This document shows positions 1-64,000 of a DNA stretch of 64,000 nucleotides, piece by piece. Every line of letters starts with the position of its first letter. Position 1 is the stretch's first letter. This DNA is from Slackia sp. (GTDB lineage: Bacteria > Actinomycetota > Coriobacteriia > Coriobacteriales > Eggerthellaceae), in contig JAUNBA010000008.1 in the NCBI GenBank assembly GCA_030527325.1, forward strand, positions 3,272-67,271. Direction: 5' to 3'. The notes beneath the pieces were generated by a model, which did no database searches, was not told where the DNA came from, and saw only the letters and a list, made by a program, of their open reading frames with translations. A program made the translations under genes and the position numbers.

Positions 1-21
1 AAGAAAGGAACGGGAGGCGAT

Positions 22-126
22 TCAAACGGGATGCGAAGCGTCGTCGAGGAACATGTTGTCCGCCTCTTCGTCGAACGGCTCCGCCTCAAGCGAGGAGACC
101 TGCTTGATCTCGATGCGCTCAGGAGC
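22..126 (-). pseudogene. possible C-terminal coding remnant
   Basis: Between in-frame stops at 127-129 and 22-24 the minus strand reads 34 codons with GC-rich third positions and an acidic, protein-like tail (it includes EAEPFDEEADNMFLDD and ends DDASHPV). No start codon precedes it except an internal ATG at 53, and the terminator of the upstream transporter lies just before it. It could be the 3' end of a decayed gene or chance; I do not recognise the protein. Confidence 0.2.
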
Positions 127-155
127 CTACCAGGCCAAAAGAAGCACGCAAATCC

Positions 156-194
156 AGGGGCTGCGCCATCTCCGCCAGGCATGGCACAGCCCCT
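156..194 (-). terminator. hairpin terminator of the MFS gene
   Basis: The stem AGGGGCTG-C-GCCAT pairs with ATGGC-A-CAGCCCCT, giving 13 pairs with one mismatch around an 11-nt loop. It starts 19 nt past the stop of the transporter gene at 213. The strand downstream is only moderately T-rich (TTCTTTT), so termination may be imperfect. Confidence 0.6.
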
Positions 195-212
195 CCTACC
201 CTACAAAAGAAG

Positions 213-1784
213 TTATGCACGCTTGCTGCGGACAGCAGGAACATCCTCGATGGCGCTCGTTTCCGCAAGGGATTTGCCTTTGGTCTCAGGCGCCATGAAA
301 TACGAAAGAACCAGGCCGAATATCACCAGACCCGCGGCCACGAGCATCGTCGGGCCGATGCCGTACGCCTCCATGAAGATAGGCGTGCCGTACGTAGCGG
401 CGATGGTGCCGATGCGGCTGAATCCGATGGCGATTCCCACGGCGGATGCGCGGATTTCGGTCGGGAACATCTCGTTCGGATAAAGCCATTGCAAAATGCC
501 GGGGCCGCCGCTGAAAAACGCATACAGGCCGAACGCAACGATGACCAGCCATACCGGCGCCGTCGGCCAAATACCCAAAATGAGCAGGCCCAAAGCCATC
601 ATGGGCAAGCTGATCAGCAGCAGCTTGCGGCGACCCATGGAGTTCAGCCAGAACATGGCAGGAATGCTTCCCACCAGGAAGAACAGGCTGACTGCGCTTT
701 CGCCCAAAATAGCCTCGTGGCCCTCGCCCAAGCCGAAGGCCTCCATGATATCGGGGCCGAACGTGTAGATGGCATACATCGGAACCACCTGGCACAAGAT
801 GAACACGCCCAGAAATACCATGCGCTTGAAGTAGCCCGATTTGAGCAGGGTGGCAAGCGAGGTCTTCTGCGTCACATCCGCAGGCTCGAGCTCCACGTCC
901 TCGCCGAAAACGCGATGCACGATTTCCTCGGCCTCCTGAATGCGGCCCTTTTGCGCAAGCCACATAGGAGATTCGGGGATATCGTGGCGCCCGACGAGCA
1001 AGATGATGCACGGAATAACGGCGCTGCCGAGCATCCATTTCCAACCGTCCTCGACGCCGTACAGGCAATACCCCACGACAGCCGCGACGGTGGCGCCCAG
1101 ATACCACGACGCCGACACCATGCCCATCGAGACGCTCCGGTATTTCTTCGGCGTGAACTCCGCGATCATCGACGTGGCGATCGGGTAATCGGCGCCCACG
1201 AAGACGCCGATGAAAAAGCGCGCCGCCACCAGCTCGAAAGCCGTGTCGGCGAATACGCTCAGAATCGAGAACACCGCGATGGCGATGATATCGATCGTGA
1301 ACATCTTTTTACGCCCGATAAGATCGGTCAAATACCCGCCGAGAACGGTTCCCACCAAAATGCCCAGCATGACAGAGGCGCCGATAGCGGCGCTTTCCGC
1401 AGCGGACAGCCCGAACAACGGGGCGATCTGGGTCAATGCGACGCCGATGAGCGACAGCACGTAGCCGTCCAAAAACGACCCGCCGCTCGAAAAGATGGAC
1501 ACCTTACGCAAAAACGGCGTCATCTGCACATCATCGATGCTTTTCTTAGCCGCTTTCTTCGCTTTCGACGGCACGTTTTTGATGGTGGACGGAACATTTT
1601 TGATAGCATCGGCCGCGCGTCCTGCGACCTGCTTCGTGCGATCCTCCATCGAGGCGATACGGCCCTTGGCGCCCGTCACGGCGCCGTCTGCGCCGCGAGA
1701 TGCTTTGCGCCCCGTCGACATGTCGGCATCGCCGCCCAAGGGAGGACTGGCGACCTGCGTATCCTGTTTCACGTCGTGTCTCAT
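213..1784 (-). CDS. MFS transporter, sugar-porter type, with long N-terminal extension
   Basis: A 523-aa permease of about 12 membrane helices that probably imports or exchanges the substrate of the neighbouring CoA pathway. Family marks are GRKK after helix 2 (residues 157-160), IPESPMWL near 270 and PETKGKSL near the C terminus, all typical of the sugar porter/metabolite:H+ branch. Residues 1-90 are an unusual hydrophilic Lys/Ala-rich tail with a tandem IKNVPS repeat before the first helix. The start ATG at 1784 has GGAAAGGAAG 7 nt upstream. It is the last gene of the minus-strand cai-like set, with a terminator following. The substrate cannot be read from sequence; a carnitine-like compound is inference from context, since no CaiT-type betaine transporter is present. 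Confidence 0.85.
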   Translation of the reverse strand: MRHDVKQDTQVASPPLGGDADMSTGRKASRGADGAVTGAKGRIASMEDRTKQVAGRAADAIKNVPSTIKNVPSKAKKAAKKSIDDVQMTPFLRKVSIFSSGGSFLDGYVLSLIGVALTQIAPLFGLSAAESAAIGASVMLGILVGTVLGGYLTDLIGRKKMFTIDIIAIAVFSILSVFADTAFELVAARFFIGVFVGADYPIATSMIAEFTPKKYRSVSMGMVSASWYLGATVAAVVGYCLYGVEDGWKWMLGSAVIPCIILLVGRHDIPESPMWLAQKGRIQEAEEIVHRVFGEDVELEPADVTQKTSLATLLKSGYFKRMVFLGVFILCQVVPMYAIYTFGPDIMEAFGLGEGHEAILGESAVSLFFLVGSIPAMFWLNSMGRRKLLLISLPMMALGLLILGIWPTAPVWLVIVAFGLYAFFSGGPGILQWLYPNEMFPTEIRASAVGIAIGFSRIGTIAATYGTPIFMEAYGIGPTMLVAAGLVIFGLVLSYFMAPETKGKSLAETSAIEDVPAVRSKRA

Positions 1785-1824
1785 GACACCACTTCCTTTC
1801 CGAATAAGCCGATACGCACGAAAC

Positions 1825-1850
1825 GCCCGTCCGCATAAATGCGGCGGGGC
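1825..1850 (-). repeat. stem-loop upstream of the MFS gene
   Basis: GCCCGTCCGCA and TGCGGCGGGGC face each other across TAAA with 9 of 11 pairs. It lies 40-66 nt upstream of the transporter ATG at 1784, so it would be in its leader RNA or act as an operator. Confidence 0.4.
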
Positions 1851-1861
1851 GAATCAAAGAT

Positions 1862-1915
1862 ATCGGGTTCATGATGGGCAGACGAAGATGCGCATATACC
1901 CATGATGAACCCGAT
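1862..1915. repeat. long inverted repeat in the hydratase-MFS gap
   Basis: Two 17-nt arms (1862-1878 and 1899-1915) are complementary with one mismatch around a 20-nt loop. It lies 61 nt past the stop of the MaoC-like gene. There is no clear T-tract, so it may be an mRNA stability/processing hairpin, a terminator for the hydratase gene, or a protein-binding site. Confidence 0.5.
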
Positions 1916-1975
1916 GAAGGAGGGAAGAAACCCTTTCTCCCCTCCTGTCTTCAAAGCGTTGATTTCCCGAACGTC

Positions 1976-2872
1976 TTACGCGTCCCACTCCACGATGCAG
2001 GAGTTAAGGAACGGCTTGGGGGCGCGCTCGCCTGCGGCCAGTGCGGCGTCCGTGGCATCGGCGTCGACCATGCGGAAACGAGCCTGACCCTCGCCGACCT
2101 TCCAAACCTGGGTGCGCAGCTTCGTGCCGGGAAGCACCGGGGAGGTGAAGCGGCATTTGAAACGCTTCAAGCGCTCGGGCTCGCCCGGGAACAGCAGCTT
2201 GATGACGTGACGCATAGCGATGCCTGCGCTGCACACGCCATGGTTGATCGGGCGGGCAAGACCGGTCTGCTCCGTGTAAGACCAGTCGATATGCTGCTGA
2301 TGCCAATCGCCCATCATGCGGTAGATCAGCGGCCACTGCAGGCCGCACACTTCCTCGTAAACGTAATCGGGCTCGCGGTCGGGATATTCGACCACGTCTT
2401 TCGGGGGCTGCTCGCCGCCGAAGCCGCCGTCATAGATGCAGCAGTCGTACGTTTCGACCGTGCACAAATGCGTGCCGTCGGCGCTGTAGGACTTGCCCAC
2501 CTGCTTGGAAAGCGAGCCGCGACCCTCGCCGCGATCCCAGATGGCTTCCTGGGTGACGTACGTTTCGATGTGGTCGTTCATCTTGAATGGAGCGTGGAAG
2601 AAGACGTCGATGCCGTAGTGCAGCGATCCCGAATAGTCGAATCCGTAATCGAGCGTCGTGGTCATCTCCTCGTTGACCGTCAGAGGCACGCCGAAAATAG
2701 GCAGCACCTTCAGGTCGGGATCGGCGGCGTCATGCTCGTTCACATATTCGAGATCGACCTTGCCGTCCCATGCGCAGCCGCAGCCGAGCGCGCAAATCTC
2801 CAGGTCTTTGAAGGTGTAGTCGCGTACGAACGGCCCGAAGGTCTTCCCTACGATCTCGGTGGAAATTGCCAT
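1976..2872 (-). CDS. MaoC-like (hotdog) enoyl-CoA hydratase
   Basis: A 298-aa protein of the size of a double-hotdog hydratase/dehydratase. The hydratase-2 signature GDxNPxH is present as GDWHQQH: Asp189 and His194 keep the catalytic spacing while NP is replaced. A downstream RPINHG segment also fits the family. It sits between caiC and an MFS gene, and no crotonase-type caiD is in the cluster, so it may hydrate or dehydrate the crotonobetainyl-CoA/carnitinyl-CoA pair in its place; that is inference. The start ATG at 2872 is chosen over the longer open frame because AAGGAGG lies 6 nt upstream and the upstream extension looks non-coding. Stereospecificity would probably differ from CaiD. Confidence 0.75.
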   Translation of the reverse strand: MAISTEIVGKTFGPFVRDYTFKDLEICALGCGCAWDGKVDLEYVNEHDAADPDLKVLPIFGVPLTVNEEMTTTLDYGFDYSGSLHYGIDVFFHAPFKMNDHIETYVTQEAIWDRGEGRGSLSKQVGKSYSADGTHLCTVETYDCCIYDGGFGGEQPPKDVVEYPDREPDYVYEEVCGLQWPLIYRMMGDWHQQHIDWSYTEQTGLARPINHGVCSAGIAMRHVIKLLFPGEPERLKRFKCRFTSPVLPGTKLRTQVWKVGEGQARFRMVDADATDAALAAGERAPKPFLNSCIVEWDA

Positions 2873-2955
2873 GGTTCCTCCTTGATGGAAAGCTTCCCTT
2901 ACCAAGCGAACCGACAAGCCCCGAAGCATCGACGCCCGAAGCGAAAGCGGTTCAA

Positions 2956-3123
2956 CGCTCCATAGTGCCAGGTTCCCTTCCCGCCCGTTCGGACGGACAG
3001 CCACTATGGAGCGCACAGCCGCTTCCAGGCTTTGCGTCCGCGCGTCATGCGCGGACACGATGCGAAACGCGCGATACGTATCGCGCACGACGCATGCGAA
3101 TCGCCGCGCATCGACGCGGCGTC
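2956..3123. repeat. cluster of perfect inverted repeats between caiC and the hydratase
   Basis: The 262-nt gap holds four symmetrical elements: CGCTCCATAGTG/CACTATGGAGCG (2956-2967/3002-3013), GTCCGCGC/GCGCGGAC (3036-3043/3049-3056), the 18-nt palindrome GCGCGATACGTATCGCGC (3069-3086), and GACGC/GCGTC near 3113-3123. No T-tract follows them in the direction of transcription. They could be mRNA hairpins, operators, or both. Confidence 0.55.
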
Positions 3124-3134
3124 GGCCGATGCAA

Positions 3135-4682
3135 TCAGTGCAAGAGCTTCTTCGCGATCTTTCCCACGCTGGTATGGGGCAAATCATCGACGATGCGCAT
3201 GATGGTAGGCACTTTGAAATCGGCGAGGCGATCTGCGCAATAGCGTGTCAGCTCATCGACAGTGGCGTGCATCCCATCGCGCAGCACTACGAACGCCTTG
3301 ACCGCCTGATCGCGAATAGGATCGTCGACGCCGATCACCGCCGCCTCGGATACCGCAGGGTGGCTCGTCAGAACGTCTTCAACCTCGGATGCGGAAATAT
3401 TCTCGCCCGCACGCTTGATCATATTGCTCTTGCGGTCGACGAAATAGAACCAGCCGCTTTCGTCGCGATACCCCTTATCGCCCGTGCGCAGCCATCCGTC
3501 GGCGCTCATCGCCTCGGCCGTCGCCCGTTCGTCGCGATAATAGCCGCGCATCAGCGTCTGCCCGGGAATACCGTGCACCACGATTTCTCCCACAGCCCCC
3601 GCAGGACACGATGCGCCCTCGTCGTCGACGATATCGACTTCGTAGCCCATACCGACGCGGCCTACCGACGGCCATCGTCCGGCGCCATACGGCAGATCGG
3701 TGAGAACCCAGCAGATAGACTCGGTCGATCCGTAGCAGTTCTGCAAACGCGCGCCGAAACGACGTTCGAACGCATCCTTTTCATCCGTGGAAATGGCCAG
3801 GTAATATTGGACCGTGCGCACCTCGTGCTCACGTTCATGCGGGTCGACGGGCTGCATCATCATGGTACGCACCATCATGGCCACCGCCTGCACCGCCGTC
3901 GCGCGATACGCGCGCACCTGCTTCCAGAAACGGCGTGCGCTGTATTTCTTCACGAATACCAGAGTGGCGCCCGCCGTCAAAACAGGCATCAAAGCGGACA
4001 TCTGGAAATTGGAATGAAACGCGGGCATCGTCGTGAGAAAACGGTCGTCAGGAGTCAGACCGAATTCCCAATCGCCGTAAAAACCGCTGTACAGCAGATT
4101 GGCATGGGTGATTTCGACGCCTTTCGGGCACGAAGTCGTACCCGACGTGAACATGATTTCCGCCACATCGCCCGCATCGAGCTCGACGTCGCACGAAAGC
4201 GCATCGGGGAAGCCCGCAACGGCCTGATCGAGGTCGACGACCCGGTCATCCAGCATTGCACCTTGCGCATGGCACACCAGCACCGTATCGATGCCGCACG
4301 AACCACCGCAGACGAATTCCTGGAAATCAGGTTCGGTCACCACGGCGCGGATGCCGCATCGCTCGTACACGAATGCGCACTCCTCGGCCTTATGCTGCAT
4401 GTTGATAGGAACGGCGACGGCGCCTATTTTGGCCAGCGCGAACGTGACGGAGATGAATTCAGGGGAATTGTAGAGCTGCACCGCGACATTCTGCCCTTTA
4501 CGAATGCCGATGCTGTCGAAATAATTCGCCGTTCGATTGATCAACGCATCGAACTCGGCGTAGGTATAGCGACGAACCGCGCCGTCGCAATCTTCGAACA
4601 CGAGGAACTCGTGACCGCCTCTCGCATCCACGAGTCCATCCCAAAGGCTGCGAATATTCTCGTTGCCCACGATGCCGCACAT
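3135..4682 (-). CDS. caiC: crotonobetaine/carnitine-CoA ligase-like AMP-forming ligase
   Basis: A 515-aa cytoplasmic acyl-adenylate ligase that would activate carnitine, crotonobetaine or butyrobetaine with CoA and ATP. The P-loop-like MFTSGTTSCPKGVEI is at 177-191, YGSTES near 325, GWLRTGD near 400, and the C-terminal catalytic-Lys region SVGKIAKK closes the protein. Its N-terminal layout (NxRSLWDxL, then RTANYFDSIGIRKG) closely tracks E. coli CaiC as I recall it, which is why I prefer this over a generic fatty-acid ligase. The start ATG at 4682 has GAAAGGAACGG about 9 nt upstream. It is followed by the hydratase gene and preceded by caiB, matching cai gene content. Confidence 0.85.
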   Translation of the reverse strand: MCGIVGNENIRSLWDGLVDARGGHEFLVFEDCDGAVRRYTYAEFDALINRTANYFDSIGIRKGQNVAVQLYNSPEFISVTFALAKIGAVAVPINMQHKAEECAFVYERCGIRAVVTEPDFQEFVCGGSCGIDTVLVCHAQGAMLDDRVVDLDQAVAGFPDALSCDVELDAGDVAEIMFTSGTTSCPKGVEITHANLLYSGFYGDWEFGLTPDDRFLTTMPAFHSNFQMSALMPVLTAGATLVFVKKYSARRFWKQVRAYRATAVQAVAMMVRTMMMQPVDPHEREHEVRTVQYYLAISTDEKDAFERRFGARLQNCYGSTESICWVLTDLPYGAGRWPSVGRVGMGYEVDIVDDEGASCPAGAVGEIVVHGIPGQTLMRGYYRDERATAEAMSADGWLRTGDKGYRDESGWFYFVDRKSNMIKRAGENISASEVEDVLTSHPAVSEAAVIGVDDPIRDQAVKAFVVLRDGMHATVDELTRYCADRLADFKVPTIMRIVDDLPHTSVGKIAKKLLH

Positions 4683-4713
4683 GTTTCCGGCCGTTCCTTT
4701 CGTGCTCGGTATG

Positions 4714-4741
4714 CGCGGAGCCCGATTTCTCGGGCTCCGCG
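4714..4741. repeat. 12-bp stem-loop between caiB and caiC
   Basis: CGCGGAGCCCGA and TCGGGCTCCGCG form a perfect 12-bp stem with a TTTC loop in the 100-nt gap between caiB and caiC. There is no run of T after it on the minus strand, so it looks more like an intercistronic mRNA hairpin than a full terminator. Confidence 0.6.
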
Positions 4742-4782
4742 TCTTGAATGCCGCCTCTGTTAGGCGACGTGTGAAAACCGCG

Positions 4783-5997
4783 TTACTCGCCGATCTTCAC
4801 GACGCCCTTCTCGGCAAGCTCGCGAACCTGCTCCTCGGTGTAGCCGGCCTTGACCAGCACATCGATGGTGTCGCCACCCTGATGCGGCATCGGACGCCAC
4901 ACCTGACCGGGGTTGTTCTTGAACTTGGGGAAGACGCCCAGGCCGTGGAAGGTCTCGCCGTCGGCGGTCTCCCAATCGAGCCAGTTGCCACGGAGCTTCA
5001 TGTGCTCCTGGTTGGGCAGATCCTCGAGGTCGTTGATCACCTGTGCAGCGATGCGGTGAGCAGCGAAGTCCTCTTCGATTTCGAACTTGGAGTGCTCCAA
5101 GCAGTACTTTTCGAACGCAGCCTGGATCTCGTCGGCATGCGGGTTGGACAGCCACAGGCCCGAGGTGTCCTCGGGGATGTCCTCGGTGCCCCAGAGATGG
5201 CCGAGGCCGATCGTCTCCAGGAAGTGCTTGTTCTGGTCGACGCCGTAGAGGCAGACGCCCAGGAAGCCGTCTTTGCACTGGAACTCGCCGATGCCGCAGA
5301 GGTTCTGGTTGCGCGCGCCGGGACGAGGCCACTTAACGCCGTCGTTCAGGTAGTCGACCAGGTAGTACTGGCCGATCGCAAGCAGAGTCTCGTACATAGC
5401 GAGGTCGATGGACTCGCCCTTGCCGGACTTCTCGGCCTTGTACAGAGCGGCCATGGTAGCAAAGCCGATCATCAAGGTGTTGAAGTAGTCGCCGGCGTAA
5501 GGTCCGGGGAGCATGGGCTGCTCGGGGGTGCCGTTCTGCATGATGATGCCGGAGTACGCCATGACAGTCAGGTCGTATGCTGCACGCTTGACCATCTTGG
5601 GGTCGCCTTCCTGGCCGAAGCCGGAAACGTGCACGATGACCATCTTGGGGTTGAGCTCCCACAGGACGTCGTCCGTGATGCCCTTGCGAGCCCACGTGCC
5701 GCCCTTAGAGGCCTCCATGAAGATGTCGGCGTCTTTGACGATCTCGAAGAAGGCCTTCTTGCCCTCTTCGGAGAAGTAGTTGATCGAGACGGAGCGCTGG
5801 TTGCGGCGCTCTGCCTGCTTCACATTGGCGGTATCGCGGATGGTGTCGCCAGCGCCCGTGTTCTCGAGCCAAATGACGTCAGCACCCCAGTCGGCCATCA
5901 GGTCGGCTGCTTTCGGGCAAGCCAGCTCGACTGCTGCGTAAACGACTTTGACGCCGTCGAGAGGACCGAAAGACGGTTTTTCAGTTGCGATTGCCAT
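4783..5997 (-). CDS. caiB: CaiB-type CoA-transferase
   Basis: A 404-aa class III CoA-transferase that moves CoA between carnitine-pathway acyl groups (gamma-butyrobetainyl-CoA to carnitine or crotonobetaine in the known enzyme). Asp170 in PYAGDYF falls where the catalytic Asp169 of CaiB lies. FGPLDGVKVV at the N terminus, DIFMEASKG, KGESIDLAMYE and PKFKNNPGQVWR are family blocks. The start is ATG at 5997 (MAIATEKPSFGPL), with AAGGGGG 8 nt upstream; the longer open frame adds 22 non-family residues. It lies between caiA and caiC with 100-180-nt gaps that each hold hairpins. Confidence 0.88.
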   Translation of the reverse strand: MAIATEKPSFGPLDGVKVVYAAVELACPKAADLMADWGADVIWLENTGAGDTIRDTANVKQAERRNQRSVSINYFSEEGKKAFFEIVKDADIFMEASKGGTWARKGITDDVLWELNPKMVIVHVSGFGQEGDPKMVKRAAYDLTVMAYSGIIMQNGTPEQPMLPGPYAGDYFNTLMIGFATMAALYKAEKSGKGESIDLAMYETLLAIGQYYLVDYLNDGVKWPRPGARNQNLCGIGEFQCKDGFLGVCLYGVDQNKHFLETIGLGHLWGTEDIPEDTSGLWLSNPHADEIQAAFEKYCLEHSKFEIEEDFAAHRIAAQVINDLEDLPNQEHMKLRGNWLDWETADGETFHGLGVFPKFKNNPGQVWRPMPHQGGDTIDVLVKAGYTEEQVRELAEKGVVKIGE

Positions 5998-6081
5998 GAT
6001 GGTAACCCCCTTGGTTCCGGCGGTCGAAGGCGCCTCGCGACGGATGCGCTCTTCGACCGCCAATCCTTATCGGATCGATTA

Positions 6082-6126
6082 TCGAAGCCGGTCGATCGGC
6101 TTCGACGCCCTGCGGCATGCGCCGCA
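6082..6126. repeat. two stem-loops between caiA and caiB
   Basis: TCGAAGCCG/CGGCTTCGA (6082-6090/6097-6105, 9 bp, 6-nt loop) and TGCGGC/GCCGCA (6111-6116/6121-6126) lie in the 176-nt gap between the two genes. Neither has a T-tract. Confidence 0.5.
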
Positions 6127-6173
6127 AGACGGTAATCCCCTAGTGCGCTTCGTGATGAAGCAAAGCGAGAGTC

Positions 6174-7325
6174 CTACTGGCGGTAGGGCTTGATGGCGTT
6201 CTTGGAAGCGGTGAGAATCATCATCTCATCGGTGCCGCCGGAAACGCGGTCGACGCGGAGGTCGCGCCAGATGCGGTTGATGCGGTGCTCGGAAGCAACA
6301 GCGATGCCGCCCATGACCTGCATAGCGTCGTCAACGACCTCGAAGGAGGCGTTAGCGCAGAAGTACTTGCACATTGCTGCGCGGCCGGCGTCGACGTCGC
6401 CGCCGAGGTTGTGGTCTGCGTCCCAAGCCGTCTCGTAGAGCATGTTGCGCATGGAGTCGAGCTTGATGGCCATGTGAGCGAACTTCAGAGAGTTCAGCTG
6501 GAAGCGAGCGACCGGCTTGCCGAAGGCGATGCGGGTCCATGCGTGCTTCGCGGCATCCTCGAATGCGGAGATAGCCGTGCCGTAGTCGCATGCGCCGACG
6601 AGCCAACGCTCGAAGTTGAAGTCTGCGACGCCGCGGTTGAAGCCGTTGCCCTCTTTGCCGAAGAAGTCCTTCTCCTCCATCTCGACGTTGTCGAGGTAGA
6701 CCTCGCAGCAGGAGTCCATACGCAGGCCCAGCTTGGTCAGCGGGGAGAGCTTGACGCCCGGCTTGGACATGTCGACGAAGAACTCGGAGATGACATCCGG
6801 GTTGTCAGCGTCGCGGCACATGATGATGAGGTACTTCACGCCCAGAGAAGAGGTGATGAAGGTCTTGGTGCCGTTGAGGTAGATCTTGCCGTTCTCGCGC
6901 TTGTAGGTGGTCTGGAGACCGGAAACGTCGGAACCTGCGCCGGGCTCGGTGCAAGCGGAGTTGACGACCTGCTCGCCGGTGCCCAGATACTTCAGGCATG
7001 CCTCGATCTGCTCTTCGGTACCCTCGCGAACGATGGTGTTGTAGCCGGTGAGCAGGTAGAGGACGTAGGTGGGAGCGCCGTACTGGCCGAGGACCTCATA
7101 GATGGCCATCAGCGTGGTGAGCGGCTCCTCGAGACCGAGACCGCCATGCTCCTCGTCGAGCATGATGCGGTCGAGGCCGAGCTCGCACAGACCCTGGGTC
7201 CAGCGCAACGGATACTCGTGCTTCTCATCGCACTCATGGAAGTAGGTTTCCCAGTTCTCGCTCTCCATGTAGTCGCGATAGGATGCAACGATAAGCTCCT
7301 GCTCGTCGGACAGTTTGAAATCCAT
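6174..7325 (-). CDS. caiA: crotonobetainyl-CoA reductase-like acyl-CoA dehydrogenase
   Basis: A 383-aa FAD acyl-CoA dehydrogenase. In the known pathway CaiA reduces crotonobetainyl-CoA to gamma-butyrobetainyl-CoA with electrons from FixABCX, whose genes are in this window. The N terminus ([11 protein letters not shown], then [12 protein letters not shown]), TEPGAGSDV near 130, [15 protein letters not shown] and [14 protein letters not shown] match CaiA blocks almost residue for residue as I recall them, well beyond general family similarity. The start ATG at 7325 has AGGAGGTTGTC immediately upstream. A role in reducing a different betaine-CoA cannot be excluded. Confidence 0.9.
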
Positions 7326-7355
7326 GACAACCTCCTGTTTGCTATAAGGATTTCC

Positions 7356-7395
7356 ATCAGCGCTTTCCTGGGGCTAACCCGGAAAGCACGCTGAT
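7356..7395. repeat. stem-loop between the esterase and caiA
   Basis: ATCAGCG-CTTTCC pairs with GGAAAG-CA-CGCTGAT (13 pairs with a 2-nt bulge) around a 12-nt loop in the 113-nt gap. It lies just upstream of the caiA ribosome binding site on the minus strand. Confidence 0.5.
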
Positions 7396-7438
7396 ACACG
7401 TGGTTATATGCAGCCGCTCGGGCCGCGAGCCGCAGCCG

Positions 7439-8407
7439 TTAGGCGCGGCGGGTCTTCCAGAATTCGGCGCTATGCTCGATGCACTCGGTAGCTTCGTCGA
7501 GCATGCGGGAGTAGTGGACGAACGCGTGAAGCACGCCGTCGAACACTTCGAACCGGTTGTCGATGCCGTTGTTCGTCAGAACGCGAGAGAGGCACTCGCT
7601 GTCGTCGCGCAGCGGATCGAGGCCCGCGGCGGCGATATAGCACGGAGCCATGCCGGTCTTGAGATCGTTGCCCAGCATGTTCACATACGGAGCCGAGGTC
7701 TCGACGGCAAGGTCGTTCAACCAGCACTGGTTGTAGTAGTCGAGGTCTTCTTTGCGCATGCCGTCGATATCCCATCCGTACAGACGACGGGAAATGGAAT
7801 CGGTCAAGCCGTAGAAGCCGTAATACAGAAGCAGCGATTTGACGAAGGAGTTATCGCCTTCCTCATCGCGCAGCCACAGGTTGGTGGCCATGGAGAGCAC
7901 CGCTCCGCCCGAATCGCCCGCAAAGGACAGATCGTCGCCGTCGATGCCGTGCTCGGCGCCATGCTCATGCAGATAGCGGGCGACCTGAGCGCATTCCTTG
8001 ATGTTGGTGGGATACTTGGACTCGGGAGACAGGTGGTAATCGACGCTGACCACTGCGGCCTGCGTGCGGTCGGCGAGAATGCGGCACACGCGATCGTGCG
8101 TCGCGGGGCTTCCCACCACGAAGCCGCCGCCATGGATGAACTCGATCACAGGAAGCTTCTCGGCCTCGACGGGATAGTAGAAACGAGCGGTGAACTCGCC
8201 CATCGGGCCTTCGAAAACGACGTCTTCCGTCTTCGCCATGACAGGGCCGCCCTCGTTCCAGAACGCGCGCTCCTTGATGTAGTTCTCGCGCATCTGGTCG
8301 AATCCCACATCGGTGACGAACGCATCGCCTGCGAGCTCGGCCGATTTTTGAAGGACGGCTTTCATCTGGTCGTTAATGAGCGACATCGCATCCAATTTGT
8401 TTTCCAT
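7439..8407 (-). CDS. HSL-family alpha/beta hydrolase (esterase)
   Basis: A 322-aa carboxylesterase-like protein. The oxyanion motif HGGG is at 92-95 and the nucleophile elbow GDSGG at 164-168 (Ser166); an Asp in GLDPLRDD near 267 and the His of VLHAF near 297 complete a triad. There is no signal peptide, so it acts in the cytoplasm. It lies inside the cai-like set between caiA and an MFS gene, so a role in freeing carnitine or a related alcohol from an ester is possible but unproven. Two starts compete: ATG 8416 (MKSMEN) and ATG 8407 (MENKL). I chose 8407 because AGGG sits 9 nt upstream. Confidence 0.8.
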   Translation of the reverse strand: MENKLDAMSLINDQMKAVLQKSAELAGDAFVTDVGFDQMRENYIKERAFWNEGGPVMAKTEDVVFEGPMGEFTARFYYPVEAEKLPVIEFIHGGGFVVGSPATHDRVCRILADRTQAAVVSVDYHLSPESKYPTNIKECAQVARYLHEHGAEHGIDGDDLSFAGDSGGAVLSMATNLWLRDEEGDNSFVKSLLLYYGFYGLTDSISRRLYGWDIDGMRKEDLDYYNQCWLNDLAVETSAPYVNMLGNDLKTGMAPCYIAAAGLDPLRDDSECLSRVLTNNGIDNRFEVFDGVLHAFVHYSRMLDEATECIEHSAEFWKTRRA

Positions 8408-8445
8408 GCTTTTCATCCCTATCTCATATAGACAAACGATGGATC

Positions 8446-8471
8446 GGTGCGGGAACGGAGGTTCCCGCACC
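8446..8471. repeat. 11-bp stem-loop between the second MFS gene and the esterase
   Basis: GGTGCGGGAAC and GTTCCCGCACC form a perfect stem around GGAG. It lies about 40 nt upstream of the esterase start in the 157-nt gap. A T-tract is lacking. Confidence 0.55.
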
Positions 8472-8564
8472 CTGGTTTTCAGCATGTCGGATTCGGCGCG
8501 AATCCGGCGAGGGGACCGGCCGGCCGCGCTGAAGACGGCCGACCGATTATACGAACGCTAGCGG

Positions 8565-9842
8565 TTAGGCAGCTTTCGCAGCAAGATGCTTCTTCACGGT
8601 GCGCAGGCACATGAAGAGGAAGAAGACGCCGGCGACGGCAAAGACGGCTTCGATCGCGAAGATCTGGTTGTAAGCCGCGACGCCGTTGGCATCGATCATG
8701 CCGCCGTACCAGGTGTGGATGAAGATGTCCGGGCAGAAGCCGATGACGGACAGCAGACCTGCGGCGGTGCCGAAGATGCGCATGGGGATGCCCAGCTCGG
8801 ACAGCGGCGAGGAGCCGATGGAGAATGCGCCGTAGGTGGCGAAACCGAAGACGATGACCAGCGCGACGGCGATCAGAGCCATGCCGGGATCCTGCGGCAG
8901 GACGATGAAGACGCCCAGGATGACCAGCGCGAGAACCAAGCAGCCCATGATGGTCTTGGTGCTCTTGATGCGAGCAGCGATCACGCCGAGCACGGGGCCT
9001 GCGAGCAAGCCGATACCGTAGGTACGGATCAGGCCGACGACGTTGACCAGGTTGGCATCGGTGCCCATGGCGGTCAGGTACGGGGTGGTGTAGGTAGCGC
9101 CCTGGTACACGGTGTACACGCAGAAGTACGCGAGGCAGGCCCACACGACGCCGGGGGTCTTGATGGCTTCCATGGCGTCGGAAACGCTGAAGCCCTTGGC
9201 GTCCTTGTTGATCTCGCCCTTGAAGTCAGGCATGAAGATATAGGACAGAACGCCGAGCAGCAGGATGATGACGCCCAGGAAGATCAGGACGGCCTGGATG
9301 CCCGTGGAAGGCACGGGGATAGCAGCGACGATGGCCGCGTTGATCAGACCGAAGATCAGGCCCACAGCACCGTAGATGGAGTAGCTGATGCCGATCTTGG
9401 TGGGATACTCGTCCTCTTCGCAGCAAAGGCGGATGACCTTGAAGCGGGTGCCCCACCAGATGAGGATGGAGGTGATGCCCATGCCGCCGAAGAGCACGTA
9501 GCACATCTGCACGGAAGGCAGCGTGGCGTATGCGAACGTCAGGATAGCGGTGCCGACGAAGCCCCACGTCGCCAGCGTGCGCATGCGGAACTTGTCAGCG
9601 AGCACGCCGGAAGGCAGGTAGAAGACGACGGCGGCGATGCCGAAGAACGACACCATGGCGCCCAGGTCGGCGTTGGTGCAGCCGAGGCCCTGCATCAGAG
9701 GATCGTAGAACACGTTCTTCAGATACATAGGCGTGTAGATGATGGAAGAACCCATCGAGATGAGGATGATCAAGAACCACTTGTGAAAACCGGTCAGGTC
9801 CTTGTACGTCACCTCGCCCTTGCTCTTAGCAAGAAAAGACAT
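8565..9842 (-). CDS. MFS transporter
   Basis: A 425-aa, about 12-helix major facilitator permease of the anion:cation symporter-like type, with a LADKFRMR loop after helix 2 and a KSTKT loop in the second half. No soluble domain is visible. It is the first gene of the minus-strand cai-like set, directly divergent from the LuxR-type regulator, so it is a likely substrate or product carrier. The start is ATG at 9842 (MSFLAKSKGEV), with AAAGGG 6 nt upstream, rather than an in-frame TTG further out. The substrate is unknown; carnitine or gamma-butyrobetaine exchange is inferred from context only. Confidence 0.82.
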   Translation of the reverse strand: MSFLAKSKGEVTYKDLTGFHKWFLIILISMGSSIIYTPMYLKNVFYDPLMQGLGCTNADLGAMVSFFGIAAVVFYLPSGVLADKFRMRTLATWGFVGTAILTFAYATLPSVQMCYVLFGGMGITSILIWWGTRFKVIRLCCEEDEYPTKIGISYSIYGAVGLIFGLINAAIVAAIPVPSTGIQAVLIFLGVIILLLGVLSYIFMPDFKGEINKDAKGFSVSDAMEAIKTPGVVWACLAYFCVYTVYQGATYTTPYLTAMGTDANLVNVVGLIRTYGIGLLAGPVLGVIAARIKSTKTIMGCLVLALVILGVFIVLPQDPGMALIAVALVIVFGFATYGAFSIGSSPLSELGIPMRIFGTAAGLLSVIGFCPDIFIHTWYGGMIDANGVAAYNQIFAIEAVFAVAGVFFLFMCLRTVKKHLAAKAA

Positions 9843-10401
9843 GTGATTTCCCTTTCTCAAAGATCCGCAGACGCATACGTACGATTCTGCGGAAACCTAA
9901 CATCCCTTCCTTGCTTATAGAAGTCCCGGTGCCTTTTCGATGCTGCTGTTATTCTTGTGTAGATTTGCAACGTCGAAGAGATACTCGGAATGCAAGACTT
10001 CTATAAGGACTTGCGGGATGCGACCGCCCGAAGCGATCAAGTCGGTTCGGCCCCCTCGCCGATGGTCTGCGCGCCTCCTCTCGCGGGATGGATGCCCTGC
10101 GCGGCTTCGTGCAAGCCTTTTCAAGCGCCTCACGAAATCCGCTCAACCAGATGTGGATATCTTGTGCTTCGCCCCAATACCAGTCATCGCTTAAAGGCCG
10201 TTAAAACGCCTTTACTTAACTTGTCGCTACCTTGAAAAGCCACTCTACTTAAAATTATGCGATGCGTTCACCTCGCCTTATGCCGCATCATAATGCGCTG
10301 TATCACGCGATATATACTGGTTCTCGCGCGTATATGCATGAATCGGTATCCTGGATTACTATACGGATAACGCGTGTTTCACTGCTTTAGGAGGGGAACT
10401 T
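9843..10401. promoter_or_regulatory. divergent control region of MFS/cai genes and luxR-type gene
   Basis: This 559-nt gap separates the minus-strand cai-like set from the plus-strand regulator and must hold both promoters. It turns AT-rich from about 10190 on. An inverted repeat TAAAGGC/GCCTTTA (10192-10198/10208-10214, 9-nt spacer) is a candidate operator. I see no convincing -35/-10 pair in either direction. AGGAGGGGAAC (10389-10399) is the regulator's ribosome binding site. No open frame here looks like a gene. Confidence 0.5.
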
Positions 10402-11859
10402 ATGGCCGACGAAGCCGCGCAATCGAAGCTGGCTCTCTCACCGAAAACTCGCGAGCATTTCGGGCTGCATTACTTAGGCATATCTCTGATTCTGGCGTGG
10501 TATTACTGCCTGTGGTTCACGCCGAGCATTTTCGTATCGGCGTCGATCACCGATGACAATGTGACCTTCGCGTGGCTCGCCACGCTTTCCTTTACGGGCA
10601 TCGCATTTCTCGCGACCCCGTTCGCCCTGAAGAAGATCCGCCTGTACGAGCATCCCATCGTGGCGCCCGCCGCCGCAGGAGCCATGGGAGCGGCCACGCT
10701 CGTCTTCAGCGCGACCCCGTTCGCGCTTTCCGTGCCCTGGCTCGCATTCTTGGCGTTCCCCATCATCTTCGGCATCGGCAACGCGCTGCTATGGGTGGCA
10801 TGGGGCGAATTCCACGCACGCCGCAAATCGGCTTTCTCATTGCACAAGTTCGTCTTCGTGTTCGGCGCCGTCATGCTGACGTCCATCAGCATCTGCACGC
10901 TGCTGCCGCATCTGGCGACCGACGTGCTGGTGGCGCTGCTTCCGCTGGCGAGCGGGCTTATCTACCGCATCGAAAACAAGGAGCTCGGCAAGGCCGAACC
11001 CCCTACCCTGCTGCCGAAAGCCACGCGCGCGAAGACGTCGAAAGCCACGGCCTTCATCTCCATCGCCGTGTTCATCGCCTGCATGGCCTGCTACTACAAC
11101 ATAGCCATCATTCCTATAGACGACTTGTTCGCCGAGGGGCTGTCCTACGTCGCAGGCATCATGGGCGCCGCCGCGGTATGCCTCATCATCGCAGGCGTGC
11201 AGAAGGCCTCCAAGAAGAAGCAGATCGCCTCGTACCGCGTGCTTCCCTGGTTCATCGTGGCATGCAGCGTCAGTCTGGCCCTGTTCGCCAACGGAGACCA
11301 CGCCCTGTACAACCTGTCCTTCATCATCAGCGTCACGCTGGCGGGTGTTTTCGAGGTGTTCCTCATCGCCTACTTCGGCGCGCTTTCGGTCAAAGGACAC
11401 CTGTCCCCCGTTTTGGCATTCGCCATCTCCAGCGGCGTCGTGCGCCTGGGGTTTTTCGCCGGCGACAGCCTTGCCGTAGCCTACGAGCACAGCCCGTTTC
11501 TGGCCGATCACCTCACCCAGGCCACGTCTTTGTGCTTCCTGTGCCTGATGGCGGCCATGCTCATCTTGCTGCTACGCCAGGAAAGCGCCATTTTGCGCCT
11601 GACCCAGGCTCCCGCCGCCACGTCCGAGATCGAAGAGGTCTGCGACGCCGCCATCCAAGAGTTCTCGCTGTCGAAGCGCGAAGGCGAAATCCTGAAATAC
11701 ATCGCGCGCGGCTACACGATCGATAACATCTCGAAAAAGCTCGTCATTTCGCCGTACACCACGCAGACCCACGTGCGCCACATCTACTCGAAGATGCACG
11801 TGCACAAGCGCAGCGAGCTGCTCGACTACATCAACATGCACCGCAGCGAAAGCGCCTGA
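10402..11859 (+). CDS. LuxR-family regulator with MFS-like membrane sensor domain
   Basis: A 485-aa protein. Residues about 15-400 form some 12 membrane helices of MFS-like layout without transporter signature loops; a short linker follows and then a LuxR-type helix-turn-helix from about 423 (LSKREGEILKYIARGYT, NISKKLVIS, VRHIYSKM, RSELLDYI). Membrane-embedded LuxR regulators of this plan are common in Eggerthellaceae. It is divergent from the cai-like set and convergent with fixXCBA, so it probably senses the pathway's substrate. The start ATG at 10402 has AGGAGGGG 5 nt upstream. A terminator follows. Its ribosome binding site is complementary over 11 nt to the loop of a small RNA predicted at 33175-33295. 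Confidence 0.85.
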   Translation: MADEAAQSKLALSPKTREHFGLHYLGISLILAWYYCLWFTPSIFVSASITDDNVTFAWLATLSFTGIAFLATPFALKKIRLYEHPIVAPAAAGAMGAATLVFSATPFALSVPWLAFLAFPIIFGIGNALLWVAWGEFHARRKSAFSLHKFVFVFGAVMLTSISICTLLPHLATDVLVALLPLASGLIYRIENKELGKAEPPTLLPKATRAKTSKATAFISIAVFIACMACYYNIAIIPIDDLFAEGLSYVAGIMGAAAVCLIIAGVQKASKKKQIASYRVLPWFIVACSVSLALFANGDHALYNLSFIISVTLAGVFEVFLIAYFGALSVKGHLSPVLAFAISSGVVRLGFFAGDSLAVAYEHSPFLADHLTQATSLCFLCLMAAMLILLLRQESAILRLTQAPAATSEIEEVCDAAIQEFSLSKREGEILKYIARGYTIDNISKKLVISPYTTQTHVRHIYSKMHVHKRSELLDYINMHRSESA

Positions 11860-11886
11860 TAAGCCCTCGATTCACCGATACTGACG

Positions 11887-11922
11887 CGGCCCCGCATCGC
11901 CTCGACGATGCGGGGCCGTTTT
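11887..11922 (+). terminator. intrinsic terminator of the LuxR-type gene
   Basis: CGGCCCCGCATCG and CGATGCGGGGCCG form a perfect 13-bp stem with a 6-nt loop, followed by TTTTCGTT, 27 nt past the stop. Confidence 0.9.
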
Positions 11923-11993
11923 CGTTGCCGGAAACCGACGACGCGCCGCCGCGGCTGCCAGCAACCTTGAACCGCGGCGCAAAAAGGTGCCAG

Positions 11994-12025
11994 GCAACAA
12001 AAAAAGGGCGCCCGTAGGCGCCCTT
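11994..12025 (-). terminator. intrinsic terminator of the fix operon
   Basis: On the minus strand AAGGGCGCC pairs with GGCGCCCTT around a 4-nt loop, followed by a run of seven T, 9 nt past the fixX stop. Confidence 0.9.
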
Positions 12026-12033
12026 CGAAGATC

Positions 12034-12339
12034 CTAGCCGAAGCGGTATTCCACGCCCATGGTAGGCTGGGGATACTCCCACTTCTCGACGATCGTGCCG
12101 CCGCATGCGATACGGCAGGTACCGCACTCGAGGCAGCCGGCGTAGTCGAAAGACTGCTTGCCGTCCTCGTCGCGCTTGTACAGCGCGGCCGGGCACACGC
12201 GGATAAGCTTGTCGAACTCGGCCGGGTCGCACGCCTCGGCGCCGCCCTTGAGCTCGATGTGGGCATTGGACTCGTCGACCTCGTATTTGTTCAGCGACAG
12301 GTACTCGTCGACGTTCACCGTGAACTTGATATCACTCAT
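12034..12339 (-). CDS. fixX: ferredoxin-like protein FixX
   Basis: A 101-aa iron-sulfur protein that passes electrons within the FixABCX flavin complex. A VCPAALY segment and the cluster CLECGTCRIACGG (about residues 79-91) supply the cysteines. Length and layout match FixX. The start ATG at 12339 overlaps the fixC stop by 4 nt (ATGA), which indicates translational coupling. It is last in fixA-fixB-fixC-fixX and is followed by a terminator. Confidence 0.92.
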   Translation of the reverse strand: MSDIKFTVNVDEYLSLNKYEVDESNAHIELKGGAEACDPAEFDKLIRVCPAALYKRDEDGKQSFDYAGCLECGTCRIACGGTIVEKWEYPQPTMGVEYRFG

Positions 12340-13631
12340 AGTGCCTTCATCGCTCCTCGAACATCCTTGAACAGGTTCATGAAGCCCATCTTCTTCACGA
12401 TAGGCAGCATGGATTTCTTCATCGGCGGAACCGGGGTGCCGTCGACGATGAACATCTTGTTCATCATGTCGCGCACCATCTCGGGATAGCCGTCGAACAT
12501 GCGGTCGAAGCCCTCCATGAACGCGGGAACGTTCTTGTACTGCTTGAGGTCTTTGAGCACGAAGGAGTTCTCCAGCATGTCGACGTAACCCTGCAGGCCC
12601 GCCTTGGAGGTGTCGCCCGCGTCAAGCGCCTGAGCAGCAGCCTGGCCCGCGAACTGACCCGCTGCAACGGCGTAGTCCATGCCGCGCACCTGATAGCCCA
12701 GGTTAACGCACATCATGGCGCTTTCGCCGGCCAGCAGCACGCCGTCGCCGATCAGCTCGGGCATGATGTTGATGCCGCCCTCGGGAACCATGTGGCCGGA
12801 GTGCTCGACCACCTTGCCGCCCTTGATGAGCGGAGCGACCGCGGGATGGGCCTTGAGGTCCTCGAGCATCTGGTACACCGGCACCTTGCCGTGGTTCATC
12901 GTGGCCTCGATGCCTGCGACGACGCCCAGGGAGATGGACTCCTTGTTGGTGTACATGAAGCCGCCGCCGAAGGTGCCGTGGGTGGAGTAGCCGGAGAACA
13001 GCCACGCCGCGCCCTCGTCGTCGTTGCCGGCGAGCACGCGGTCGGTGATGACCGATGCGGGCAGCTCGATGGTCTGCTTGATGCCGACCGCGATAGCGGA
13101 TGCGGGAGGACGCTTGTAGCCGACGGCCTGCTCGGTGAGCAGGGAGTTCACGCCGTCGCACAGCAGCACGACGTCAGCGGTGATCTCGTCTTCGCCCGCG
13201 ACGACGCCGCAGATCTTGCCGGAATCGTCTTTGACCAGCTTCTCGATGGCGATGCCGTAGATGTACTCGGCGCCGGCATCCTCGGCCTTTTCGGCCAGCC
13301 ACTGATCGAAGGGGCCGCGCAAAACGGCGTAGGAGCACTGCTCCTCGGGCTTCATGTCCTCGGAGGAGAAATCGACCGTGAAGTTCGCGTCCTCGGAGAT
13401 CAAAGAAATGCGCTCGTGAGTGATCTTGCGCTCAAGGGGAGCTTCCGACTCGAAATCGGGGAAGACCTTCTTGAGCGAATGGGTGTAGATACGCCCGCCC
13501 GTCATGTTCTTAGCGCCCGCGTAATTGCCTCGCTCGACGACGAGGACCGATTTGCCCGCCTTGGCGAGCTCGTAGGCGGCGACGGAGCCAGCGCAGCCAG
13601 AGCCGACGACGATCGCGTCGAAGTCTGCCAT
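12336..13631 (-). CDS. fixC: FAD-dependent oxidoreductase FixC
   Basis: A 431-aa flavoprotein of the ETF-quinone oxidoreductase group, the membrane-facing subunit of the FixABCX complex that drives electrons to CaiA in the known carnitine pathway. The N terminus holds the dinucleotide-binding fold (VVGSGCAGSVAAYELAKAG, residues 8-26) and ends its first unit in VLVVERG. The start ATG at 13631 has AAGGAAAGG 7 nt upstream. A 12-bp stem-loop lies in the gap to fixB. In N-fixing bacteria the same subunits serve nitrogenase; here the cai genes decide the role. Confidence 0.92.
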   Translation of the reverse strand: MADFDAIVVGSGCAGSVAAYELAKAGKSVLVVERGNYAGAKNMTGGRIYTHSLKKVFPDFESEAPLERKITHERISLISEDANFTVDFSSEDMKPEEQCSYAVLRGPFDQWLAEKAEDAGAEYIYGIAIEKLVKDDSGKICGVVAGEDEITADVVLLCDGVNSLLTEQAVGYKRPPASAIAVGIKQTIELPASVITDRVLAGNDDEGAAWLFSGYSTHGTFGGGFMYTNKESISLGVVAGIEATMNHGKVPVYQMLEDLKAHPAVAPLIKGGKVVEHSGHMVPEGGINIMPELIGDGVLLAGESAMMCVNLGYQVRGMDYAVAAGQFAGQAAAQALDAGDTSKAGLQGYVDMLENSFVLKDLKQYKNVPAFMEGFDRMFDGYPEMVRDMMNKMFIVDGTPVPPMKKSMLPIVKKMGFMNLFKDVRGAMKAL

Positions 13632-13664
13632 TGACTCATCCTTTCCTTGGTGTGGTTACTGAAA

Positions 13665-13693
13665 GGCCGGCGCAGGCAACACCTGCGCCGGCC
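13665..13693. repeat. 12-bp stem-loop between fixB and fixC
   Basis: GGCCGGCGCAGG and CCTGCGCCGGCC form a perfect stem around CAACA in an 80-nt gap inside the fix operon. There is no T-tract, so read-through into fixC is expected. It may set the relative amounts of fixAB and fixCX messages. Confidence 0.6.
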
Positions 13694-13711
13694 GGTACCG
13701 CGAATCGCTCG

Positions 13712-14599
13712 TTAGAGAGCAGCGATCAGCGCGGGCAGAACGGTGTTGATGTCGCCCACCAGACCGTAGTCGCACTGCTTGAAGACAGGAGCGTTCTTGT
13801 CCTTGTTGATGGCGAACAGGGTGGTCGCACGGTTGCAACCGACCATGTGCTGCATCTGGCCGGAGATACCGGCGGCGATGTAGACCTTCGGGGAGAGCAT
13901 GAGGCCGGAAACGCCGATGTAAACCTCGGTCGGCAGCCAGTCGACGCCCTCGGTCAGAGGACGGGAGCAGCCAAGGCCTGCGCCCAGCTTCTCGCACAGA
14001 TCCTCAGCCATCTTGAGGTCGTCCTTCTCGGCGAAGCCGCGGCCTGCAGCCACGACGACGTCAGCCTTGAACAGGTCGACGCCGCTCTTCTCGATAGCCT
14101 GGGAAGAAACGAGCTTGACGGCCTTGGCGGGAGCGACCCATGCCAGCTCCTCGACGGCGTTGGCGCCGGAAGCCTGAGCCTCGGCGAAAACGCCTGCGCC
14201 CACGGTGTAGATAGCAACGCCGGCAGCCTTCTGCTTCTTCTGGCCCACGCCGCCGAAGTACATGTTGGTGGCGACGTCGCCCTCGAATGCGATGACGTCG
14301 GTGATGGCGGAGGTGCCTGCATGAGCAGCCAGCTTGCCTGCGACGACCTTCATGTGCTTGGTCGGCTCGACGAAGACCACGCCCGGGGTCTCGGCGTCGA
14401 ACGCAGCGATGACGGTGTCGGCAGCGTCGTCGATCACAGCGCCTTCGGGAAGGGCGATGTGCAGGACCTTGTCAGCGACGGCCTCGGGAACCTGGACGTC
14501 GGCGAAGGCGACCAGAACAACCTCGTCAGCGACGGTGCGAGCGCCTGCGCAAAGCTCTGCGATGGCGTCGGTACGCTCAGCGAGAACGAATGCTTTCAT
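13712..14599 (-). CDS. fixB: electron transfer flavoprotein alpha subunit FixB
   Basis: A 295-aa ETF alpha-type subunit that binds FAD and pairs with FixA. The C-terminal FAD domain shows VAAGRGF, LGCSRPLTEGV, VYIGVSGLMLSPKVYIAAGISG and the closing GDINTVLPAL. The start is ATG at 14599 (MKAFVLAERTD), with AAAGGTGG 8 nt upstream; the longer open frame is a read-through from the gap. It begins 19 nt after fixA. The pairing with fixC and fixX downstream marks it as FixB rather than a stand-alone EtfA. Confidence 0.93.
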   Translation of the reverse strand: MKAFVLAERTDAIAELCAGARTVADEVVLVAFADVQVPEAVADKVLHIALPEGAVIDDAADTVIAAFDAETPGVVFVEPTKHMKVVAGKLAAHAGTSAITDVIAFEGDVATNMYFGGVGQKKQKAAGVAIYTVGAGVFAEAQASGANAVEELAWVAPAKAVKLVSSQAIEKSGVDLFKADVVVAAGRGFAEKDDLKMAEDLCEKLGAGLGCSRPLTEGVDWLPTEVYIGVSGLMLSPKVYIAAGISGQMQHMVGCNRATTLFAINKDKNAPVFKQCDYGLVGDINTVLPALIAAL

Positions 14600-14618
14600 C
14601 TTACAATCCACCTTTCCC

Positions 14619-15377
14619 TTACAGTGCGGCCTTGATGGCGGCAGCGAACTTCTCGATAGCGCCGTCCTCGGCAGCATCGATGATCTCGAGCTTGCGGTCG
14701 GCCTGCTTGGGAGCCTTGCAGTCGACGACCTCGAGAGCGGAAGCGTATGCGCCCTCGGCAGCGGAGACGTTCATCGGCTTTTTGCCGGCGGCCAGAATGT
14801 CCTTCATGCCGGGGATGCGGGGCAGCGCCACGTCGGGAGTGACGGAAACCACGGCAGGCAGAGGGACCTCGACGGTCTCGATGACGTCCTCGAGGGTGCG
14901 CTCGACGATGACGACGCCGTCGCCGGCCTCGATCTTGGTCGCACCGTTGACGACGGGCAGGCCCAGCTTGGCAGCCAGCTGCACGTCGACCTGCTGAGCG
15001 TAGTTGTCAGCGGAGCCGTCGCCGCACAGGATCAAATCGTAATCGCCGACCTTGGCCATCAAATCGGCCAGGGCAGCAGCGGTCGCATGAGCGTCCATAT
15101 CGGCGCATGCGTCATCGGCGGTCATGAAGAGTTCGTCGACGCCGCGGGCGAGGACGTTCTTCTTCAGCTTGGAGTCGTCGATCTTCGCGTCGCCCACGGT
15201 GACGCCGATGACGGAAGAGCCCTCGTTGGCAGCGGCCAGCTGAGCCGCAGCCTCCATGGCGTTCAGATCGTAGGTGGAAACGATCTTGTGGGCCTTGGAG
15301 AAATCGAGGCTGCCATCGCCGGACACCTGGATGTCCTGATCGTCAGGGACGACCTTGAAAGAAACAACGATTTTCAT
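14619..15377 (-). CDS. fixA: electron transfer flavoprotein beta subunit FixA
   Basis: A 252-aa ETF beta-type subunit (MKIVVSFKVVPDDQDI at the N terminus, YDLNAMEAA, and GDGSADNYAQQVDVQLAAKL near the middle). It forms the FixAB dimer that takes electrons and, in bifurcating homologues, splits them between ferredoxin and quinone. It is the first gene of fixABCX. The start ATG at 15377 has AAAGGAAAGG 5 nt upstream. The operon promoter must lie in 15378-15880. Confidence 0.93.
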   Translation of the reverse strand: MKIVVSFKVVPDDQDIQVSGDGSLDFSKAHKIVSTYDLNAMEAAAQLAAANEGSSVIGVTVGDAKIDDSKLKKNVLARGVDELFMTADDACADMDAHATAAALADLMAKVGDYDLILCGDGSADNYAQQVDVQLAAKLGLPVVNGATKIEAGDGVVIVERTLEDVIETVEVPLPAVVSVTPDVALPRIPGMKDILAAGKKPMNVSAAEGAYASALEVVDCKAPKQADRKLEIIDAAEDGAIEKFAAAIKAAL

Positions 15378-15880
15378 CCTGTACCTTTCCTTTCTCGTTA
15401 CTTCAAAATCAAACCTATTGATTTCGGTTCTGTATATTCCATGCCGACAGCGCGAACGCACCCTGTTTCAGACATACGTCTCCACAGCCGTTTGCACATC
15501 GGCATTGAAATCGGAACGTTGGGCATTATGCCCGCGCTTGCGCGCGCTTTCATCCCGTAAACACCGTGAAACAGCATTTACTCAATTTCATGCGATAGTC
15601 TAGGTATATGTCTGAACTGGGATTTTGCGAAATAGCGCCCATTGCGGTTTTTTTGACGGAATCGGGTGTCTGCGGCTCTGCCGGCGATAATCCGGCGCGT
15701 ATCAAGCCCGTATGAAGGGCCTTCGAAGCCGCAGAACCCCGCATTTCACCGCGAATCCAGTGCACGCCCGGCCTGCTTCCAGCCGCAAAACCGCACGCTC
15801 CTCAGCGGCGAACCGAAGCCCGTAACGCAGCCGCCCCCGCTTCTCGAATGCAAGAAGCGGGGGCGGCTCGAACGCGCGAT
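15378..15880. other. gap between fixA and the capsule locus
   Basis: This 503-nt stretch holds no convincing gene. It should carry the fixABCX promoter on the minus strand, but I cannot name a clear -35/-10 pair. It also receives the 3' end of the capsule transcript. The only strong element is the hairpin at 15830-15867. Confidence 0.5.
15830..15867 (-). terminator. hairpin after the last capsule gene
   Basis: GCCGCCCCCGCTTC and GAAGCGGGGGCGGC form a perfect 14-bp stem with a 10-nt loop, 13 nt past the stop of the epimerase gene. It lacks a T-tract, but position and strength suggest it ends the capsule transcript. Confidence 0.6.
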
Positions 15881-17023
15881 TTAGTATTTACGCCACACCA
15901 TCTTATCGACAATGCCCGTGTAGGATTGGATGATCTTCACCACTTTCGTGGAAACGTTTTCGTCCGTATAGTCGGGAACGGGAATGCCGTGAAAGCCTTC
16001 TTCCTCAAGCGCTACGGCTGTGCGAACAGCCTGCAGCAACCCTTTCTCGGATATGCCCGCCAAGGTGAAGCACGCCTTATCGAGCGCCTCAGGCCGCTCG
16101 GTGGACGTACGGATGCACACCGCGGGGAACGGACGGCCGATGCTGGCGAAAAAGCTCGACTCTTCAGGCAGAGTGCCGGAATCGCTCACCACGCAAAACG
16201 CGTTCATCTGCAAGCAGTTGTAATCGTGGAAACCCATGGGCTCATGCATCTTCACCAGCGGGTGCAAGGCGAAGCCCGTAGCTTCAAGGCGTTTGCGGCT
16301 GCGCGGATGGCAGCTGTACAGAATGGGCATGCCGTACTCTTCCGCCAGGCGGTTGATGGCGCCGAACAGCGAGAGGAAATTCGCTTCCGTGTCGATATTC
16401 TCCTCACGATGGGCCGACAGCAGCATATAGCGCTTCGGCTCGAGTCCGAGGTCGGCCAAGATATGCGAGGCCTCTATTTTTGCCAGGTTGGCGCGCAGCA
16501 CTTCGGCCATAGGGCTTCCGGTAACGTACGTACGCTCGCGAGGAAGGCCGCATTCCGCCAGATAGCGGCGCGCGTGCTCGGAATACGCCAGGTTCACGTC
16601 GGAAATGATATCGACGATACGACGGTTCGTTTCCTCGGGAAGACATTCATCTTTGCACCGATTGCCCGCCTCCATATGGAAAATAGGAATATGCAGGCGC
16701 TTTGCGGAAATGGCGGACAAACACGAATTCGTATCCCCCAGCACGAGCAGCGCATCGGGCTTGTGACGCACCATGGCATCGTAGCTTTTCGCAAGCACGT
16801 TGCCCATCGTTTCGCCCAAATCGGCGCCGACGACATTCAGGTATTCATCGGGCTTGCGCAAATCGAGGTTATCGAAAAACACCTCGTTGAGTGCGTAATC
16901 GTAGTTTTGACCCGTATGAACGAGCACCTGGTCGAAATACCTATCGCATTTCTTGATGACCTCCGAAAGCCTGATGATTTCAGGACGCGTTCCCACGATG
17001 GTCATCAATTTCAGTTTAGACAT
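15881..17023 (-). CDS. capG: UDP-N-acetylglucosamine 2-epimerase family (CapG/WecB type)
   Basis: A 380-aa non-hydrolysing 2-epimerase. The family marks are VGTRPEIIRL at the N terminus, the catalytic-loop HMEAGNRC with PEETNRR, GSPMAEV, LSAHREENID and SDSGTLPEESSF. Since capE and capF homologues lie in the same operon, the likely step is C2 epimerisation of the UDP-6-deoxy-L-talosamine product to UDP-N-acetyl-L-fucosamine, as in the CapEFG/WbjBCD pathways; plain WecB (UDP-ManNAc) activity is the alternative. The start ATG at 17023 has AAAGGAGG 8 nt upstream. It is the last gene of the capsule locus. Confidence 0.88.
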   Translation of the reverse strand: MSKLKLMTIVGTRPEIIRLSEVIKKCDRYFDQVLVHTGQNYDYALNEVFFDNLDLRKPDEYLNVVGADLGETMGNVLAKSYDAMVRHKPDALLVLGDTNSCLSAISAKRLHIPIFHMEAGNRCKDECLPEETNRRIVDIISDVNLAYSEHARRYLAECGLPRERTYVTGSPMAEVLRANLAKIEASHILADLGLEPKRYMLLSAHREENIDTEANFLSLFGAINRLAEEYGMPILYSCHPRSRKRLEATGFALHPLVKMHEPMGFHDYNCLQMNAFCVVSDSGTLPEESSFFASIGRPFPAVCIRTSTERPEALDKACFTLAGISEKGLLQAVRTAVALEEEGFHGIPVPDYTDENVSTKVVKIIQSYTGIVDKMVWRKY

Positions 17024-17038
17024 ACAAACAAACCTCCT

Positions 17039-18316
17039 TTACGATGCGCGCCGTTTCGGCGACGCAGCGAAAAAATCGCGATGTCGATACACGACGGCGC
17101 AACGATATGCGAACACAAGCAGCTCGGAAACGCTCGTGGCGATGCACAGCGCATGCACCGTGAGATTGCCGCTGACGACAAGAAGGGCAAGCAGCGAGAG
17201 CTGCGATGCGAGCCCTACCAGGTTGGACGCATTCGCCTGCTTCGAAAGCCCCATGGGAACCAGCACGGGAAAGCACATCACATACGACGGGAAAATAACC
17301 ACCATCGCAGGAATCAGGCAACGCACGATATCGCCCGCCTGCGCATATTGCGCGCCGAACAAAAACGCGCACACTTGGTCGGCGAAAACGAACAGCACGG
17401 CGGCGCCGACGATAATAACGGGCATCGCCACGCACAGCACCTTGCGCACGAGCACGAAATCCTTGCGCTTGACCATGTACGGATACAGGCTGTCCGCAAC
17501 AGGCGCCACGACCGATTTCGAGACGGAAAGGAATTTCTCGGAGGCGGAATAGAAACCGACGACCGCGCCGCCGCTGTAAAACATATTGAGCACGAACGGA
17601 TTGGCCACCGAATACACCGTCGATGCTATGCGGGACACGAAAAACGGAAACGTCAGCTTCGCCATCGCGCACACGTCGCGCATGCGCACCCGCGTGAAAC
17701 CGACGCCGAAATGCGCGCGATCGTAACGGAAGCACACCGCGACGGCAACCGCATTGCCCACGAGAAGGCAAAGCGGCATCACGAGGATATCGGCATCGGA
17801 CTTCATGAAGACGAAGATCATGGCCGTCGCAAAACACCTGATGGCAACCGTTCGCACCGTAATAATCTTCATCTGCTCCATACCGCGATACAGGTAATCG
17901 GGCAGCAATGCGCCCACCATGTACGCGGCGAAATACAGCACGTACAGCATCGCATGCGCGCGCATATACGACGAGCAGACGATCGCGATCAAAAGCACCG
18001 CGAAGCACACCGCCCCCATGGCCGCCTTGCCCAAAAACGCCTCCGTGTACAGGCGGGAAAGATACTTCGTATCGTTCGAGTGGGCCGCCACGCCGGGAGT
18101 CAGAGACTGCACCATGCCGAAATCGAGCACCAGCGAGAGCACCGTCATGACGGAGATGGCCACGCCGAGCACGCCGTACGTTTCAGGGCTGAGCACCCTT
18201 GTCTGATACGGGATGGTCACGATGCTCAGCAGCTGCGACGAAAACGTCAGAATATAAAGAAACGCCGTGTTCTTGGCGAGTTGTTTTTTCGAACCGTCAA
18301 CCACGATGCGCCGCAC
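17039..18316 (-). CDS. wzx: Wzx-type polysaccharide flippase
   Basis: A 425-aa integral membrane protein of the MATE/MOP oligosaccharide exporter fold with about 12 helices (LYILTFSSQLLSIVTIPYQTRVL at the start is typical of Wzx). It would flip the lipid-linked repeat unit across the membrane to the polymerase encoded at 20594. The start is taken as GTG at 18316, which overlaps the upstream gene by 20 nt; the ribosome site is weak (GAAAGCGA), so expression probably depends on coupling. The polar tail ends in KRR. Confidence 0.8.
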   Translation of the reverse strand: MRRIVVDGSKKQLAKNTAFLYILTFSSQLLSIVTIPYQTRVLSPETYGVLGVAISVMTVLSLVLDFGMVQSLTPGVAAHSNDTKYLSRLYTEAFLGKAAMGAVCFAVLLIAIVCSSYMRAHAMLYVLYFAAYMVGALLPDYLYRGMEQMKIITVRTVAIRCFATAMIFVFMKSDADILVMPLCLLVGNAVAVAVCFRYDRAHFGVGFTRVRMRDVCAMAKLTFPFFVSRIASTVYSVANPFVLNMFYSGGAVVGFYSASEKFLSVSKSVVAPVADSLYPYMVKRKDFVLVRKVLCVAMPVIIVGAAVLFVFADQVCAFLFGAQYAQAGDIVRCLIPAMVVIFPSYVMCFPVLVPMGLSKQANASNLVGLASQLSLLALLVVSGNLTVHALCIATSVSELLVFAYRCAVVYRHRDFFAASPKRRAS

Positions 18317-19511
18317 TCGCTTTCGCTTTCACGAGGGCGCCGCGCACCCTGTTGGGGACAAGCCGCTTGATCACGCGCTTGAGCGCGAAGGCAGCCCCGC
18401 ACGAACGAACCGTATAGCGCGCCTCCAGCGCGGCGCGGCCGGACCCTTGCAAATCGACGTAGAACGAATCACGCGCAGAAGGACGCTCGACCGGCGCCGA
18501 AAGCTGGTGATTCATCGCCGCCTCGCGCGCGATATCGACCTCGCAGAACTCGAACGACGGCGCGATTTCGCGCCACAACGCCGCCCCTTGGTCGGTATTG
18601 GGCATGATGAAGGACATCTGCTCCCACGGATAATAATCCTTGCGCAGCTCCGACGTGGCGCAATCGCCTATCGTGATATCGCCCAGGCGCCGAAGCGACG
18701 CGTACGGACACGTATAGCAGGACTCGCGGTAATCGAGTCCCTTCATAAAGGCATTGAAGAACAGATCCTGCTCGGGATTGCGCGCCGCCGCGCGCCGTCC
18801 TTTCACCTCGAGATAGAACCTGTTTTTGTCGGCGTAGCCTTTCGTGCGAAACGATGCCGATCGAAAATCGCCCTCGCACAGCGCCTGCACATGCTGCTCC
18901 CAAAAGCCGGGAGACGGCACGCCGTGGCATACCAGGTCGATCGTCAGCAGGTTCTCCGGCCGCCTGCCCAAAAACGCATACAGCCCCGCAACCTGGCACG
19001 GGCATCCCGAAAACACGACGAATCGGCCCTCTTCGAGCGCCGATGCCGCATCGGCATACACGCCCGCCGTGCCGCTTTGCACGTATTTCGATCCCTGCAA
19101 GCGGGATATCTCGGACGCATCGTCGATGCCGATATGTTTCACGGCTCCCGCATCATCGAACGCGGCGCCGTACACGCGCGCACGCTCCTTGTGCGCGAAC
19201 GCATGGCGGGCGAAGGCGGCAAAGGCGCCTCCCGAGGAGCTGCGCCGACGGTCGTCGGCGCGTGCATACCCCATGTATGCAACGGACCCCGTACGGCAGG
19301 AAGCGCCCGTATGCGCGTGGCAGCGGCGCAGGCAAAGGCCGCAGCCCGTGCATGCCTCCTCGCTCACGACGGGCACATCGAAGCCTTCACTATCGCGCTC
19401 GAACGAAATAGCGCCGAACGGACAGATCGAGGCGCATGCGCCGCAGCCCGAGCAGCGGCGCCCCACCTGTTCGATGGAATTATCAGCGCAACGCGTCTGC
19501 GATCCAGGCAT
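18297..19511 (-). CDS. 4Fe-4S / coenzyme F420 dehydrogenase beta-subunit-like protein
   Basis: A 404-aa protein with two N-terminal [4Fe-4S] motifs, CSGCGACASICP (about 20-31) and CTGCGLCLRRC (about 54-64), followed by the FrhB-like domain (SSSGGAFAAFA, FSGCPCQVAGL, DLVCHGVPSP, GDITIGDC). Such proteins often sit beside pyruvyl transferase-like genes in exopolysaccharide clusters, as here, where the two overlap by 29 nt. The reaction is unknown; a redox step on sugar or pyruvate groups is only a guess. The start ATG at 19511 has AAAGGGGG 8 nt upstream. Confidence 0.75.
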   Translation of the reverse strand: MPGSQTRCADNSIEQVGRRCSGCGACASICPFGAISFERDSEGFDVPVVSEEACTGCGLCLRRCHAHTGASCRTGSVAYMGYARADDRRRSSSGGAFAAFARHAFAHKERARVYGAAFDDAGAVKHIGIDDASEISRLQGSKYVQSGTAGVYADAASALEEGRFVVFSGCPCQVAGLYAFLGRRPENLLTIDLVCHGVPSPGFWEQHVQALCEGDFRSASFRTKGYADKNRFYLEVKGRRAAARNPEQDLFFNAFMKGLDYRESCYTCPYASLRRLGDITIGDCATSELRKDYYPWEQMSFIMPNTDQGAALWREIAPSFEFCEVDIAREAAMNHQLSAPVERPSARDSFYVDLQGSGRAALEARYTVRSCGAAFALKRVIKRLVPNRVRGALVKAKASAAHRG

Positions 19512-20607
19512 TGCACTTCCCCCTTTCCTCTGCAAGCGCGGCGTTCGCCGCCGAGAAATCGGCCTGCGCGAAGCGCGCAAGATCGCACGCGCCGTCCAGC
19601 AGGCGCTCGTCCATGCCGATCAGAGCAAGCAGGTCGGCGATGCGCGCGCTGTTGCCGAACACCGGAGGAAACGCGACGAACGGCGTGTTCATATTGACCG
19701 AAAAGGCCGTGCCGTGGAACGAGTCGGTTATGACGAATTGCGCGTGATCGACAAGCCAGACGAACTCCTCCGGCGTCATGCCCAAAAGTAACCGGTCGAA
19801 CACAGAATCCTTATGCGTGTTATTGGAGATGCGCCACAACGGCAACCCCGCATCATCGGCGAACGCGCGCCATGCCTGCTCCTCTTGGGCGGAACGTTTG
19901 GCAAGATTGAATACGAGGATATAGCGCTCATCACCCGAAAAGCCCTCGGGCTTGCGGGCGAAAGCCCGCCAGTAGGCGGTATCGAGCAGCAGCGTAGGAT
20001 CGAGACAGCGAAACGCCTGGGATCCCGTTGCCGCCTCTATTTCCCGCTGCGCATGCGCCTCGCGCACGCTCACGCGATCGTACGTGCCGAGATACGTTTT
20101 GACCTGCGCGGATTCTTCGGGCGTATACGAATAGCTGCCGAGGCTCGATGCGACGGAAACACGCTTGCGGCACGACCCGAATTGCAGGAAGAACACGGGG
20201 TCGAGCCCGCCTGTGATCTGGGGATTCCAAATCTGGTCGCTTCCAGACATCAGAATGTCGGCCTTGATTTCGCCGAGCTGCGACACGTCCGTATAAAGCG
20301 CATCGGTCACCGCGATGCGCTCTTCAAAACCCCCGAAGGCCTTCTTATGCAACGCGGTTCGCCTGAAGACGATGTCTTTGACGGCCGTCGTCGCCGCCTG
20401 CTTCAAAGACCCTTCCTTCAGCAGGTCGAACGTATTTTTATGTTTGGCATACGGACTGATGTAGTTCAAAATCTCGAACCGTTTGCCGAGCGCGGCCATC
20501 GCCTCGAGCGTCGCGTATGCCTGCAAACACGCGCCATAGCTCCAGGCGGAATGAAACGTGACCAAATAGTTAGGGAGAGCCCCTTCGTTATTCTCAACGG
20601 CGACCAT
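19483..20607 (-). CDS. polysaccharide pyruvyl transferase family protein
   Basis: A 374-aa protein of the CsaB/WcaK-like family that attaches pyruvate ketals from phosphoenolpyruvate to surface sugars. Family blocks are SYGACLQAYAT, SGSDQIWNP near 125, FVITDSFHGTAFSV near 295 and the C-terminal RIADLLALIG. It overlaps the polymerase gene upstream by 14 nt and the Fe-S gene downstream by 29 nt, so the three are translationally linked. The start ATG at 20607 has AAAGGGGGG 3-4 nt upstream. Confidence 0.8.
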   Translation of the reverse strand: MVAVENNEGALPNYLVTFHSAWSYGACLQAYATLEAMAALGKRFEILNYISPYAKHKNTFDLLKEGSLKQAATTAVKDIVFRRTALHKKAFGGFEERIAVTDALYTDVSQLGEIKADILMSGSDQIWNPQITGGLDPVFFLQFGSCRKRVSVASSLGSYSYTPEESAQVKTYLGTYDRVSVREAHAQREIEAATGSQAFRCLDPTLLLDTAYWRAFARKPEGFSGDERYILVFNLAKRSAQEEQAWRAFADDAGLPLWRISNNTHKDSVFDRLLLGMTPEEFVWLVDHAQFVITDSFHGTAFSVNMNTPFVAFPPVFGNSARIADLLALIGMDERLLDGACDLARFAQADFSAANAALAEERGKCNAWIADALR

Positions 20608-21874
20608 GCGCCCCCCTTTCGTAGGAATAATTCCTCTCGACGGCGTACAAAGCGAAGAACACCGCGCTGTACACCAGATGCTGGTAAGGGTAGAACCCGT
20701 TCAAAAGAGCAGGACCGAGCACGTACACGGCAAGCGCTGCGACGAGCAAACCCGAAGCACTGCGCGCGACGCCCTTGAAAAAAGACGCCATCGAGGCGAT
20801 GTACACGACGATTCCCGCCAACCCCGCGCTGCACAGCAGCATGACGAAATCGTCATGCGACCAGATATACAGATCGAGCGCCTGACTATTCGAGGCGTAC
20901 ACCTGCGAAAACGACCCGCCGAACGCCATGCGCACGGGATCGAATTGCGCGAACAGGCCGATATCGTGCGCCCAGATCTCATTGCGTCCGTTCGTGAACG
21001 CCGACAAAAGCGAGTCGGCGAATTCGTTGTTGAACGCGAATTCGAACTTCTCGAGCATGCCGGAACCGAGCAGCAACAAGACGAATGCTCCCGTCATGGC
21101 GACGTAGAGCACCACGCGCAACCATTTCCAGGAAGCGACATCGCGCACGAAGCACAGCAGCACGACGACGAGCGGAATAAGATACGTACGCGCGCCGGTG
21201 GCCAAGATGGCCAAGGTGGCCGCAAGCACCACGAATGCCGTCAACAGGCCATGCGCGCGCACCTGCCCGTACAGCAGCGCCGCCGTCAAAAGCAAGCAGC
21301 ACGAGGACGCCAACGCGTGCTCGTTGCTCGCCAAACCCCTGAAATACCGCTCGCCGCCCCACGACGTCTCATAGCCCGTGCCCGTCACGAGCAGGCCCAA
21401 AAGCAGCAGTGCGCAGGCGAAAGCGACGCCGCCGAGCAACGTCGCATGCCTATCGAAGCACGAAAGCATGGCATCTCTGTTGCGCGCATCGGATGCGTAC
21501 AGCAACACCAAAACCGTCGTGACCAGATAAACGAAATCAGACATATCCTGTCCGATGCTTGCGCCGCACGCGAGGCACATCAACGCGACGCCGCCGAGGG
21601 CAAGCGCGCCCAAAACGCGCAGATGCGTCAGCGCGCTCGAGGCGAACCAGTACAGCAGCACGACGGCGATGCCGAATCCTATCGCTTTATTGAGCGGCAA
21701 GGACCCGTACAGCGACTGCGTAAGCGAAGACAGCATGAAAAGAGAAAACAGGGCGAGCAGCGCGCTTGCCACGCCGTCGCGAGCGCCGTCTTTCCCGACC
21801 GCATCGTCTTGACGCGGCGGCATCGCGCCATCGCGTTCGCCGCGCACCTTACGGCACGATGAGCACGCGCTCAT
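20594..21874 (-). CDS. O-antigen/capsule polymerase-like membrane protein
   Basis: A 426-aa protein with 10-12 hydrophobic helices and one large extracytoplasmic loop (about residues 280-340, with NGRNEIWAHDIGLF and WSHDDFVMLL), the plan of Wzy and O-antigen ligases. The H-D motif in that loop is typical of the family. It would polymerise repeat units delivered by the flippase. The start ATG at 21874 is favoured over ATG 21823 because GGGAGGG lies 5 nt upstream; it then overlaps the GT4 gene by 26 nt. Wzy sequences diverge strongly, so the call rests on topology and context. Confidence 0.72.
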   Translation of the reverse strand: MSACSSCRKVRGERDGAMPPRQDDAVGKDGARDGVASALLALFSLFMLSSLTQSLYGSLPLNKAIGFGIAVVLLYWFASSALTHLRVLGALALGGVALMCLACGASIGQDMSDFVYLVTTVLVLLYASDARNRDAMLSCFDRHATLLGGVAFACALLLLGLLVTGTGYETSWGGERYFRGLASNEHALASSCCLLLTAALLYGQVRAHGLLTAFVVLAATLAILATGARTYLIPLVVVLLCFVRDVASWKWLRVVLYVAMTGAFVLLLLGSGMLEKFEFAFNNEFADSLLSAFTNGRNEIWAHDIGLFAQFDPVRMAFGGSFSQVYASNSQALDLYIWSHDDFVMLLCSAGLAGIVVYIASMASFFKGVARSASGLLVAALAVYVLGPALLNGFYPYQHLVYSAVFFALYAVERNYSYERGAHGRR

Positions 21875-22922
21875 ACAGCCCTCCCAGCTTCTTCATGTAC
21901 GCATCCATGGAGTACATCGCCTTCGTTTTTTCAAAAACCGCCCGGCTCATCTTGCTGCGCAACGCATCGTCGGACAGCATGCGCCGTATGCGATCGCCCA
22001 ATGCGGAAACGTCGCCCACACGTACCACGAAGCCGTCTTCGTCCGACGCCACCACCTCGGCCATCGACCCGGCGTCCGTCACCACGGACGGAATGCCGTG
22101 AGCCGACGCCTCGAGCAAGGCGAAGGGAAGCGCCTCTTTATGCGAAGGCAGCACATGGAGGCCATAGTGCGCGAAAAACCCATCGTCGGGAGAAACGACT
22201 CCCCGATAGTTCACGATATCGGCAAGGCCTCGCTCGCGTATGCAATCCTGGATAGAAAGGAAATCGCGACCGCACAGATCGACCGAAGCGTCGGCAGGAA
22301 GATCCTCCTTGACCGCCGCAAGCGCATCCAGCAAATCGAGCACGCCTTTATCCTGCGAAACATTGCCGAGGAAGAGCGCCTTGTGCGACCGAGCGTCGAA
22401 GGGATTCGACGCAGGACACGAAACGGCATTGGGAAGCACGAAAAACGAATCCCGCCCATGGCCGAACGAAGCCGCGAAATCCCGCATATACGAGCCCAAG
22501 GCCACCACGGCATCGCACGCGCGCATCACATCTTCGATCGCCGTTTTCATGGAAGACGAGGACGCCTCGTAGATCTTCGCCAAATCACAATGCACGTGGA
22601 CCAGCGTCTTGACGCCGCGTTTCTTCGCCATGTTCACGACGACGCGCGCACGCATGACGCTTGCGTTGTCGGCCATGTGGATATGCACGATATGGGCCGC
22701 AGGATCGATCGCATTCAAGCGACGACGCAGCGAGCAAAGCGCACGCGCGAACACCGCAGCCTTGCCGAAAGCCGATGACTGGTTCGACGAGACGATATAG
22801 GCGAAATCGTCCGCTGCGTCCCGGGAGAAACGATCGCAAAGACAGCGCGCGAGCGTGGCTATGCCGCCAAGGCAGGCGGGATCGACTCCGACCATCGTGA
22901 TGGATGCCGGCGCATCGGTCAT
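21849..22922 (-). CDS. glycosyltransferase family 4
   Basis: A 357-aa GT-B glycosyltransferase that adds a sugar to the lipid-linked repeat unit at the inner face of the membrane. GGIATLARCL in the acceptor domain, the FVLPNAVSC turn, FLGNVSQDKGVLDLLDAL and the sugar-nucleotide EX7E-type block HKEALPFALLEASAHGIPSVVTDAGSMAEVV are visible. The start is ATG at 22922, overlapping the acetyltransferase stop by 4 nt, with AAGGAGG 7 nt upstream. The donor sugar cannot be read. Confidence 0.85.
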   Translation of the reverse strand: MTDAPASITMVGVDPACLGGIATLARCLCDRFSRDAADDFAYIVSSNQSSAFGKAAVFARALCSLRRRLNAIDPAAHIVHIHMADNASVMRARVVVNMAKKRGVKTLVHVHCDLAKIYEASSSSMKTAIEDVMRACDAVVALGSYMRDFAASFGHGRDSFFVLPNAVSCPASNPFDARSHKALFLGNVSQDKGVLDLLDALAAVKEDLPADASVDLCGRDFLSIQDCIRERGLADIVNYRGVVSPDDGFFAHYGLHVLPSHKEALPFALLEASAHGIPSVVTDAGSMAEVVASDEDGFVVRVGDVSALGDRIRRMLSDDALRSKMSRAVFEKTKAMYSMDAYMKKLGGLYERVLIVP

Positions 22923-23452
22923 CGGCGATCCTCCTTGAAACGTTCGGCGATCCTTTTCGCAGGAACGCCCCCGTAAATGCCGTACGGCTCGGTGTCCTTG
23001 ACCACCAACGCGTCGGCGGCGATGACGCAACCCTGCGCAATATGCACGCCCTTCAAGACCGTGCAACCGCCCCCGAGCCACACATCCGACCCGATGACGA
23101 TATCCTGATCGTCTTCGGGCCGCTTCTCATCGTCGGTCACCGACTTCATAGGACGGCCCTTGATGTCCGTGCGGTGGTCGCCGCTGACCAAGGTCACATT
23201 GGGACCGAACATGACGTCGTCGCCGATAACGACTTTCGCACGCGTCGTCATGATGAGGTTGCCCGATCCGAATGAAACGTTATTTCCGATATGGATGTTT
23301 TCGATTCCCCTGAAATCGCAGTTTTTCGCAAGGGCGAAATCGCGCCCGCACGAACCGAAGCATCGCTTCACGATAGGCGTGACGATGAACTTGCGAACCA
23401 AAGAACGCGGCGCCATGCAGGCCCTGCGGACGAAACGCGCACAAGATCCCAT
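22919..23452 (-). CDS. hexapeptide-repeat O-acetyltransferase
   Basis: A 177-aa left-handed beta-helix acyltransferase (WcaF/maltose acetyltransferase type) that would O-acetylate a capsule sugar. Hexapeptide turns (IHIGNNVSFGSG, VVIGDDVMFGPNVTLVSGDH, IVIGSDVWLGGGCTVLKGV) and the closing VVKDTEPYGIYGGVPAKRI are typical; His of SGDH is the likely catalytic base. The start ATG at 23452 overlaps the capF stop in TAATG with GAGGAGG upstream. Confidence 0.85.
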   Translation of the reverse strand: MGSCARFVRRACMAPRSLVRKFIVTPIVKRCFGSCGRDFALAKNCDFRGIENIHIGNNVSFGSGNLIMTTRAKVVIGDDVMFGPNVTLVSGDHRTDIKGRPMKSVTDDEKRPEDDQDIVIGSDVWLGGGCTVLKGVHIAQGCVIAADALVVKDTEPYGIYGGVPAKRIAERFKEDRR

Positions 23453-24642
23453 TAGACCTCCTCGTAGAACGTATCGGGATTATCGGCATCGAAGCATTCG
23501 TTGCACCACATCAGCGTGACCATATCCTTCGTGTCGGACAGATTGGCGATGCTGTGCGTGTAGCCGGGAAGCATTTCCACCACTTCGAGCTTTTCGCCCG
23601 AAACGCGATATTCGACCGCCGGGTATTCCCTGCCCTGCTCGTCCTTTCCGATTTTACGCAATCGGATAAGGCCTTCGCCCGAAACGACGCAGAATTTCTC
23701 CCACTTCGTATGGTGCCAATGCTGCCCCTTCACGACACCGGGCTTCGACACGTTGATGGAGACCTGCCCCCGGTCGACGCTGCGCACCACCTCGGTGAAA
23801 CTGCCGCGGGCATCGACGTTCATCTTGAGGCCGTACGCGCAATCCGCGGGATCGAGATACGAAAGGTACGTCGAATACAGCTTCTTGGAAAACGACCCGT
23901 TCGTCACATCGGGAACGTCCAACGACGCGCGCGCGGCCTTGAAGCCGCGCAGCAAGGCAACGATTTCGCCGAGCGTCTTTCTATCGGTCGGGCCGGCATG
24001 GCACAGCCCGTCCTCATCGCGATCGACGATACCGACGAGGTTGCCCATAAGGGCGGAAACGACGTCGTCGATATACAGCAGCTCAAGCTCGGTCGATTCG
24101 TCGTTCACCGTAATGGGCAGATCATGCGCGATATTGTGGCAAAACGTGGCGACTGCGGAATTGTAATTCGGCCTACACCATTTTCCGTACAGGTTGGGAA
24201 AGCGGTATATGAGCACATCGGCCCCCGTGCGACGGGCGTAATCCCTGAAGACCCCCTCGCCCGCAAGCTTGCTCTTGCCGTATTCCGATCCGGCATATCG
24301 GCCTTCAAGACTCGCCTGCGCCGAAGAAGCAAGCATCACGGGCGCCGTGTTGCCGTGCTTTTCCAGCAAAGACAGCAGCGTCGAGGCGAAATCGCGATTG
24401 CCCTCCATGAATTCGGAAGCGTCCTTGGGCCTGTTGACGCCTGCAAGATTGAACACGAAATCGGCCTCGGCGCAATACGAATCCAGCGTATCGGGGTCGG
24501 AATCGCGGTCATACTCGAAGATCTCGAGCGGATGCAGCGGCTCATAGAGGGACCTGCGGTCCTTGCCGTCGCGCACGGCCTCGAGCGCGGCGACGAGGTT
24601 TTTGCCCACGAACCCCCGAGCCCCGGTGACCAAGACCTTCAT
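23452..24642 (-). CDS. capF: CapF/WbjC: UDP-sugar C3-epimerase/C4-reductase
   Basis: A 396-aa two-domain enzyme. Residues 1-245 are a short-chain reductase (TGARGFVGKNL at 6-16, SSAQASLEG and a YGKSK catalytic pair near 120-125) and residues about 265-396 a cupin (GVVKGQHWHHTKWEKF, PGYTHSIANL metal ligands). In CapF the cupin epimerises C3 and the reductase reduces C4 of the 4-keto sugar made by CapE. The order capE-capF with TAATG overlaps supports the call. The product feeds CapG for UDP-L-FucNAc. Confidence 0.9.
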   Translation of the reverse strand: MKVLVTGARGFVGKNLVAALEAVRDGKDRRSLYEPLHPLEIFEYDRDSDPDTLDSYCAEADFVFNLAGVNRPKDASEFMEGNRDFASTLLSLLEKHGNTAPVMLASSAQASLEGRYAGSEYGKSKLAGEGVFRDYARRTGADVLIYRFPNLYGKWCRPNYNSAVATFCHNIAHDLPITVNDESTELELLYIDDVVSALMGNLVGIVDRDEDGLCHAGPTDRKTLGEIVALLRGFKAARASLDVPDVTNGSFSKKLYSTYLSYLDPADCAYGLKMNVDARGSFTEVVRSVDRGQVSINVSKPGVVKGQHWHHTKWEKFCVVSGEGLIRLRKIGKDEQGREYPAVEYRVSGEKLEVVEMLPGYTHSIANLSDTKDMVTLMWCNECFDADNPDTFYEEV

Positions 24643-25679
24643 TACAGCTCACCCGCCAAGGCCTTCTGGACGTATTCGGCCGTCATGATTTTTTTCACCG
24701 TGCCCTCGACGTCGAGACGCTCGGTGTTGTGCGAGGTATACGGCTCATCGGCCTGCGTGCGCGCCTCGCCGTCGACGACGAACTTGTCATAATTCAAGTC
24801 GCGCGAATCGCACGCGACCCTGAAATAATCGCCCATATCCTCGGCGCGCAGGCGCTCTTCGCGCGTCATCAAAGTCTCATACAGCTTTTCGCCATGGCGC
24901 GTGCCGATGACCTTCGTTCCCGTCTTGCCGAAAAGCTCCTGCACGGCCTCGGCAAGATCGCCGATCGTGGATGCGGGGGCCTTCTGAATGAACAGATCGC
25001 CGGGGTTGGCGTGCTCGAAAGCGAACTTCACCAAATCGACCGCCTCGTCGAGGTTCATCAAGAAACGCGTCATGGAGGGATCGGTCACGGTGACGGGGTT
25101 GCCCGCGCGAATCTGGTCGATGAACAGGGGAATCACGCTGCCGCGCGAGCACATCACATTGCCGTAGCGCGTGCAGCAAATAGTCGTGCGGCCTGCGCCG
25201 TTGCGCGCGTTGGCGTAAATGATGGATTCCATCATGGCCTTGGACTTGCCCATCGCATTGATAGGATACGCGGCCTTGTCGGTAGAAAGGCACACCACGC
25301 GGTCGACGCCTTCCGCAATGGCCGCATGCAACACGTTATCGGTTCCGATGACATTCGTGCGCACCGCTTCCATCGGGAAAAACTCGCACGAAGGAACCTG
25401 TTTGAGCGCCGCCGCATGGAAAATGTAGTCGACCCCGTGCATGGCGTCCTGGACGGACTGCAGATTGCGCACGTCGCCGATATAAAAGCGCACCTTCGAT
25501 GCCACGTCGGGGTATTTCACCTGCAGGGTATGACGCATGTCGTCCTGCTTTTTCTCGTCACGCGAGAAAATGCGGATCTCCCCGATATCGGTGCGCAGAA
25601 AATGCTTCAAAACCGTATTGCCGAACGAGCCCGTGCCGCCCGTGATCATGAGCGTTTTGCCGTTGAATGCCGTTGCCAT
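24642..25679 (-). CDS. capE: CapE/WbjB: UDP-GlcNAc 4,6-dehydratase/5-epimerase
   Basis: A 345-aa SDR of the FlaA1/CapE group that starts UDP-L-FucNAc synthesis from UDP-GlcNAc. TGGTGSFGNTVL at 14-25 binds NAD; STDKAAYPINAMGKSK shows the Met-x-x-x-Lys version of the catalytic motif normal for this group; CTRYGNVMCSRGSVIPLF is a family block. The start ATG at 25679 has AAGGAAGG 6 nt upstream. It overlaps capF by 1 nt. PseB-like activity is an alternative, but the adjacent capF and capG decide. Confidence 0.9.
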   Translation of the reverse strand: MATAFNGKTLMITGGTGSFGNTVLKHFLRTDIGEIRIFSRDEKKQDDMRHTLQVKYPDVASKVRFYIGDVRNLQSVQDAMHGVDYIFHAAALKQVPSCEFFPMEAVRTNVIGTDNVLHAAIAEGVDRVVCLSTDKAAYPINAMGKSKAMMESIIYANARNGAGRTTICCTRYGNVMCSRGSVIPLFIDQIRAGNPVTVTDPSMTRFLMNLDEAVDLVKFAFEHANPGDLFIQKAPASTIGDLAEAVQELFGKTGTKVIGTRHGEKLYETLMTREERLRAEDMGDYFRVACDSRDLNYDKFVVDGEARTQADEPYTSHNTERLDVEGTVKKIMTAEYVQKALAGEL

Positions 25680-25680
25680 G

Positions 25681-26448
25681 CTATGCCTTCCTTGCCTTCT
25701 TCGTTATAAGGTATCCGATGAACTTCGTATTCGTCACAACGTAGCGCTTGAACAGCCTGCGCGGCTCTTGAAGGAGCCGATACAGCCATTCAAGGCTCAG
25801 ATTCTGCATCCACGCCGGAGCCTCGGGGGTGATGCCCGCCAGAATATTGAACGCGCCGCCGACGCCTATCATGCACGAACGCGTAAGGCCCTTCATGTCG
25901 AAGCAGAGATTTTCCTGACGCGGGGCGCCCAAGCCGACCCAGACGAAATCGGCGCGGGCCGCGTCGATGCGCGCACCGAGGTCGCGCTTCTCGACGTCAT
26001 CAAGCGGGCGGAAAACCGACGGCTCGTATCCCACGATCAGCAGATCGGGGTACTGCGCCTTCAAAGCATCGATAAGCGCCTGAAGATTCTCTTCGGTATT
26101 GCCGTAGAAATAATGGCGCGCACCCGCCAAACGGGCATCGGAGAACACCGCCCGCATCAGATCGGGCCCCGTCACTCGATCCATGGACGGAACCTGCTTT
26201 TTTCCCACCACCGAAAGCGGCTTGCCATCGGGAACAGATAGGACCGACGATGCCTGCACTTCCCAATACGACGGGTCATCATGGGCCATCACCGTCGTAT
26301 GGGCGTTCGACACGCATACGTACCCGCCGCGAAACGCATCGAATTCGTCAGCCAGCAAATCAAGGCACTCGCCCATATTCACCGCACTGATAGGAACGCC
26401 TATGACGTCGACACGGCGGAAACGGCGGTCCGCTTGCACATTATCCAT
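25681..26448 (-). CDS. WecG/TagA/CpsF family glycosyltransferase (GT26)
   Basis: A 255-aa N-acetylmannosaminyltransferase-like enzyme that adds the second sugar onto the undecaprenyl-linked primer. Family marks are SNAHTTVMAH, PDGKPLSVVGK, RVTGPDLM near 90, FYGNTEENLQ and GLGAPRQENL near 170. It ends 1 nt before the capE start and begins 4 nt after the sugar transferase gene, so all are one transcript. The start ATG at 26448 has AAGGGAG upstream. Confidence 0.88.
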   Translation of the reverse strand: MDNVQADRRFRRVDVIGVPISAVNMGECLDLLADEFDAFRGGYVCVSNAHTTVMAHDDPSYWEVQASSVLSVPDGKPLSVVGKKQVPSMDRVTGPDLMRAVFSDARLAGARHYFYGNTEENLQALIDALKAQYPDLLIVGYEPSVFRPLDDVEKRDLGARIDAARADFVWVGLGAPRQENLCFDMKGLTRSCMIGVGGAFNILAGITPEAPAWMQNLSLEWLYRLLQEPRRLFKRYVVTNTKFIGYLITKKARKA

Positions 26449-26452
26449 TTCG

Positions 26453-27214
26453 TCAGCTCCCTTGCGCGGTCAGCACCACGCCTATCGTTTGGACGATCAA
26501 TTTGAAATCGGTCCAAATACTACACTTCTCTATGTACAGCAAATCGAGGTCGATCCACTCGTCGAACGAGATGGCGTCCCTGTTGCGCCGCGTCTGCCAA
26601 TAGCAGGTAATACCCTGATCGACCAGCAGGCGCTGCTTTTGGTAATCGGTGTACGCCGCCACTTCGGAGGGCAGCGCAGGACGCGGGCCCACGACCGAGA
26701 TATCGCCTTTCAGCACGTTCACGAACTGCGGCAGCTCGTCGAGCGAAAGCTTGCGCAGCCATTTGCCGCACCGCGTGATGCGCGGGTCCTCGGCCATCTT
26801 GAACACGGGGCCGCTCTTTTCGTTCAACTCCTTCAGATCGGCCAGGCGCGCTTCGGCATCGACGCACATGCTGCGAAACTTGTACATCGAGAATACGCGG
26901 CCGTTTTTACCCACGCGATCCTGCTTGAAAAACACCGGGCCGCGCGGATCGTCCACCTTGATGGCAAGCGCGATGATGGCGAACAGCCAGCTTAACCCTA
27001 TCAATGCAAACGCGCTGAACACAACATCGAACGTGCGTTTGACGAAGCGGTAGACATAGCGCCCATCGGCGCCCTTAAGCGGGCCGCCGAACGCAGGCGT
27101 CGCGGCGCTTTCGCGCCCGTCCGCGCGCGCTTGGGGCGCGCAAGCGCCCTGCGCTCCTTCTTCTGCTGCGGCCCCCGCACAGGCCTCATCGTTGTTAAGA
27201 ACTCTTCCGGACAA
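26453..27214 (-). CDS. initiating undecaprenyl-phosphate sugar-1-phosphate transferase
   Basis: A 253-aa bacterial sugar transferase that primes the repeat unit on undecaprenyl phosphate. After a low-complexity Ala-rich head (1-45) come KRTFDVVFS with one membrane hairpin (about 60-90), then VFFKQDRVGKNGRVFSMYKFRSM, RKLSLDELPQFVNVLKGDISVVGPRP and the DEW motif near 225. The start is TTG at 27214, overlapping the antiterminator gene by 20 nt; AGGG lies 7 nt upstream and no better start is seen. Confidence 0.88.
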   Translation of the reverse strand: MSGRVLNNDEACAGAAAEEGAQGACAPQARADGRESAATPAFGGPLKGADGRYVYRFVKRTFDVVFSAFALIGLSWLFAIIALAIKVDDPRGPVFFKQDRVGKNGRVFSMYKFRSMCVDAEARLADLKELNEKSGPVFKMAEDPRITRCGKWLRKLSLDELPQFVNVLKGDISVVGPRPALPSEVAAYTDYQKQRLLVDQGITCYWQTRRNRDAISFDEWIDLDLLYIEKCSIWTDFKLIVQTIGVVLTAQGS

Positions 27215-27707
27215 TTTCCAACCCTAACTTGACCGTTTTCCTTCGACCCATCACATCCATCTCCACGAACGCGATCCGCTTATGGCGGTCCACCTTGCGA
27301 ATAATCGCCTCGCGGCCTTTCAACGGGCCCTTTTCTATGCGAATGCAATCGCCGTCTATCACGCCTTGCGACATGCCCACCACATGGAAAGGGCCTCCGA
27401 ATTCCTTCAAAAGCTCCACCTCGCGTGCGGGCAACGGCACGAACTTCCTGTTGCTTTCGCCTAAAAGGCGGGTGAATCGGGGGACCCGTCTGAGCTGGCG
27501 GACCAGCCCTTCGGGGTCGTGAGTTACTACGAACAGATATCCGGGAAAAAGAATCTCGTCGACGGTGCGCCATACGCCATCCCGGCGATGCATGACGTGT
27601 CTGCGGGGAATGAACGCCTCGAGCACGATGCTGCGATCGACGATGCGACGCAACAACTCGAGGGTTTCGTCCTCCTTGCCGCCAACGACCTGAATGACAT
27701 ACCACAT
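27195..27707 (-). CDS. loaP: NusG-paralogue antiterminator (LoaP/UpxY type)
   Basis: A 170-aa NusG-like protein: an NGN domain (MWYVIQVVGGKEDE, then FIPRRHVMHRRDGVWRTVDEILFPGYLFV) and a C-terminal KOW domain (GDCIRIEKGPLKGREAIIRKVD). Specialised NusG paralogues in capsule loci load on RNA polymerase at the operon leader and prevent early termination; LoaP is known from Gram-positive exopolysaccharide and antibiotic clusters. It sits mid-operon, after cpsB and before the glycosyltransferases. The start is ATG at 27707 with GGGAGG 4 nt upstream. The hairpin at 27868-27889 could be its RNA loading site. Confidence 0.82.
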   Translation of the reverse strand: MWYVIQVVGGKEDETLELLRRIVDRSIVLEAFIPRRHVMHRRDGVWRTVDEILFPGYLFVVTHDPEGLVRQLRRVPRFTRLLGESNRKFVPLPAREVELLKEFGGPFHVVGMSQGVIDGDCIRIEKGPLKGREAIIRKVDRHKRIAFVEMDVMGRRKTVKLGLEIVRKSS

Positions 27708-27867
27708 GGCACCTCCCGTCGGGGAAAAGGCACGGCTTCGCCGGCGGCCTTGCATTGGGTCGTTATAAGCAGCAACAGGTTATTCATTCTCTTGACCACG
27801 ACAAACACGCCTCAGCGATGATTCACCGCACGCAAGATATGCGCATCCGCCTCCTTATCGACACGAC

Positions 27868-27889
27868 GCGCGCGAAGCGACTCGCGCGC
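27868..27889 (-). promoter_or_regulatory. GC hairpin upstream of the antiterminator gene
   Basis: GCGCGCGA and TCGCGCGC form a perfect 8-bp stem with a 6-nt loop in the 200-nt gap between cpsB and the LoaP-type gene. LoaP proteins recognise double-stranded RNA hairpins in operon leaders, so this is a candidate loading site or an attenuator. The rest of the gap has a 7-codon ATG-to-TGA frame after AAGGAGG at about 27822-27850 but nothing else convincing. Confidence 0.4.
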
Positions 27890-27907
27890 CGCCGAAAGAT
27901 GCCCCGC

Positions 27908-28561
27908 TTACAATCGGGCGTGGGCCCCTCTCGTCCTATACGTCGCCCTCGCCTGGGCGAGATACTCGTAATGCTCGACGCAGTGGGCATCGCTGCCGAT
28001 ATAGCGATACAGCATGGCGTCGAACATCTTTTTGGCCGGGCGTCGTTCGCGACCGAAGCGGCCGCCTTTCACGAAGTCGGCCGACGCCTGAAGCGCGCAC
28101 CCCATGCGCACCAGACGCCTCGCCCATTCGATATCGTCCTGAACGGCCTTATAGCGTTCGGGATGGGCGATGATCACCTGAAAGCCGCGTCCTTGCAGCT
28201 CGAAAATAGTGCGTTCGTACTGTTCGAACATCGTGGCGTCAGCGTGCGTCGAAAGCTCCAAAAGAAACTCGTCGCTTCCGTCGAAAGCCAGCCTGTCGGC
28301 CCAATCCATGCCCAATTCCATAAGCTTGGCATGGTTGACCTCGAACCCCATCTGCAGCGGGAAGCCGCCCGCATGCGACCGCAGAAGTTCGAACGCATCC
28401 CACATGGCGTCGTAATCGAAATACGGATCGCGGCAATGCGGCGTGCACACGATAGACGTGACGCCTGCGGCCTTGGCCGCCTCCAGCATGCGCAGGCTTT
28501 CCTGCAGATCGGCCGCGCCGTCATCGACGCCCGGAAGAATATGGCAGTGGATATCGCGCAT
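27908..28561 (-). CDS. cpsB: CpsB/CapC-type protein-tyrosine phosphatase (PHP)
   Basis: A 217-aa manganese-dependent PHP-fold phosphatase that dephosphorylates the capsule tyrosine kinase. Metal ligands are seen in DIHCHILPGVDDG (3-15), TPHCRDPYF, FEVNHAK, IIAHPERYKAV and GSDAHCVEHY. It begins 6 nt after the kinase gene. CpsB-CpsC-CpsD control the chain length and export of capsule in Gram-positive bacteria. The start ATG at 28561 has AGGCGG upstream. Confidence 0.9.
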   Translation of the reverse strand: MRDIHCHILPGVDDGAADLQESLRMLEAAKAAGVTSIVCTPHCRDPYFDYDAMWDAFELLRSHAGGFPLQMGFEVNHAKLMELGMDWADRLAFDGSDEFLLELSTHADATMFEQYERTIFELQGRGFQVIIAHPERYKAVQDDIEWARRLVRMGCALQASADFVKGGRFGRERRPAKKMFDAMLYRYIGSDAHCVEHYEYLAQARATYRTRGAHARL

Positions 28562-28567
28562 GGCCGC

Positions 28568-29329
28568 CTACCGATTCCTGCGGCCGCGGCGCGACGAGCC
28601 TTGCGCAGACGAAGAGGCGCCGCCGTTCGCGGGAAGCGTCGGCGTCTCGCCCTGCTTCACGCGCTTGCCGTCCTTGGTGTAATAGGCGTAATAATATTCG
28701 CTCGTCTCAACCTCGCAGTTATTGAGCACGGTGCCGATGATATGCGCATCCGCCTTATCGAGCTGCTCGCGCGCGGCCAGCAATTCGTCGCGCTTCGTGA
28801 AGTCGTCGCGTACCACGAGCACCGTGCCGTCGACGCGCGAGGAAATAACGGCGGCGTCGACGAACGTGCCCACGGGCGGCGTATCGAATATCACGTAATC
28901 GTAGGCGTTTTCCAGCATGTCCACGAACCTATCGAAGCGTTTGGACGCCAGGATGTCGGCGGGATTAGGAATGCCCGGCTCGGCATCGAGAAAGAACAGG
29001 TTAGGCGTAGACGTCGCCACCACCGCGCTGCGCAGCGAAACCTGCTCGGCCAGCACGGCATACAAGCCCGCGCGCGCATGCACCTTCAGCATGGCGGCCA
29101 GGCTGCGGCGGCGCATGTCGCATTCCACCAGCAGCACGTTTTTGCCGCTGCCCGCGATGACCTTCGCCAGATTGACGGTCACCGTGCTTTTGCCCTCGTT
29201 GGGAATGGCAGACGTGATGGCCAGAGAACGCACGGGATTATCGACGTTGGAAAACTTGATGTTGGCGAACAGCGTGGTGATGGCGTTTTGCAGCACAGCC
29301 TTATCGGCGCTCTGTTTTTTCTTGAACAT
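28568..29329 (-). CDS. cpsD: CpsD/CapB-type tyrosine kinase
   Basis: A 253-aa cytoplasmic BY-kinase. Walker A is TSAIPNEGKSTVTVNLA near 40-56, Walker A' LLVECDMRR near 67-75, Walker B YVIFDTPPVG near 145. The tail SEYYYAYYTKDG is a tyrosine cluster for autophosphorylation. It needs the membrane adaptor encoded next door (CpsC). The start is taken as ATG 29329 (MFKKK) with AAGGCGG 8 nt upstream; a GTG at 29338 is possible but sits too close to that site. Confidence 0.9.
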   Translation of the reverse strand: MFKKKQSADKAVLQNAITTLFANIKFSNVDNPVRSLAITSAIPNEGKSTVTVNLAKVIAGSGKNVLLVECDMRRRSLAAMLKVHARAGLYAVLAEQVSLRSAVVATSTPNLFFLDAEPGIPNPADILASKRFDRFVDMLENAYDYVIFDTPPVGTFVDAAVISSRVDGTVLVVRDDFTKRDELLAAREQLDKADAHIIGTVLNNCEVETSEYYYAYYTKDGKRVKQGETPTLPANGGASSSAQGSSRRGRRNR

Positions 29330-29330
29330 G

Positions 29331-29990
29331 TTACTCACCGCCTTTCACGGAGGGGATACGCCCGATGACGGGCAGATCGAGAAGCTTTTCGAGGTCGTCG
29401 GCGCCGCGCACCTTGGTGTTCATCATGTCGCGCAGCACCACCAGGGCGATGGCTACGAACAGGCCGCCGAACAGCGCGATCAGCGTATACAGAGCGCGAT
29501 TCGGGCCGCTGGGAGCTTCGGGTGCGGCCGCCTCGTCGATCACGTTGACGCTTTGCACGTCCATGACGTCTTGCGCCACTTTGGAGACGCTTTTGGCAAG
29601 CGCGTTGGCGATGATGGAGGTGCTTTGGGCATCGGCGCCCGTCACCGAAACGCTCAGCACGCGCGTGGTGGTTTCGCTGGTCACCTTGATATCGTAATCG
29701 GCGAGGCTTTTCATGTTCACCGAAGCGGCGGCGTCTTTCAGCACACGGTCGCTGGTGATGAGGCTTGCCACGTCGTTGGTGAGCATCTGGCTGGCCGAAA
29801 GGTCGGCGTTCGAGACGCTTCCCTGCTCATCGGCCGATTTCGTGAGCACGTACATGCTGGTGGACGACGTATACGTATCGGGCATGAAGCCGAAGCAGAA
29901 CACCGCGGCCGCAAGGGCGCATACGAGGGGAAGCGCGATCACGACCTTCAGGCGTTTGCGCAGAAGCTGGGTCAATTCAAGCAAAGTCAT
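29331..29990 (-). CDS. cpsC: Wzz/CpsC-type chain-length and kinase adaptor
   Basis: A 219-aa membrane protein with a helix near 20-45, an external alpha/beta domain of about 115 residues, and a second helix near 165-190 after a PxxP-like APEAPSGPNRALY. Layout and length fit CpsC/CapA, which activates CpsD and sets polymer length. The start is ATG 29990 (MTLLELTQLLRKRLK); AAAGG is rather far (13 nt), and a GTG at 30011 would add 7 residues without a ribosome site. Confidence 0.88.
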   Translation of the reverse strand: MTLLELTQLLRKRLKVVIALPLVCALAAAVFCFGFMPDTYTSSTSMYVLTKSADEQGSVSNADLSASQMLTNDVASLITSDRVLKDAAASVNMKSLADYDIKVTSETTTRVLSVSVTGADAQSTSIIANALAKSVSKVAQDVMDVQSVNVIDEAAAPEAPSGPNRALYTLIALFGGLFVAIALVVLRDMMNTKVRGADDLEKLLDLPVIGRIPSVKGGE

Positions 29991-30031
29991 AGAGTTCGTA
30001 CTGCCTTTCACTACGACGGGAAACGATCGGT

Positions 30032-31288
30032 CTATTGTTCGGGCGCCACGTCATCGGTGGTCAGCCCGGCGTTTTGCGCGACGCTTTGATACACACGCGG
30101 GGAACGCCCGTTCGGCGCTGCGCCGAGGCGCGCGTTTTTCATCTGGGCATCGGGGACGACGGCCGACGCATCGTTGGGGTCGAGTCCCGCATCGACACGC
30201 TGCATCATGGCGCGCCATTCGTCGTACATGGTGCCCACGTAGCTCACGCCATCCTGGGCGAACGAATAGCTGGGGCACGCGGCCGAATGCATCTGCAGGG
30301 TTTTGCCCTGGAAGCTTTGCGCCAGCGCGATCAAATCGCTCACCGAATAATCCGTGGTCACCGACGAGGCGAGCTTACCCACGATGGAGGGAAGCTCTGC
30401 CGGAGGGGCTTCGAGGACCTGGCGCACGATGGCCTGCACGATGATGCGCTGCGCCTGGGCACGGCCGAAATCGCCACCCGACACGTTGTAGCGCTCGCGG
30501 GCGAATGCCAGCGCCTGGGCGCCCGAGAGCTTCTGCTCGCCGGCCGAAAACGCCATGCCGCCGTTGCCCGCATCGAAGCTTTCGGGCACGTTGACCCAAA
30601 TGCCTCCGAGCGAATCGACCACGGTCTCGAGCTCTTCGAAATGCACCTCGGCGTAATGCGATATATCCACGCCCGCGAATTCGGAAACGGCCTGCACGGC
30701 GCCGGCCGCGCCGCCGAACGAATAGGCCGCGTTGATCTTCTGCGTGCCTTGGCCCGGAATTTCCACCATGGTGTCGCGCGGAATGGATATCAGATCGACC
30801 AGCCCCGCATCGGGATCGATGCGACAGAGCATGGTGACGTCGGAGCGGCTTTCGGCATCGCCCTGGCGGGCGTCGCTTCCCAAGACCAGCATGTAGAACG
30901 CTTGCGAGGCCTGCTCGGCAGCGGGCGCGTCGGGAGCGGCGGCGGGCGGCTTGAGCGTTTCCATGAGCTGCTGCTTCTGCGCTTCATCTTCGAAGCCCAT
31001 GGAAGCGTTCAGCGAGCTTACCCAGAACGCCAACGCGACGCCCGCGCCCACGATAAGCATGAACAGCACCGCGAAGACGGCCACGATGATTTTCGCCGCC
31101 TTACGCTTCTTCTTTTTCACCCGGCGCAGGCCTTCGTGGTCAGAGAAAAACGGATCGCCGCCGTATGGGTTCGCATGACCGCTGTGCGCAGGATCGAATG
31201 CAGGACGAAAACCGGCAGAAGAAGGATCGGCGCGATACCCTTCCTGCCCGACAGGCCCCGTCGTGTGGCGCGGCGTATTGGTTTGCAA
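30032..31288 (-). CDS. LytR-CpsA-Psr (LCP) family glycopolymer ligase
   Basis: A 418-aa protein with a 65-residue polar cytoplasmic head, KKKKRK, one membrane helix (about 66-90) and an external LCP domain that attaches lipid-linked capsule polymer to peptidoglycan. LCP residues are seen in VLGSDAR, SRSDVTMLC, ISIPRDTMVEIP, KINAAYSFGG and FARERYNVSGGDFGRAQAQ. The annotated start is TTG 31288. An 11-base G tract (31294-31304 as C on plus) lies 5 nt upstream. An upstream ATG (31331, MSAHSDFHI) reads through the tract but ends up in another frame; one G fewer would join it to this gene. It is first in the capsule operon. Confidence 0.85.
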   Translation of the reverse strand: MQTNTPRHTTGPVGQEGYRADPSSAGFRPAFDPAHSGHANPYGGDPFFSDHEGLRRVKKKKRKAAKIIVAVFAVLFMLIVGAGVALAFWVSSLNASMGFEDEAQKQQLMETLKPPAAAPDAPAAEQASQAFYMLVLGSDARQGDAESRSDVTMLCRIDPDAGLVDLISIPRDTMVEIPGQGTQKINAAYSFGGAAGAVQAVSEFAGVDISHYAEVHFEELETVVDSLGGIWVNVPESFDAGNGGMAFSAGEQKLSGAQALAFARERYNVSGGDFGRAQAQRIIVQAIVRQVLEAPPAELPSIVGKLASSVTTDYSVSDLIALAQSFQGKTLQMHSAACPSYSFAQDGVSYVGTMYDEWRAMMQRVDAGLDPNDASAVVPDAQMKNARLGAAPNGRSPRVYQSVAQNAGLTTDDVAPEQ

Positions 31289-31612
31289 TGATACCCCCCC
31301 CCCCGATGTGGAAATCGCTATGCGCGCTCATCGTGGGATCGTTGTGCGAAGACGACCACCATGACGAATGCGTCATAGATGGTTGAAACGTCGCAAATTA
31401 TACCGAATGGATAGCATAGAACAGTCGTTCTTGTACAGGAAATAAATGATAGTCCTGAGATAGGGCGCGCGCAAGGGTAACGGGAAAGAAACGTCCCAGT
31501 TTAAAGCCTATATTTTCAGTATGAATACCGGCCGCGCGCCTGGGCGCGGCGAAGCGGGAGAGCGCGGAAAGCGGCACAGACGCGAGGCGGGCGCCCCGCG
31601 CGATGCGCGCCG
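31289..31612 (-). promoter_or_regulatory. capsule operon promoter region with G11 tract
   Basis: This 324-nt gap holds the capsule promoter on the minus strand. Two candidates are seen: a consensus TATAAT -10 at 31397-31402 without a good -35, and a TTGCGC / 17 nt / TATCAT pair further upstream (about 31447-31475). The imperfect operator AGAAC-AGTC-GTTCT (31418-31431) lies just upstream of the TATAAT. The homopolymer C11 (G11 on the coding strand) is at 31294-31304. The hairpin GCCGCGC/GCGCGGC (31531-31550) probably belongs to the end of the upstream gene. Confidence 0.5.
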
Positions 31613-31864
31613 CTATTCCACCGTGCCGTACACGTAGCCCCAGGCATGCCCCGCGATCGAGGAGTTCAGCTGGGCGCACAGTGCCGGACGCGTATATACC
31701 CCCGGGGGCAAAAGGTCCACGATTTCGCGCAGGTCAGCGCATATATCGAAGGTCTCGGCCGCCAAGACGACGTCCAGGCGCTCGACGGCGTGCGCGTCTC
31801 GGTACAGATAATCGACGACGCGCTGCAGCTCGCCGTAGGATTCGCTTCGTTCGATCAATGCCAC
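31613..31864 (-). CDS. small hypothetical protein following the methyltransferase-like gene
   Basis: An 83-aa protein starting at GTG 31864, with AGGAG 8 nt upstream, and ending 251 nt later in GTVE. It overlaps no other gene and starts 11 nt after the methyltransferase-like stop, so the two are co-transcribed. It is mildly acidic, with a helical YGELQRVVDYLYRDA and VVLAAETFDICADLREIV, and no membrane helix or known motif. I do not recognise it. The pattern resembles small regulatory or accessory proteins, but no function can be given. Confidence 0.6.
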   Translation of the reverse strand: MALIERSESYGELQRVVDYLYRDAHAVERLDVVLAAETFDICADLREIVDLLPPGVYTRPALCAQLNSSIAGHAWGYVYGTVE

Positions 31865-31875
31865 GGCGCACGCTC

Positions 31876-32769
31876 CTATCGCAGGCAATCGGCGCCCGAA
31901 ACCGCCACGGCGAGCGCGCCCGTGCATGCGGGCGCGGCCTGGCCGACGGCGCGCACGAACTGGGCGCCCGCCGCACGCACGGCGATGGCCGCATGCGCGA
32001 GGTCGTCGGGCAGCGCGTACGGCTTGCCCGGGATGGCGGCGCCCAGCATGGCGCGCTTTTTCTCTGCGGCGGTGGCGGCGCGCACGACGAACTGCACCAG
32101 CACGGGAACATCGACGCACGCCGCCAGGCGGCGCACCGCATCGCACACCGCATCGCAAGGCGCGGCGCACGATATGCCCGCCACGTCGGCCTGGGACAGC
32201 GCTTCGGCGAGTTCCTCGATAGAAGCGCCGGCGGCACGTCCCTCTTCGTCGAGATCGACGACGGCGAACACCGGGCGGGCGGTCGCGCGGCGGGCGCCCT
32301 CGACGGCGCAGCGCACATCGGCCTCGCTGCGCAGGCCGCTGAGCAGCACGGCGTCGAAGTCGTCCGAGCCGAACGCCGAAACGGCATCGCGGTATTGCGC
32401 GATATGCTGCTCGCGCGAAAGCTCGTCGGAAGCGTCGAGCGGAAGCGCGCAGGTTCCCACTTCGCATATAACATGCTGCGGCTTGCACGAGCGCACGCTT
32501 TCAAGGGCGGCGGCGGCAAGATCGCGCGCCCTATCCTCCAAGCGATGATGGGCCAGGCGCGCCTCGCAGAGCCCCTCGGTGTTCGTGACGATGCACTGCG
32601 CGCCCGCCATGACCTCGAGACGCAACGCGTCTTCCACCGCTTCCGGTTCGATGAGGTTCACGAATTCGGCATCGTGCGCCGTATCGATCCCCTGGCGCTC
32701 GAGCGTATAGGCGACAGGCGCCGAAAGCACCAGCATGTCTTTATGGAAACGGATTTCGATATCGGCCAC
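31876..32769 (-). CDS. homocysteine S-methyltransferase-like protein lacking the terminal zinc motif
   Basis: A 297-aa TIM-barrel protein related to MmuM and the MetH N-terminal domain: LSAPVAYTLERQGID in place of the DGAMGTELQRRG start, EVMAGAQCIVTNTEG, DFDAVLLSGLRSEADVRCAVE, GISCAAPCDAV (the GVNC zinc block), and a C-terminal block. The C-terminal GGCC that supplies two zinc cysteines is missing; the tail reads GAQFVRAVGQAAPAC. It may therefore be inactive on homocysteine or use another ligand set. The start GTG 32769 has AGAGG 5 nt upstream. Confidence 0.6.
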   Translation of the reverse strand: MADIEIRFHKDMLVLSAPVAYTLERQGIDTAHDAEFVNLIEPEAVEDALRLEVMAGAQCIVTNTEGLCEARLAHHRLEDRARDLAAAALESVRSCKPQHVICEVGTCALPLDASDELSREQHIAQYRDAVSAFGSDDFDAVLLSGLRSEADVRCAVEGARRATARPVFAVVDLDEEGRAAGASIEELAEALSQADVAGISCAAPCDAVCDAVRRLAACVDVPVLVQFVVRAATAAEKKRAMLGAAIPGKPYALPDDLAHAAIAVRAAGAQFVRAVGQAAPACTGALAVAVSGADCLR

Positions 32770-32963
32770 GACGACCTCTTTTCTTGCTTGTGAAACGATT
32801 CTTGACGCGAAGGCGCGCCGTAAGCGGCGGGCGGCGTCGACGGCTATTGTATCGCACCGGCGGCACGGGGCCTGAAAACGCCCCGTTTCCCCGCGTATAC
32901 CTTCCTGTAACCCGGTCCATCGGACGCACATATCCGCGTCATAGCTTCTTGAAACCGCACCCG

Positions 32964-33097
32964 TATACTACGAGCTGCAAGCACGAAGGCTTCCCCTCCT
33001 TCCCTTGCCTGCTCTATGGCAGCAAACGATGCGACGAGCATCGCTTATCCCCTCCTTGTATGAGGCCCGGCTTCCCTTCCGGGCCTCGATTTTTTTA
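32964..33097 (+). ncRNA. tandem C-rich-loop small RNA, unit 1
   Basis: A free-standing RNA unit with its own signals: -10 TATACT (32964-32969), predicted start near 32976, and an intrinsic terminator GAGGCCCGG/CCGGGCCTC with 7 T ending near 33097. Predicted folds: stem 1 GCAAG/CTTGC enclosing GAAGG/CCTTC with loop CTTCCCCT; a small CTGC/GCAG stem; stem 3 CGATGC/GCATCG; an unpaired TTATCCCCTCCTTG; terminator loop CTTCCCTT. C-rich loops of this kind can pair with ribosome binding sites. It has no open frame of note. Unit 2 has the same architecture with compensatory stem changes. Confidence 0.72.
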
Positions 33098-33162
33098 CCT
33101 GCAGCGCGGGCGTGCACACGAGGTTTCCACAGCCGCGCCATATTTTCTCGAAACCCGTTTTC

Positions 33163-33295
33163 TATAATGAATCGCGTAAGCACGAAGGTTCCCCTCCTTC
33201 GCTTACCTGCGATACGCAGCACAATCAACGGTGCAGCGAGCACCGTTCATCCCCCTCCTTGGCCGAGGCCCGGTTCCCCTCCGGGTCTCGGCATT
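33163..33295 (+). ncRNA. tandem C-rich-loop small RNA, unit 2
   Basis: A paralogue of unit 1 about 200 nt downstream: consensus -10 TATAAT (33163-33168), predicted start near 33175, and stem GTAAGC/GCTTAC enclosing CGAAGG/CCTTCG with loop TTCCCCT. A CTGCG/CGCAG stem, then ACGGTGC/GCACCGT with loop AGCGA follow. An unpaired CATCCCCCTCCTTG and a terminator CCGAGGCCCGG/CCGGGTCTCGG with loop TTCCCCT close it. Stem 3 differs from unit 1 at several paired positions yet pairing is kept, which is evidence for selected RNA structure. Both units share a GAAACC block about 10 nt upstream of the -10. I cannot match it to a named RNA family from memory. Confidence 0.75.
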
Positions 33296-33344
33296 TTCAT
33301 ATCCGGCCGTGTACGCGGACGAATCGCCCGTATCGCCGGATTAT

Positions 33345-33374
33345 TTGTTACCCATGTACAACTTTTGATATGAT
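33345..33374 (+). promoter_or_regulatory. candidate promoter of the DUF454 gene
   Basis: TTGTTA (33345-33350) and TATGAT (33369-33374) are separated by 18 nt, about 160 nt upstream of the gene's ATG. The long leader in between is GC-rich and holds no other gene. Confidence 0.4.
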
Positions 33375-33532
33375 GACGCCTCCACGGGATGCGCGGCCGC
33401 AAGCGGTCGTCGGCCTGCTCGTGCTGCCGCGCGCAGGGTGCCGCGGCCGCAAGCGCTCGCGCATCCGAGCAGCCCCGCACCCGACACGCGACGCCGCCGC
33501 ACGCTGCGACGCGCCCGTTCAAAGGAGAGTCC

Positions 33533-33928
33533 ATGAAGCGTTCCATCCTGTTCGCCTGCGCCTGCTGTTCATGCGCGCTCGGATTCATCGGCGTCGTCAT
33601 TCCGGTGCTTCCCACCACGCCGCTGCTTTTGCTGGCCACGTTCCTGTTCGCGAAAAGCTCGCCGCGCTGCCATCGCTGGATATGCGAAACCGGCGTCTAC
33701 AAAACCTACGTGCAGGCGTTCAAAGAGCGCGGCGGCATTCCGATGCGCACGAAGCTGCGCATCCTCGCCGTCTCGTTCACGCTGATGGGCGCCAGCGCCG
33801 TCATGGTGCGCCAGCCCGTGGTATGGGCCGTGCTCGCCTGCGTGGCGGTGTTTTTGCTGTGGCTCATGGGATTCCACATTCCCACGATCGCCGCGGGCAC
33901 CTCGACGCTTTCGGGCGCCGAAGAATAG
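33533..33928 (+). CDS. DUF454 (YbaN-like) inner membrane protein
   Basis: A 131-aa protein of the YbaN/DUF454 family with three or four membrane helices. The family block GFIGVVIPVLPTTPLLLLATFLFAKSSPR is near residues 18-46, then a cytoplasmic YKTYVQAFKERGGIPMRTK and two more helices. Function in the family is unknown. The start ATG at 33533 has AAAGGAGAG 4 nt upstream; the longer open frame upstream is GC-rich non-coding sequence. It stands alone between the small RNAs and the carboxylase genes. Confidence 0.85.
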   Translation: MKRSILFACACCSCALGFIGVVIPVLPTTPLLLLATFLFAKSSPRCHRWICETGVYKTYVQAFKERGGIPMRTKLRILAVSFTLMGASAVMVRQPVVWAVLACVAVFLLWLMGFHIPTIAAGTSTLSGAEE

Positions 33929-34094
33929 CGGGCACGCGGCACGCCGCCCACGAACGCAGGCAAACGTACGGGCGCGGCGGCGTGCGGGCATCGCGAGCAC
34001 GCCGCGCACCTGGCGCTCACCCCTCATGCAGATTTCGCGAAAACGGCGCGTACCCCCGCACCCGACGCGATCGCAGACGATCGTCGCGCGAAGC

Positions 34095-34151
34095 AAAAAA
34101 CGCCGCTTCCGCATGGCCGACGCGGGCGCGGCGGCGAATGCGGAAGCGGCG
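34095..34151 (-). terminator. terminator of the carboxylase operon
   Basis: On the minus strand a 14-bp perfect stem (34138-34151 with 34101-34114, core CGCCGCTTCCGCAT) is followed by TTTTTT. A smaller hairpin ATTCGG/CCGAAT (34159-34173) precedes it, right after the accC stop. The DUF454 gene on the other strand also ends toward it. Confidence 0.85.
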
Positions 34152-34203
34152 CCGATAGATTCGGCAGCCGAATGGGCGCTATCGAACGAAAGCGGCCTTG
34201 GGG

Positions 34204-35547
34204 CTAGATGCCGGCGATTTCGAGGAAATCGGTGCGGGCCTCGCCCTTCTGGAATATATCCACGTCCAAAACGCGCTTATGGAACGGGATGGTGGTCGCT
34301 ATGCCTTCGATGACGAATTCGCCGAGGGCACGGCGGGCGCGGGCGAGCGCTTCGTCGCGATCCTGGCCCCATACGATGAGCTTGGCCACCATGGAATCGT
34401 AGAACGGCGATATGGTCGAGCCCGCCTGCACGTAGGACTCCACGCGGATGCCGGGGCCGCCCGGCACGTCGAAACGCGTGATGGTGCCGGGGCACGGACG
34501 GAAATCGTTGTCGGGGTCTTCGGCGTTGATGCGGAACTCGATGGCGTGGCCGTTCGGCGTGAACGGCGCGCGATCGGCGCAGCTCATCGGCTCGCCCGCT
34601 GCGATGCGCAGCTGCTCTTTGATGATATCGACCCCGGTGATCTGCTCGGTCACGGGGTGCTCCACCTGAACGCGCGTGTTCATCTCCATGAAGTAGAACG
34701 CGCCGTTTTCGTCGAGCAGGAACTCGATGGTGCCCGCATTGCGGTAATCCACCGCGCGCACGGCCTTGACCGCGGCCTGTCCCATGGCGGCGCGCAACGC
34801 GTCGTCGAGCGCGGGAGACGGAGCCTCTTCGAGCAGCTTTTGATGACGGCGTTGAATGGAGCAATCGCGCTCGCACAGCGCCGCCTGGTTGCCGAAATCA
34901 TCGGCGAGCACCTGGATTTCCACATGGCGCGGACGCAGCACGAGTTTTTCCAGATACACGTCGTCGTTGCCGAACGCCGCCGCCGCCTCGGCCTTGGCCG
35001 CGGAAAACGCGCCCGCCAGATCTTCGGGCTTGTGCACCTCGCGCATGCCCTTGCCGCCGCCGCCCGCCGACGCCTTGATGAGCACCGGATAGCCCACCGC
35101 ATCGGCGAAGGCGCGGGCGTCCTCGACGCACTCGACGACGCCGTCGGAGCCGGGAACCGTCGGCACGCCGCAGGCATCCATGGTCTCGCGGGCCGCGGCC
35201 TTATTGCCCATGCGTTCGATGCATTCGGGCGAAGGGCCGATGAACACCAGGTCGTTTTCGGCGCAGGCGCGGGCGAAGTCGGCATTTTCCGCCAAAAAGC
35301 CGTATCCTGGATGCACCGCCTCGCAGCCCGTGGTGACCGCGGCCGCGATGATGTTCGACATGACCAGATACGATTTGCCGGCAGGAGCAGGCCCGATGCA
35401 GACGGCTTCGTCGGCATAGCGCACGGGCAGCGTATCTTTATCGGCCGTGGAATACACGGCCACCGTTTTCACGCCGAGCTCGCGGGCGGCGCGCATGATG
35501 CGCAGCGCGACCTCCCCGCGGTTGGCGACGAGAATCTTCTTGAACAC
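34204..35547 (-). CDS. accC: biotin carboxylase
   Basis: A 447-aa ATP-grasp enzyme that carboxylates the biotin of a carrier domain using ATP and bicarbonate. [15 protein letters not shown] at 3-17, [13 protein letters not shown] near 80, SAGGGGKGM near 160 (ATP lid), EVQVLADxFGN and [20 protein letters not shown] near 285 are all intact. The start is GTG 35547 with AGGGGG 6 nt upstream, 1 nt after the stop of the carboxyltransferase/carrier gene, so the two are co-expressed. It may serve both pyruvate carboxylation and acetyl-CoA carboxylase, since no other accC is in the window. Confidence 0.92.
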
Positions 35548-35548
35548 G

Positions 35549-37414
<1,866 letters not shown>

Positions 37415-37482
37415 GCTTCACCTCTCCATCTCGAATCGCCCCGCCGACAAGACGCCGGGGCCTGCTCGTATCTTCGTTTTGC

Positions 37483-37488
37483 ATTATA
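37483..37488 (-). promoter_or_regulatory. candidate -10 of the carboxylase operon
   Basis: A consensus TATAAT lies on the minus strand 69 nt upstream of the carboxyltransferase ATG. No good -35 is seen at 17 nt; this is a weak call. Confidence 0.35.
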
Positions 37489-37660
37489 AAGTCGCGCGAA
37501 GCCCGCAATGCGACGAGCGCGGACGATTCGGCAGAACATACGCTCTAATGCACTAAAGCAGTGTATCGTTGCCCCTATGCCTTGTCGAGACGCCTTTCGG
37601 CATGCGGCGCTCGAAGGCGCCGTCCGTTACCCGGCCGTTTCCTGCGCGCGACGAACGCCG

Positions 37661-38308
37661 TCATTTCACGCGGACGATGGCCTCCTGAAAGCACGCCATC
37701 TCGCAATTGCCGCAGCGCATGCACCGATCCTGGTCGATGACGGCGGGAACCGAGGAGACGTCGATGCACCCCTCGGGACATTTGGAGACGCATGCGCGGC
37801 ATCCGTCGCATTCGTCGGTGATGACGTACGCGCGCCGCGTCGCGCCGGCGCGCACGCGGTCGTCGCCGAAGCGTATCGGCGTGCGATCGAATGCGCAGGC
37901 GGAACACCCGTCTTCGCACCCGCGTTCGCGCCATTCGCCGACCGCCTGATAGAGGCGGAACAGCGTCATGGTATCGCCCGCAAGCCCATCGGCGCCCGCC
38001 GCAGGCTGCGCCTGGCGAACGAACGCCGTCGCCGCGGCCGTGCCGAGGTCTTCGACGCGCCCGCGCAACGACGCTGCGGCGTCGTAGGACGCAGACGATC
38101 CGGCCATGCCCTGGATCGCGATCGATTTGCCGGCGACCAGCTGCGCGTACAGCGCACTTGCGCGATCGACCGGAAAGTAGAGCCCTTCGGCATCGGCGCC
38201 GACCAGCTCGACGATATGCATCGCAGGCAAACCCGCATCGTCCAGCGTGGCCGCCGCCACATGGCGCATCTCTCGCACCATGCGCATCAGATATTCGACG
38301 TATTCCAC
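37661..38308 (-). CDS. FMN-binding split-barrel protein fused to 2[4Fe-4S] ferredoxin
   Basis: A 215-aa fusion. Residues about 1-150 look like a pyridoxamine-phosphate-oxidase-type flavin barrel (LPAMHIVELVGADAEGLYFPVD, then a KSIAIQGMAG strand), and the C-terminal 60 carry two ferredoxin motifs (CDGCRACVSKCPEGC and CMRCGNCEMACF). It could shuttle electrons between flavin and Fe-S centres in the cytoplasm; the substrate is unknown. The start is GTG 38308 (VEYVEYLMRMVREM) with AAGGGGG upstream; the longer open frame has non-coding composition. Confidence 0.72.
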   Translation of the reverse strand: MEYVEYLMRMVREMRHVAAATLDDAGLPAMHIVELVGADAEGLYFPVDRASALYAQLVAGKSIAIQGMAGSSASYDAAASLRGRVEDLGTAAATAFVRQAQPAAGADGLAGDTMTLFRLYQAVGEWRERGCEDGCSACAFDRTPIRFGDDRVRAGATRRAYVITDECDGCRACVSKCPEGCIDVSSVPAVIDQDRCMRCGNCEMACFQEAIVRVK

Positions 38309-38431
38309 GTATCCCCCTTCGTGCACGCCGCCGCCGAAAACCGCCGGCGCGGCGCGCTTCGCTTTCACGACGCACTGCATGTCCGAACGCAAGTCGCGGC
38401 GACGAGGCGCCGATTCGCGGCCCCGAACGCG

Positions 38432-38459
38432 ACGATGCCCGCCATAAGACGGGCATCGT
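38432..38459 (-). terminator. hairpin after efp
   Basis: ACGATGCCCG and CGGGCATCGT form a perfect 10-bp stem with an 8-nt loop, 23 nt past the efp stop. It has no T-tract, so it may only partly terminate. Confidence 0.45.
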
Positions 38460-38481
38460 ACGGACATGCTATGACGCGATG

Positions 38482-39042
38482 TTAGACGCGCTTGACGAAA
38501 CGGCCGTCGCGGGTGTCGATCTGCAGGATGTCGCCCACGTTGACGAACATGGGGACCTTCACCTCTGCGCCGGTCTCGAGCGTCGCGGGCTTGCTGCCGC
38601 CCTGGACGGTGTCGCCCTTGAAGCCGGGATCGGTCTCGGTGACCTCGAGCTCGACGAACATCTGGGGCTCGCAGCCGATCAGCTCGCCGTCGGCGTACTC
38701 GAGCGTGACGGGATCGTTCTCTTTGAGCCACTGCGCGGTATCGCCCACGTGGTCGGCGGGCAGAGAGAACTGCTCGTAGCTGTTGGGGTCCATGAAGTAG
38801 AAATCGGAGCCGTCGTTGTACAGGTAGGTCATCTCACGCTGCTCAAGACGCACGGTGTCGAACTTCACGCCGGCGTTGACGGTGTCGGACAGCACGCGGC
38901 CGCTTTTGATGTCGCGCAGCTTCATGCGCACGAAAGCGCCGCCCTTGCCGGGCTTGACGTGCTGGAACTCGATGATGGTGCACATCTTGTTGTTGTACAT
39001 GATGCACATGCCGTTCTTGAAATCGGCGGTAGAGATTGCCAT
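38482..39042 (-). CDS. efp: elongation factor P
   Basis: A 186-aa EF-P that relieves ribosome stalling at polyproline. Three beta-barrel domains are visible, starting ISTADFKNGMCIMYN; the modification loop reads VKPGKGGAFVR with Lys33 at the tip in the position modified in other bacteria. The C-terminal block GDTVQGGSKPATLETG and VNVGDILQIDTRDGRFVKRV is standard. The start ATG at 39042 has AAAGGAG 6 nt upstream. It follows pepP, a usual order. Confidence 0.95.
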   Translation of the reverse strand: MAISTADFKNGMCIMYNNKMCTIIEFQHVKPGKGGAFVRMKLRDIKSGRVLSDTVNAGVKFDTVRLEQREMTYLYNDGSDFYFMDPNSYEQFSLPADHVGDTAQWLKENDPVTLEYADGELIGCEPQMFVELEVTETDPGFKGDTVQGGSKPATLETGAEVKVPMFVNVGDILQIDTRDGRFVKRV

Positions 39043-39229
39043 TGACCACTCCTTTGTATCTCGAACCCCCTTAGGGGCCCTCGGCTTGCCTTGCTTGCGG
39101 GCGGATGCGACTCTGCCCGGCTGCACGCCGCACAGGCATCTTGCGCGGCAATCGCCCACGCGACCGACGAGCGGCGGCGGGCGCGGGCGGCGAAGCCTCG
39201 AGGCATTCGGCCGCTCCGAAAAAAGCGCG

Positions 39230-40327
39230 CTATATTATAACCAGTTCATGGGGCGATTTTGTGAAAACCTCGAATCCGTCTTCGGTAATCACGCCGAAAT
39301 CTTCGAGGCGGCAGCCCAGCACGCCGCCCCTATACACCCCCGGCTCCACCGTGACCACGTTGCCCGGCACCAAAGGCGCCGTGTTGCGCGGCGACAGGTT
39401 GGGCAGCTCGTGAATGTCGATTCCCACGCCGTGGCCGAGACCGTGGCCCATCATGCCCGCGAATCCGGCATCGGCCAGCACCTCTTCGGCACGCGCATGG
39501 GCGGCAGCGCCCGTCACCCCGGGACGCAGCATGGCCTCGACCGTTTCGTTGGCCGTGCGCACCGCATCGAAAACGCGGCGGGCAGTCTTATCGACGTGCC
39601 CCATGCAGACGGTGCGCGTCATATCGGAGCAATAGCCGTCCACGCGCGCGCCGAAATCGAGCACCACCATGTCGCCTTCCTCGAGGCGCTTGCCGCCCGG
39701 GATGCTATGCGGCGCGGCCCCGTTTGCGCCCGATGCCACGATCGAGGAAAACGCCAGGTCGTCGGCGCCCATGCGACGCATGCATTCTTCCAGTTCGAGC
39801 TGCACCGCGCGTTCGGTCATGCCGACGCGCATGAATCCGACGATATGCTCGAAGGCCGCGTCGGTGACGGCCTGGGCCCGCTTCATAGCCGCTATTTCGG
39901 CTTCGTCTTTGACCGCGCGCAGCGTACGCACGAAATCGGCCGTTTCGAGAAACGAAACCGCACCGCCCGACGCGGCGGCGCGTTCGAGCGCGCGATAGGC
40001 CGCAAGCGTCATGCCGTCCTCGATCGCAAGCGCCGCGCCGCCCGAAGATCGCACGGCGGCGAGCGCCCAGGAGGCATGCGAGCCGCCCGAAGCGTCGATG
40101 CGCCACGGCGTCCCTTCGGCCGCGCGCGAAGCGGCGTCGGCATAGCGCGAATCGGTATGCAGCGCGGCGACGTCCCGCTCGATCAACGCCGCATGGGCGG
40201 GTTCGTCGTCGAAAACGCCGTCGAATGCGGTCAGCCACTGCACGTTCGACAAGTCGGTGCAGTAAAAGCGCTCGATGCCGCAGCGTTCCATATGCGCGCG
40301 CATGCGCGCCAAACGGGTGCGATCCAT
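39230..40327 (-). CDS. pepP: Xaa-Pro aminopeptidase / M24 peptidase
   Basis: A 365-aa metallopeptidase with a creatinase-like N-terminal domain and the pita-bread M24 fold. Metal ligands appear in VVLDFGARVDGYCSDMTRT (two Asp), GHGLGHGVG (His), TVEPGVYRGG (Glu) and RLEDFGVIT (Glu). It removes N-terminal residues before proline. The start ATG at 40327 (MDRTRLARM) has GAGGTAAGG upstream; the longer frame adds 14 unlikely residues. It precedes efp. Confidence 0.92.
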   Translation of the reverse strand: MDRTRLARMRAHMERCGIERFYCTDLSNVQWLTAFDGVFDDEPAHAALIERDVAALHTDSRYADAASRAAEGTPWRIDASGGSHASWALAAVRSSGGAALAIEDGMTLAAYRALERAAASGGAVSFLETADFVRTLRAVKDEAEIAAMKRAQAVTDAAFEHIVGFMRVGMTERAVQLELEECMRRMGADDLAFSSIVASGANGAAPHSIPGGKRLEEGDMVVLDFGARVDGYCSDMTRTVCMGHVDKTARRVFDAVRTANETVEAMLRPGVTGAAAHARAEEVLADAGFAGMMGHGLGHGVGIDIHELPNLSPRNTAPLVPGNVVTVEPGVYRGGVLGCRLEDFGVITEDGFEVFTKSPHELVII

Positions 40328-40432
40328 AAACCTTACCTCGCAATCATACGGTCGGCCCCGGGCGCGCATCGCGGATGCGGCGCACGGAGCGCGTTCATCG
40401 GACGGATGCGCGAACGCGCGCGGACACGGCGC

Positions 40433-40960
40433 CTACGGGCGATAGATTCCCCGCTTCTGCAAAAGGGACGCGATTTCGCAGGCGACGGCGGCCGTACCCT
40501 TGTCGCGCACATCCACGGTGACGCAGGCGACGGCATCGTAGAGCGGCTTTCGCTGGTCCCACAGCAAATCGGTATCGCATCCGTGCGCCAGAAGCGGGCG
40601 CGTGCGCAGGCTTTTCACACGGGCGAGCGAAGAGGCCGCCGACGATTCGAGCAGCACGGCGAACCCCGTACGCTCGATAAGCTCGCGGTTGCGCGCGAGG
40701 GCGACGATGCCCTCGCCGCACGATATGACGGCGGGACCCATGGAGGCGCATTCCGCCAACGCCTGGGCTTCGGCGCGGCGCAGACCCTTTTCGCCGCGCT
40801 GCTTGAACAGCTGGTTGGCGTCTTTGCCGTGCTTGCGATGCATATAGGCATCGACGTCGATGGAGGCGACGCCCATATCGCGCGCAAGCCTGCGCGCCAC
40901 GGTGGTCTTGCCGACGCCCATGAAGCCTATGAGAAAAACGTTCTTGGTCAATACGGCCAC
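40433..40960 (-). CDS. aroK: shikimate kinase with altered GGG motif
   Basis: A 175-aa P-loop kinase that phosphorylates shikimate at O3. Walker A is GFMGVGKTTVARRLA (12-26), the shikimate contacts DVD (about 35-37) and GLRRAE are kept, and the lid RTRPLL and KPLYDAVA are present. The usual GGG that contacts shikimate reads CGEG near residue 81. The start is GTG 40960 with GGGGTG upstream. It lies alone from other aro genes, between yqeG and pepP. Confidence 0.85.
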   Translation of the reverse strand: MAVLTKNVFLIGFMGVGKTTVARRLARDMGVASIDVDAYMHRKHGKDANQLFKQRGEKGLRRAEAQALAECASMGPAVISCGEGIVALARNRELIERTGFAVLLESSAASSLARVKSLRTRPLLAHGCDTDLLWDQRKPLYDAVACVTVDVRDKGTAAVACEIASLLQKRGIYRP

Positions 40961-41159
40961 GCTATCACCCCGCCGTCCGTCGCGAGCGACGCATGCGCGA
41001 CCGCGACGCCGCGGCGTGCACGCGGAGTGCGCCGCGACAAGCGGCGCGGCGCGGACCTTCGGCTCTTTCGTAACGCATCCTGCCCCTTACATGCTTCGTA
41101 TTCCGTAGCGATTGTAGCATTGCGCGAACGCGCGAAACGCCGCGTCGAGCGCGGCGGCG

Positions 41160-41657
41160 TTATCGCTCGGGATATGCATCGCGCATGAACAGCTTCTCCA
41201 CATGACGCAGCATCAACGTATGCTTCAAATCGGCTTCGACCAGCGGTTTCACCATGAACACCTGCATGCGCGACCCGTGGGCGCCCCACACGTCGGTGAT
41301 CAGCTGATCGCCGATGCACAGCGTTTCCTTGCGCGCCGCGCCGGTTTTGCGCAGCGCGGCGCAATAGGCGAACGGCAGCGGTTTGACAGCATGGGAGACG
41401 ATAGGCAGGCCGAGGCGCTCGGCCCATTCGTGGGCGCCGTGATGCCAATTGTTCGTCACGATGCATGCGCCGACGCCCGCCTCGGACAAGCGGCGCAGCC
41501 AGGCGCGGATATCGTCGGGCACCTCATGGGTGTCGCGCGTGAGCAGCGTGTTGTCGAGGTCGAGAAAGACCTGGGAAAACCCCGCCTCGGCAATATCGCG
41601 GACGGGATCGATGGATGTGACGCGCGTGAAAAAGCGATCGGGCTTGAAAAAGGGCAT
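41160..41657 (-). CDS. yqeG: YqeG-family HAD phosphatase
   Basis: A 165-aa HAD-superfamily phosphatase. The DxD motif is FLDLDNTLL near 31-39, motif II is IVTNN near 66, and motif III is CIGDQLITDVWGAHG near 114. It is a conserved Gram-positive family with a mitochondrial counterpart acting on phosphatidylglycerophosphate; the bacterial substrate is unsettled. The start ATG at 41657 lies 8 nt after the mltG stop, so it is co-transcribed with mltG. Confidence 0.88.
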   Translation of the reverse strand: MPFFKPDRFFTRVTSIDPVRDIAEAGFSQVFLDLDNTLLTRDTHEVPDDIRAWLRRLSEAGVGACIVTNNWHHGAHEWAERLGLPIVSHAVKPLPFAYCAALRKTGAARKETLCIGDQLITDVWGAHGSRMQVFMVKPLVEADLKHTLMLRHVEKLFMRDAYPER

Positions 41658-41665
41658 GGTACCTC

Positions 41666-42847
41666 TTAGAGATGCTCGGCAATGGCCTGCTGATGTTCCT
41701 GATACGTCTTACTGAACGCGTACTGCACCTGCCCCGCATCGTCATTCCAGAAAATGAAATAGTAGTAGTCGCCGTAATCGCTCGCGGGCGCGCATACGGC
41801 CTGCAGGCAATCGATGCTCGGCGAGCAGATGGGCGTGGGCGGCAGACCGGGGTTGGCGTACGTGCTATACGGCGTGGCGGCCTGCACCTCTTCGGCGGAA
41901 GGATCATGGCCGACCTCGTATGCCGTGGTGGCGTCCGACTGCAAAAAGCCGTTGGTTTCGGTGTTGCGCGAGCTCAAGCGATTGTAGAAGACCGCCGCGA
42001 CCTGGGATCTGATCTGCTCGTCTCCCGAGGATTCCTTCTCGACCACCGAAGCCAGCGTGACCGCATCGTACACGGAAAGCCCCAGGCTTTGCGGATACGA
42101 CCAATCCAACGCGGCGGTTTCGCGCTTGAACTGGTCGAGCATCATGCGCACCACCGAATCGGCCGTGGCGTCATTGCCCAGCTCGTAGGTCTTGGGGAAC
42201 AAGAACCCTTCAAGCGACGCCTGGTCGGAGGCGCCGGAGAGGAAATCGTAGTCGGCGGCATAGGCCTGCGCATCGGATGCGGCGGCCGAGAAGTCGGCAG
42301 CGGCAATACGGCCCGCCGTCGCCTGCTCGACGGCGGCGGCGATGTCGGAGATCTTGTAGCCTTCGGGAATGGTGAGCGTAACCGTGCCGCGATCGCCCGA
42401 CGCCACCGCGCGCACCACGTCGTCAAGCGTCATGCCCGCCGTGAAGCTGTACGTTCCCGCCTGGAATTTCGCGTCGGCGCCGAGCTCTTTGGCGCGAGCG
42501 AGGAAGTCATCGGCGCTTTCGACGACGCCCGCCGCCGCCAACGCCTGGGCGACATCGGCCGCGGAAGAGCCCTCGACGACGGTTGCCTGCGTATCGGCGA
42601 ACACCGCCTGGGCCGCGCCAAGTTCGGAAGTATCGGAGGAGCAGCCCTTGACGACGTTGAATCCCACGACGACGGCCACGATGACGACGAGCGCGGCCAA
42701 AACGCCCGCCACCGCCAACGGAGCCTTGCTCTTACGCGGACGGATATGCGAGGTATCGTACGTGCGGAACTGACGCTCCCCCTGCGCATGCACCATGCGC
42801 GCCCGATGATTGGGATGGGAGCTATACGTGATCTGCTTACGCGGCAT
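41666..42847 (-). CDS. mltG: endolytic murein transglycosylase MltG
   Basis: A 393-aa membrane-anchored YceG-family enzyme that cuts nascent peptidoglycan strands and limits their length. A basic cytoplasmic head (1-41, with RPRKSK) precedes one helix (about 42-66), followed by a LysM-like region and the catalytic domain: TIPEGYKISDIA, EGFLFPKTYELG, VTLASVVEKESS (catalytic Glu) and SDATTAYEVG. The start ATG at 42847 has AAGGAACC upstream. It lies between ruvX and yqeG, a common order. Confidence 0.92.
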   Translation of the reverse strand: MPRKQITYSSHPNHRARMVHAQGERQFRTYDTSHIRPRKSKAPLAVAGVLAALVVIVAVVVGFNVVKGCSSDTSELGAAQAVFADTQATVVEGSSAADVAQALAAAGVVESADDFLARAKELGADAKFQAGTYSFTAGMTLDDVVRAVASGDRGTVTLTIPEGYKISDIAAAVEQATAGRIAAADFSAAASDAQAYAADYDFLSGASDQASLEGFLFPKTYELGNDATADSVVRMMLDQFKRETAALDWSYPQSLGLSVYDAVTLASVVEKESSGDEQIRSQVAAVFYNRLSSRNTETNGFLQSDATTAYEVGHDPSAEEVQAATPYSTYANPGLPPTPICSPSIDCLQAVCAPASDYGDYYYFIFWNDDAGQVQYAFSKTYQEHQQAIAEHL

Positions 42848-42888
42848 AAAGGTTCCTTACCTGGTCAGGCGCGAGATAACGCGCGGGC

Positions 42889-43311
42889 TCAGGACTCGCG
42901 CCCGCATCGGGCGTCGAGCCAGGCTTGCAAGAAGAGACTTGCAGCAATCATGTCTACTTTACCGCGCATGGCGCGCTCGTCCAAACCCTCTTCACGCAAA
43001 ATGCGTTTCGCCTCGCGCGAGCTCATGCGCTCGTCCGCGAAGAAGACGGGCAGGTTGCGGGCGCGGCCGATACGGGCCGCTTTTTCCTTGATGGAGGCTG
43101 CCTGCGGGCCTTCTTCCCCGGCAAGCGTGTACGGCAGACCGCAGACCAGGCATTCGATTTCCCAATCTTCGACGATGCGCCTGAATTCGGCCCCGTCTGC
43201 CAACACGTCGCGCGCCGGCAGCACCTTCAAAGGCGTGGCGACGCGCGCGGCCGCGTCGCTGACAGCCAGCCCGATGCGCACCTCGCCGATATCGAGCGCC
43301 AATGCACGCAT
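42889..43311 (-). CDS. ruvX: YqgF/RuvX putative pre-16S rRNA nuclease
   Basis: A 140-aa RNase H-fold nuclease. The N-terminal ALDIGEVRIGLAVSD carries the first acidic residue, and the FADERMSSREAKRIL and KVDMIAASLFLQAWLD blocks complete the active site. Members process the 5' end of 16S rRNA. The start ATG at 43311 has GAAAGGGGAAACGT upstream. It lies just after alaS on the minus strand. Confidence 0.92.
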   Translation of the reverse strand: MRALALDIGEVRIGLAVSDAAARVATPLKVLPARDVLADGAEFRRIVEDWEIECLVCGLPYTLAGEEGPQAASIKEKAARIGRARNLPVFFADERMSSREAKRILREEGLDERAMRGKVDMIAASLFLQAWLDARCGRES

Positions 43312-43414
43312 ACGTTTCCCCTTTCACACGAATCGGGCGGCCCGCATACGAGCCGCCCGAGGCGATGCGACGGCATGACGCCGCCGCATCCGTCGAACAC
43401 AGTGCAGCCGGACG

Positions 43415-46051
43415 CTATGCCTTGATGAGCAAAGCACGCGCGGCATCGAGCGCGGCATCCATGCCCGCGGCGTCTTTGCCGCCGGCCTGGGCCATGACGG
43501 GCTTTCCGCCGCCGCCGCCCTTGATATTGCCGGCAATGGCCTTAATCACCGCGCCGGCGTCGAAGCCCGCCGCGACCGCTTCATCGGTGGCCGCAGCCAT
43601 GATGACCGGCTTGTCGTTGTTGACCGTGCCGATGACGCAGGCGCCCGGTTCGGGCATGCGCGAGCGAAGCACGTCCCACGCATTGCGCAACGCACCGGAA
43701 TCGAGCCCGTCGATGCGAGCGATGACCAGCGGATAGCCGACATCGACCATATCCTTGATATGCTCGGCGACGCTTCCTTCGGCCGCGGCTTTCTTGGCCT
43801 GCTTGCGCTCCGCCTCGAACTCTTTGATGAGCTGCAGATTCGCCGCCGTGCGCTCGGCGACGTCGAACATCGTGGCCTTAAGTGCGGCAGCCGTTTCCTT
43901 GAGCTCGGACTCGACCTTGTTCGCATACGCCAGAGCATCGAAGCTCGTCACCGCTTCGATGCGGCGCAGATTCGCGCCGACGCTGGATTCGGAGACGATC
44001 TTCACGAATCCGATTTCGGCGGTGTTGGCCACGTGGCAGCCGCCGCACAGCTCGCGGGAGAACTCGCCCGCCTCGACCACGCGCACGGTATCGCCGTACT
44101 TCTCGCCGAACAGCGCGGTCACGCCCGATTCGCGGGCGGCCTCAAGCGACGTCTCGTAGATGGCCATGGGAAGGGCCTGCATGATAGCGTCGTTGGTAAC
44201 GCGCTCGACCTCGGCGATCTGCTCGGCCGTCATGCCCTCGAAATGCGTGAAGTCGAAACGCAGGCGATCGGGACCGACATAGCTGCCCGCCTGCTTCACA
44301 TGATCGCCCAGCACGCGACGCAGGGCCGCATGCAGAAGATGCGTACAGGTGTGGTTGCGCGTGATGCGCTTGCGACGCAGCTCGTCGACGATGGCGCGCA
44401 CGGTATCGCCCGTATGCACGCTTCCCTCGACCGCCTTGACGACGTGGCACACCAGACCCTTGGCGGGCGCCTTCGTGTCGAGGACCTCCAATTTGAGGCC
44501 TTCGGCCTCGATGGTGCCCATGTCGCCCACTTCGCCGCCCATTTCGGCATAGAACGGGGTCAGGCCGAGGATGACTTCGCCCTCTTCGCCCGCCGCCAAG
44601 GCATCCACGCGCACGCCGTCTTTGATAATGGCCCTGACCTCGGCGGATGCCGTCAAACGGTCATACCCGACGAAGCCCGTGGCGCCCAATTCCTTGAGCA
44701 GCTCGTCATGAACGCCGCCGTAGGTGCTCCATGCGGCCTCGGCGTCGTCTTTGGTCGCGGCGCGGGCGCGCTCACGCTGCTCTTCCATGCAGGAGGCAAA
44801 GCCTTCCTTGTCGACGGAGATGCCCGCATCGGCGCAGATCTCCTCGGTGATTTCCACCGGGAAGCCGTAAGTGTCATGCAGAGTGAAGGCGGTAGCGCCG
44901 TCGAGCAGCGTGCCGTCGAGCTTGGAGAGGGCATCGGCCAGATATGCCTGGCCCTGGCGCAAGGTGACGCCGAAGCGCTCCTCCTCGGAAAGGATGACGC
45001 GCTCGACCAGTTCGCGATTGTCGACGATTTCGGGGTAGACGTCGCCCATCAGGCGCACGACGGCGTCGACGTAGTTGCTCAAGAAGGCGCCCTCGATGCC
45101 GAGCTTATGGCCGTGCATCACGGCGCGGCGCAGCAAGCGGCGCAGCACGTAGCCGCGACCCTCGTTGGAAGGCAGGATGCCGTCGGCGATCATGAAGGAA
45201 ACGCTACGGCTGTGATCGGCCACGATGCGCAGCGACAAATCATCGGCCGCGTCGGCCTTGTAGGATTTGCCGCTCAAGCGCTCGCCCACCGCGATGAGGT
45301 CGCGCATGACGTCGGTCTCGTAGTTGGACTGAACGCCCTGCATGATGGCGGCCATGCGCTCGAGGCCCATGCCCGTATCGATGTTCTTGGTGGGAAGCGG
45401 CGCGAGGGTGCCGTCCTCCTGGCCGTCGTACTGCGTGAAGACGCAGTTCCAAAACTCCAGGAAGCGATCGCAGTCGCAGCCAGGAGCGCAATCGGGGCTG
45501 CCGCAGCCGAAATCGGGACCCTGGTCGAAGTAGATCTCGGAGCACGGGCCGCACGGACCGGTGGGGCCTGCGCGCCAGAAGTTGTCGTCCTCGCCCAGGC
45601 GGGAAATGTGGTCCTCTTCGACGCCGAGCTTCTTCCAGATTTCGATGGTCTCGTCGTCGTTTTCGAAAACGGTGAAGTAGAGCCTGTCTTTGGGCAGTTC
45701 GAGCACTTCGGTGGCGAACTCATACGCCCAGGCGCACATCTCGTCTTTGAAATACGCGCCGAAGCTGAAGTTGCCCAGCATTTCGAAGAAGCTCAAATGG
45801 CGGCCCGTCGTGCCGATGATGTCGATATCGTTGGTGCGCACGCACTTCTGCACCGTCGTCGCGCCGATATAAGACGGGTCGAATTCCTTGACATGCAGGA
45901 AATAGGGCTTGAACTGCACCATGCCGGCGCTGGTCAGAAGCAAGCTCGGGTCGTCGGGAATCAGCGACGAAGAGGGCATGCGCTTGCAGCCCTTCTCTTC
46001 GAAGAATCGAAGGTACTTCTCGCGGATTTCCGCAGTAGTCATGTACTTCAT
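43415..46051 (-). CDS. alaS: alanyl-tRNA synthetase
   Basis: An 878-aa class II synthetase with all domains: the catalytic core (LTSAGMVQFKPYF, TNDIDIIGTTGRHLSFFEMLGNFSFG, GMGLERMA), the editing domain (NHTCTHLLHAALRRVLG zinc residues, then CGGCHVANTAEIG) and the C-terminal C-Ala region (GGGGGKPVMAQAGGKD). Length is normal. The start ATG at 46051 is the first possible; a second ATG lies 9 nt in. A palindrome with a T-run at 46080-46103 sits in its leader. Confidence 0.97.
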   Translation of the reverse strand: MKYMTTAEIREKYLRFFEEKGCKRMPSSSLIPDDPSLLLTSAGMVQFKPYFLHVKEFDPSYIGATTVQKCVRTNDIDIIGTTGRHLSFFEMLGNFSFGAYFKDEMCAWAYEFATEVLELPKDRLYFTVFENDDETIEIWKKLGVEEDHISRLGEDDNFWRAGPTGPCGPCSEIYFDQGPDFGCGSPDCAPGCDCDRFLEFWNCVFTQYDGQEDGTLAPLPTKNIDTGMGLERMAAIMQGVQSNYETDVMRDLIAVGERLSGKSYKADAADDLSLRIVADHSRSVSFMIADGILPSNEGRGYVLRRLLRRAVMHGHKLGIEGAFLSNYVDAVVRLMGDVYPEIVDNRELVERVILSEEERFGVTLRQGQAYLADALSKLDGTLLDGATAFTLHDTYGFPVEITEEICADAGISVDKEGFASCMEEQRERARAATKDDAEAAWSTYGGVHDELLKELGATGFVGYDRLTASAEVRAIIKDGVRVDALAAGEEGEVILGLTPFYAEMGGEVGDMGTIEAEGLKLEVLDTKAPAKGLVCHVVKAVEGSVHTGDTVRAIVDELRRKRITRNHTCTHLLHAALRRVLGDHVKQAGSYVGPDRLRFDFTHFEGMTAEQIAEVERVTNDAIMQALPMAIYETSLEAARESGVTALFGEKYGDTVRVVEAGEFSRELCGGCHVANTAEIGFVKIVSESSVGANLRRIEAVTSFDALAYANKVESELKETAAALKATMFDVAERTAANLQLIKEFEAERKQAKKAAAEGSVAEHIKDMVDVGYPLVIARIDGLDSGALRNAWDVLRSRMPEPGACVIGTVNNDKPVIMAAATDEAVAAGFDAGAVIKAIAGNIKGGGGGKPVMAQAGGKDAAGMDAALDAARALLIKA

Positions 46052-46079
46052 CTAACGGGTCTCACTCTCGTTTCCTCTT

Positions 46080-46103
46080 ACGACGCGGACGCGTCGTTTT
46101 TTT
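46080..46103. promoter_or_regulatory. palindrome in the alaS leader
   Basis: ACGACGC and GCGTCGT flank GGAC, and TTTTTTT follows on the plus strand. On the minus strand it lies about 30-46 nt upstream of the alaS start and just downstream of a TATTAT -10 (46116-46121). AlaRS of E. coli is known to repress its own gene through a palindrome near the start site; this is a candidate for such a site, or an intrinsic terminator of antisense transcription. Confidence 0.4.
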
Positions 46104-46176
46104 CAGACAGCGCAAATAATAGCCAAAACCGCGCCGGATGGCTCGGCGTTAGGAGTTTGTTCGCAGCAATTACCGA

Positions 46177-47571
46177 TTAATCGTCGCGCGGCGCGGCGTG
46201 GCCCGCACCGCGCGAGACGTCGGAGTCCGCATCGGCGCACGACCCGTCATCCGCATCGGCGCGCGCCTCATCGCGCGAAGCGGCGCGGCGTGCGACGATC
46301 GCTTCGAGGCGCTCGCGCACAGACGATGCACGCCGCGGCGGAGCCACGGCGTCGGCCACCGCGTCGGGCAGGCCCGCATCGCCCTCGAGGCGCGTCGGCG
46401 TACCCCTGAAAAACACGCCGTCTTCGGCGACGACCTGGCGCCCCGTGCGCTTCTCGTAGTAAAAGACGAAGACCGACTTCGCCATGGCCACGCACGGAAT
46501 GGAAAGCAGCATGCCCGCGACGCTTCCCACAAGGCCCGCCATCGCGCCGCCCACGGCGCTGCCCGCGAACAGCGCCACGATGACGATGGCGGGATGCACG
46601 TCCACCGAATCGGCCATGATCTTCGGCGATATGAAGGTGTAGACGAACTGCTGGACCACGATGGTGTAGACCAACGCGATCACCGCCGCCCACGGATCGA
46701 CGAACAAGGCGACCACGGCCGCCACCGCGCCGCCGATCCAGGGCCCTACGACGGGAACGATGTTCATGACGCCGGTGATCAGGCCGAGCGCCGCCGCGTT
46801 GGGAATGCCGATGGCCCAAAAGCCCAAGCCGCATGCCGCCCCGATAAGAAAACACTGCACGAAGGTAGCCTTGAGGTAGCCGCCCATCACCCGCGTGAAG
46901 GTGAGATGCAGCATTTCCGCCTCCTGCCTGCGATGCGCGGGCACGAAACGGGCGGCCTCGCGGCCGATGGCGGGAAGTTCCATGAGGATCCAAAACGCCA
47001 CGACGAGCGCGAAGCCGATGACCATCAGGGAATTGGCGAGACCTGTGCCGAACCCGAGCACGCCGTCAGCCGAAAGGCGAGCCGTGGCCGACGCCCACGA
47101 CGTCAATGCCTCGGCGGCGGAATTCAGCCACTCGCGCACCGATTCGTTCTGCAAGACATCGGCATAGCGGCCGTACAGCCCGTTCGCCCAATCGACCACG
47201 GCCTGCGCGTAGCCCGGCAAGCCGGCAAGCATATCCGAGAACTGGTCGGCTATACCCGACACGGGGGAGAACATCACCGCGAGAAACGCGCCGAACACGA
47301 AGGCCGTCGCCGCATAGGCGATGGCCGTTCCCGCGGCGCGCGGGATTCCCAGCGATTCGAGCTTGGCGACAGGCGAGCGCAGGCACAACACGATGACGAC
47401 CGTCCACACCACGATGGCGACGGGCGTGGCAAGCAGGTTGAGGATGCTTCCCGCGACATACAGGACGGCGGCGACGCCGATCAGCATCCAGACCTGATAG
47501 CAATGGCGCCGCGCATCGTCGGTCCGATGCGCGGCGCGCGCGAGCGCTTCTTCGTCGTTGTTCGTCCGCAA
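46177..47571 (-). CDS. AI-2E family transporter-like permease
   Basis: A 464-aa protein of the PerM/AI-2E exporter family with about 8 helices. NLLATPVAIVVWTVVIVLCLRS is near the start, GVLGFGTGLANSL, GVMNIVPVVGPWIGG and a FISPKIMADSVDVHPAIVIVALFAGS block follow, and the tail (about 400-464) is long, polar and Arg/Asp-rich. Substrates differ between members and cannot be named. The start is TTG 47571, with AAGGAG 7 nt upstream and only 4 nt after the stop of the DUF948-like gene. Confidence 0.82.
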   Translation of the reverse strand: MRTNNDEEALARAAHRTDDARRHCYQVWMLIGVAAVLYVAGSILNLLATPVAIVVWTVVIVLCLRSPVAKLESLGIPRAAGTAIAYAATAFVFGAFLAVMFSPVSGIADQFSDMLAGLPGYAQAVVDWANGLYGRYADVLQNESVREWLNSAAEALTSWASATARLSADGVLGFGTGLANSLMVIGFALVVAFWILMELPAIGREAARFVPAHRRQEAEMLHLTFTRVMGGYLKATFVQCFLIGAACGLGFWAIGIPNAAALGLITGVMNIVPVVGPWIGGAVAAVVALFVDPWAAVIALVYTIVVQQFVYTFISPKIMADSVDVHPAIVIVALFAGSAVGGAMAGLVGSVAGMLLSIPCVAMAKSVFVFYYEKRTGRQVVAEDGVFFRGTPTRLEGDAGLPDAVADAVAPPRRASSVRERLEAIVARRAASRDEARADADDGSCADADSDVSRGAGHAAPRDD

Positions 47572-47575
47572 CCGC

Positions 47576-48178
47576 CTACTCCTTCGCAGCGCCGTAGGTG
47601 AAATACTGCTCGGCTTCGCGGTCGGCATCCGACGCGACGGCGCGGTCCTCATCGCCATGCGATGCCTGCGGCGCACGCGATGCGGATGTTTCCGAAGCCG
47701 CATCTTCGCCGGCGGCGACGTGCTCGGCCGCTTCGGCGGCGGCGGCGAGCGCCTCGGATTCCTGGGAGGCCTTGCGCGCGGCGAACACGTCACGCAGTTT
47801 TTCCGTGGCCGTGTTGACCAGCTTCAACGGCGTATTGGCCACCGTATCGACGGCGCTTGCCGCGCTGGCGGTCGTTTCGGTGATGCGGTTGACGTTTTCG
47901 AGAATGCCGTCAAGGCGCATGATTTCGAGATTGGCCGCATCGACCGCCAGCGAAACGCGCTCGACCAAAGGATCGACCTTATCGACGGCGGGCTTCAGGC
48001 TTTCGGTCATGGCGCGCGCGTCTTCGACCAACGGCGTCACCTGCGCGCGCATGGCTTCGACCGCTTCGGCGGTGCGACGCAGGAACTTGACTGCCTCGAC
48101 GATCAACCATGCGAGCAGCACGCCGACGACGATAAAGACGATCGGCAGCACGATATCGGATAAAACGGTCATATCCAT
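47576..48178 (-). CDS. DUF948-like membrane-anchored coiled-coil protein
   Basis: A 200-aa protein with one N-terminal helix (about 8-30), a long amphipathic coiled-coil region (about 33-135, with AMTESLKPAVDKVDPLVERVSLAVD) and an acidic Ala/Ser/Glu-rich tail. The plan fits DUF948/YtxG-like envelope proteins of unknown role. It starts ATG 48178 with AAGGGAG upstream and is followed immediately by the permease gene. Confidence 0.7.
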   Translation of the reverse strand: MDMTVLSDIVLPIVFIVVGVLLAWLIVEAVKFLRRTAEAVEAMRAQVTPLVEDARAMTESLKPAVDKVDPLVERVSLAVDAANLEIMRLDGILENVNRITETTASAASAVDTVANTPLKLVNTATEKLRDVFAARKASQESEALAAAAEAAEHVAAGEDAASETSASRAPQASHGDEDRAVASDADREAEQYFTYGAAKE

Positions 48179-48225
48179 GATTTCATCTCCCTTGATTCGA
48201 CGGAGCGATTCGCATCAGCAGTGTA

Positions 48226-49563
48226 TCACTGATGGCTGCGGCCCCTATCTCGACGAACGGCATCCACACGATAGGATTCCCAGCCGTTTTCGCTGGGATG
48301 ATAGAAGCAGCCCCGCTCAAGACCTTCGGGCAGATACCGCTGATCGACCCAGTGCCCCGGATAATCGTGCGGATAGCGATAGACGCCGTAGCCCTCCGAG
48401 CCTGGACGGTGACGGTCGCGCAAATACGGAGGCACATCGCGACGCGGCCCGTTTCTCACCTCGGCCAGCGCCGCGTCGATGCCGGCCTCGGCGGCATTGC
48501 TCTTCGGCGCCAGCGCCATATACGTCACGGCCTGCGCGAGGTTGATGCGGCATTCGGGCAGCCCGATCACCTCGACCGCGCGAAACGCCGCCTCGGCCAC
48601 GAGCAGCGCCTGCGGATCGGCGTTGCCGATATCCTCGCTTGCGAGGATGAAAATGCGCCGCGCGATGAATTTCGGGTCCTCCCCTCCGTCGATCATACGG
48701 GCGAGCCAATACAGCGCCGCATCGGGATCGCTCCCGCGCATCGATTTGATGAACGCGCTGATCACGTCGTAGTGCATGTCTTTGTTCTTATCGTAAGGAA
48801 GGCTGCGATGCGGCGTGGCCGCTTCGACCGAGGCGGCCGATATGGCGATGCGCCCGGAGGAGCTCTTCCCATCGGCGCGGCTTTTGTCGGAAGCGAGCTG
48901 CGAGGCCAGCTCCAGCGTGGTGAGCGCGCTGCGGGCATCGCCGCCCGAAAGGTTGACGATGGCGGCCAGCGCATCGTCGTCGAGCGAGAAGACCCCTTTC
49001 AGACCGCGCTCGTCTTCGAGCGCGCGGCGCACGACGGCTTCGATATCGCCATCGGCGAGCGCTTTGAGCTCGATGACGCGCGAGCGCGAGATGAGGGCCG
49101 AGTTCACTTCGAAATACGGATTTTCGGTCGTGGCGCCGATCAGGATGACCGTCCTGTTTTCCACGGCGTGCAGCAGCGCGTCTTGCTGGCTGCGGCTGAA
49201 ACGATGGATTTCGTCCACGAATAGAATCGTGCGGCCGCCGCCGAGGACGAGGCGCTTTTCGGCAGCGCTTATCTCGCGGCGCAGATCGGCCACCGTGCCG
49301 CCGATGGCCGACACCTCGACGAAGACGGCGCGCGTGCATTCGGCGACGATATGCGCGATGCTCGTTTTGCCCGTTCCCGCCGGCCCGAACAGGATGATCG
49401 ACGACAACGCGTCAGCGCGGATCGCCGCGGCAAGCCAACTGTCGGAGCCGAGCGCCTCTTGCTGCCCTTCCAGCTCGTCGAGCGTGCGCGGACGCATGCG
49501 CACGGCGAGCGGCGCGGCCGCCATCTTGGCCGCATTATCCATTTCCGTGAACAAGGTATCCAT
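48226..49563 (-). CDS. rarA: replication-associated recombination protein RarA
   Basis: A 445-aa AAA+ ATPase of the MgsA/RarA/WRNIP1 family acting at stalled forks. Walker A is FGPAGTGKTS near 57-66, Walker B FVDEIHRFS near 116, sensor 1 IGATTENP near 142 and the arginine finger ISRSRVIEL. The C-terminal oligomerisation region (AFIKSMRGSDPDAALYWLARMI, ASEDIGNADP) is intact. The start is ATG 49563 (MDTLFTEMD) with AAAGGCGAG upstream, preferred to GTG 49572. It shares the neighbourhood of the 6S RNA, as in Bacillus. Confidence 0.93.
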   Translation of the reverse strand: MDTLFTEMDNAAKMAAAPLAVRMRPRTLDELEGQQEALGSDSWLAAAIRADALSSIILFGPAGTGKTSIAHIVAECTRAVFVEVSAIGGTVADLRREISAAEKRLVLGGGRTILFVDEIHRFSRSQQDALLHAVENRTVILIGATTENPYFEVNSALISRSRVIELKALADGDIEAVVRRALEDERGLKGVFSLDDDALAAIVNLSGGDARSALTTLELASQLASDKSRADGKSSSGRIAISAASVEAATPHRSLPYDKNKDMHYDVISAFIKSMRGSDPDAALYWLARMIDGGEDPKFIARRIFILASEDIGNADPQALLVAEAAFRAVEVIGLPECRINLAQAVTYMALAPKSNAAEAGIDAALAEVRNGPRRDVPPYLRDRHRPGSEGYGVYRYPHDYPGHWVDQRYLPEGLERGCFYHPSENGWESYRVDAVRRDRGRSHQ

Positions 49564-49646
49564 CGCAAGCACTCGCCTTTCGCGTTTCCGGGCCGTATCG
49601 TCGCCCTATTATATAAGAACGTATGTTCGATTCAAGCGTCGAGCGG

Positions 49647-51323
49647 TCAGCGGCCTTTGCGTATCTTGCAAATGATGTAGACGCTCAGGCCCGCCGCCCC
49701 CATATAACCGAGAAAGCCCACGATGGGCACGCCGAACAGCTGCGGCTGCATGCCTGCGGCGTAGATGGTCGACGAGCCCACGAACAGCCCCGCCGTGATG
49801 ATCGCCAGACTGAGCCTATCGACGATGAAGCCGAGCTTTTCCATGGGCTGGTTGGCCTCCGTCAGATCGAAGCCCAACTTGAGCCTGCCTTTTTCGGCCA
49901 TGTCGAGCACGTCGGCCACGCGCCCCGGAAGCTCGGCGGCCTTGTCGACGGCCGCGACGGCCGCCATGGCGCGCGCCTCGACTTCCTTGACGGGGTCGAA
50001 ACGCCTGACGCCGCGGTCTTTGATATAACGCTCGACCACCTTGAGGATGCTGATTTCCGGCGTGAGCGACAACAGCGTGCCTTGCAGCGAGGCCAGCCCG
50101 CGCACCAGCATGACGAAGCTGCGCGGCATGATGACGTTCGCCGTATCGAGGATGGCCATGACGTCGTTGAGCAGCTGGGCGATGTCCATCGAGTCGGCGT
50201 CTTCGGCCGCATAGCGGTTCACCAGCACGCTGAGATCTTGCAGCAGCCGACCGTAATCGAGCTTCTTGCCGGGCGCATCGGCCACGCGGCCCCATTCGAT
50301 GAAGAGGTCGGTCAACGCATGGCTGTCCTTGAACACCATGGCCTTCATCATGTCGAAGAACAGCCCGCGCTCATGAGGCGAAAGCTCGCCCATCATGCCG
50401 CAATCGATCCACACCACCTCGCCGCGATCGGTTTTGCCCGAAGCCCGCTCCTGATCGGAAATCGCCGGGCGCACGATGATGTTCGCCGCATGCGGGTCGG
50501 CGTGGAAAAACCCGTTGTCGACCATCTGGCGCATATAGGATCCGGCGATGCGATCCCCTATATCGCGCAGGTCGTAGCCCGCCTGCTCCAGCTCGTCGAC
50601 ATGTTCGAGCGATATGCCTTCGACGAATTCCATCACGAGGACGGTTTCGCCTGAATAGGCGGGATACACCGCCGGGCAGGCAACGCCGCGCTCGCCGCGC
50701 AGGCCCCGGGCGAAGCGCTCGAGATTGGCGCGCTCCACGGTGAAATCGATTTCCTCGCGCACCGTGCGGTCGAATTCGTCGATGACGGTGGCAAGATCGA
50801 CGCCCGCGATCACCGACGAACCGGCCAGATTGAGCACGTCCGCCGCGCGGCGCATAAGCTGGATGTCGCGCTGCATATCCTGCTTCACGTGGTCGCGGCG
50901 GATCTTGACCGCCACCGCCGCGCCGTCTTCGGCCAGCTGCGCCTTGTACACCTGGGCGATGGACGCCGAGCCGAGCGGCACGGTGTCGATGGCGGAGAAC
51001 ACCTGGTCGCACGAATCGCCGTACAAGGCCCGCAGGCGGCCTTGCACCTGGGAAAACGGCTCGGGCGTCGTGGCGCTGCGCAACGATTGGAGCGCGTCGC
51101 AATACGGTTGGGGCAGCATGTCGGAACGCGACGAAAGGATCTGGCCGAGCTTGATGAACGTCGGTCCGAGCTCCTCGAGGAGGGCGACGAGCCGCTCGGG
51201 CGTCAAGCCGCGCGCGGCATCGGTGCGCTTGAACGCCTTCACGATCTCGCGCAAGCGCGCCGCCGAAGTGGTGTCGCTCAAGCCGTCGCGCACGAGCTTG
51301 ACCACGTCTTTCGCATGAGCCAT
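49647..51323 (-). CDS. ABC1/UbiB-family kinase-like protein
   Basis: A 558-aa protein of the UbiB/ABC1 family with two C-terminal helices (about 505-550). The KxGQ-type LGPTFIKLGQILSSRSD near 50, PLGSASIAQVYKAQL (the Ala-rich loop), a VAVKIRRDHV Lys, EEIDFTVERAN and NGFFHADPHAANI with WIDCGMMG (DFG-like) are present. In other bacteria UbiB supports quinone synthesis; in a menaquinone-using Coriobacterium it may act on isoprenoid lipids. The start is ATG 51323 with AAGGGGGAGG upstream. Confidence 0.88.
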   Translation of the reverse strand: MAHAKDVVKLVRDGLSDTTSAARLREIVKAFKRTDAARGLTPERLVALLEELGPTFIKLGQILSSRSDMLPQPYCDALQSLRSATTPEPFSQVQGRLRALYGDSCDQVFSAIDTVPLGSASIAQVYKAQLAEDGAAVAVKIRRDHVKQDMQRDIQLMRRAADVLNLAGSSVIAGVDLATVIDEFDRTVREEIDFTVERANLERFARGLRGERGVACPAVYPAYSGETVLVMEFVEGISLEHVDELEQAGYDLRDIGDRIAGSYMRQMVDNGFFHADPHAANIIVRPAISDQERASGKTDRGEVVWIDCGMMGELSPHERGLFFDMMKAMVFKDSHALTDLFIEWGRVADAPGKKLDYGRLLQDLSVLVNRYAAEDADSMDIAQLLNDVMAILDTANVIMPRSFVMLVRGLASLQGTLLSLTPEISILKVVERYIKDRGVRRFDPVKEVEARAMAAVAAVDKAAELPGRVADVLDMAEKGRLKLGFDLTEANQPMEKLGFIVDRLSLAIITAGLFVGSSTIYAAGMQPQLFGVPIVGFLGYMGAAGLSVYIICKIRKGR

Positions 51324-51549
51324 GCCTCCCCCTTCCGCCCTGCGACGATGCATGGATGCCGTCATTGTATCGCAGCGCGAAGCGCGTCCGGAAAGGCCCG
51401 GCATCCGGCACCGCTTTGTAACGCGCGGCAGACGAACGGCGCCGCGCGGTCGCAGCATGCGACGATACGACGCGGCGCGCGCAGCTTCGCCGTTCGTTTT
51501 TTCGTGTCAAGGGGTATCTTTCGCACGAAGCTCGTATATACTCGAGGCA
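51324..51549. other. gap upstream of the 6S RNA candidate
   Basis: No gene is seen. It should hold the minus-strand promoter of the UbiB-like gene (a TACAAT-like -10 lies near 51366) and the plus-strand promoter of the RNA: TATACT at about 51537-51542, with no good -35 consensus. Confidence 0.35.
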
Positions 51550-51720
51550 AGCCTTGCTTCCGAAGCCGTCTTTTGCGATGGACCGATGCTTTTTCTCAGG
51601 GAGCTCTAGATTACGCGTGAATACAGGGATTCGCGTCCGTCGACACGAAAGCTTTGCAGCGCGTTGCGAGCACCCACCTTGTTCAGGTGGGTTCATCCTT
51701 AGGCCGGGGGCGAGGCTTTT
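51550..51720 (+). ncRNA. ssrS: candidate 6S RNA
   Basis: A roughly 165-nt RNA with 6S-like form. The 5' end GCCTTGCTTCCG pairs with the 3' end CGGGGGCGAGGC (12 pairs with three G-U), closing a long rod with an internal bubble and an inner stem-loop CACCCACCT/AGGTGGGTT; TTTTTT follows the closing stem as a terminator. A -10 TATACT lies 8 nt upstream of the predicted start. It is near rarA, where the 6S gene lies in Bacillus. 6S RNA binds the housekeeping RNA polymerase. I cannot confirm the family without a covariance search. Confidence 0.62.
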
Positions 51721-51751
51721 TTGCGCCCACAATCCGAAACCCTTACAACGC

Positions 51752-51820
51752 GAAGGCCGCCGCCTCGCGCCGCCGAGCACCATCGCTCGACTGCGCGCAG
51801 GCAGCGGCCTTCTTCTTTTC
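51752..51820 (+). terminator. second terminator-like hairpin after the 6S candidate
   Basis: GAAGGCCGC (51752-51760) and GCGGCCTTC (51804-51812) pair across 43 nt and are followed by TTCTTTTC. It could be a back-up terminator or the end of a second short RNA (about 51720-51820). On the other strand the TTCG-loop stem GCCCGC/GCGGGC (51832-51847) lies just after the flavin reductase stop. Confidence 0.4.
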
Positions 51821-51867
51821 AAGGAGGGGAAGCCCGCCGAAGCGGGCATGGCGACAAGCGAGGCGCG

Positions 51868-53382
51868 CTATTCGGCGGTCTGCTCGGAAGCGGCGTTGCG
51901 CCCGGCGATGCGGCCCGCGGTCATGGCCGTCAGAACCGTCCAGCCCGCCGCGCAGTTCCACTCGCAGGTCTCGCCTGCGGCGTACAGGCCAGGGATCGGC
52001 TGCTGCATGGCGCCCTTGTCGGCGGGGCTCTTCATACGCAGCACGCGCGATTCGACGTCGATCTTGATACCGCCCAAGGAGACCGTCGTCATCGAAGTGA
52101 TGGGGGCCACGTAGAACGGAGCCTTCAGGGGAATCAGGAATTCCGCAGGACGTCCGCACTCGTCGTCGCGGCCCGCTGCGCATGCCGCGTTGTAAGCGTC
52201 GACGGTCGCCTTGACCGCCGCGGGATCCAGCCCCGCCAGCGTCGCGGCCTCTTCCACCGTGTCGGCGCTTTGCCACTGCATGGGCATCTTCTGCGCGAGC
52301 GCCTCGAGCTCGGGCGTCGTGCCGACGAACGCCACCGGCTGCGCGCCGCCCTGGGCGTTCTGCTTACGCAGGATGGCGTTATGGCCGAGCGGGCTTTCGA
52401 ACGGCGTCGACTCGTCGAAGAAGCGCTTGCCGTCGGCGTCGAGCCAGATCTCGTGCAGACGGAACGCGTAGTTCAGGTTCACGGGCGATTTCGTCTCCAG
52501 GCCCGCCAGCGAGCTTACCAACGGCAGACGGTCGGCCTTGCAGATGTGGGCGCCATGCTCCATGGCCATCAGAATGCCGTCGCCCGTCAGATTCGGATCG
52601 GCGCGCGCCATAAGGCCTGCGCTTTCGCCGTTGAACGCCGTCAGCGCTTCGGAGCTTCCGGCGAAGCCGCCCGTCGCCACCACGACGCCCTTGTTGGCCT
52701 TCACCGCCAGCTCGTCGCTGCCCTTGGAGGCCACCACGCCGATAATGCGGCCGGACTCGTCGGCCACGAGCCTGACTGCGGGGGTGCCGGTGTACGTCTT
52801 CACGCCTGCGGATGCGGCGACCTTGGCCAGGACGTCCATCATGGCCGCGCCCTTGCCCACCACCTGATGGATAGCGGGAAGCTCGGTATAGCCGAAGCGC
52901 GGGCCCACCTCGGGCTCGAACTCGACGCCCAGATCCTCGAGCCAGTCGACCGTCTCGCCGCACTTATCGGCGTTCAGGCGCGCGACCTCCATATCGAAGG
53001 CGCCGTACCACTCGGGATTGCCCGTGAACCACTCGAACACCTCGTCGGCGGTCACCTCGACGCCCGCGGCCTTCTGCAAACGCGTGCCCCAGCCGCCCAG
53101 AATGCCGTCGCACAGCGCGGAGTCGCCGCCGGTCTTTTCGGCCTTCTCGAGCACGAGAACGCTCGCGCCGTTATCCGCGGCCTCGATCGCGGCGGCATAG
53201 CCGCCCGCGCCCGCGCCGATGACGACCACGTCGTATTCCTCGGACCACGACGTCTCCTTCGACGAAGAGCCCTGCGAGGGCGCGCATCCGCCGAGCATGG
53301 AAGCCGCGGCGACACCCGCCGTGCCAAGCAGTGCGGCGCCCAAAAATCCCCTGCGGCTGACCGTATCCTGCATCTGTCCCAT
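51868..53382 (-). CDS. Tat-exported FAD-dependent reductase (flavocytochrome c/fumarate reductase-like)
   Basis: A 504-aa exported flavoprotein. The Tat signal SRRGFLGAALLGTAGVAAA (9-27) ends in a lipobox LGGC, so it is probably a lipoprotein outside the membrane. The FAD fold is VVVIGAGAGGYAAAIEAADNG near 50 with LEKAEKTGGDS; substrate-domain and FAD-closing blocks are GGFAGSSEAL, SLGGIKID and GLYAAGETCEWNCAAGWTVLTAMTAGRIAG. No heme motif (CxxCH) is present, so electrons must come from a partner. Eggerthellaceae carry many such reductases for diet- and host-derived acceptors. The start ATG at 53382 has AAGGGAGG 6 nt upstream. Confidence 0.88.
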   Translation of the reverse strand: MGQMQDTVSRRGFLGAALLGTAGVAAASMLGGCAPSQGSSSKETSWSEEYDVVVIGAGAGGYAAAIEAADNGASVLVLEKAEKTGGDSALCDGILGGWGTRLQKAAGVEVTADEVFEWFTGNPEWYGAFDMEVARLNADKCGETVDWLEDLGVEFEPEVGPRFGYTELPAIHQVVGKGAAMMDVLAKVAASAGVKTYTGTPAVRLVADESGRIIGVVASKGSDELAVKANKGVVVATGGFAGSSEALTAFNGESAGLMARADPNLTGDGILMAMEHGAHICKADRLPLVSSLAGLETKSPVNLNYAFRLHEIWLDADGKRFFDESTPFESPLGHNAILRKQNAQGGAQPVAFVGTTPELEALAQKMPMQWQSADTVEEAATLAGLDPAAVKATVDAYNAACAAGRDDECGRPAEFLIPLKAPFYVAPITSMTTVSLGGIKIDVESRVLRMKSPADKGAMQQPIPGLYAAGETCEWNCAAGWTVLTAMTAGRIAGRNAASEQTAE

Positions 53383-53641
53383 AATTCCTCCCTTGACGAC
53401 ATGCCGCTTCGTGCGGCCTTTCGACCCATTGTCCAAGCGTTCGGAAGAAACTGTCAATATCGCAGTAATCGATAGTTGTGCGCGCTATACTCGCAGATAT
53501 CTGCATCGAACATCATGCCTGGTAAACGAAGCGCCTTACGCCGCCGCCACGGCGTGGCGCACATCAGGCGCACGCTTGCGAGAACAACTATCGTTTTTCG
53601 ATAGTTCGCCCGCCGCCGAAACCGATCGCAAAGGACCGACC
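53383..53641. promoter_or_regulatory. divergent promoter/operator of flavin reductase and Fic-like regulator
   Basis: On the minus strand TTGACA (53452-53457), 18 nt and GACAAT (53428-53433) form a promoter for the reductase. CGATAGTT occurs at 53470-53477 and as an inverted pair AACTATCG-TTTTT-CGATAGTT at 53586-53606, and a perfect palindrome GCAGATATCTGC lies at 53493-53504. These are candidate operators for the divergent regulator. Confidence 0.6.
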
Positions 53642-54943
53642 ATGGACGTTTTTGACACCCGCACCGTCGACGCCTTCGTCGAGCTGATGCGCGACGACGC
53701 CTTCGTCGCCATGCGCAGGGCCGCAAGCGAGGCGCCTTTGGCCTACGACGAGTTCACGCGCCTGCCCAAGCCGCACGGCATCTCGTACGGCCAGGCATGG
53801 CGGCTTTTGTGCGCGTTGCGCCGCCAGCTCGCCGTCACCATCCCCCTGCTCGACGATCAGGGGCGCAAGGGCTGGTACACGCCGACCAAGTCGATCGCCG
53901 AAAACCTCGCCGCGCTCGACCGCAAATGCCGCGCCGGGTCGGTGCTGCACAACGCCATCGTCTCGCGCAACAGCACCTACTTCCTTTTGGAAAGCGCCAT
54001 CGACGACGCCATCGAAGCCATCAGAGGAGACGGCCTGCGCATCGGGCACGAACGCGCCCGCGAACTCATCTTGGAGGAGCGCGCGCCCGAGACCCCCGAA
54101 GAACGCCTGGTCGTCAACGCGCGACGGGCGATGCGCGCACTGGATTCCTACGATGCGCAGCCATGCACGCCCGCGACCCTCAGGGCGATCCATGCCGCCG
54201 TGGCCGACGGCATGGACCCCCAAAGCAGCCCCTCGATTCCCGAGCGGCCCGTGCACTGGAAGCACAAAGAACGCAGCGACGAGGAAACCCTCGCGCTCAT
54301 CGCACGCATCATCGACGGCGAAGGGGTCGACCGGCGCGAACACCCCCTCATCCTCGCCCAAGGGGTGCGCCACCTGTTCATGGCCGCGCTGCCGCTGCCG
54401 TCGTGGAACGGCACCGTATCGGCCGTCGCCATGAAGCTGCTGTACCGCAAAGCGGGGCTCCCCGTGCTGGCCTACGTCCCGCTCATGAAAGCGCAGCGCG
54501 ACTGGATGAGCGGCGCATGGCGGCCCGACGGATGCCGCGCGCCCGAAGCCTGCGAAGACCTCATCGACGGCGAGGTTGATTTCACGCCCTACGTGGACGT
54601 CTACAGCAAGCTCGCCTGCCTCGAGTTGGCCGAGATGGAACGGGAATTCAACCGGATGGTGCAGCGCGACGCGCGCTTGTCCGAGGAGCTGCGCGGCACG
54701 ATCGACATCAACCACCGCCAGCGCATGCTGCTGCAGCAGGCCCTCAACAACCCGGACGCCGTATTCCGGGTCGAAACGCACCGCGCCATGTGCAATATCG
54801 CCTACGCCACCGCACGCGCCGACCTGCTCGGCCTGGCCGAACTGGGCTTTCTCAAACGGACGCGCGCCGGGCACGCCTTCGAGTTCACCGCGACGGGCGA
54901 CCTGCGCCGCTCGCTCGATGCGTTTTTGCACGAAGAAGGCTGA
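53642..54943 (+). CDS. degenerate Fic-domain regulator with C-terminal winged helix
   Basis: A 433-aa protein. The middle (about 125-290) follows the Fic fold: LRAIHAAVADGM, then ILAQGVRHLFMAALPLPSWNGTVSAVAMKLLYRKAG where HPFxDGNGR is expected. The catalytic His and most of the loop are lost, leaving WNG, so it should not AMPylate. The C terminus (about 385-425, ARADLLGLAELGFLKRT) resembles a winged helix. It is divergent from the flavin reductase, with palindromes between, so it is likely its repressor or activator. The start ATG at 53642 has AAAGGA upstream. Confidence 0.62.
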   Translation: MDVFDTRTVDAFVELMRDDAFVAMRRAASEAPLAYDEFTRLPKPHGISYGQAWRLLCALRRQLAVTIPLLDDQGRKGWYTPTKSIAENLAALDRKCRAGSVLHNAIVSRNSTYFLLESAIDDAIEAIRGDGLRIGHERARELILEERAPETPEERLVVNARRAMRALDSYDAQPCTPATLRAIHAAVADGMDPQSSPSIPERPVHWKHKERSDEETLALIARIIDGEGVDRREHPLILAQGVRHLFMAALPLPSWNGTVSAVAMKLLYRKAGLPVLAYVPLMKAQRDWMSGAWRPDGCRAPEACEDLIDGEVDFTPYVDVYSKLACLELAEMEREFNRMVQRDARLSEELRGTIDINHRQRMLLQQALNNPDAVFRVETHRAMCNIAYATARADLLGLAELGFLKRTRAGHAFEFTATGDLRRSLDAFLHEEG

Positions 54944-55058
54944 TCCGTTGCGCCGTTTTCGCAGGTTCGACCCGTTTTTCCCCGGCGCGCGAAGCGTTTG
55001 GGTGTAGAATGCGTTTCCATCATTTCTTCCCACCAATCTTCGACGCAGCGAAACGCAC

Positions 55059-55102
55059 GCCTCCCGCCGGAGGCGCGGCTCGTGCGCGCCGTTTTACGAG
55101 CC
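55059..55102 (+). repeat. two stem-loops in the GNAT leader
   Basis: GCCTCC-CGCC-GGAGGC (55059-55074) and GGCTCGT/ACGAGCC (55077-55083/55096-55102) lie between a TAGAAT-type -10 near 55005 and the ribosome site at 55108. They may end read-through from the regulator gene or shape translation. Confidence 0.35.
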
Positions 55103-55119
55103 TTTCCGAAAGGAGCACG

Positions 55120-55704
55120 ATGGACGAACCTCTGTACACGTATCGCCTCGCCGTCGCAGACGATGCCGAAGCCCTGCAAGCGATCTACGCGCCCTACGTG
55201 GAAACTTCCATCACGTTCGAGTGCGTCTGCCCCACGGTCGAAGAATTCCGCCGCCGCATCGAAGAGCGCATCTGCCTGTACCCGTACGTGGTCTGCGAAG
55301 AGGACGGCGTGCCCGTCGGCTACGCCTACGCGAGCCGCATGTTCTCGCGCCAGGCATACGACTGGGCTGTCGAGCTGTCGGTCTACATCGCGCAGGACTG
55401 CAAGGGCCGCGGCCTGGGGCGCGCTTTGTACGCCCGCCTGATCGCCCTGCTCGAAATGCAAGGCGTGCGCAGCATCCACGGCAAGGTGACCGAACCCAAC
55501 GAGAAAAGCGACAAGCTTCACCTCGCCATGGGATTCCGTCTGGTGGGCATCATGGACAACGTGGGATTCAAGCTGGGCCGCTGGCGCGACGTCGCCCATT
55601 ACGAAAAACTCGTCGGCGATTTCTCCCGCGCGCCCGAGCCGCTGATTCCCGTCGGCGAGCTTCCGGCCGACAACGTGGCCGCCGTGCTCGAAGGCCGCCT
55701 GTAA
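55120..55704 (+). CDS. GNAT N-acetyltransferase, phosphinothricin/methionine sulfone type
   Basis: A 194-aa acetyltransferase of the PAT/Bar/MnaT group: RLAVADDAEALQAIYAPYVETSITFE at the start, YAYASRM, ELSVYIAQDCKGRGLGRALYARLI (acetyl-CoA loop, near 85-108), GKVTEPNEKSDKLHLAMGF and GFKLGRWRDVAHYEK. Substrates in the group are glutamate or methionine analogues. The start ATG at 55120 has AAAGGAG 6 nt upstream. A bidirectional terminator follows. Confidence 0.88.
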   Translation: MDEPLYTYRLAVADDAEALQAIYAPYVETSITFECVCPTVEEFRRRIEERICLYPYVVCEEDGVPVGYAYASRMFSRQAYDWAVELSVYIAQDCKGRGLGRALYARLIALLEMQGVRSIHGKVTEPNEKSDKLHLAMGFRLVGIMDNVGFKLGRWRDVAHYEKLVGDFSRAPEPLIPVGELPADNVAAVLEGRL

Positions 55705-55723
55705 CAACGCATCGCATGCAGCG

Positions 55724-55762
55724 AAAAGCCCGCTTCCCGACGCAGCAGGAAGCGGGCTTTTC
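55724..55762. terminator. bidirectional terminator between GNAT and folC
   Basis: AAAAGCCCGCTTCC pairs with GGAAGCGGGCTTTT around a 10-nt loop; A-runs and T-runs flank the stem on both sides, so it can end both converging transcripts. Confidence 0.9.
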
Positions 55763-55811
55763 TTATGGAACCGCATACGGATGCGCGCCGCCGCACCGAC
55801 GCGACACCTCG

Positions 55812-57170
55812 TTAACGGCGGGCCTTCGCTTCGTCGATCGCCGCCATGATTTCCTGGATGGAATACAGCGACCCGAAGCAGCACGCCACGCCGTCCGCGC
55901 CCGCCGCCTCGCGCGCACGCAGGACCGCTTCGCGCGCGGTCGCGCAGGCGACAGGAACGGGCGCGGCCACGCAGACGTCGGGATAATCGCCCGCCGCCTC
56001 GCTTTGAAGGGCCGCGATGGCATCCGCCAGATCGGCGGCGGAAAGGGCGCGGTCGTTATCAGGCGGCTCGAAGCAGAAAAAGCCGCGCGCCAGCGGCAGC
56101 ACGTCCGCGATCATGGACCGGTAGTCCTTATCGCGCAGCACGCTCATGGCGAACACCACGCCCCCTTCGGGGAAATACGCCCGCAGCGACGCGGCCAGCG
56201 CCGAAGCGCCTTGTTCGTTGTGACCGCCGTCCACGATGGTGATAGGCGCGTCGTCGACCACCTCGAAGCGCCCCTGCCACACCGTGGACTCCAGGCCGCG
56301 CTTGACGGCGTCGTCGGAAATGGCGAACCCGCGCTCGTTGAGCGCATGGGCCGCCTCGATTGCCATGGCGGCGTTGCGCGGCTGGTACGTTCCCGCGAGC
56401 TTCAAATGCACATCGCGCAGCGATCCATAGGAAAACACCTGATGAAGACCGCACACGTGCGCCTCGATGGATGAGAAATCGGGCGTTTTCGGCACGACGG
56501 CGCACGCTTCGGCGCGCTGCGCTATCACGCGCGCCGCCTCGGGCTTCTGCTCATAGCAGACCAGCGGCACGCCCGGCTTGATGATGCCCGCCTTCTCGCG
56601 GGCGATCGCGGCGAGCGTATCGCCGAGCACGTGGGTGTGGTCGAGGTCGATCGGCGTGATCACGCTGAGCTCGGGCGTCACCACGTTCGTGGAGTCGAGC
56701 CTACCGCCCAACCCCACTTCCAGCACCACCGCATCGCAGCCCTGCTGCGCGAAGTGAAGCAAGGCCGCCGCGGTGATCAGTTCGAAGGCCGTCGGCTGCT
56801 CCTCCATGCGCAGCGCCTGCTCGCGCACGCAGGCCGCGACCTCCAGCAAATCGTCGTCGGAGATATCGCGGCGATCGATCTGGATGCGTTCGTTGAACCG
56901 CAGGATGTACGGCGAGGTGAACAAGCCGGTCTTATACCCCGCGGCCTGCAGGATGCCTGCGATGAACGCGCACGTCGATCCTTTGCCGTTCGTGCCCGCC
57001 ACATGCACGATCCTCAACGCATCCTGCGGACGGCCCAGCCGTTCGAGCAGCTCCTCGGTGCGATGCAGCCCCAGGCGCACATCGCGCCACGCGCCCTGCT
57101 GCAGATACTCCTTCGGGTCGAAATCGTAACGGCCGGCATCGCGTGCCGGCATCGCGTCATCCTGCGTCAT
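55812..57170 (-). CDS. folC: folylpolyglutamate/dihydrofolate synthase
   Basis: A 452-aa Mur-ligase-type enzyme that adds glutamate to folates. VHVAGTNGKGSTCAFIAGIL near 55-74 is the P-loop, followed by GLFTSPYILRFNERI, VLEVGLGGRLDSTNVV, SVITPIDLDHTHVLG, REKAGIIKPG and IVDGGHNEQGA near 315. The start is ATG 57170 with AGGAG 5 nt upstream; ATG 57152 is the alternative. It follows accDA after 133 nt and ends at a bidirectional terminator. Confidence 0.92.
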   Translation of the reverse strand: MTQDDAMPARDAGRYDFDPKEYLQQGAWRDVRLGLHRTEELLERLGRPQDALRIVHVAGTNGKGSTCAFIAGILQAAGYKTGLFTSPYILRFNERIQIDRRDISDDDLLEVAACVREQALRMEEQPTAFELITAAALLHFAQQGCDAVVLEVGLGGRLDSTNVVTPELSVITPIDLDHTHVLGDTLAAIAREKAGIIKPGVPLVCYEQKPEAARVIAQRAEACAVVPKTPDFSSIEAHVCGLHQVFSYGSLRDVHLKLAGTYQPRNAAMAIEAAHALNERGFAISDDAVKRGLESTVWQGRFEVVDDAPITIVDGGHNEQGASALAASLRAYFPEGGVVFAMSVLRDKDYRSMIADVLPLARGFFCFEPPDNDRALSAADLADAIAALQSEAAGDYPDVCVAAPVPVACATAREAVLRAREAAGADGVACCFGSLYSIQEIMAAIDEAKARR

Positions 57171-57303
57171 CGTCGCTCCTATCGCGCACGGCGCGCCACA
57201 ACGGGCGCGCCGAAAGGGTCGTGTTCCGCCCTCGCCTCGGCAAGGGGCCTGTGCATTATAGAGCGCGACGGCGCCGCGGCCCGTGCGCGCCGGCAAACCG
57301 CCG

Positions 57304-59568
57304 CTAGAACTTCGCGAATCGCGCGCGGCGACGCGCGATAAGCGCCTGCGCGTCTTGCGCGGAGAACTCCGCGAGCGCACCTTCCACGTAGCGGCGCACG
57401 GCATCGGCCGCGAGCAGCGGATTGGCCGATGCCGAACCCTCCCCTTCCTCGAGCACCGTATCGACGATGCCCATCTCGAAGATCTCGTAGGCGTTCATGC
57501 GCATGGCCGCAGCGGCCTCGGGAGCGCGCGCGGCATCCTTCCACAAGATGGAAGCGAATCCTTCGGGGGAAAGCACCGAATACACGGCGTGCTCCTGGAT
57601 GGCCACCGCGTCGGACAAGGCGAGCGCGAGCGCGCCGCCCGAACCTCCTTCGCCCACGATCACAGACACCACCGGAACCCGCAATCCGGCCAGCTCCTTG
57701 AGATTGTCGGCGATGGCGTTGCCCTGGCCGCGCTCCTCGGCCTCTCGACCGCAAAACGCGCCCTGGGTATCGACCAGGCACACCACGGGAAGCCCCAGGC
57801 GTTCGGCCAGGCGCAGCGCACGCAGGCTCTTGCGATAGCCTTCGGGCTGCGGGCACCCGAAATTGCGCCGTATGCGCTCTTCGAGCGTGGCGCCTTTCTC
57901 CTGGGCGATGACCATCGCGCGGCGTCCCCCGATCCACCCGATGCCCGCGACCACGGCGGCGTCGTCGGCCGAAGCGCGATCGCCATGCAGCTCGAAAAAG
58001 CCGTCGACCATGCAGGCCACGTAATGCAGCGCCGTCGGACGCGCCGTGTCGCGCGCCGTCAAAACGCTTTTCCACGCGGGGTTTTCCTGAAGATCCGCGC
58101 GCGCGGCGGGCGCAGACGAGCGACGAGGGCGCGTCATGCGCAGCGCGCGCAGGCGGGCACGGCACGCCTCGAACGCGGCGAACGCGGCGGGGTGCGCGGC
58201 GCCTTCTTCTTCCATCAGGCGCGCTTCGCGGGCGGAAGGGAAGCGCTCCAGCGCACGGGACAGCGCATCGGGCCCGCTCGCAGCCTCCCGCGTCGAAGCG
58301 GGCGGAGCGAGCAAGGCGATGATGCATGCCAGCGCGCATCGCAGCTCATCGCGGTGCACCACCGCGTCGATCAGGCCGTGCTCGAGCGCGAACTGAGCCG
58401 TCTGAAAGCCCTCGGGCAACGTCTCGCCGGTCGTATCCTGAATGACGCGCCGGCCGGCGAATCCCACCAACGCGCCGGGTTCGGCCAGCACGACGTCGCC
58501 CTGCATGGCGAACGAGGCCGTGACGCCGCCGGTCGTGGGGTCGGTGACCACCGAGATATACGGCAAGCCCGCATCGGCATGGGCGCGCAACGCGCACGAT
58601 ATCTTGGCCATCTGCATAAGCGACGCCAGGCCCTCCTGCATGCGGGCGCCGCCCGATGCGCACAGCACGACGAGCGCGCATGCACGCCGCGTCGCCTCCT
58701 GCGCGGCATCCGCGATGCGCGCGCCCACCGCGCGGCCCATCGAGCCCATCAGAAAGGTCGAATCCATAACGCACATCACCGCGGGCATGGAGGCGATTCG
58801 ACCGTATGCGCAGCTCACCGCTTCGGACAAGCCGGTTTTCGCACGCACGGCCGCGAGTTTTTCGGCATAGCCTGGAAACGCGAGGGGGTCGCCGCCGTCC
58901 GATACGCCGTCAAGCGGCTCGACGCTTCCCGCATCGAACAGCGCGTCGAAGCGCTGCGCCGAGGTCATGCGGAAATGATGGCCGCACCGCGGGCACACAT
59001 CGCCCGCGACCTGCACGGCACGCACGCCGAACGCACCGTGGCAGCGCGGGCAGCGCCTCCACGATGCCGCCTGCACCGGGCGGACGAGCCCCGCTTCGCA
59101 CACGCAGGACGTCCATGCCTTGGTGGCCCCGCCGAAAGCGCCCGCCGTCACGCGGGCGGCGTCGATCGCGAACACGCCGATGCCCTCGCCGAGCGCCATG
59201 CCCACGAATTCGGCATCGTCGGCGAGCGGAGAATCGACGAGCAGCAACGCATCGGCGCCCGCCGTCTCGGCGGCGGCGAGCACCAGGTAGCCGTCGTCGA
59301 AGACGCCGTCGGATGCCCGTTCGCCGATGCAGACGCCCTGGGCGGCAAGGGCGAGGCACGGCGAGGCCGACCGATCGCCCGTATAGGCCGCCGCCGCGCG
59401 CAGACCCGCGGAGCACGCGGCCGCGACCACCTCTTCGAAGGCGTGGCGGCCGTCCACCACCAGCGCGGACGAGAATCCCTCGCGCGCGATATCGACCAGG
59501 CTGCGCAGCGCGGACGACGAAGCGTCCGCGGCCGGCATCGTGATGTAATCGGTTCTTTTGCGCCGCAT
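57304..59568 (-). CDS. accDA: acetyl-CoA carboxylase carboxyltransferase, fused AccD-AccA with extra N-terminal domain
   Basis: A 754-aa fusion. AccD (about 165-440) starts with a zinc ribbon, Cys173/176/192/195, then SMGRAVGARI, CASGGARMQEG and TTGGVTASFAMQGD. AccA (about 480-754) shows PTALHYV, GDRASADDAAVVAG, FGCPQPEGYRKSLR and GEGGSGGALAL. Residues 30-140 resemble a biotin-carboxylase N-terminal domain (a GVCIG block, then an AAAETAGADALLL block in the places of AVCIG and [11 protein letters not shown] of the accC in this window), apparently a relic. The start ATG at 59568 has AAGGCGG upstream. It is last in the fab operon. Confidence 0.9.
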   Translation of the reverse strand: MRRKRTDYITMPAADASSSALRSLVDIAREGFSSALVVDGRHAFEEVVAAACSAGLRAAAAYTGDRSASPCLALAAQGVCIGERASDGVFDDGYLVLAAAETAGADALLLVDSPLADDAEFVGMALGEGIGVFAIDAARVTAGAFGGATKAWTSCVCEAGLVRPVQAASWRRCPRCHGAFGVRAVQVAGDVCPRCGHHFRMTSAQRFDALFDAGSVEPLDGVSDGGDPLAFPGYAEKLAAVRAKTGLSEAVSCAYGRIASMPAVMCVMDSTFLMGSMGRAVGARIADAAQEATRRACALVVLCASGGARMQEGLASLMQMAKISCALRAHADAGLPYISVVTDPTTGGVTASFAMQGDVVLAEPGALVGFAGRRVIQDTTGETLPEGFQTAQFALEHGLIDAVVHRDELRCALACIIALLAPPASTREAASGPDALSRALERFPSAREARLMEEEGAAHPAAFAAFEACRARLRALRMTRPRRSSAPAARADLQENPAWKSVLTARDTARPTALHYVACMVDGFFELHGDRASADDAAVVAGIGWIGGRRAMVIAQEKGATLEERIRRNFGCPQPEGYRKSLRALRLAERLGLPVVCLVDTQGAFCGREAEERGQGNAIADNLKELAGLRVPVVSVIVGEGGSGGALALALSDAVAIQEHAVYSVLSPEGFASILWKDAARAPEAAAAMRMNAYEIFEMGIVDTVLEEGEGSASANPLLAADAVRRYVEGALAEFSAQDAQALIARRRARFAKF

Positions 59569-59579
59569 CGTCTACCGCC

Positions 59580-60017
59580 TTACGCCATGACGTACTTCTG
59601 CACGGCCGACGCCGCGCGCTCATCGCCCACGAAGGCCTCGACCTCGGCCACGCACATACGCGCGGACGCCTTCGCGATGCGCGCCTCGAGACGCAGCGTC
59701 TCGCCCGGACGCACCTGACGGCGGAATTTCGCCTTGTCGATGCCGGCCAGAAACCCGACGCTTCCCGCGGCGTCCCTTCCAAGCAGGATGCAGCACGACG
59801 CAGCCTGGGCGAGCGCTTCCATGATGATCACCCCCGGCAGCACAGGATGTTCTGGAAAATGACCGGCGAACAGGGGCAACGCCGCATCGACGTCCAACTC
59901 GGCCACGATGCGCTCGCCCGGCTCGCAGGCGACGATGCGACTCACCCACACGAAGGGATCCCTGTGCGGCAAGATCCGCTCGACGGCCTCGCGGCCGGCG
60001 GGATACGACAATTCCAT
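59580..60017 (-). CDS. fabZ: 3-hydroxyacyl-ACP dehydratase FabZ
   Basis: A 145-aa single-hotdog dehydratase. The active-site helix GHFPEHPVLPGVIIMEALAQ (His in FPEHP, Glu in MEALAQ) and ILPHRDPFVWVSRI near the start are typical. It removes water from 3-hydroxyacyl-ACP. The start ATG at 60017 has AGAAGG 6 nt upstream. It lies 41 nt after fabF and 11 nt before accDA. Confidence 0.95.
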   Translation of the reverse strand: MELSYPAGREAVERILPHRDPFVWVSRIVACEPGERIVAELDVDAALPLFAGHFPEHPVLPGVIIMEALAQAASCCILLGRDAAGSVGFLAGIDKAKFRRQVRPGETLRLEARIAKASARMCVAEVEAFVGDERAASAVQKYVMA

Positions 60018-60058
60018 GAAAGACCTTCTCTCATCTTTGCGGACGCGCGGCGGCTCCG

Positions 60059-61324
60059 CTACGCGCGATACGGTGCGATGGCGAGCGAGGCGTTATGCCC
60101 GCCGAAGCCGAGCGAATTGCTCAGCGCCACCTTCTGGGGATAGGACGAAACAGGTTCGAGGACCACGTCGACAGGGCAATCGGGATCGACCGCGCGGGTG
60201 CCCGCGACGGGAGTCACCTCGTCATGCGCCACCGACAGCGCGCAGACGATAGCCTCGATGGCGCCCGCGGCGGCGAGCATATGGCCCACCGTGCCTTTCA
60301 CCGACGTGACGGGCACGGCGGCATCGGGCCCGCACAAGGCGACGAGCGCGCGGGCCTCCATGGCGTCGTTGGCGCGCGTCGACGTGCCGTGAGCGTTGAG
60401 GTGCCCCACGTCGGACGGAGAAAAACCGCCTTCGTCAAGCGCCATGCGCATCGCGCGGGCGGCGCCCGCGCCGCTCGGGTCGGGGGCCGTCATGTGATAG
60501 GCATCGGCCGTCGAACCGAATCCCGCCACTTCGGCGATGATGCGGGCGCCGCGGGAAAGCGCATGCTCGAACGACTCCAGCACCAAGGCGCCCGCGCCCT
60601 CGCCCGGCACGAAGCCGTCGCGCTCCACGTCGAACGGCCGCGCCGACGCTTCCGGGTCGCGCGAGGGACACAACGCGCCCAGATTGCCGAAGCCCGCCAA
60701 GCATACGGGCGAAATGGGCTCTTCGCTGCCGCCCGCCAAAGCCGCGTCGGCATACCCGTGGCGAATGAGGCGATACGCCTCGCCTATACAATGAGAGCCC
60801 GTCGCGCACGCCGTCACGATGCTGAGGCAGTCGCCTTGCATCCCGTAGCGAATCGACAGGTCGCCCGCGGCCATGTTCTCGATCATCGTAGGAATGAACA
60901 GGGGGTTCACGCGTTTGGGCCCGCGCTCTCGCAACGTATGACAGCCCTGCTCGAACTCCTTGACGCCGCCGACGCCGCTTCCCCACACGCAGGCGATGCG
61001 CGTCGCATCCTCGCGCTGCATATCGAGGCCGCTTTCGCGCATGGCCTCGTCGGCGGCGACGATGGCGTATTGCACGAACGGCGCGAAACGGCGCGCCTCC
61101 TTCTTCGTCAATCCGCACGACGTCGGATCGAAATCGGGAATCTGGGCGGCCAGCGACGCCGGATAGCCCTCGGTGTCGAACCGCGTGATAGGGCCGATGC
61201 AGCGGCGCTTCGCGCGCACGGCGTCCATCAACGCCACGACGCCGACACCTGCGGGAGAAAGGGCCCCTGTGCCCGTGATGGCGACACGATGCGTGCCGTC
61301 CGCCTTGCGCGTGCCTTCGATCAT
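60059..61324 (-). CDS. fabF: 3-oxoacyl-ACP synthase II
   Basis: A 421-aa condensing enzyme. The catalytic triad is Cys in VTACATGSHCIG near 172, His in LNAHGTST near 310 and His in KGTVGHMLAAAGA near 345. ITGTGALSPAG at the start and the closing SNSLGFGGHNASLAI are standard. The start ATG at 61324 overlaps the fabG stop by 4 nt, with GGAGG upstream; the longer open frame is fabG/fabD antisense-frame noise. Confidence 0.94.
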   Translation of the reverse strand: MIEGTRKADGTHRVAITGTGALSPAGVGVVALMDAVRAKRRCIGPITRFDTEGYPASLAAQIPDFDPTSCGLTKKEARRFAPFVQYAIVAADEAMRESGLDMQREDATRIACVWGSGVGGVKEFEQGCHTLRERGPKRVNPLFIPTMIENMAAGDLSIRYGMQGDCLSIVTACATGSHCIGEAYRLIRHGYADAALAGGSEEPISPVCLAGFGNLGALCPSRDPEASARPFDVERDGFVPGEGAGALVLESFEHALSRGARIIAEVAGFGSTADAYHMTAPDPSGAGAARAMRMALDEGGFSPSDVGHLNAHGTSTRANDAMEARALVALCGPDAAVPVTSVKGTVGHMLAAAGAIEAIVCALSVAHDEVTPVAGTRAVDPDCPVDVVLEPVSSYPQKVALSNSLGFGGHNASLAIAPYRA

Positions 61325-62079
61325 AGCGACATGCCTCCGTCCACTCCAAGAACCTGCCCGGTGATATAGCCCGCTTCGTCGCGCGCGAGAAACGACACGG
61401 CCGCGGCCACGTCGTCGGGCGCGCCGATGCGACGCGCGCTGATACGCGCGAGGGCCGCCTCCTTGGCCGCGTCGCTCATCGCGTCGGTCATGTCCGTGGC
61501 GATGAGCCCGGGGGCCACGCAGTTCACCGTCACGCCGCGCGAAGCCGTCTCGCGGGCAAGCGAGAGCGACATGCCGATGATGCCCGCCTTCGAAGCGGCG
61601 TAGTTCGCCTGCCCCGCGTTGCCGCGAACGCCGATGATGCTGCTCATGTTCACGATGCGCCCGAAACGCGCCTTGACCATGGGCGTTATCGCCGCACGGC
61701 AGCAGTTGTACGCGCCCTTGAGATTCACCGCCACCACCCGGTCGAAATCGCCCTCCTTCATGCGCATGAACAGGCCGTCTTTGGTGATGCCCGCATTGTT
61801 GACCAGCACGTCGACGCGTCCGAAGCGCTCGATGGCGCAGGCGATGAGGTCCGCGGCCTCTTGCGAGCGCGACACGTCGGCGCGCACCGCACAGGCCCGA
61901 ACGCCCGCCGCCTGCGCCTGTCCGACGACCTCGGCGGCGGCCGCCGCACCCGCCTCGCTGGCGTAATTCACGACCACATCCATGCCGTCGGCCGCGAGCC
62001 GCAGCGCGACGGCGCGTCCGATGCCGCGCGAAGCGCCCGTCACCACGGCGCAGCGGCGATCTGCGATCGTCTCGTTCAT
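61321..62079 (-). CDS. fabG: 3-oxoacyl-ACP reductase FabG
   Basis: A 252-aa SDR. TGASRGIGRAV (14-24) binds NADPH, NNAG near 92, and the catalytic Ser-Tyr-Lys appears in MSSIIGVRGNAGQANYAASKAG. The tail YITGQVLGVDGGM is standard. It reduces 3-oxoacyl-ACP. The start ATG at 62079 overlaps fabD by 4 nt, with AAGGAG upstream. Confidence 0.95.
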   Translation of the reverse strand: MNETIADRRCAVVTGASRGIGRAVALRLAADGMDVVVNYASEAGAAAAAEVVGQAQAAGVRACAVRADVSRSQEAADLIACAIERFGRVDVLVNNAGITKDGLFMRMKEGDFDRVVAVNLKGAYNCCRAAITPMVKARFGRIVNMSSIIGVRGNAGQANYAASKAGIIGMSLSLARETASRGVTVNCVAPGLIATDMTDAMSDAAKEAALARISARRIGAPDDVAAAVSFLARDEAGYITGQVLGVDGGMSL

Positions 62080-63020
62080 CGGATATCTCCTTCCGTTGCG
62101 CACGGCGCGCAGGCGCGCGCCGCGGATACCGCCTCTTCCCATGTGGATGCCCGATACCGCACGGCGCTCGCATCGATGCGCCGCACCAGGCCGCTCAGCA
62201 CGGCGCCGCTTCCGCATTCCACGAAAAACCGCACGCCCTGCGCCCGCATCCACGACACGCTGTGCGCGAAACGCACGGGCATCCTCACCTGGGCCGCCAC
62301 CTGCTCGCGCGCACGGGCGGCCTCAAGCGGGAGGGCGTCGACGTTGTTCACCAGCGCGATGCGCGCAGGCGCGAATGCGACGCCTTCGAGAAACGCCGCC
62401 ACTTCGGCGGCCGCTTCGTCCATAAGCGGGCTGTGAAACGCCCCGGCCACAGGAAGCATCGTCGCGCGCAAGCCGAGCGCCTTCCACGCGTCCGCCGCGC
62501 GGCGGACCGCTTGCGCATCGCCCGAGACGACCACCTGCCCCGGCGCGTTGAAATTCGCGGGCACGAGCACGTCGCCGTTCGCGCATCGTTCGCACAAAGC
62601 GACGACATCTCCTTCGTCGCCGCCCGAAAGCGCGCACATCGCGCCGGGACGCGCGAGCGCAGCGCGCGCCATCGCGCGGGCGCGCACGTCGACAAGGCGG
62701 AACGTATCGACGAGCGACAGCATGCCCGCCGCATGCAACGCCGCGACCTGCCCGAGCGAGAACCCCGCGACGCAGCTCGGCTCGAGCCCTTCGAGCGCGA
62801 GCGCGCGAGCCGAGGCGATCGAGGCCGCGCACAGCGCCGGCTGCACGCGATACGCATCGCGCAACGCCTCCGCATCGCCGCAGGCCGCCCGCACGTCGAA
62901 GCCGCAGATGTCGCCCGCGGCCTCGAAGATGTCGTCGAAGCGGGGGTCGCGCGCGAAATCGGACGCCATGCCCGCCTTCTGCGCGCCTTGCCCGCTGAAC
63001 AGCAACGCCGTCTTATGCAT
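62076..63020 (-). CDS. fabD: malonyl-CoA:ACP transacylase
   Basis: A 314-aa transacylase. FSGQGAQKAGM at the start, the nucleophile elbow GFSLGQVAAL (Ser92; GFS for the usual GHS), a substrate Arg in RARAMARA near 118, and GAFHSPLM (His near 200) are visible. GFSLG instead of GHSLG is a mild oddity seen in some homologues. The start ATG at 63020 overlaps fabK by 8 nt, with GAGGAGG upstream. Confidence 0.92.
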   Translation of the reverse strand: MHKTALLFSGQGAQKAGMASDFARDPRFDDIFEAAGDICGFDVRAACGDAEALRDAYRVQPALCAASIASARALALEGLEPSCVAGFSLGQVAALHAAGMLSLVDTFRLVDVRARAMARAALARPGAMCALSGGDEGDVVALCERCANGDVLVPANFNAPGQVVVSGDAQAVRRAADAWKALGLRATMLPVAGAFHSPLMDEAAAEVAAFLEGVAFAPARIALVNNVDALPLEAARAREQVAAQVRMPVRFAHSVSWMRAQGVRFFVECGSGAVLSGLVRRIDASAVRYRASTWEEAVSAARACAPCATEGDIR

Positions 63021-63987
63021 GGACGCCCTCCTCGTCGCCGGCAGCATCGACGCCCATGCGTCCGCGCGCGGCGACGCCCGCGGCGACGCCCGATGAGAGC
63101 GCGCGCACCACATGCGCCGCCGTCTTGCGCTCGCGCACAGAGCCCGCCGCCTGCCCGGCCATGCACGAACCGCCCGCGACATCGCCCTCGACCGCGCGGC
63201 GCAACGAACCGGCATATATGCCTTCGAGCTCGGCCGGGTCGACCGCGCGGCGCTCCTGCGCGCGCACCGAACGCGCCCAGGCGTTTTTCAGCCCGCGCAC
63301 CGGATGGCCCGACAAACGCCCCGTCACGATGGTGTCGGAGTCTTTCGCCTCGAGCACCTTGCGCTTGTACGCCTCGGCGACGCCGCACTCGTCCACCGTG
63401 AGAAATCGCGTTCCCGCCTGGACGCCCTCGGCGCCGAGCATGCAGGCCGCCGCGGCGGTGCGCGCGTCCACGATGCCGCCCGCGGCGATGACGGGAATAT
63501 CGACCGCGTCGCACACCTGGGGAACAAGGGCCATCGTCGTCATCTCGCCGATATGGCCGCCCGCTTCGCACCCTTCGGCGATGACCGCGTCGGCGCCGAG
63601 ACGCTGCATGCGCGCCGCGGCAGCCGCTTGAGCCACCACCGGCACCACCTTGATGCCCGCCGCTTTCCAGCGCTCGATAAACGCCGCGGGGCTTCCCGCG
63701 CCCGTCGTGACCGCATCGATATGCAGGTCGACCGCAAGATCGGCCACGGCTTCGACATCGGGTCTCATCATCATGATGTTCAACCCGATCGGCGCCTGCG
63801 GCGCGAGCGTGCGAGCGCGACGCACCTGGTCTTCGATCCACGAAAGCGGCGCGGCGCCTGCGGCGATCACGCCCAAACCGCCCGCGGCGGATACCGACCC
63901 CGCCAGGCGCCCGTCGGCGATCCACGCCATGCCGCCTTGAACGACCGGCGCCGCGATACCCAGAATTTCGCTTACGCGCGTCTTCAT
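63013..63987 (-). CDS. fabK: enoyl-ACP reductase II FabK (FMN)
   Basis: A 324-aa FMN TIM-barrel of the FabK/nitronate monooxygenase group. PVVQGGMAWIADGRLAGSVSAAGGLGVIAAG at the start, VTTGAGSP, AEGCEAGGHIG (catalytic-His region), VIAAGGIVDARTAAAACMLGAEGVQAGTRFL and a C-terminal GSCMAGQAAG are present. Context in a fab operon decides for FabK. It is the flavin, triclosan-insensitive type of enoyl reductase. The start ATG at 63987 has AGG upstream; the operon must continue past 64000, where acpP or fabH may lie. Confidence 0.92.
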   Translation of the reverse strand: MKTRVSEILGIAAPVVQGGMAWIADGRLAGSVSAAGGLGVIAAGAAPLSWIEDQVRRARTLAPQAPIGLNIMMMRPDVEAVADLAVDLHIDAVTTGAGSPAAFIERWKAAGIKVVPVVAQAAAAARMQRLGADAVIAEGCEAGGHIGEMTTMALVPQVCDAVDIPVIAAGGIVDARTAAAACMLGAEGVQAGTRFLTVDECGVAEAYKRKVLEAKDSDTIVTGRLSGHPVRGLKNAWARSVRAQERRAVDPAELEGIYAGSLRRAVEGDVAGGSCMAGQAAGSVRERKTAAHVVRALSSGVAAGVAARGRMGVDAAGDEEGVHA

Positions 63988-64000
63988 CGCGGACCTATCG

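Follow-up and report, generated by a model that had tools for sequence, protein, structure and literature searches.

Two units arranged in tandem

What kind of element is represented by the two similar segments that follow one another in the 64,000-nt stretch of Slackia sp. DNA analysed here (the window)? In the initial annotation they were read as a tandem pair of small RNAs with a common -10 box, start, C-rich loop, unpaired C-rich segment and terminator. Direct reading and alignment bear out this layout: both units combine a TATACT (unit 1) or TATAAT (unit 2) box and a AAGCACGAAGG start with a TTCCCCTCCTT loop, an ATCCCC(C)TCCTTG linker and a G+C-rich terminator hairpin. Where the annotation noted stems that differ between the units, the differences are there as well and are compensatory. 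The components are as follows.

32975..33096, + strand: unit 1, structured RNA, predicted sRNA of ~120 nt (direct reading, folding)
32977..33008, + strand: unit 1 hairpin 1, GCAAG..CTTGC around GAAGG-CTTCCCCT-CCTTC, C-rich loop (family model, covariation)
33009..33022, + strand: unit 1 hairpin 2, CTGC..GCAG (family model, covariation)
33027..33043, + strand: unit 1 hairpin 3, CGATGC..GCATCG, strongly covarying (free fold, covariation)
33047..33058, + strand: unit 1 linker ATCCCCTCCTTG, resembling the 16S tail (direct reading, 16S comparison, unpaired probabilities)
33062..33096, + strand: unit 1 terminator hairpin with C-rich loop and T run (folding, terminator scan)
33174..33299, + strand: unit 2, structured RNA, predicted sRNA (direct reading, folding)
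33176..33206, + strand: unit 2 hairpin 1, C-rich loop (free fold)
33207..33219, + strand: unit 2 hairpin 2 (free fold)
33227..33247, + strand: unit 2 hairpin 3, ACGGTGC..GCACCGT (alignment, free fold)
33249..33261, + strand: unit 2 linker ATCCCCCTCCTTG (direct reading, free fold)
33262..33292, + strand: unit 2 terminator hairpin, loop TTCCCCT (free fold, terminator scan)

Compared with dinucleotide shuffles, folding z-scores are -3.97 for unit 1 and -6.45 for unit 2, and none of 200 shuffles folds equally well. Free folding of unit 2 gives exactly three hairpins and the terminator. In unit 1, the 5' arm of hairpin 1 pairs with the end of the linker and not with its own 3' arm; the inner part of this hairpin is present in the free fold, while the outer part is absent from it. 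The proposed plan of three stem-loops and an unpaired CCCCTCC segment is found as described in unit 2, while the free fold of unit 1 pairs part of the linker, and the count of hairpins has to be corrected to three plus the terminator hairpin. Both terminators were detected by a consensus scan, and a scan for promoters found no standard sigma-70 -35/-10 pair at either unit.

Distribution of related sequences

A DNA search (E up to 1) hit 50 of 61 genomes, often with short matches of chance level, and included clear relatives of the units in several genomes of the same genus. Twenty sequences with the full plan or most of it were picked by eye from this search. Because MAFFT alignments misplaced the variable hairpins, a four-sequence alignment was taken as the start, and a covariance model (R1) was built from four Slackia sequences, unit 1 and three others. 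Of 120 genomes of relatives, 57 have an R1 match (E up to 0.1), a count that includes the window's own and the training genomes; over 66 sources chosen because of such matches, R1 yields 87 units. These 87 units served to build a second model, R2. Unit 1, which belongs to the training sets of both models, scores 141.8 bits with R1 and 118.7 bits with R2; unit 2 reaches 82.3 bits with R1, whose training set excludes it.

At E up to 0.01, R2 matches 139 of 395 genomes of the order; many of these supplied the model, and others (e.g. G306 to G394) did not. The window's family, taken as Eggerthellaceae since NCBI places Slackia there, accounts for 98 matching genomes. Multiple copies are common in it, with two to four matches in 51 of the 98, a count in which a few extra copies may be due to chance (one of the four in genome G335 is likely a 28-bit match). 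Single matches were obtained in 28 genomes of six other families (f2, f5 to f9). Another 13 genomes, of f4 and f10, have one weak match each (best E 2.9e-4) and, though included in the 139, are not counted as members. The given counts also contain four further weak matches (E 1.7e-4 to 1.2e-3), one in the window's family and three in f2/f5.

Outside the order, the best match is 32.1 bits in a sample of the class (197 genomes, those of the order included) and 27.5 bits in a sample of the phylum (296 genomes); within the class sample, the best match of each matching genome of the window's family reaches 47.9 bits or more. The large searches score a subset of candidates in each genome, so absences are no proof. 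Plasmid records gave no match. A pattern scan of named genomes returned 13 records, among which one from Streptomyces (12.3 bits with R1) and one from Acidimicrobiia (no R1 match at E 1) look like chance.

The existence of homologues excludes a chance origin of the two window units. Homologues with compensatory changes in related genomes, on which the initial annotation had made its reading depend, were found in number. The units are members of a real, order-specific family of structured RNAs, and the two in the window are paralogous members of this covarying family.

Structure and covariation

The plan of the family comprises hairpin 1 with its C-rich loop, hairpins 2 and 3, the linker and the terminator hairpin. 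Hairpin 2 (CTGC..GCAG) is the least variable stem; the stem of hairpin 3 is variable and G+C-rich. Among 86 distinct rows of the alignment, which was fitted to the model's own structure, 96.8% of 2337 cells pair, and double-sided changes occur in 27 of 29 pairs. The covariation score is 0.580, compared with 0.157 in shuffled alignments; none of 500 shuffles reaches the observed value, and slid structures give at most 0.079. Free folding of the 87 single sequences recovers 64% of the model pairs of the inner and 88% of the outer hairpin 1, 90% of hairpin 2, 94% of hairpin 3 and 98.5% of the terminator. Across the 87 units, then, the stems vary while the C-rich segments are kept.

Genomic context

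Two genes adjoin the units of the window, both lying outside the RNA.

31876..32769, - strand: divergent neighbour with a homocysteine S-methyltransferase domain, PF02574 (Pfam; start codon placed by eye)
33533..33928, + strand: downstream neighbour, DUF454, PF04304 (Pfam)

Pfam identified a divergent PF02574 neighbour at three more loci, of which two belong to other families of the order, and a similar neighbour recurs by eye in many more loci among the matches listed. This recurrence supports common descent of the units. Genes on the downstream side change between loci: an NTP_transferase (Pfam) adjoins the unit of one locus (L056), and recN-like and DtxR-like genes were recognized by eye downstream of others, several on the opposite strand. 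At loci L014, L023, L041 and L087, which include some units outside the window's family, translations inspected by eye show neighbours that resemble a DtxR-type regulator and truA.

These observations bear on whether the units could be cis-acting leaders or attenuators of a downstream gene. In the window the next downstream gene does lie on the same strand, which would suit such a role, but each unit has its own terminator, the copies stand in tandem, and the downstream-side neighbours differ and are in several cases oppositely oriented. We consider a cis-acting role hardly credible; the terminator hairpin in each unit and the differing downstream genes argue for action in trans.

A promoter element with four half-sites

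According to the initial annotation, a GAAACC block stands upstream of the -10 box. Both units do contain it, but only as part of a longer promoter element, a feature new with respect to that annotation.

32918..32969, + strand: unit 1 promoter, four half-sites at an 11-nt period (three CA, the fourth GAA), followed by TATACT at 32964-32969 (pattern match, conservation in 77 distinct promoters)
33117..33168, + strand: unit 2 promoter, four half-sites at an 11-nt period (three CA, the fourth GAA), followed by TATAAT at 33163-33168 (pattern match)

Both window promoters match the element, that of unit 1 without mismatch, where shuffles lead to an expectation of 0; allowing up to two mismatches, no other match was found in the window. 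A TATAMT box could be placed in 79 of the 87 units, giving 77 distinct promoters, and no clear box is present at the expected place in the other eight. Counted from the first base of the box, C and A occupy positions -46/-45 in 69 and 67 of the 77 promoters, -35/-34 in 71 and 71, -24/-23 in 71 and 70, and -13/-12 in 51 and 68. The four half-sites thus keep an exact 11-nt period, accompanied by T at -15 (72/77) and A at -11 (68/77).

The element in its strict form precedes 54 of the 87 units. All 14 units known to come from outside the window's family lack it, as do 19 of the remaining 73, so that it is a feature of the window's family, in which most copies carry it. In 307 loci, all 63 distinct element sites are followed by C-rich motifs downstream, a proportion that partly reflects the choice of loci, most of which were selected for the RNA. 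In 1.2 Mb sampled from three genomes as 60 evenly spaced pieces of 20 kb, the element is absent. A related pattern has 18 hits in ten whole genomes, 16 of them promoters of these units, and two hits when read backwards.

Direct repeats spaced by 11 nt are typical of regulators of the OmpR/PhoB type. We infer that a response regulator of this type binds the half-sites.

C-rich segments and their likeness to the 16S tail

In both window units, a UCCC motif is found in all three of hairpin loop, linker and terminator loop. Across the family, CCC is present in loop 1 of 80, loop 2 of 38, the linker of 86 and the terminator loop of 80 of the 87 units. Computed folds leave these sites unpaired with mean probabilities of 0.98 (loop 1), 0.97 (loop 2), 0.94 (linker) and 0.77 (terminator loop). 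On average a unit holds 1.94 copies of CCCTCC, compared with 0.32 in shuffles.

The window's own genome gave no 16S match, and the 16S tail was for this reason taken from two other Slackia genomes, in which the 3' end of the 16S genes holds GGATCACCTCCTTTCT. The linker AUCCCCUCCUU equals this tail at 10 of 11 bases; likewise, the linker form ATCCCCTCCTT, exact in 50 of the 87 units, is identical to 16S ATCACCTCCTT at 10 of 11 positions. Judged by complementarity, the linker would pair with Shine-Dalgarno regions reading AAGGAGGGGAT. The anti-Shine-Dalgarno role suggested initially for the C-rich loops is supported, and the resemblance between the linker and the Slackia 16S tail strengthens it.

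Exposed C-rich sites could also act as a decoy for a protein that binds C-rich RNA (Rho, a cold-shock protein or another), in the way that CsrB-type RNAs sequester CsrA. Up to four unpaired sites per molecule and several gene copies would suit such a function. However, conservation is more specific than C-richness, given that CCCTCCTT is found in 79 of the 87 units and that the linker copies the 16S tail. Moreover, in the account of LhrC in PMC4132741, repeated motifs serve pairing with mRNA. We regard a protein decoy as improbable and favour pairing with mRNA.

Candidate targets

Potential targets were searched as AAGGAGGGGA-N1-11-ATG in 14 genomes carrying the RNA; the perfect 16S complement AAGGAGGTGA served as matched control. 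Fully complementary sites are few, with 1 to 9 rows per genome including the antisense strands of units. The 53 test rows were reduced to 50 loci by leaving out two antisense-strand sites of units and one second start of a kept site. Another 16 loci, including seven that are antisense strands of units, lack an ORF of 100 aa and were removed. This left 34 ORFs, some of which may be non-genes (L161, for example, is without a Pfam match). Of the 39 control rows, all of which were examined, 21 have an ORF of at least 100 aa. Pfam was applied to 33 of the 34 test and 7 of the 21 control ORFs, and the remainder was judged by eye.

Tat signals of the RRxF type are present in 8 of the 34 test ORFs, compared with none of the 21 control ORFs (p 0.015) and 12 of 854 sampled genes called by a simple purpose-made predictor (p 1.8e-7). 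With the looser pattern RRx[FLMIV] there is no clear difference (9/34 and 7/21, respectively), all seven control hits being a single protein that looks like ribosomal protein L10. Tat signals were singled out as a category once the hits had been seen, and strict RRxF was adopted after the loose pattern. Because of this post hoc choice and the null result with the loose pattern, the apparent enrichment of Tat-exported flavoproteins behind fully complementary sites is a lead and not a result. Seven of the eight RRxF ORFs are FAD_binding_2 flavoproteins, one of them (L171) in the window's own genome. Other test ORFs include NrfD, two DmsC, a class III cytochrome, a molybdopterin oxidoreductase and a nitrate-reductase-delta-like protein; DmsC also appears twice in the control set, once as judged by eye. 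At 33 of the 34 test sites, calculated pairing is stronger for the linker than for the 16S tail, which is expected from the way the sites were chosen.

Anti-Shine-Dalgarno sRNAs with general or other targets (transport, envelope, stress) would leave the reductase link as a matter of gene commonness. The 34 test ORFs do hold transporters, RecO (two, one by eye), LuxR-type regulators and a glycosidase, and the reductase enrichment, itself post hoc, vanishes with the looser Tat pattern. The strict counts against sampled genes and matched controls speak against this explanation, which we find rather unlikely, and reductases remain our preferred candidates.

Some sites recur. Behind AAGGAGGGGAGCATCAATG, two Slackia genomes carry related short ORFs of ~75 aa (L172 and L228, both among the 16 loci dropped for lack of a 100-aa ORF), which makes this a conserved candidate target. 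In two genera (L187 and L222), fully complementary sites stand before the same TPP-dependent oxidoreductase subunit (PF02775). One contig of genome G034 carries a DmsC gene and a LuxR-type regulator ~6 kb apart, both with fully complementary sites (L226 and L227).

Comparison with known RNAs

No family of Rfam 15 reaches its gathering score in the window, nor does any over a unit in 35 related loci, where only an FMN riboswitch and four tRNAs were found elsewhere. An Rfam hit to a known family, which would have told against the initial annotation, was absent at threshold. The riboswitch lies at L010:2149-2317, ~0.5 kb downstream of a unit in a Slackia metagenome assembly. The best of nine sub-threshold Rfam matches on the region is Scr3202 (25.9 bits, with a threshold of 52), from the unit 2 terminator onward.

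Mycobacterial B11 is a member of the 6C RNA (RF01066). As described in PMC10470900, two C-rich loops of B11 repress an mRNA bearing a G tract, and 6C RNA resembles the present family in its C-rich loops and its presence in Actinomycetota. None of the 61 genomes exceeds the 47-bit cut-off for RF01066 and four give weak matches; the 14 control genomes of this search also show none over the cut-off. RF01066 has no match at E 1 in the window's genome and is absent among the nine weak matches on the units. Collinsella-1 (RF01700) is likewise a candidate structured RNA, of Actinobacteria and of human gut sequence (PMC2864571); as an Rfam family, it has no threshold match in the window or the 35 related loci.

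LhrC1-5 of Listeria monocytogenes are present in several copies with UCCC in a hairpin loop, a single-stranded stretch and the terminator loop; their expression requires the two-component system LisRK, and they impede translation of a target (as reported in PMC4132741). The likeness consists in multiple copies and a C-rich motif in hairpin loop, linker and terminator loop. Several copies under one two-component system would be a further likeness: here 51 of the 98 matching family genomes have more than one match and 54 of 87 units have the direct-repeat element, under a regulator that is putative. Compared by description, the differences are the other phylum, and here three hairpins before the terminator, a longer 16S-like motif and a promoter with four half-sites.

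Streptococcal csRNAs of the CiaRH regulon also occur in several copies and have an unpaired stretch complementary to the Shine-Dalgarno sequence (PMC3091779). Their promoters, in the same description, carry direct repeats TTTAAG-N5-TTTAAG that recur every 11 nt, ten bases from the -10 box, close to the spacing observed here. In contrast to the units, csRNAs as described there have two stem-loops and two repeats of another sequence, most are also complementary to AUG, and they belong to another phylum. Homology with csRNAs was rejected on reading, as the CiaR repeat NTTAAG-N5-TTTAAG is not matched by the consensus here, which has CA(C/T) repeats and TTCAA. By analogy of plan, the family most likely consists of anti-Shine-Dalgarno sRNAs with a mode of action like that of LhrC and the csRNAs.

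Proposed function

We think it probable that the units are paralogous trans-acting sRNAs of ~120 nt that repress translation through their C-rich loops and 16S-tail-like linker, under OmpR/PhoB-type control and with reductases as targets; transcription, regulator and targets are predictions from sequence. Each unit would be transcribed as such an sRNA. A response regulator binding the half-sites just upstream of the -10 box may switch the copies on together. The C-rich loops and the linker would then pair with Shine-Dalgarno sequences, likely repressing translation, with each sRNA competing with 16S rRNA for mRNAs whose Shine-Dalgarno sequence is AAGGAGGGGA or near it. Prominent targets are predicted to be exported or membrane-bound anaerobic reductases (Tat-signal flavoproteins, DmsC, NrfD), on whose repertoire of respiratory enzymes the sRNAs might thus act as a brake.

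A bolder extension, which we hold to be doubtful, is that multi-copy sRNAs mimicking the 16S tail, with up to four anti-Shine-Dalgarno motifs and, in Eggerthellaceae, one dedicated four-half-site promoter, would be a master post-transcriptional brake on exported electron-acceptor reductases and would set which drugs, hormones and dietary compounds get reduced.

Among the matches listed in a survey of the open-access literature, which leaves subscription papers outside, no paper describes an sRNA regulator of Eggerthellaceae, and the Collinsella-1 candidate motif is the nearest. These bacteria are known for reducing catechols, steroids and dietary compounds (as noted in PMC11574389). If the proposed function is true, a conserved riboregulator would be present in them; the promoter element would offer a handle on its regulator, and a short list of candidate mRNAs would be at hand. 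By analogy, it would also mean that the plan of LhrC and the csRNAs was arrived at independently in another phylum.
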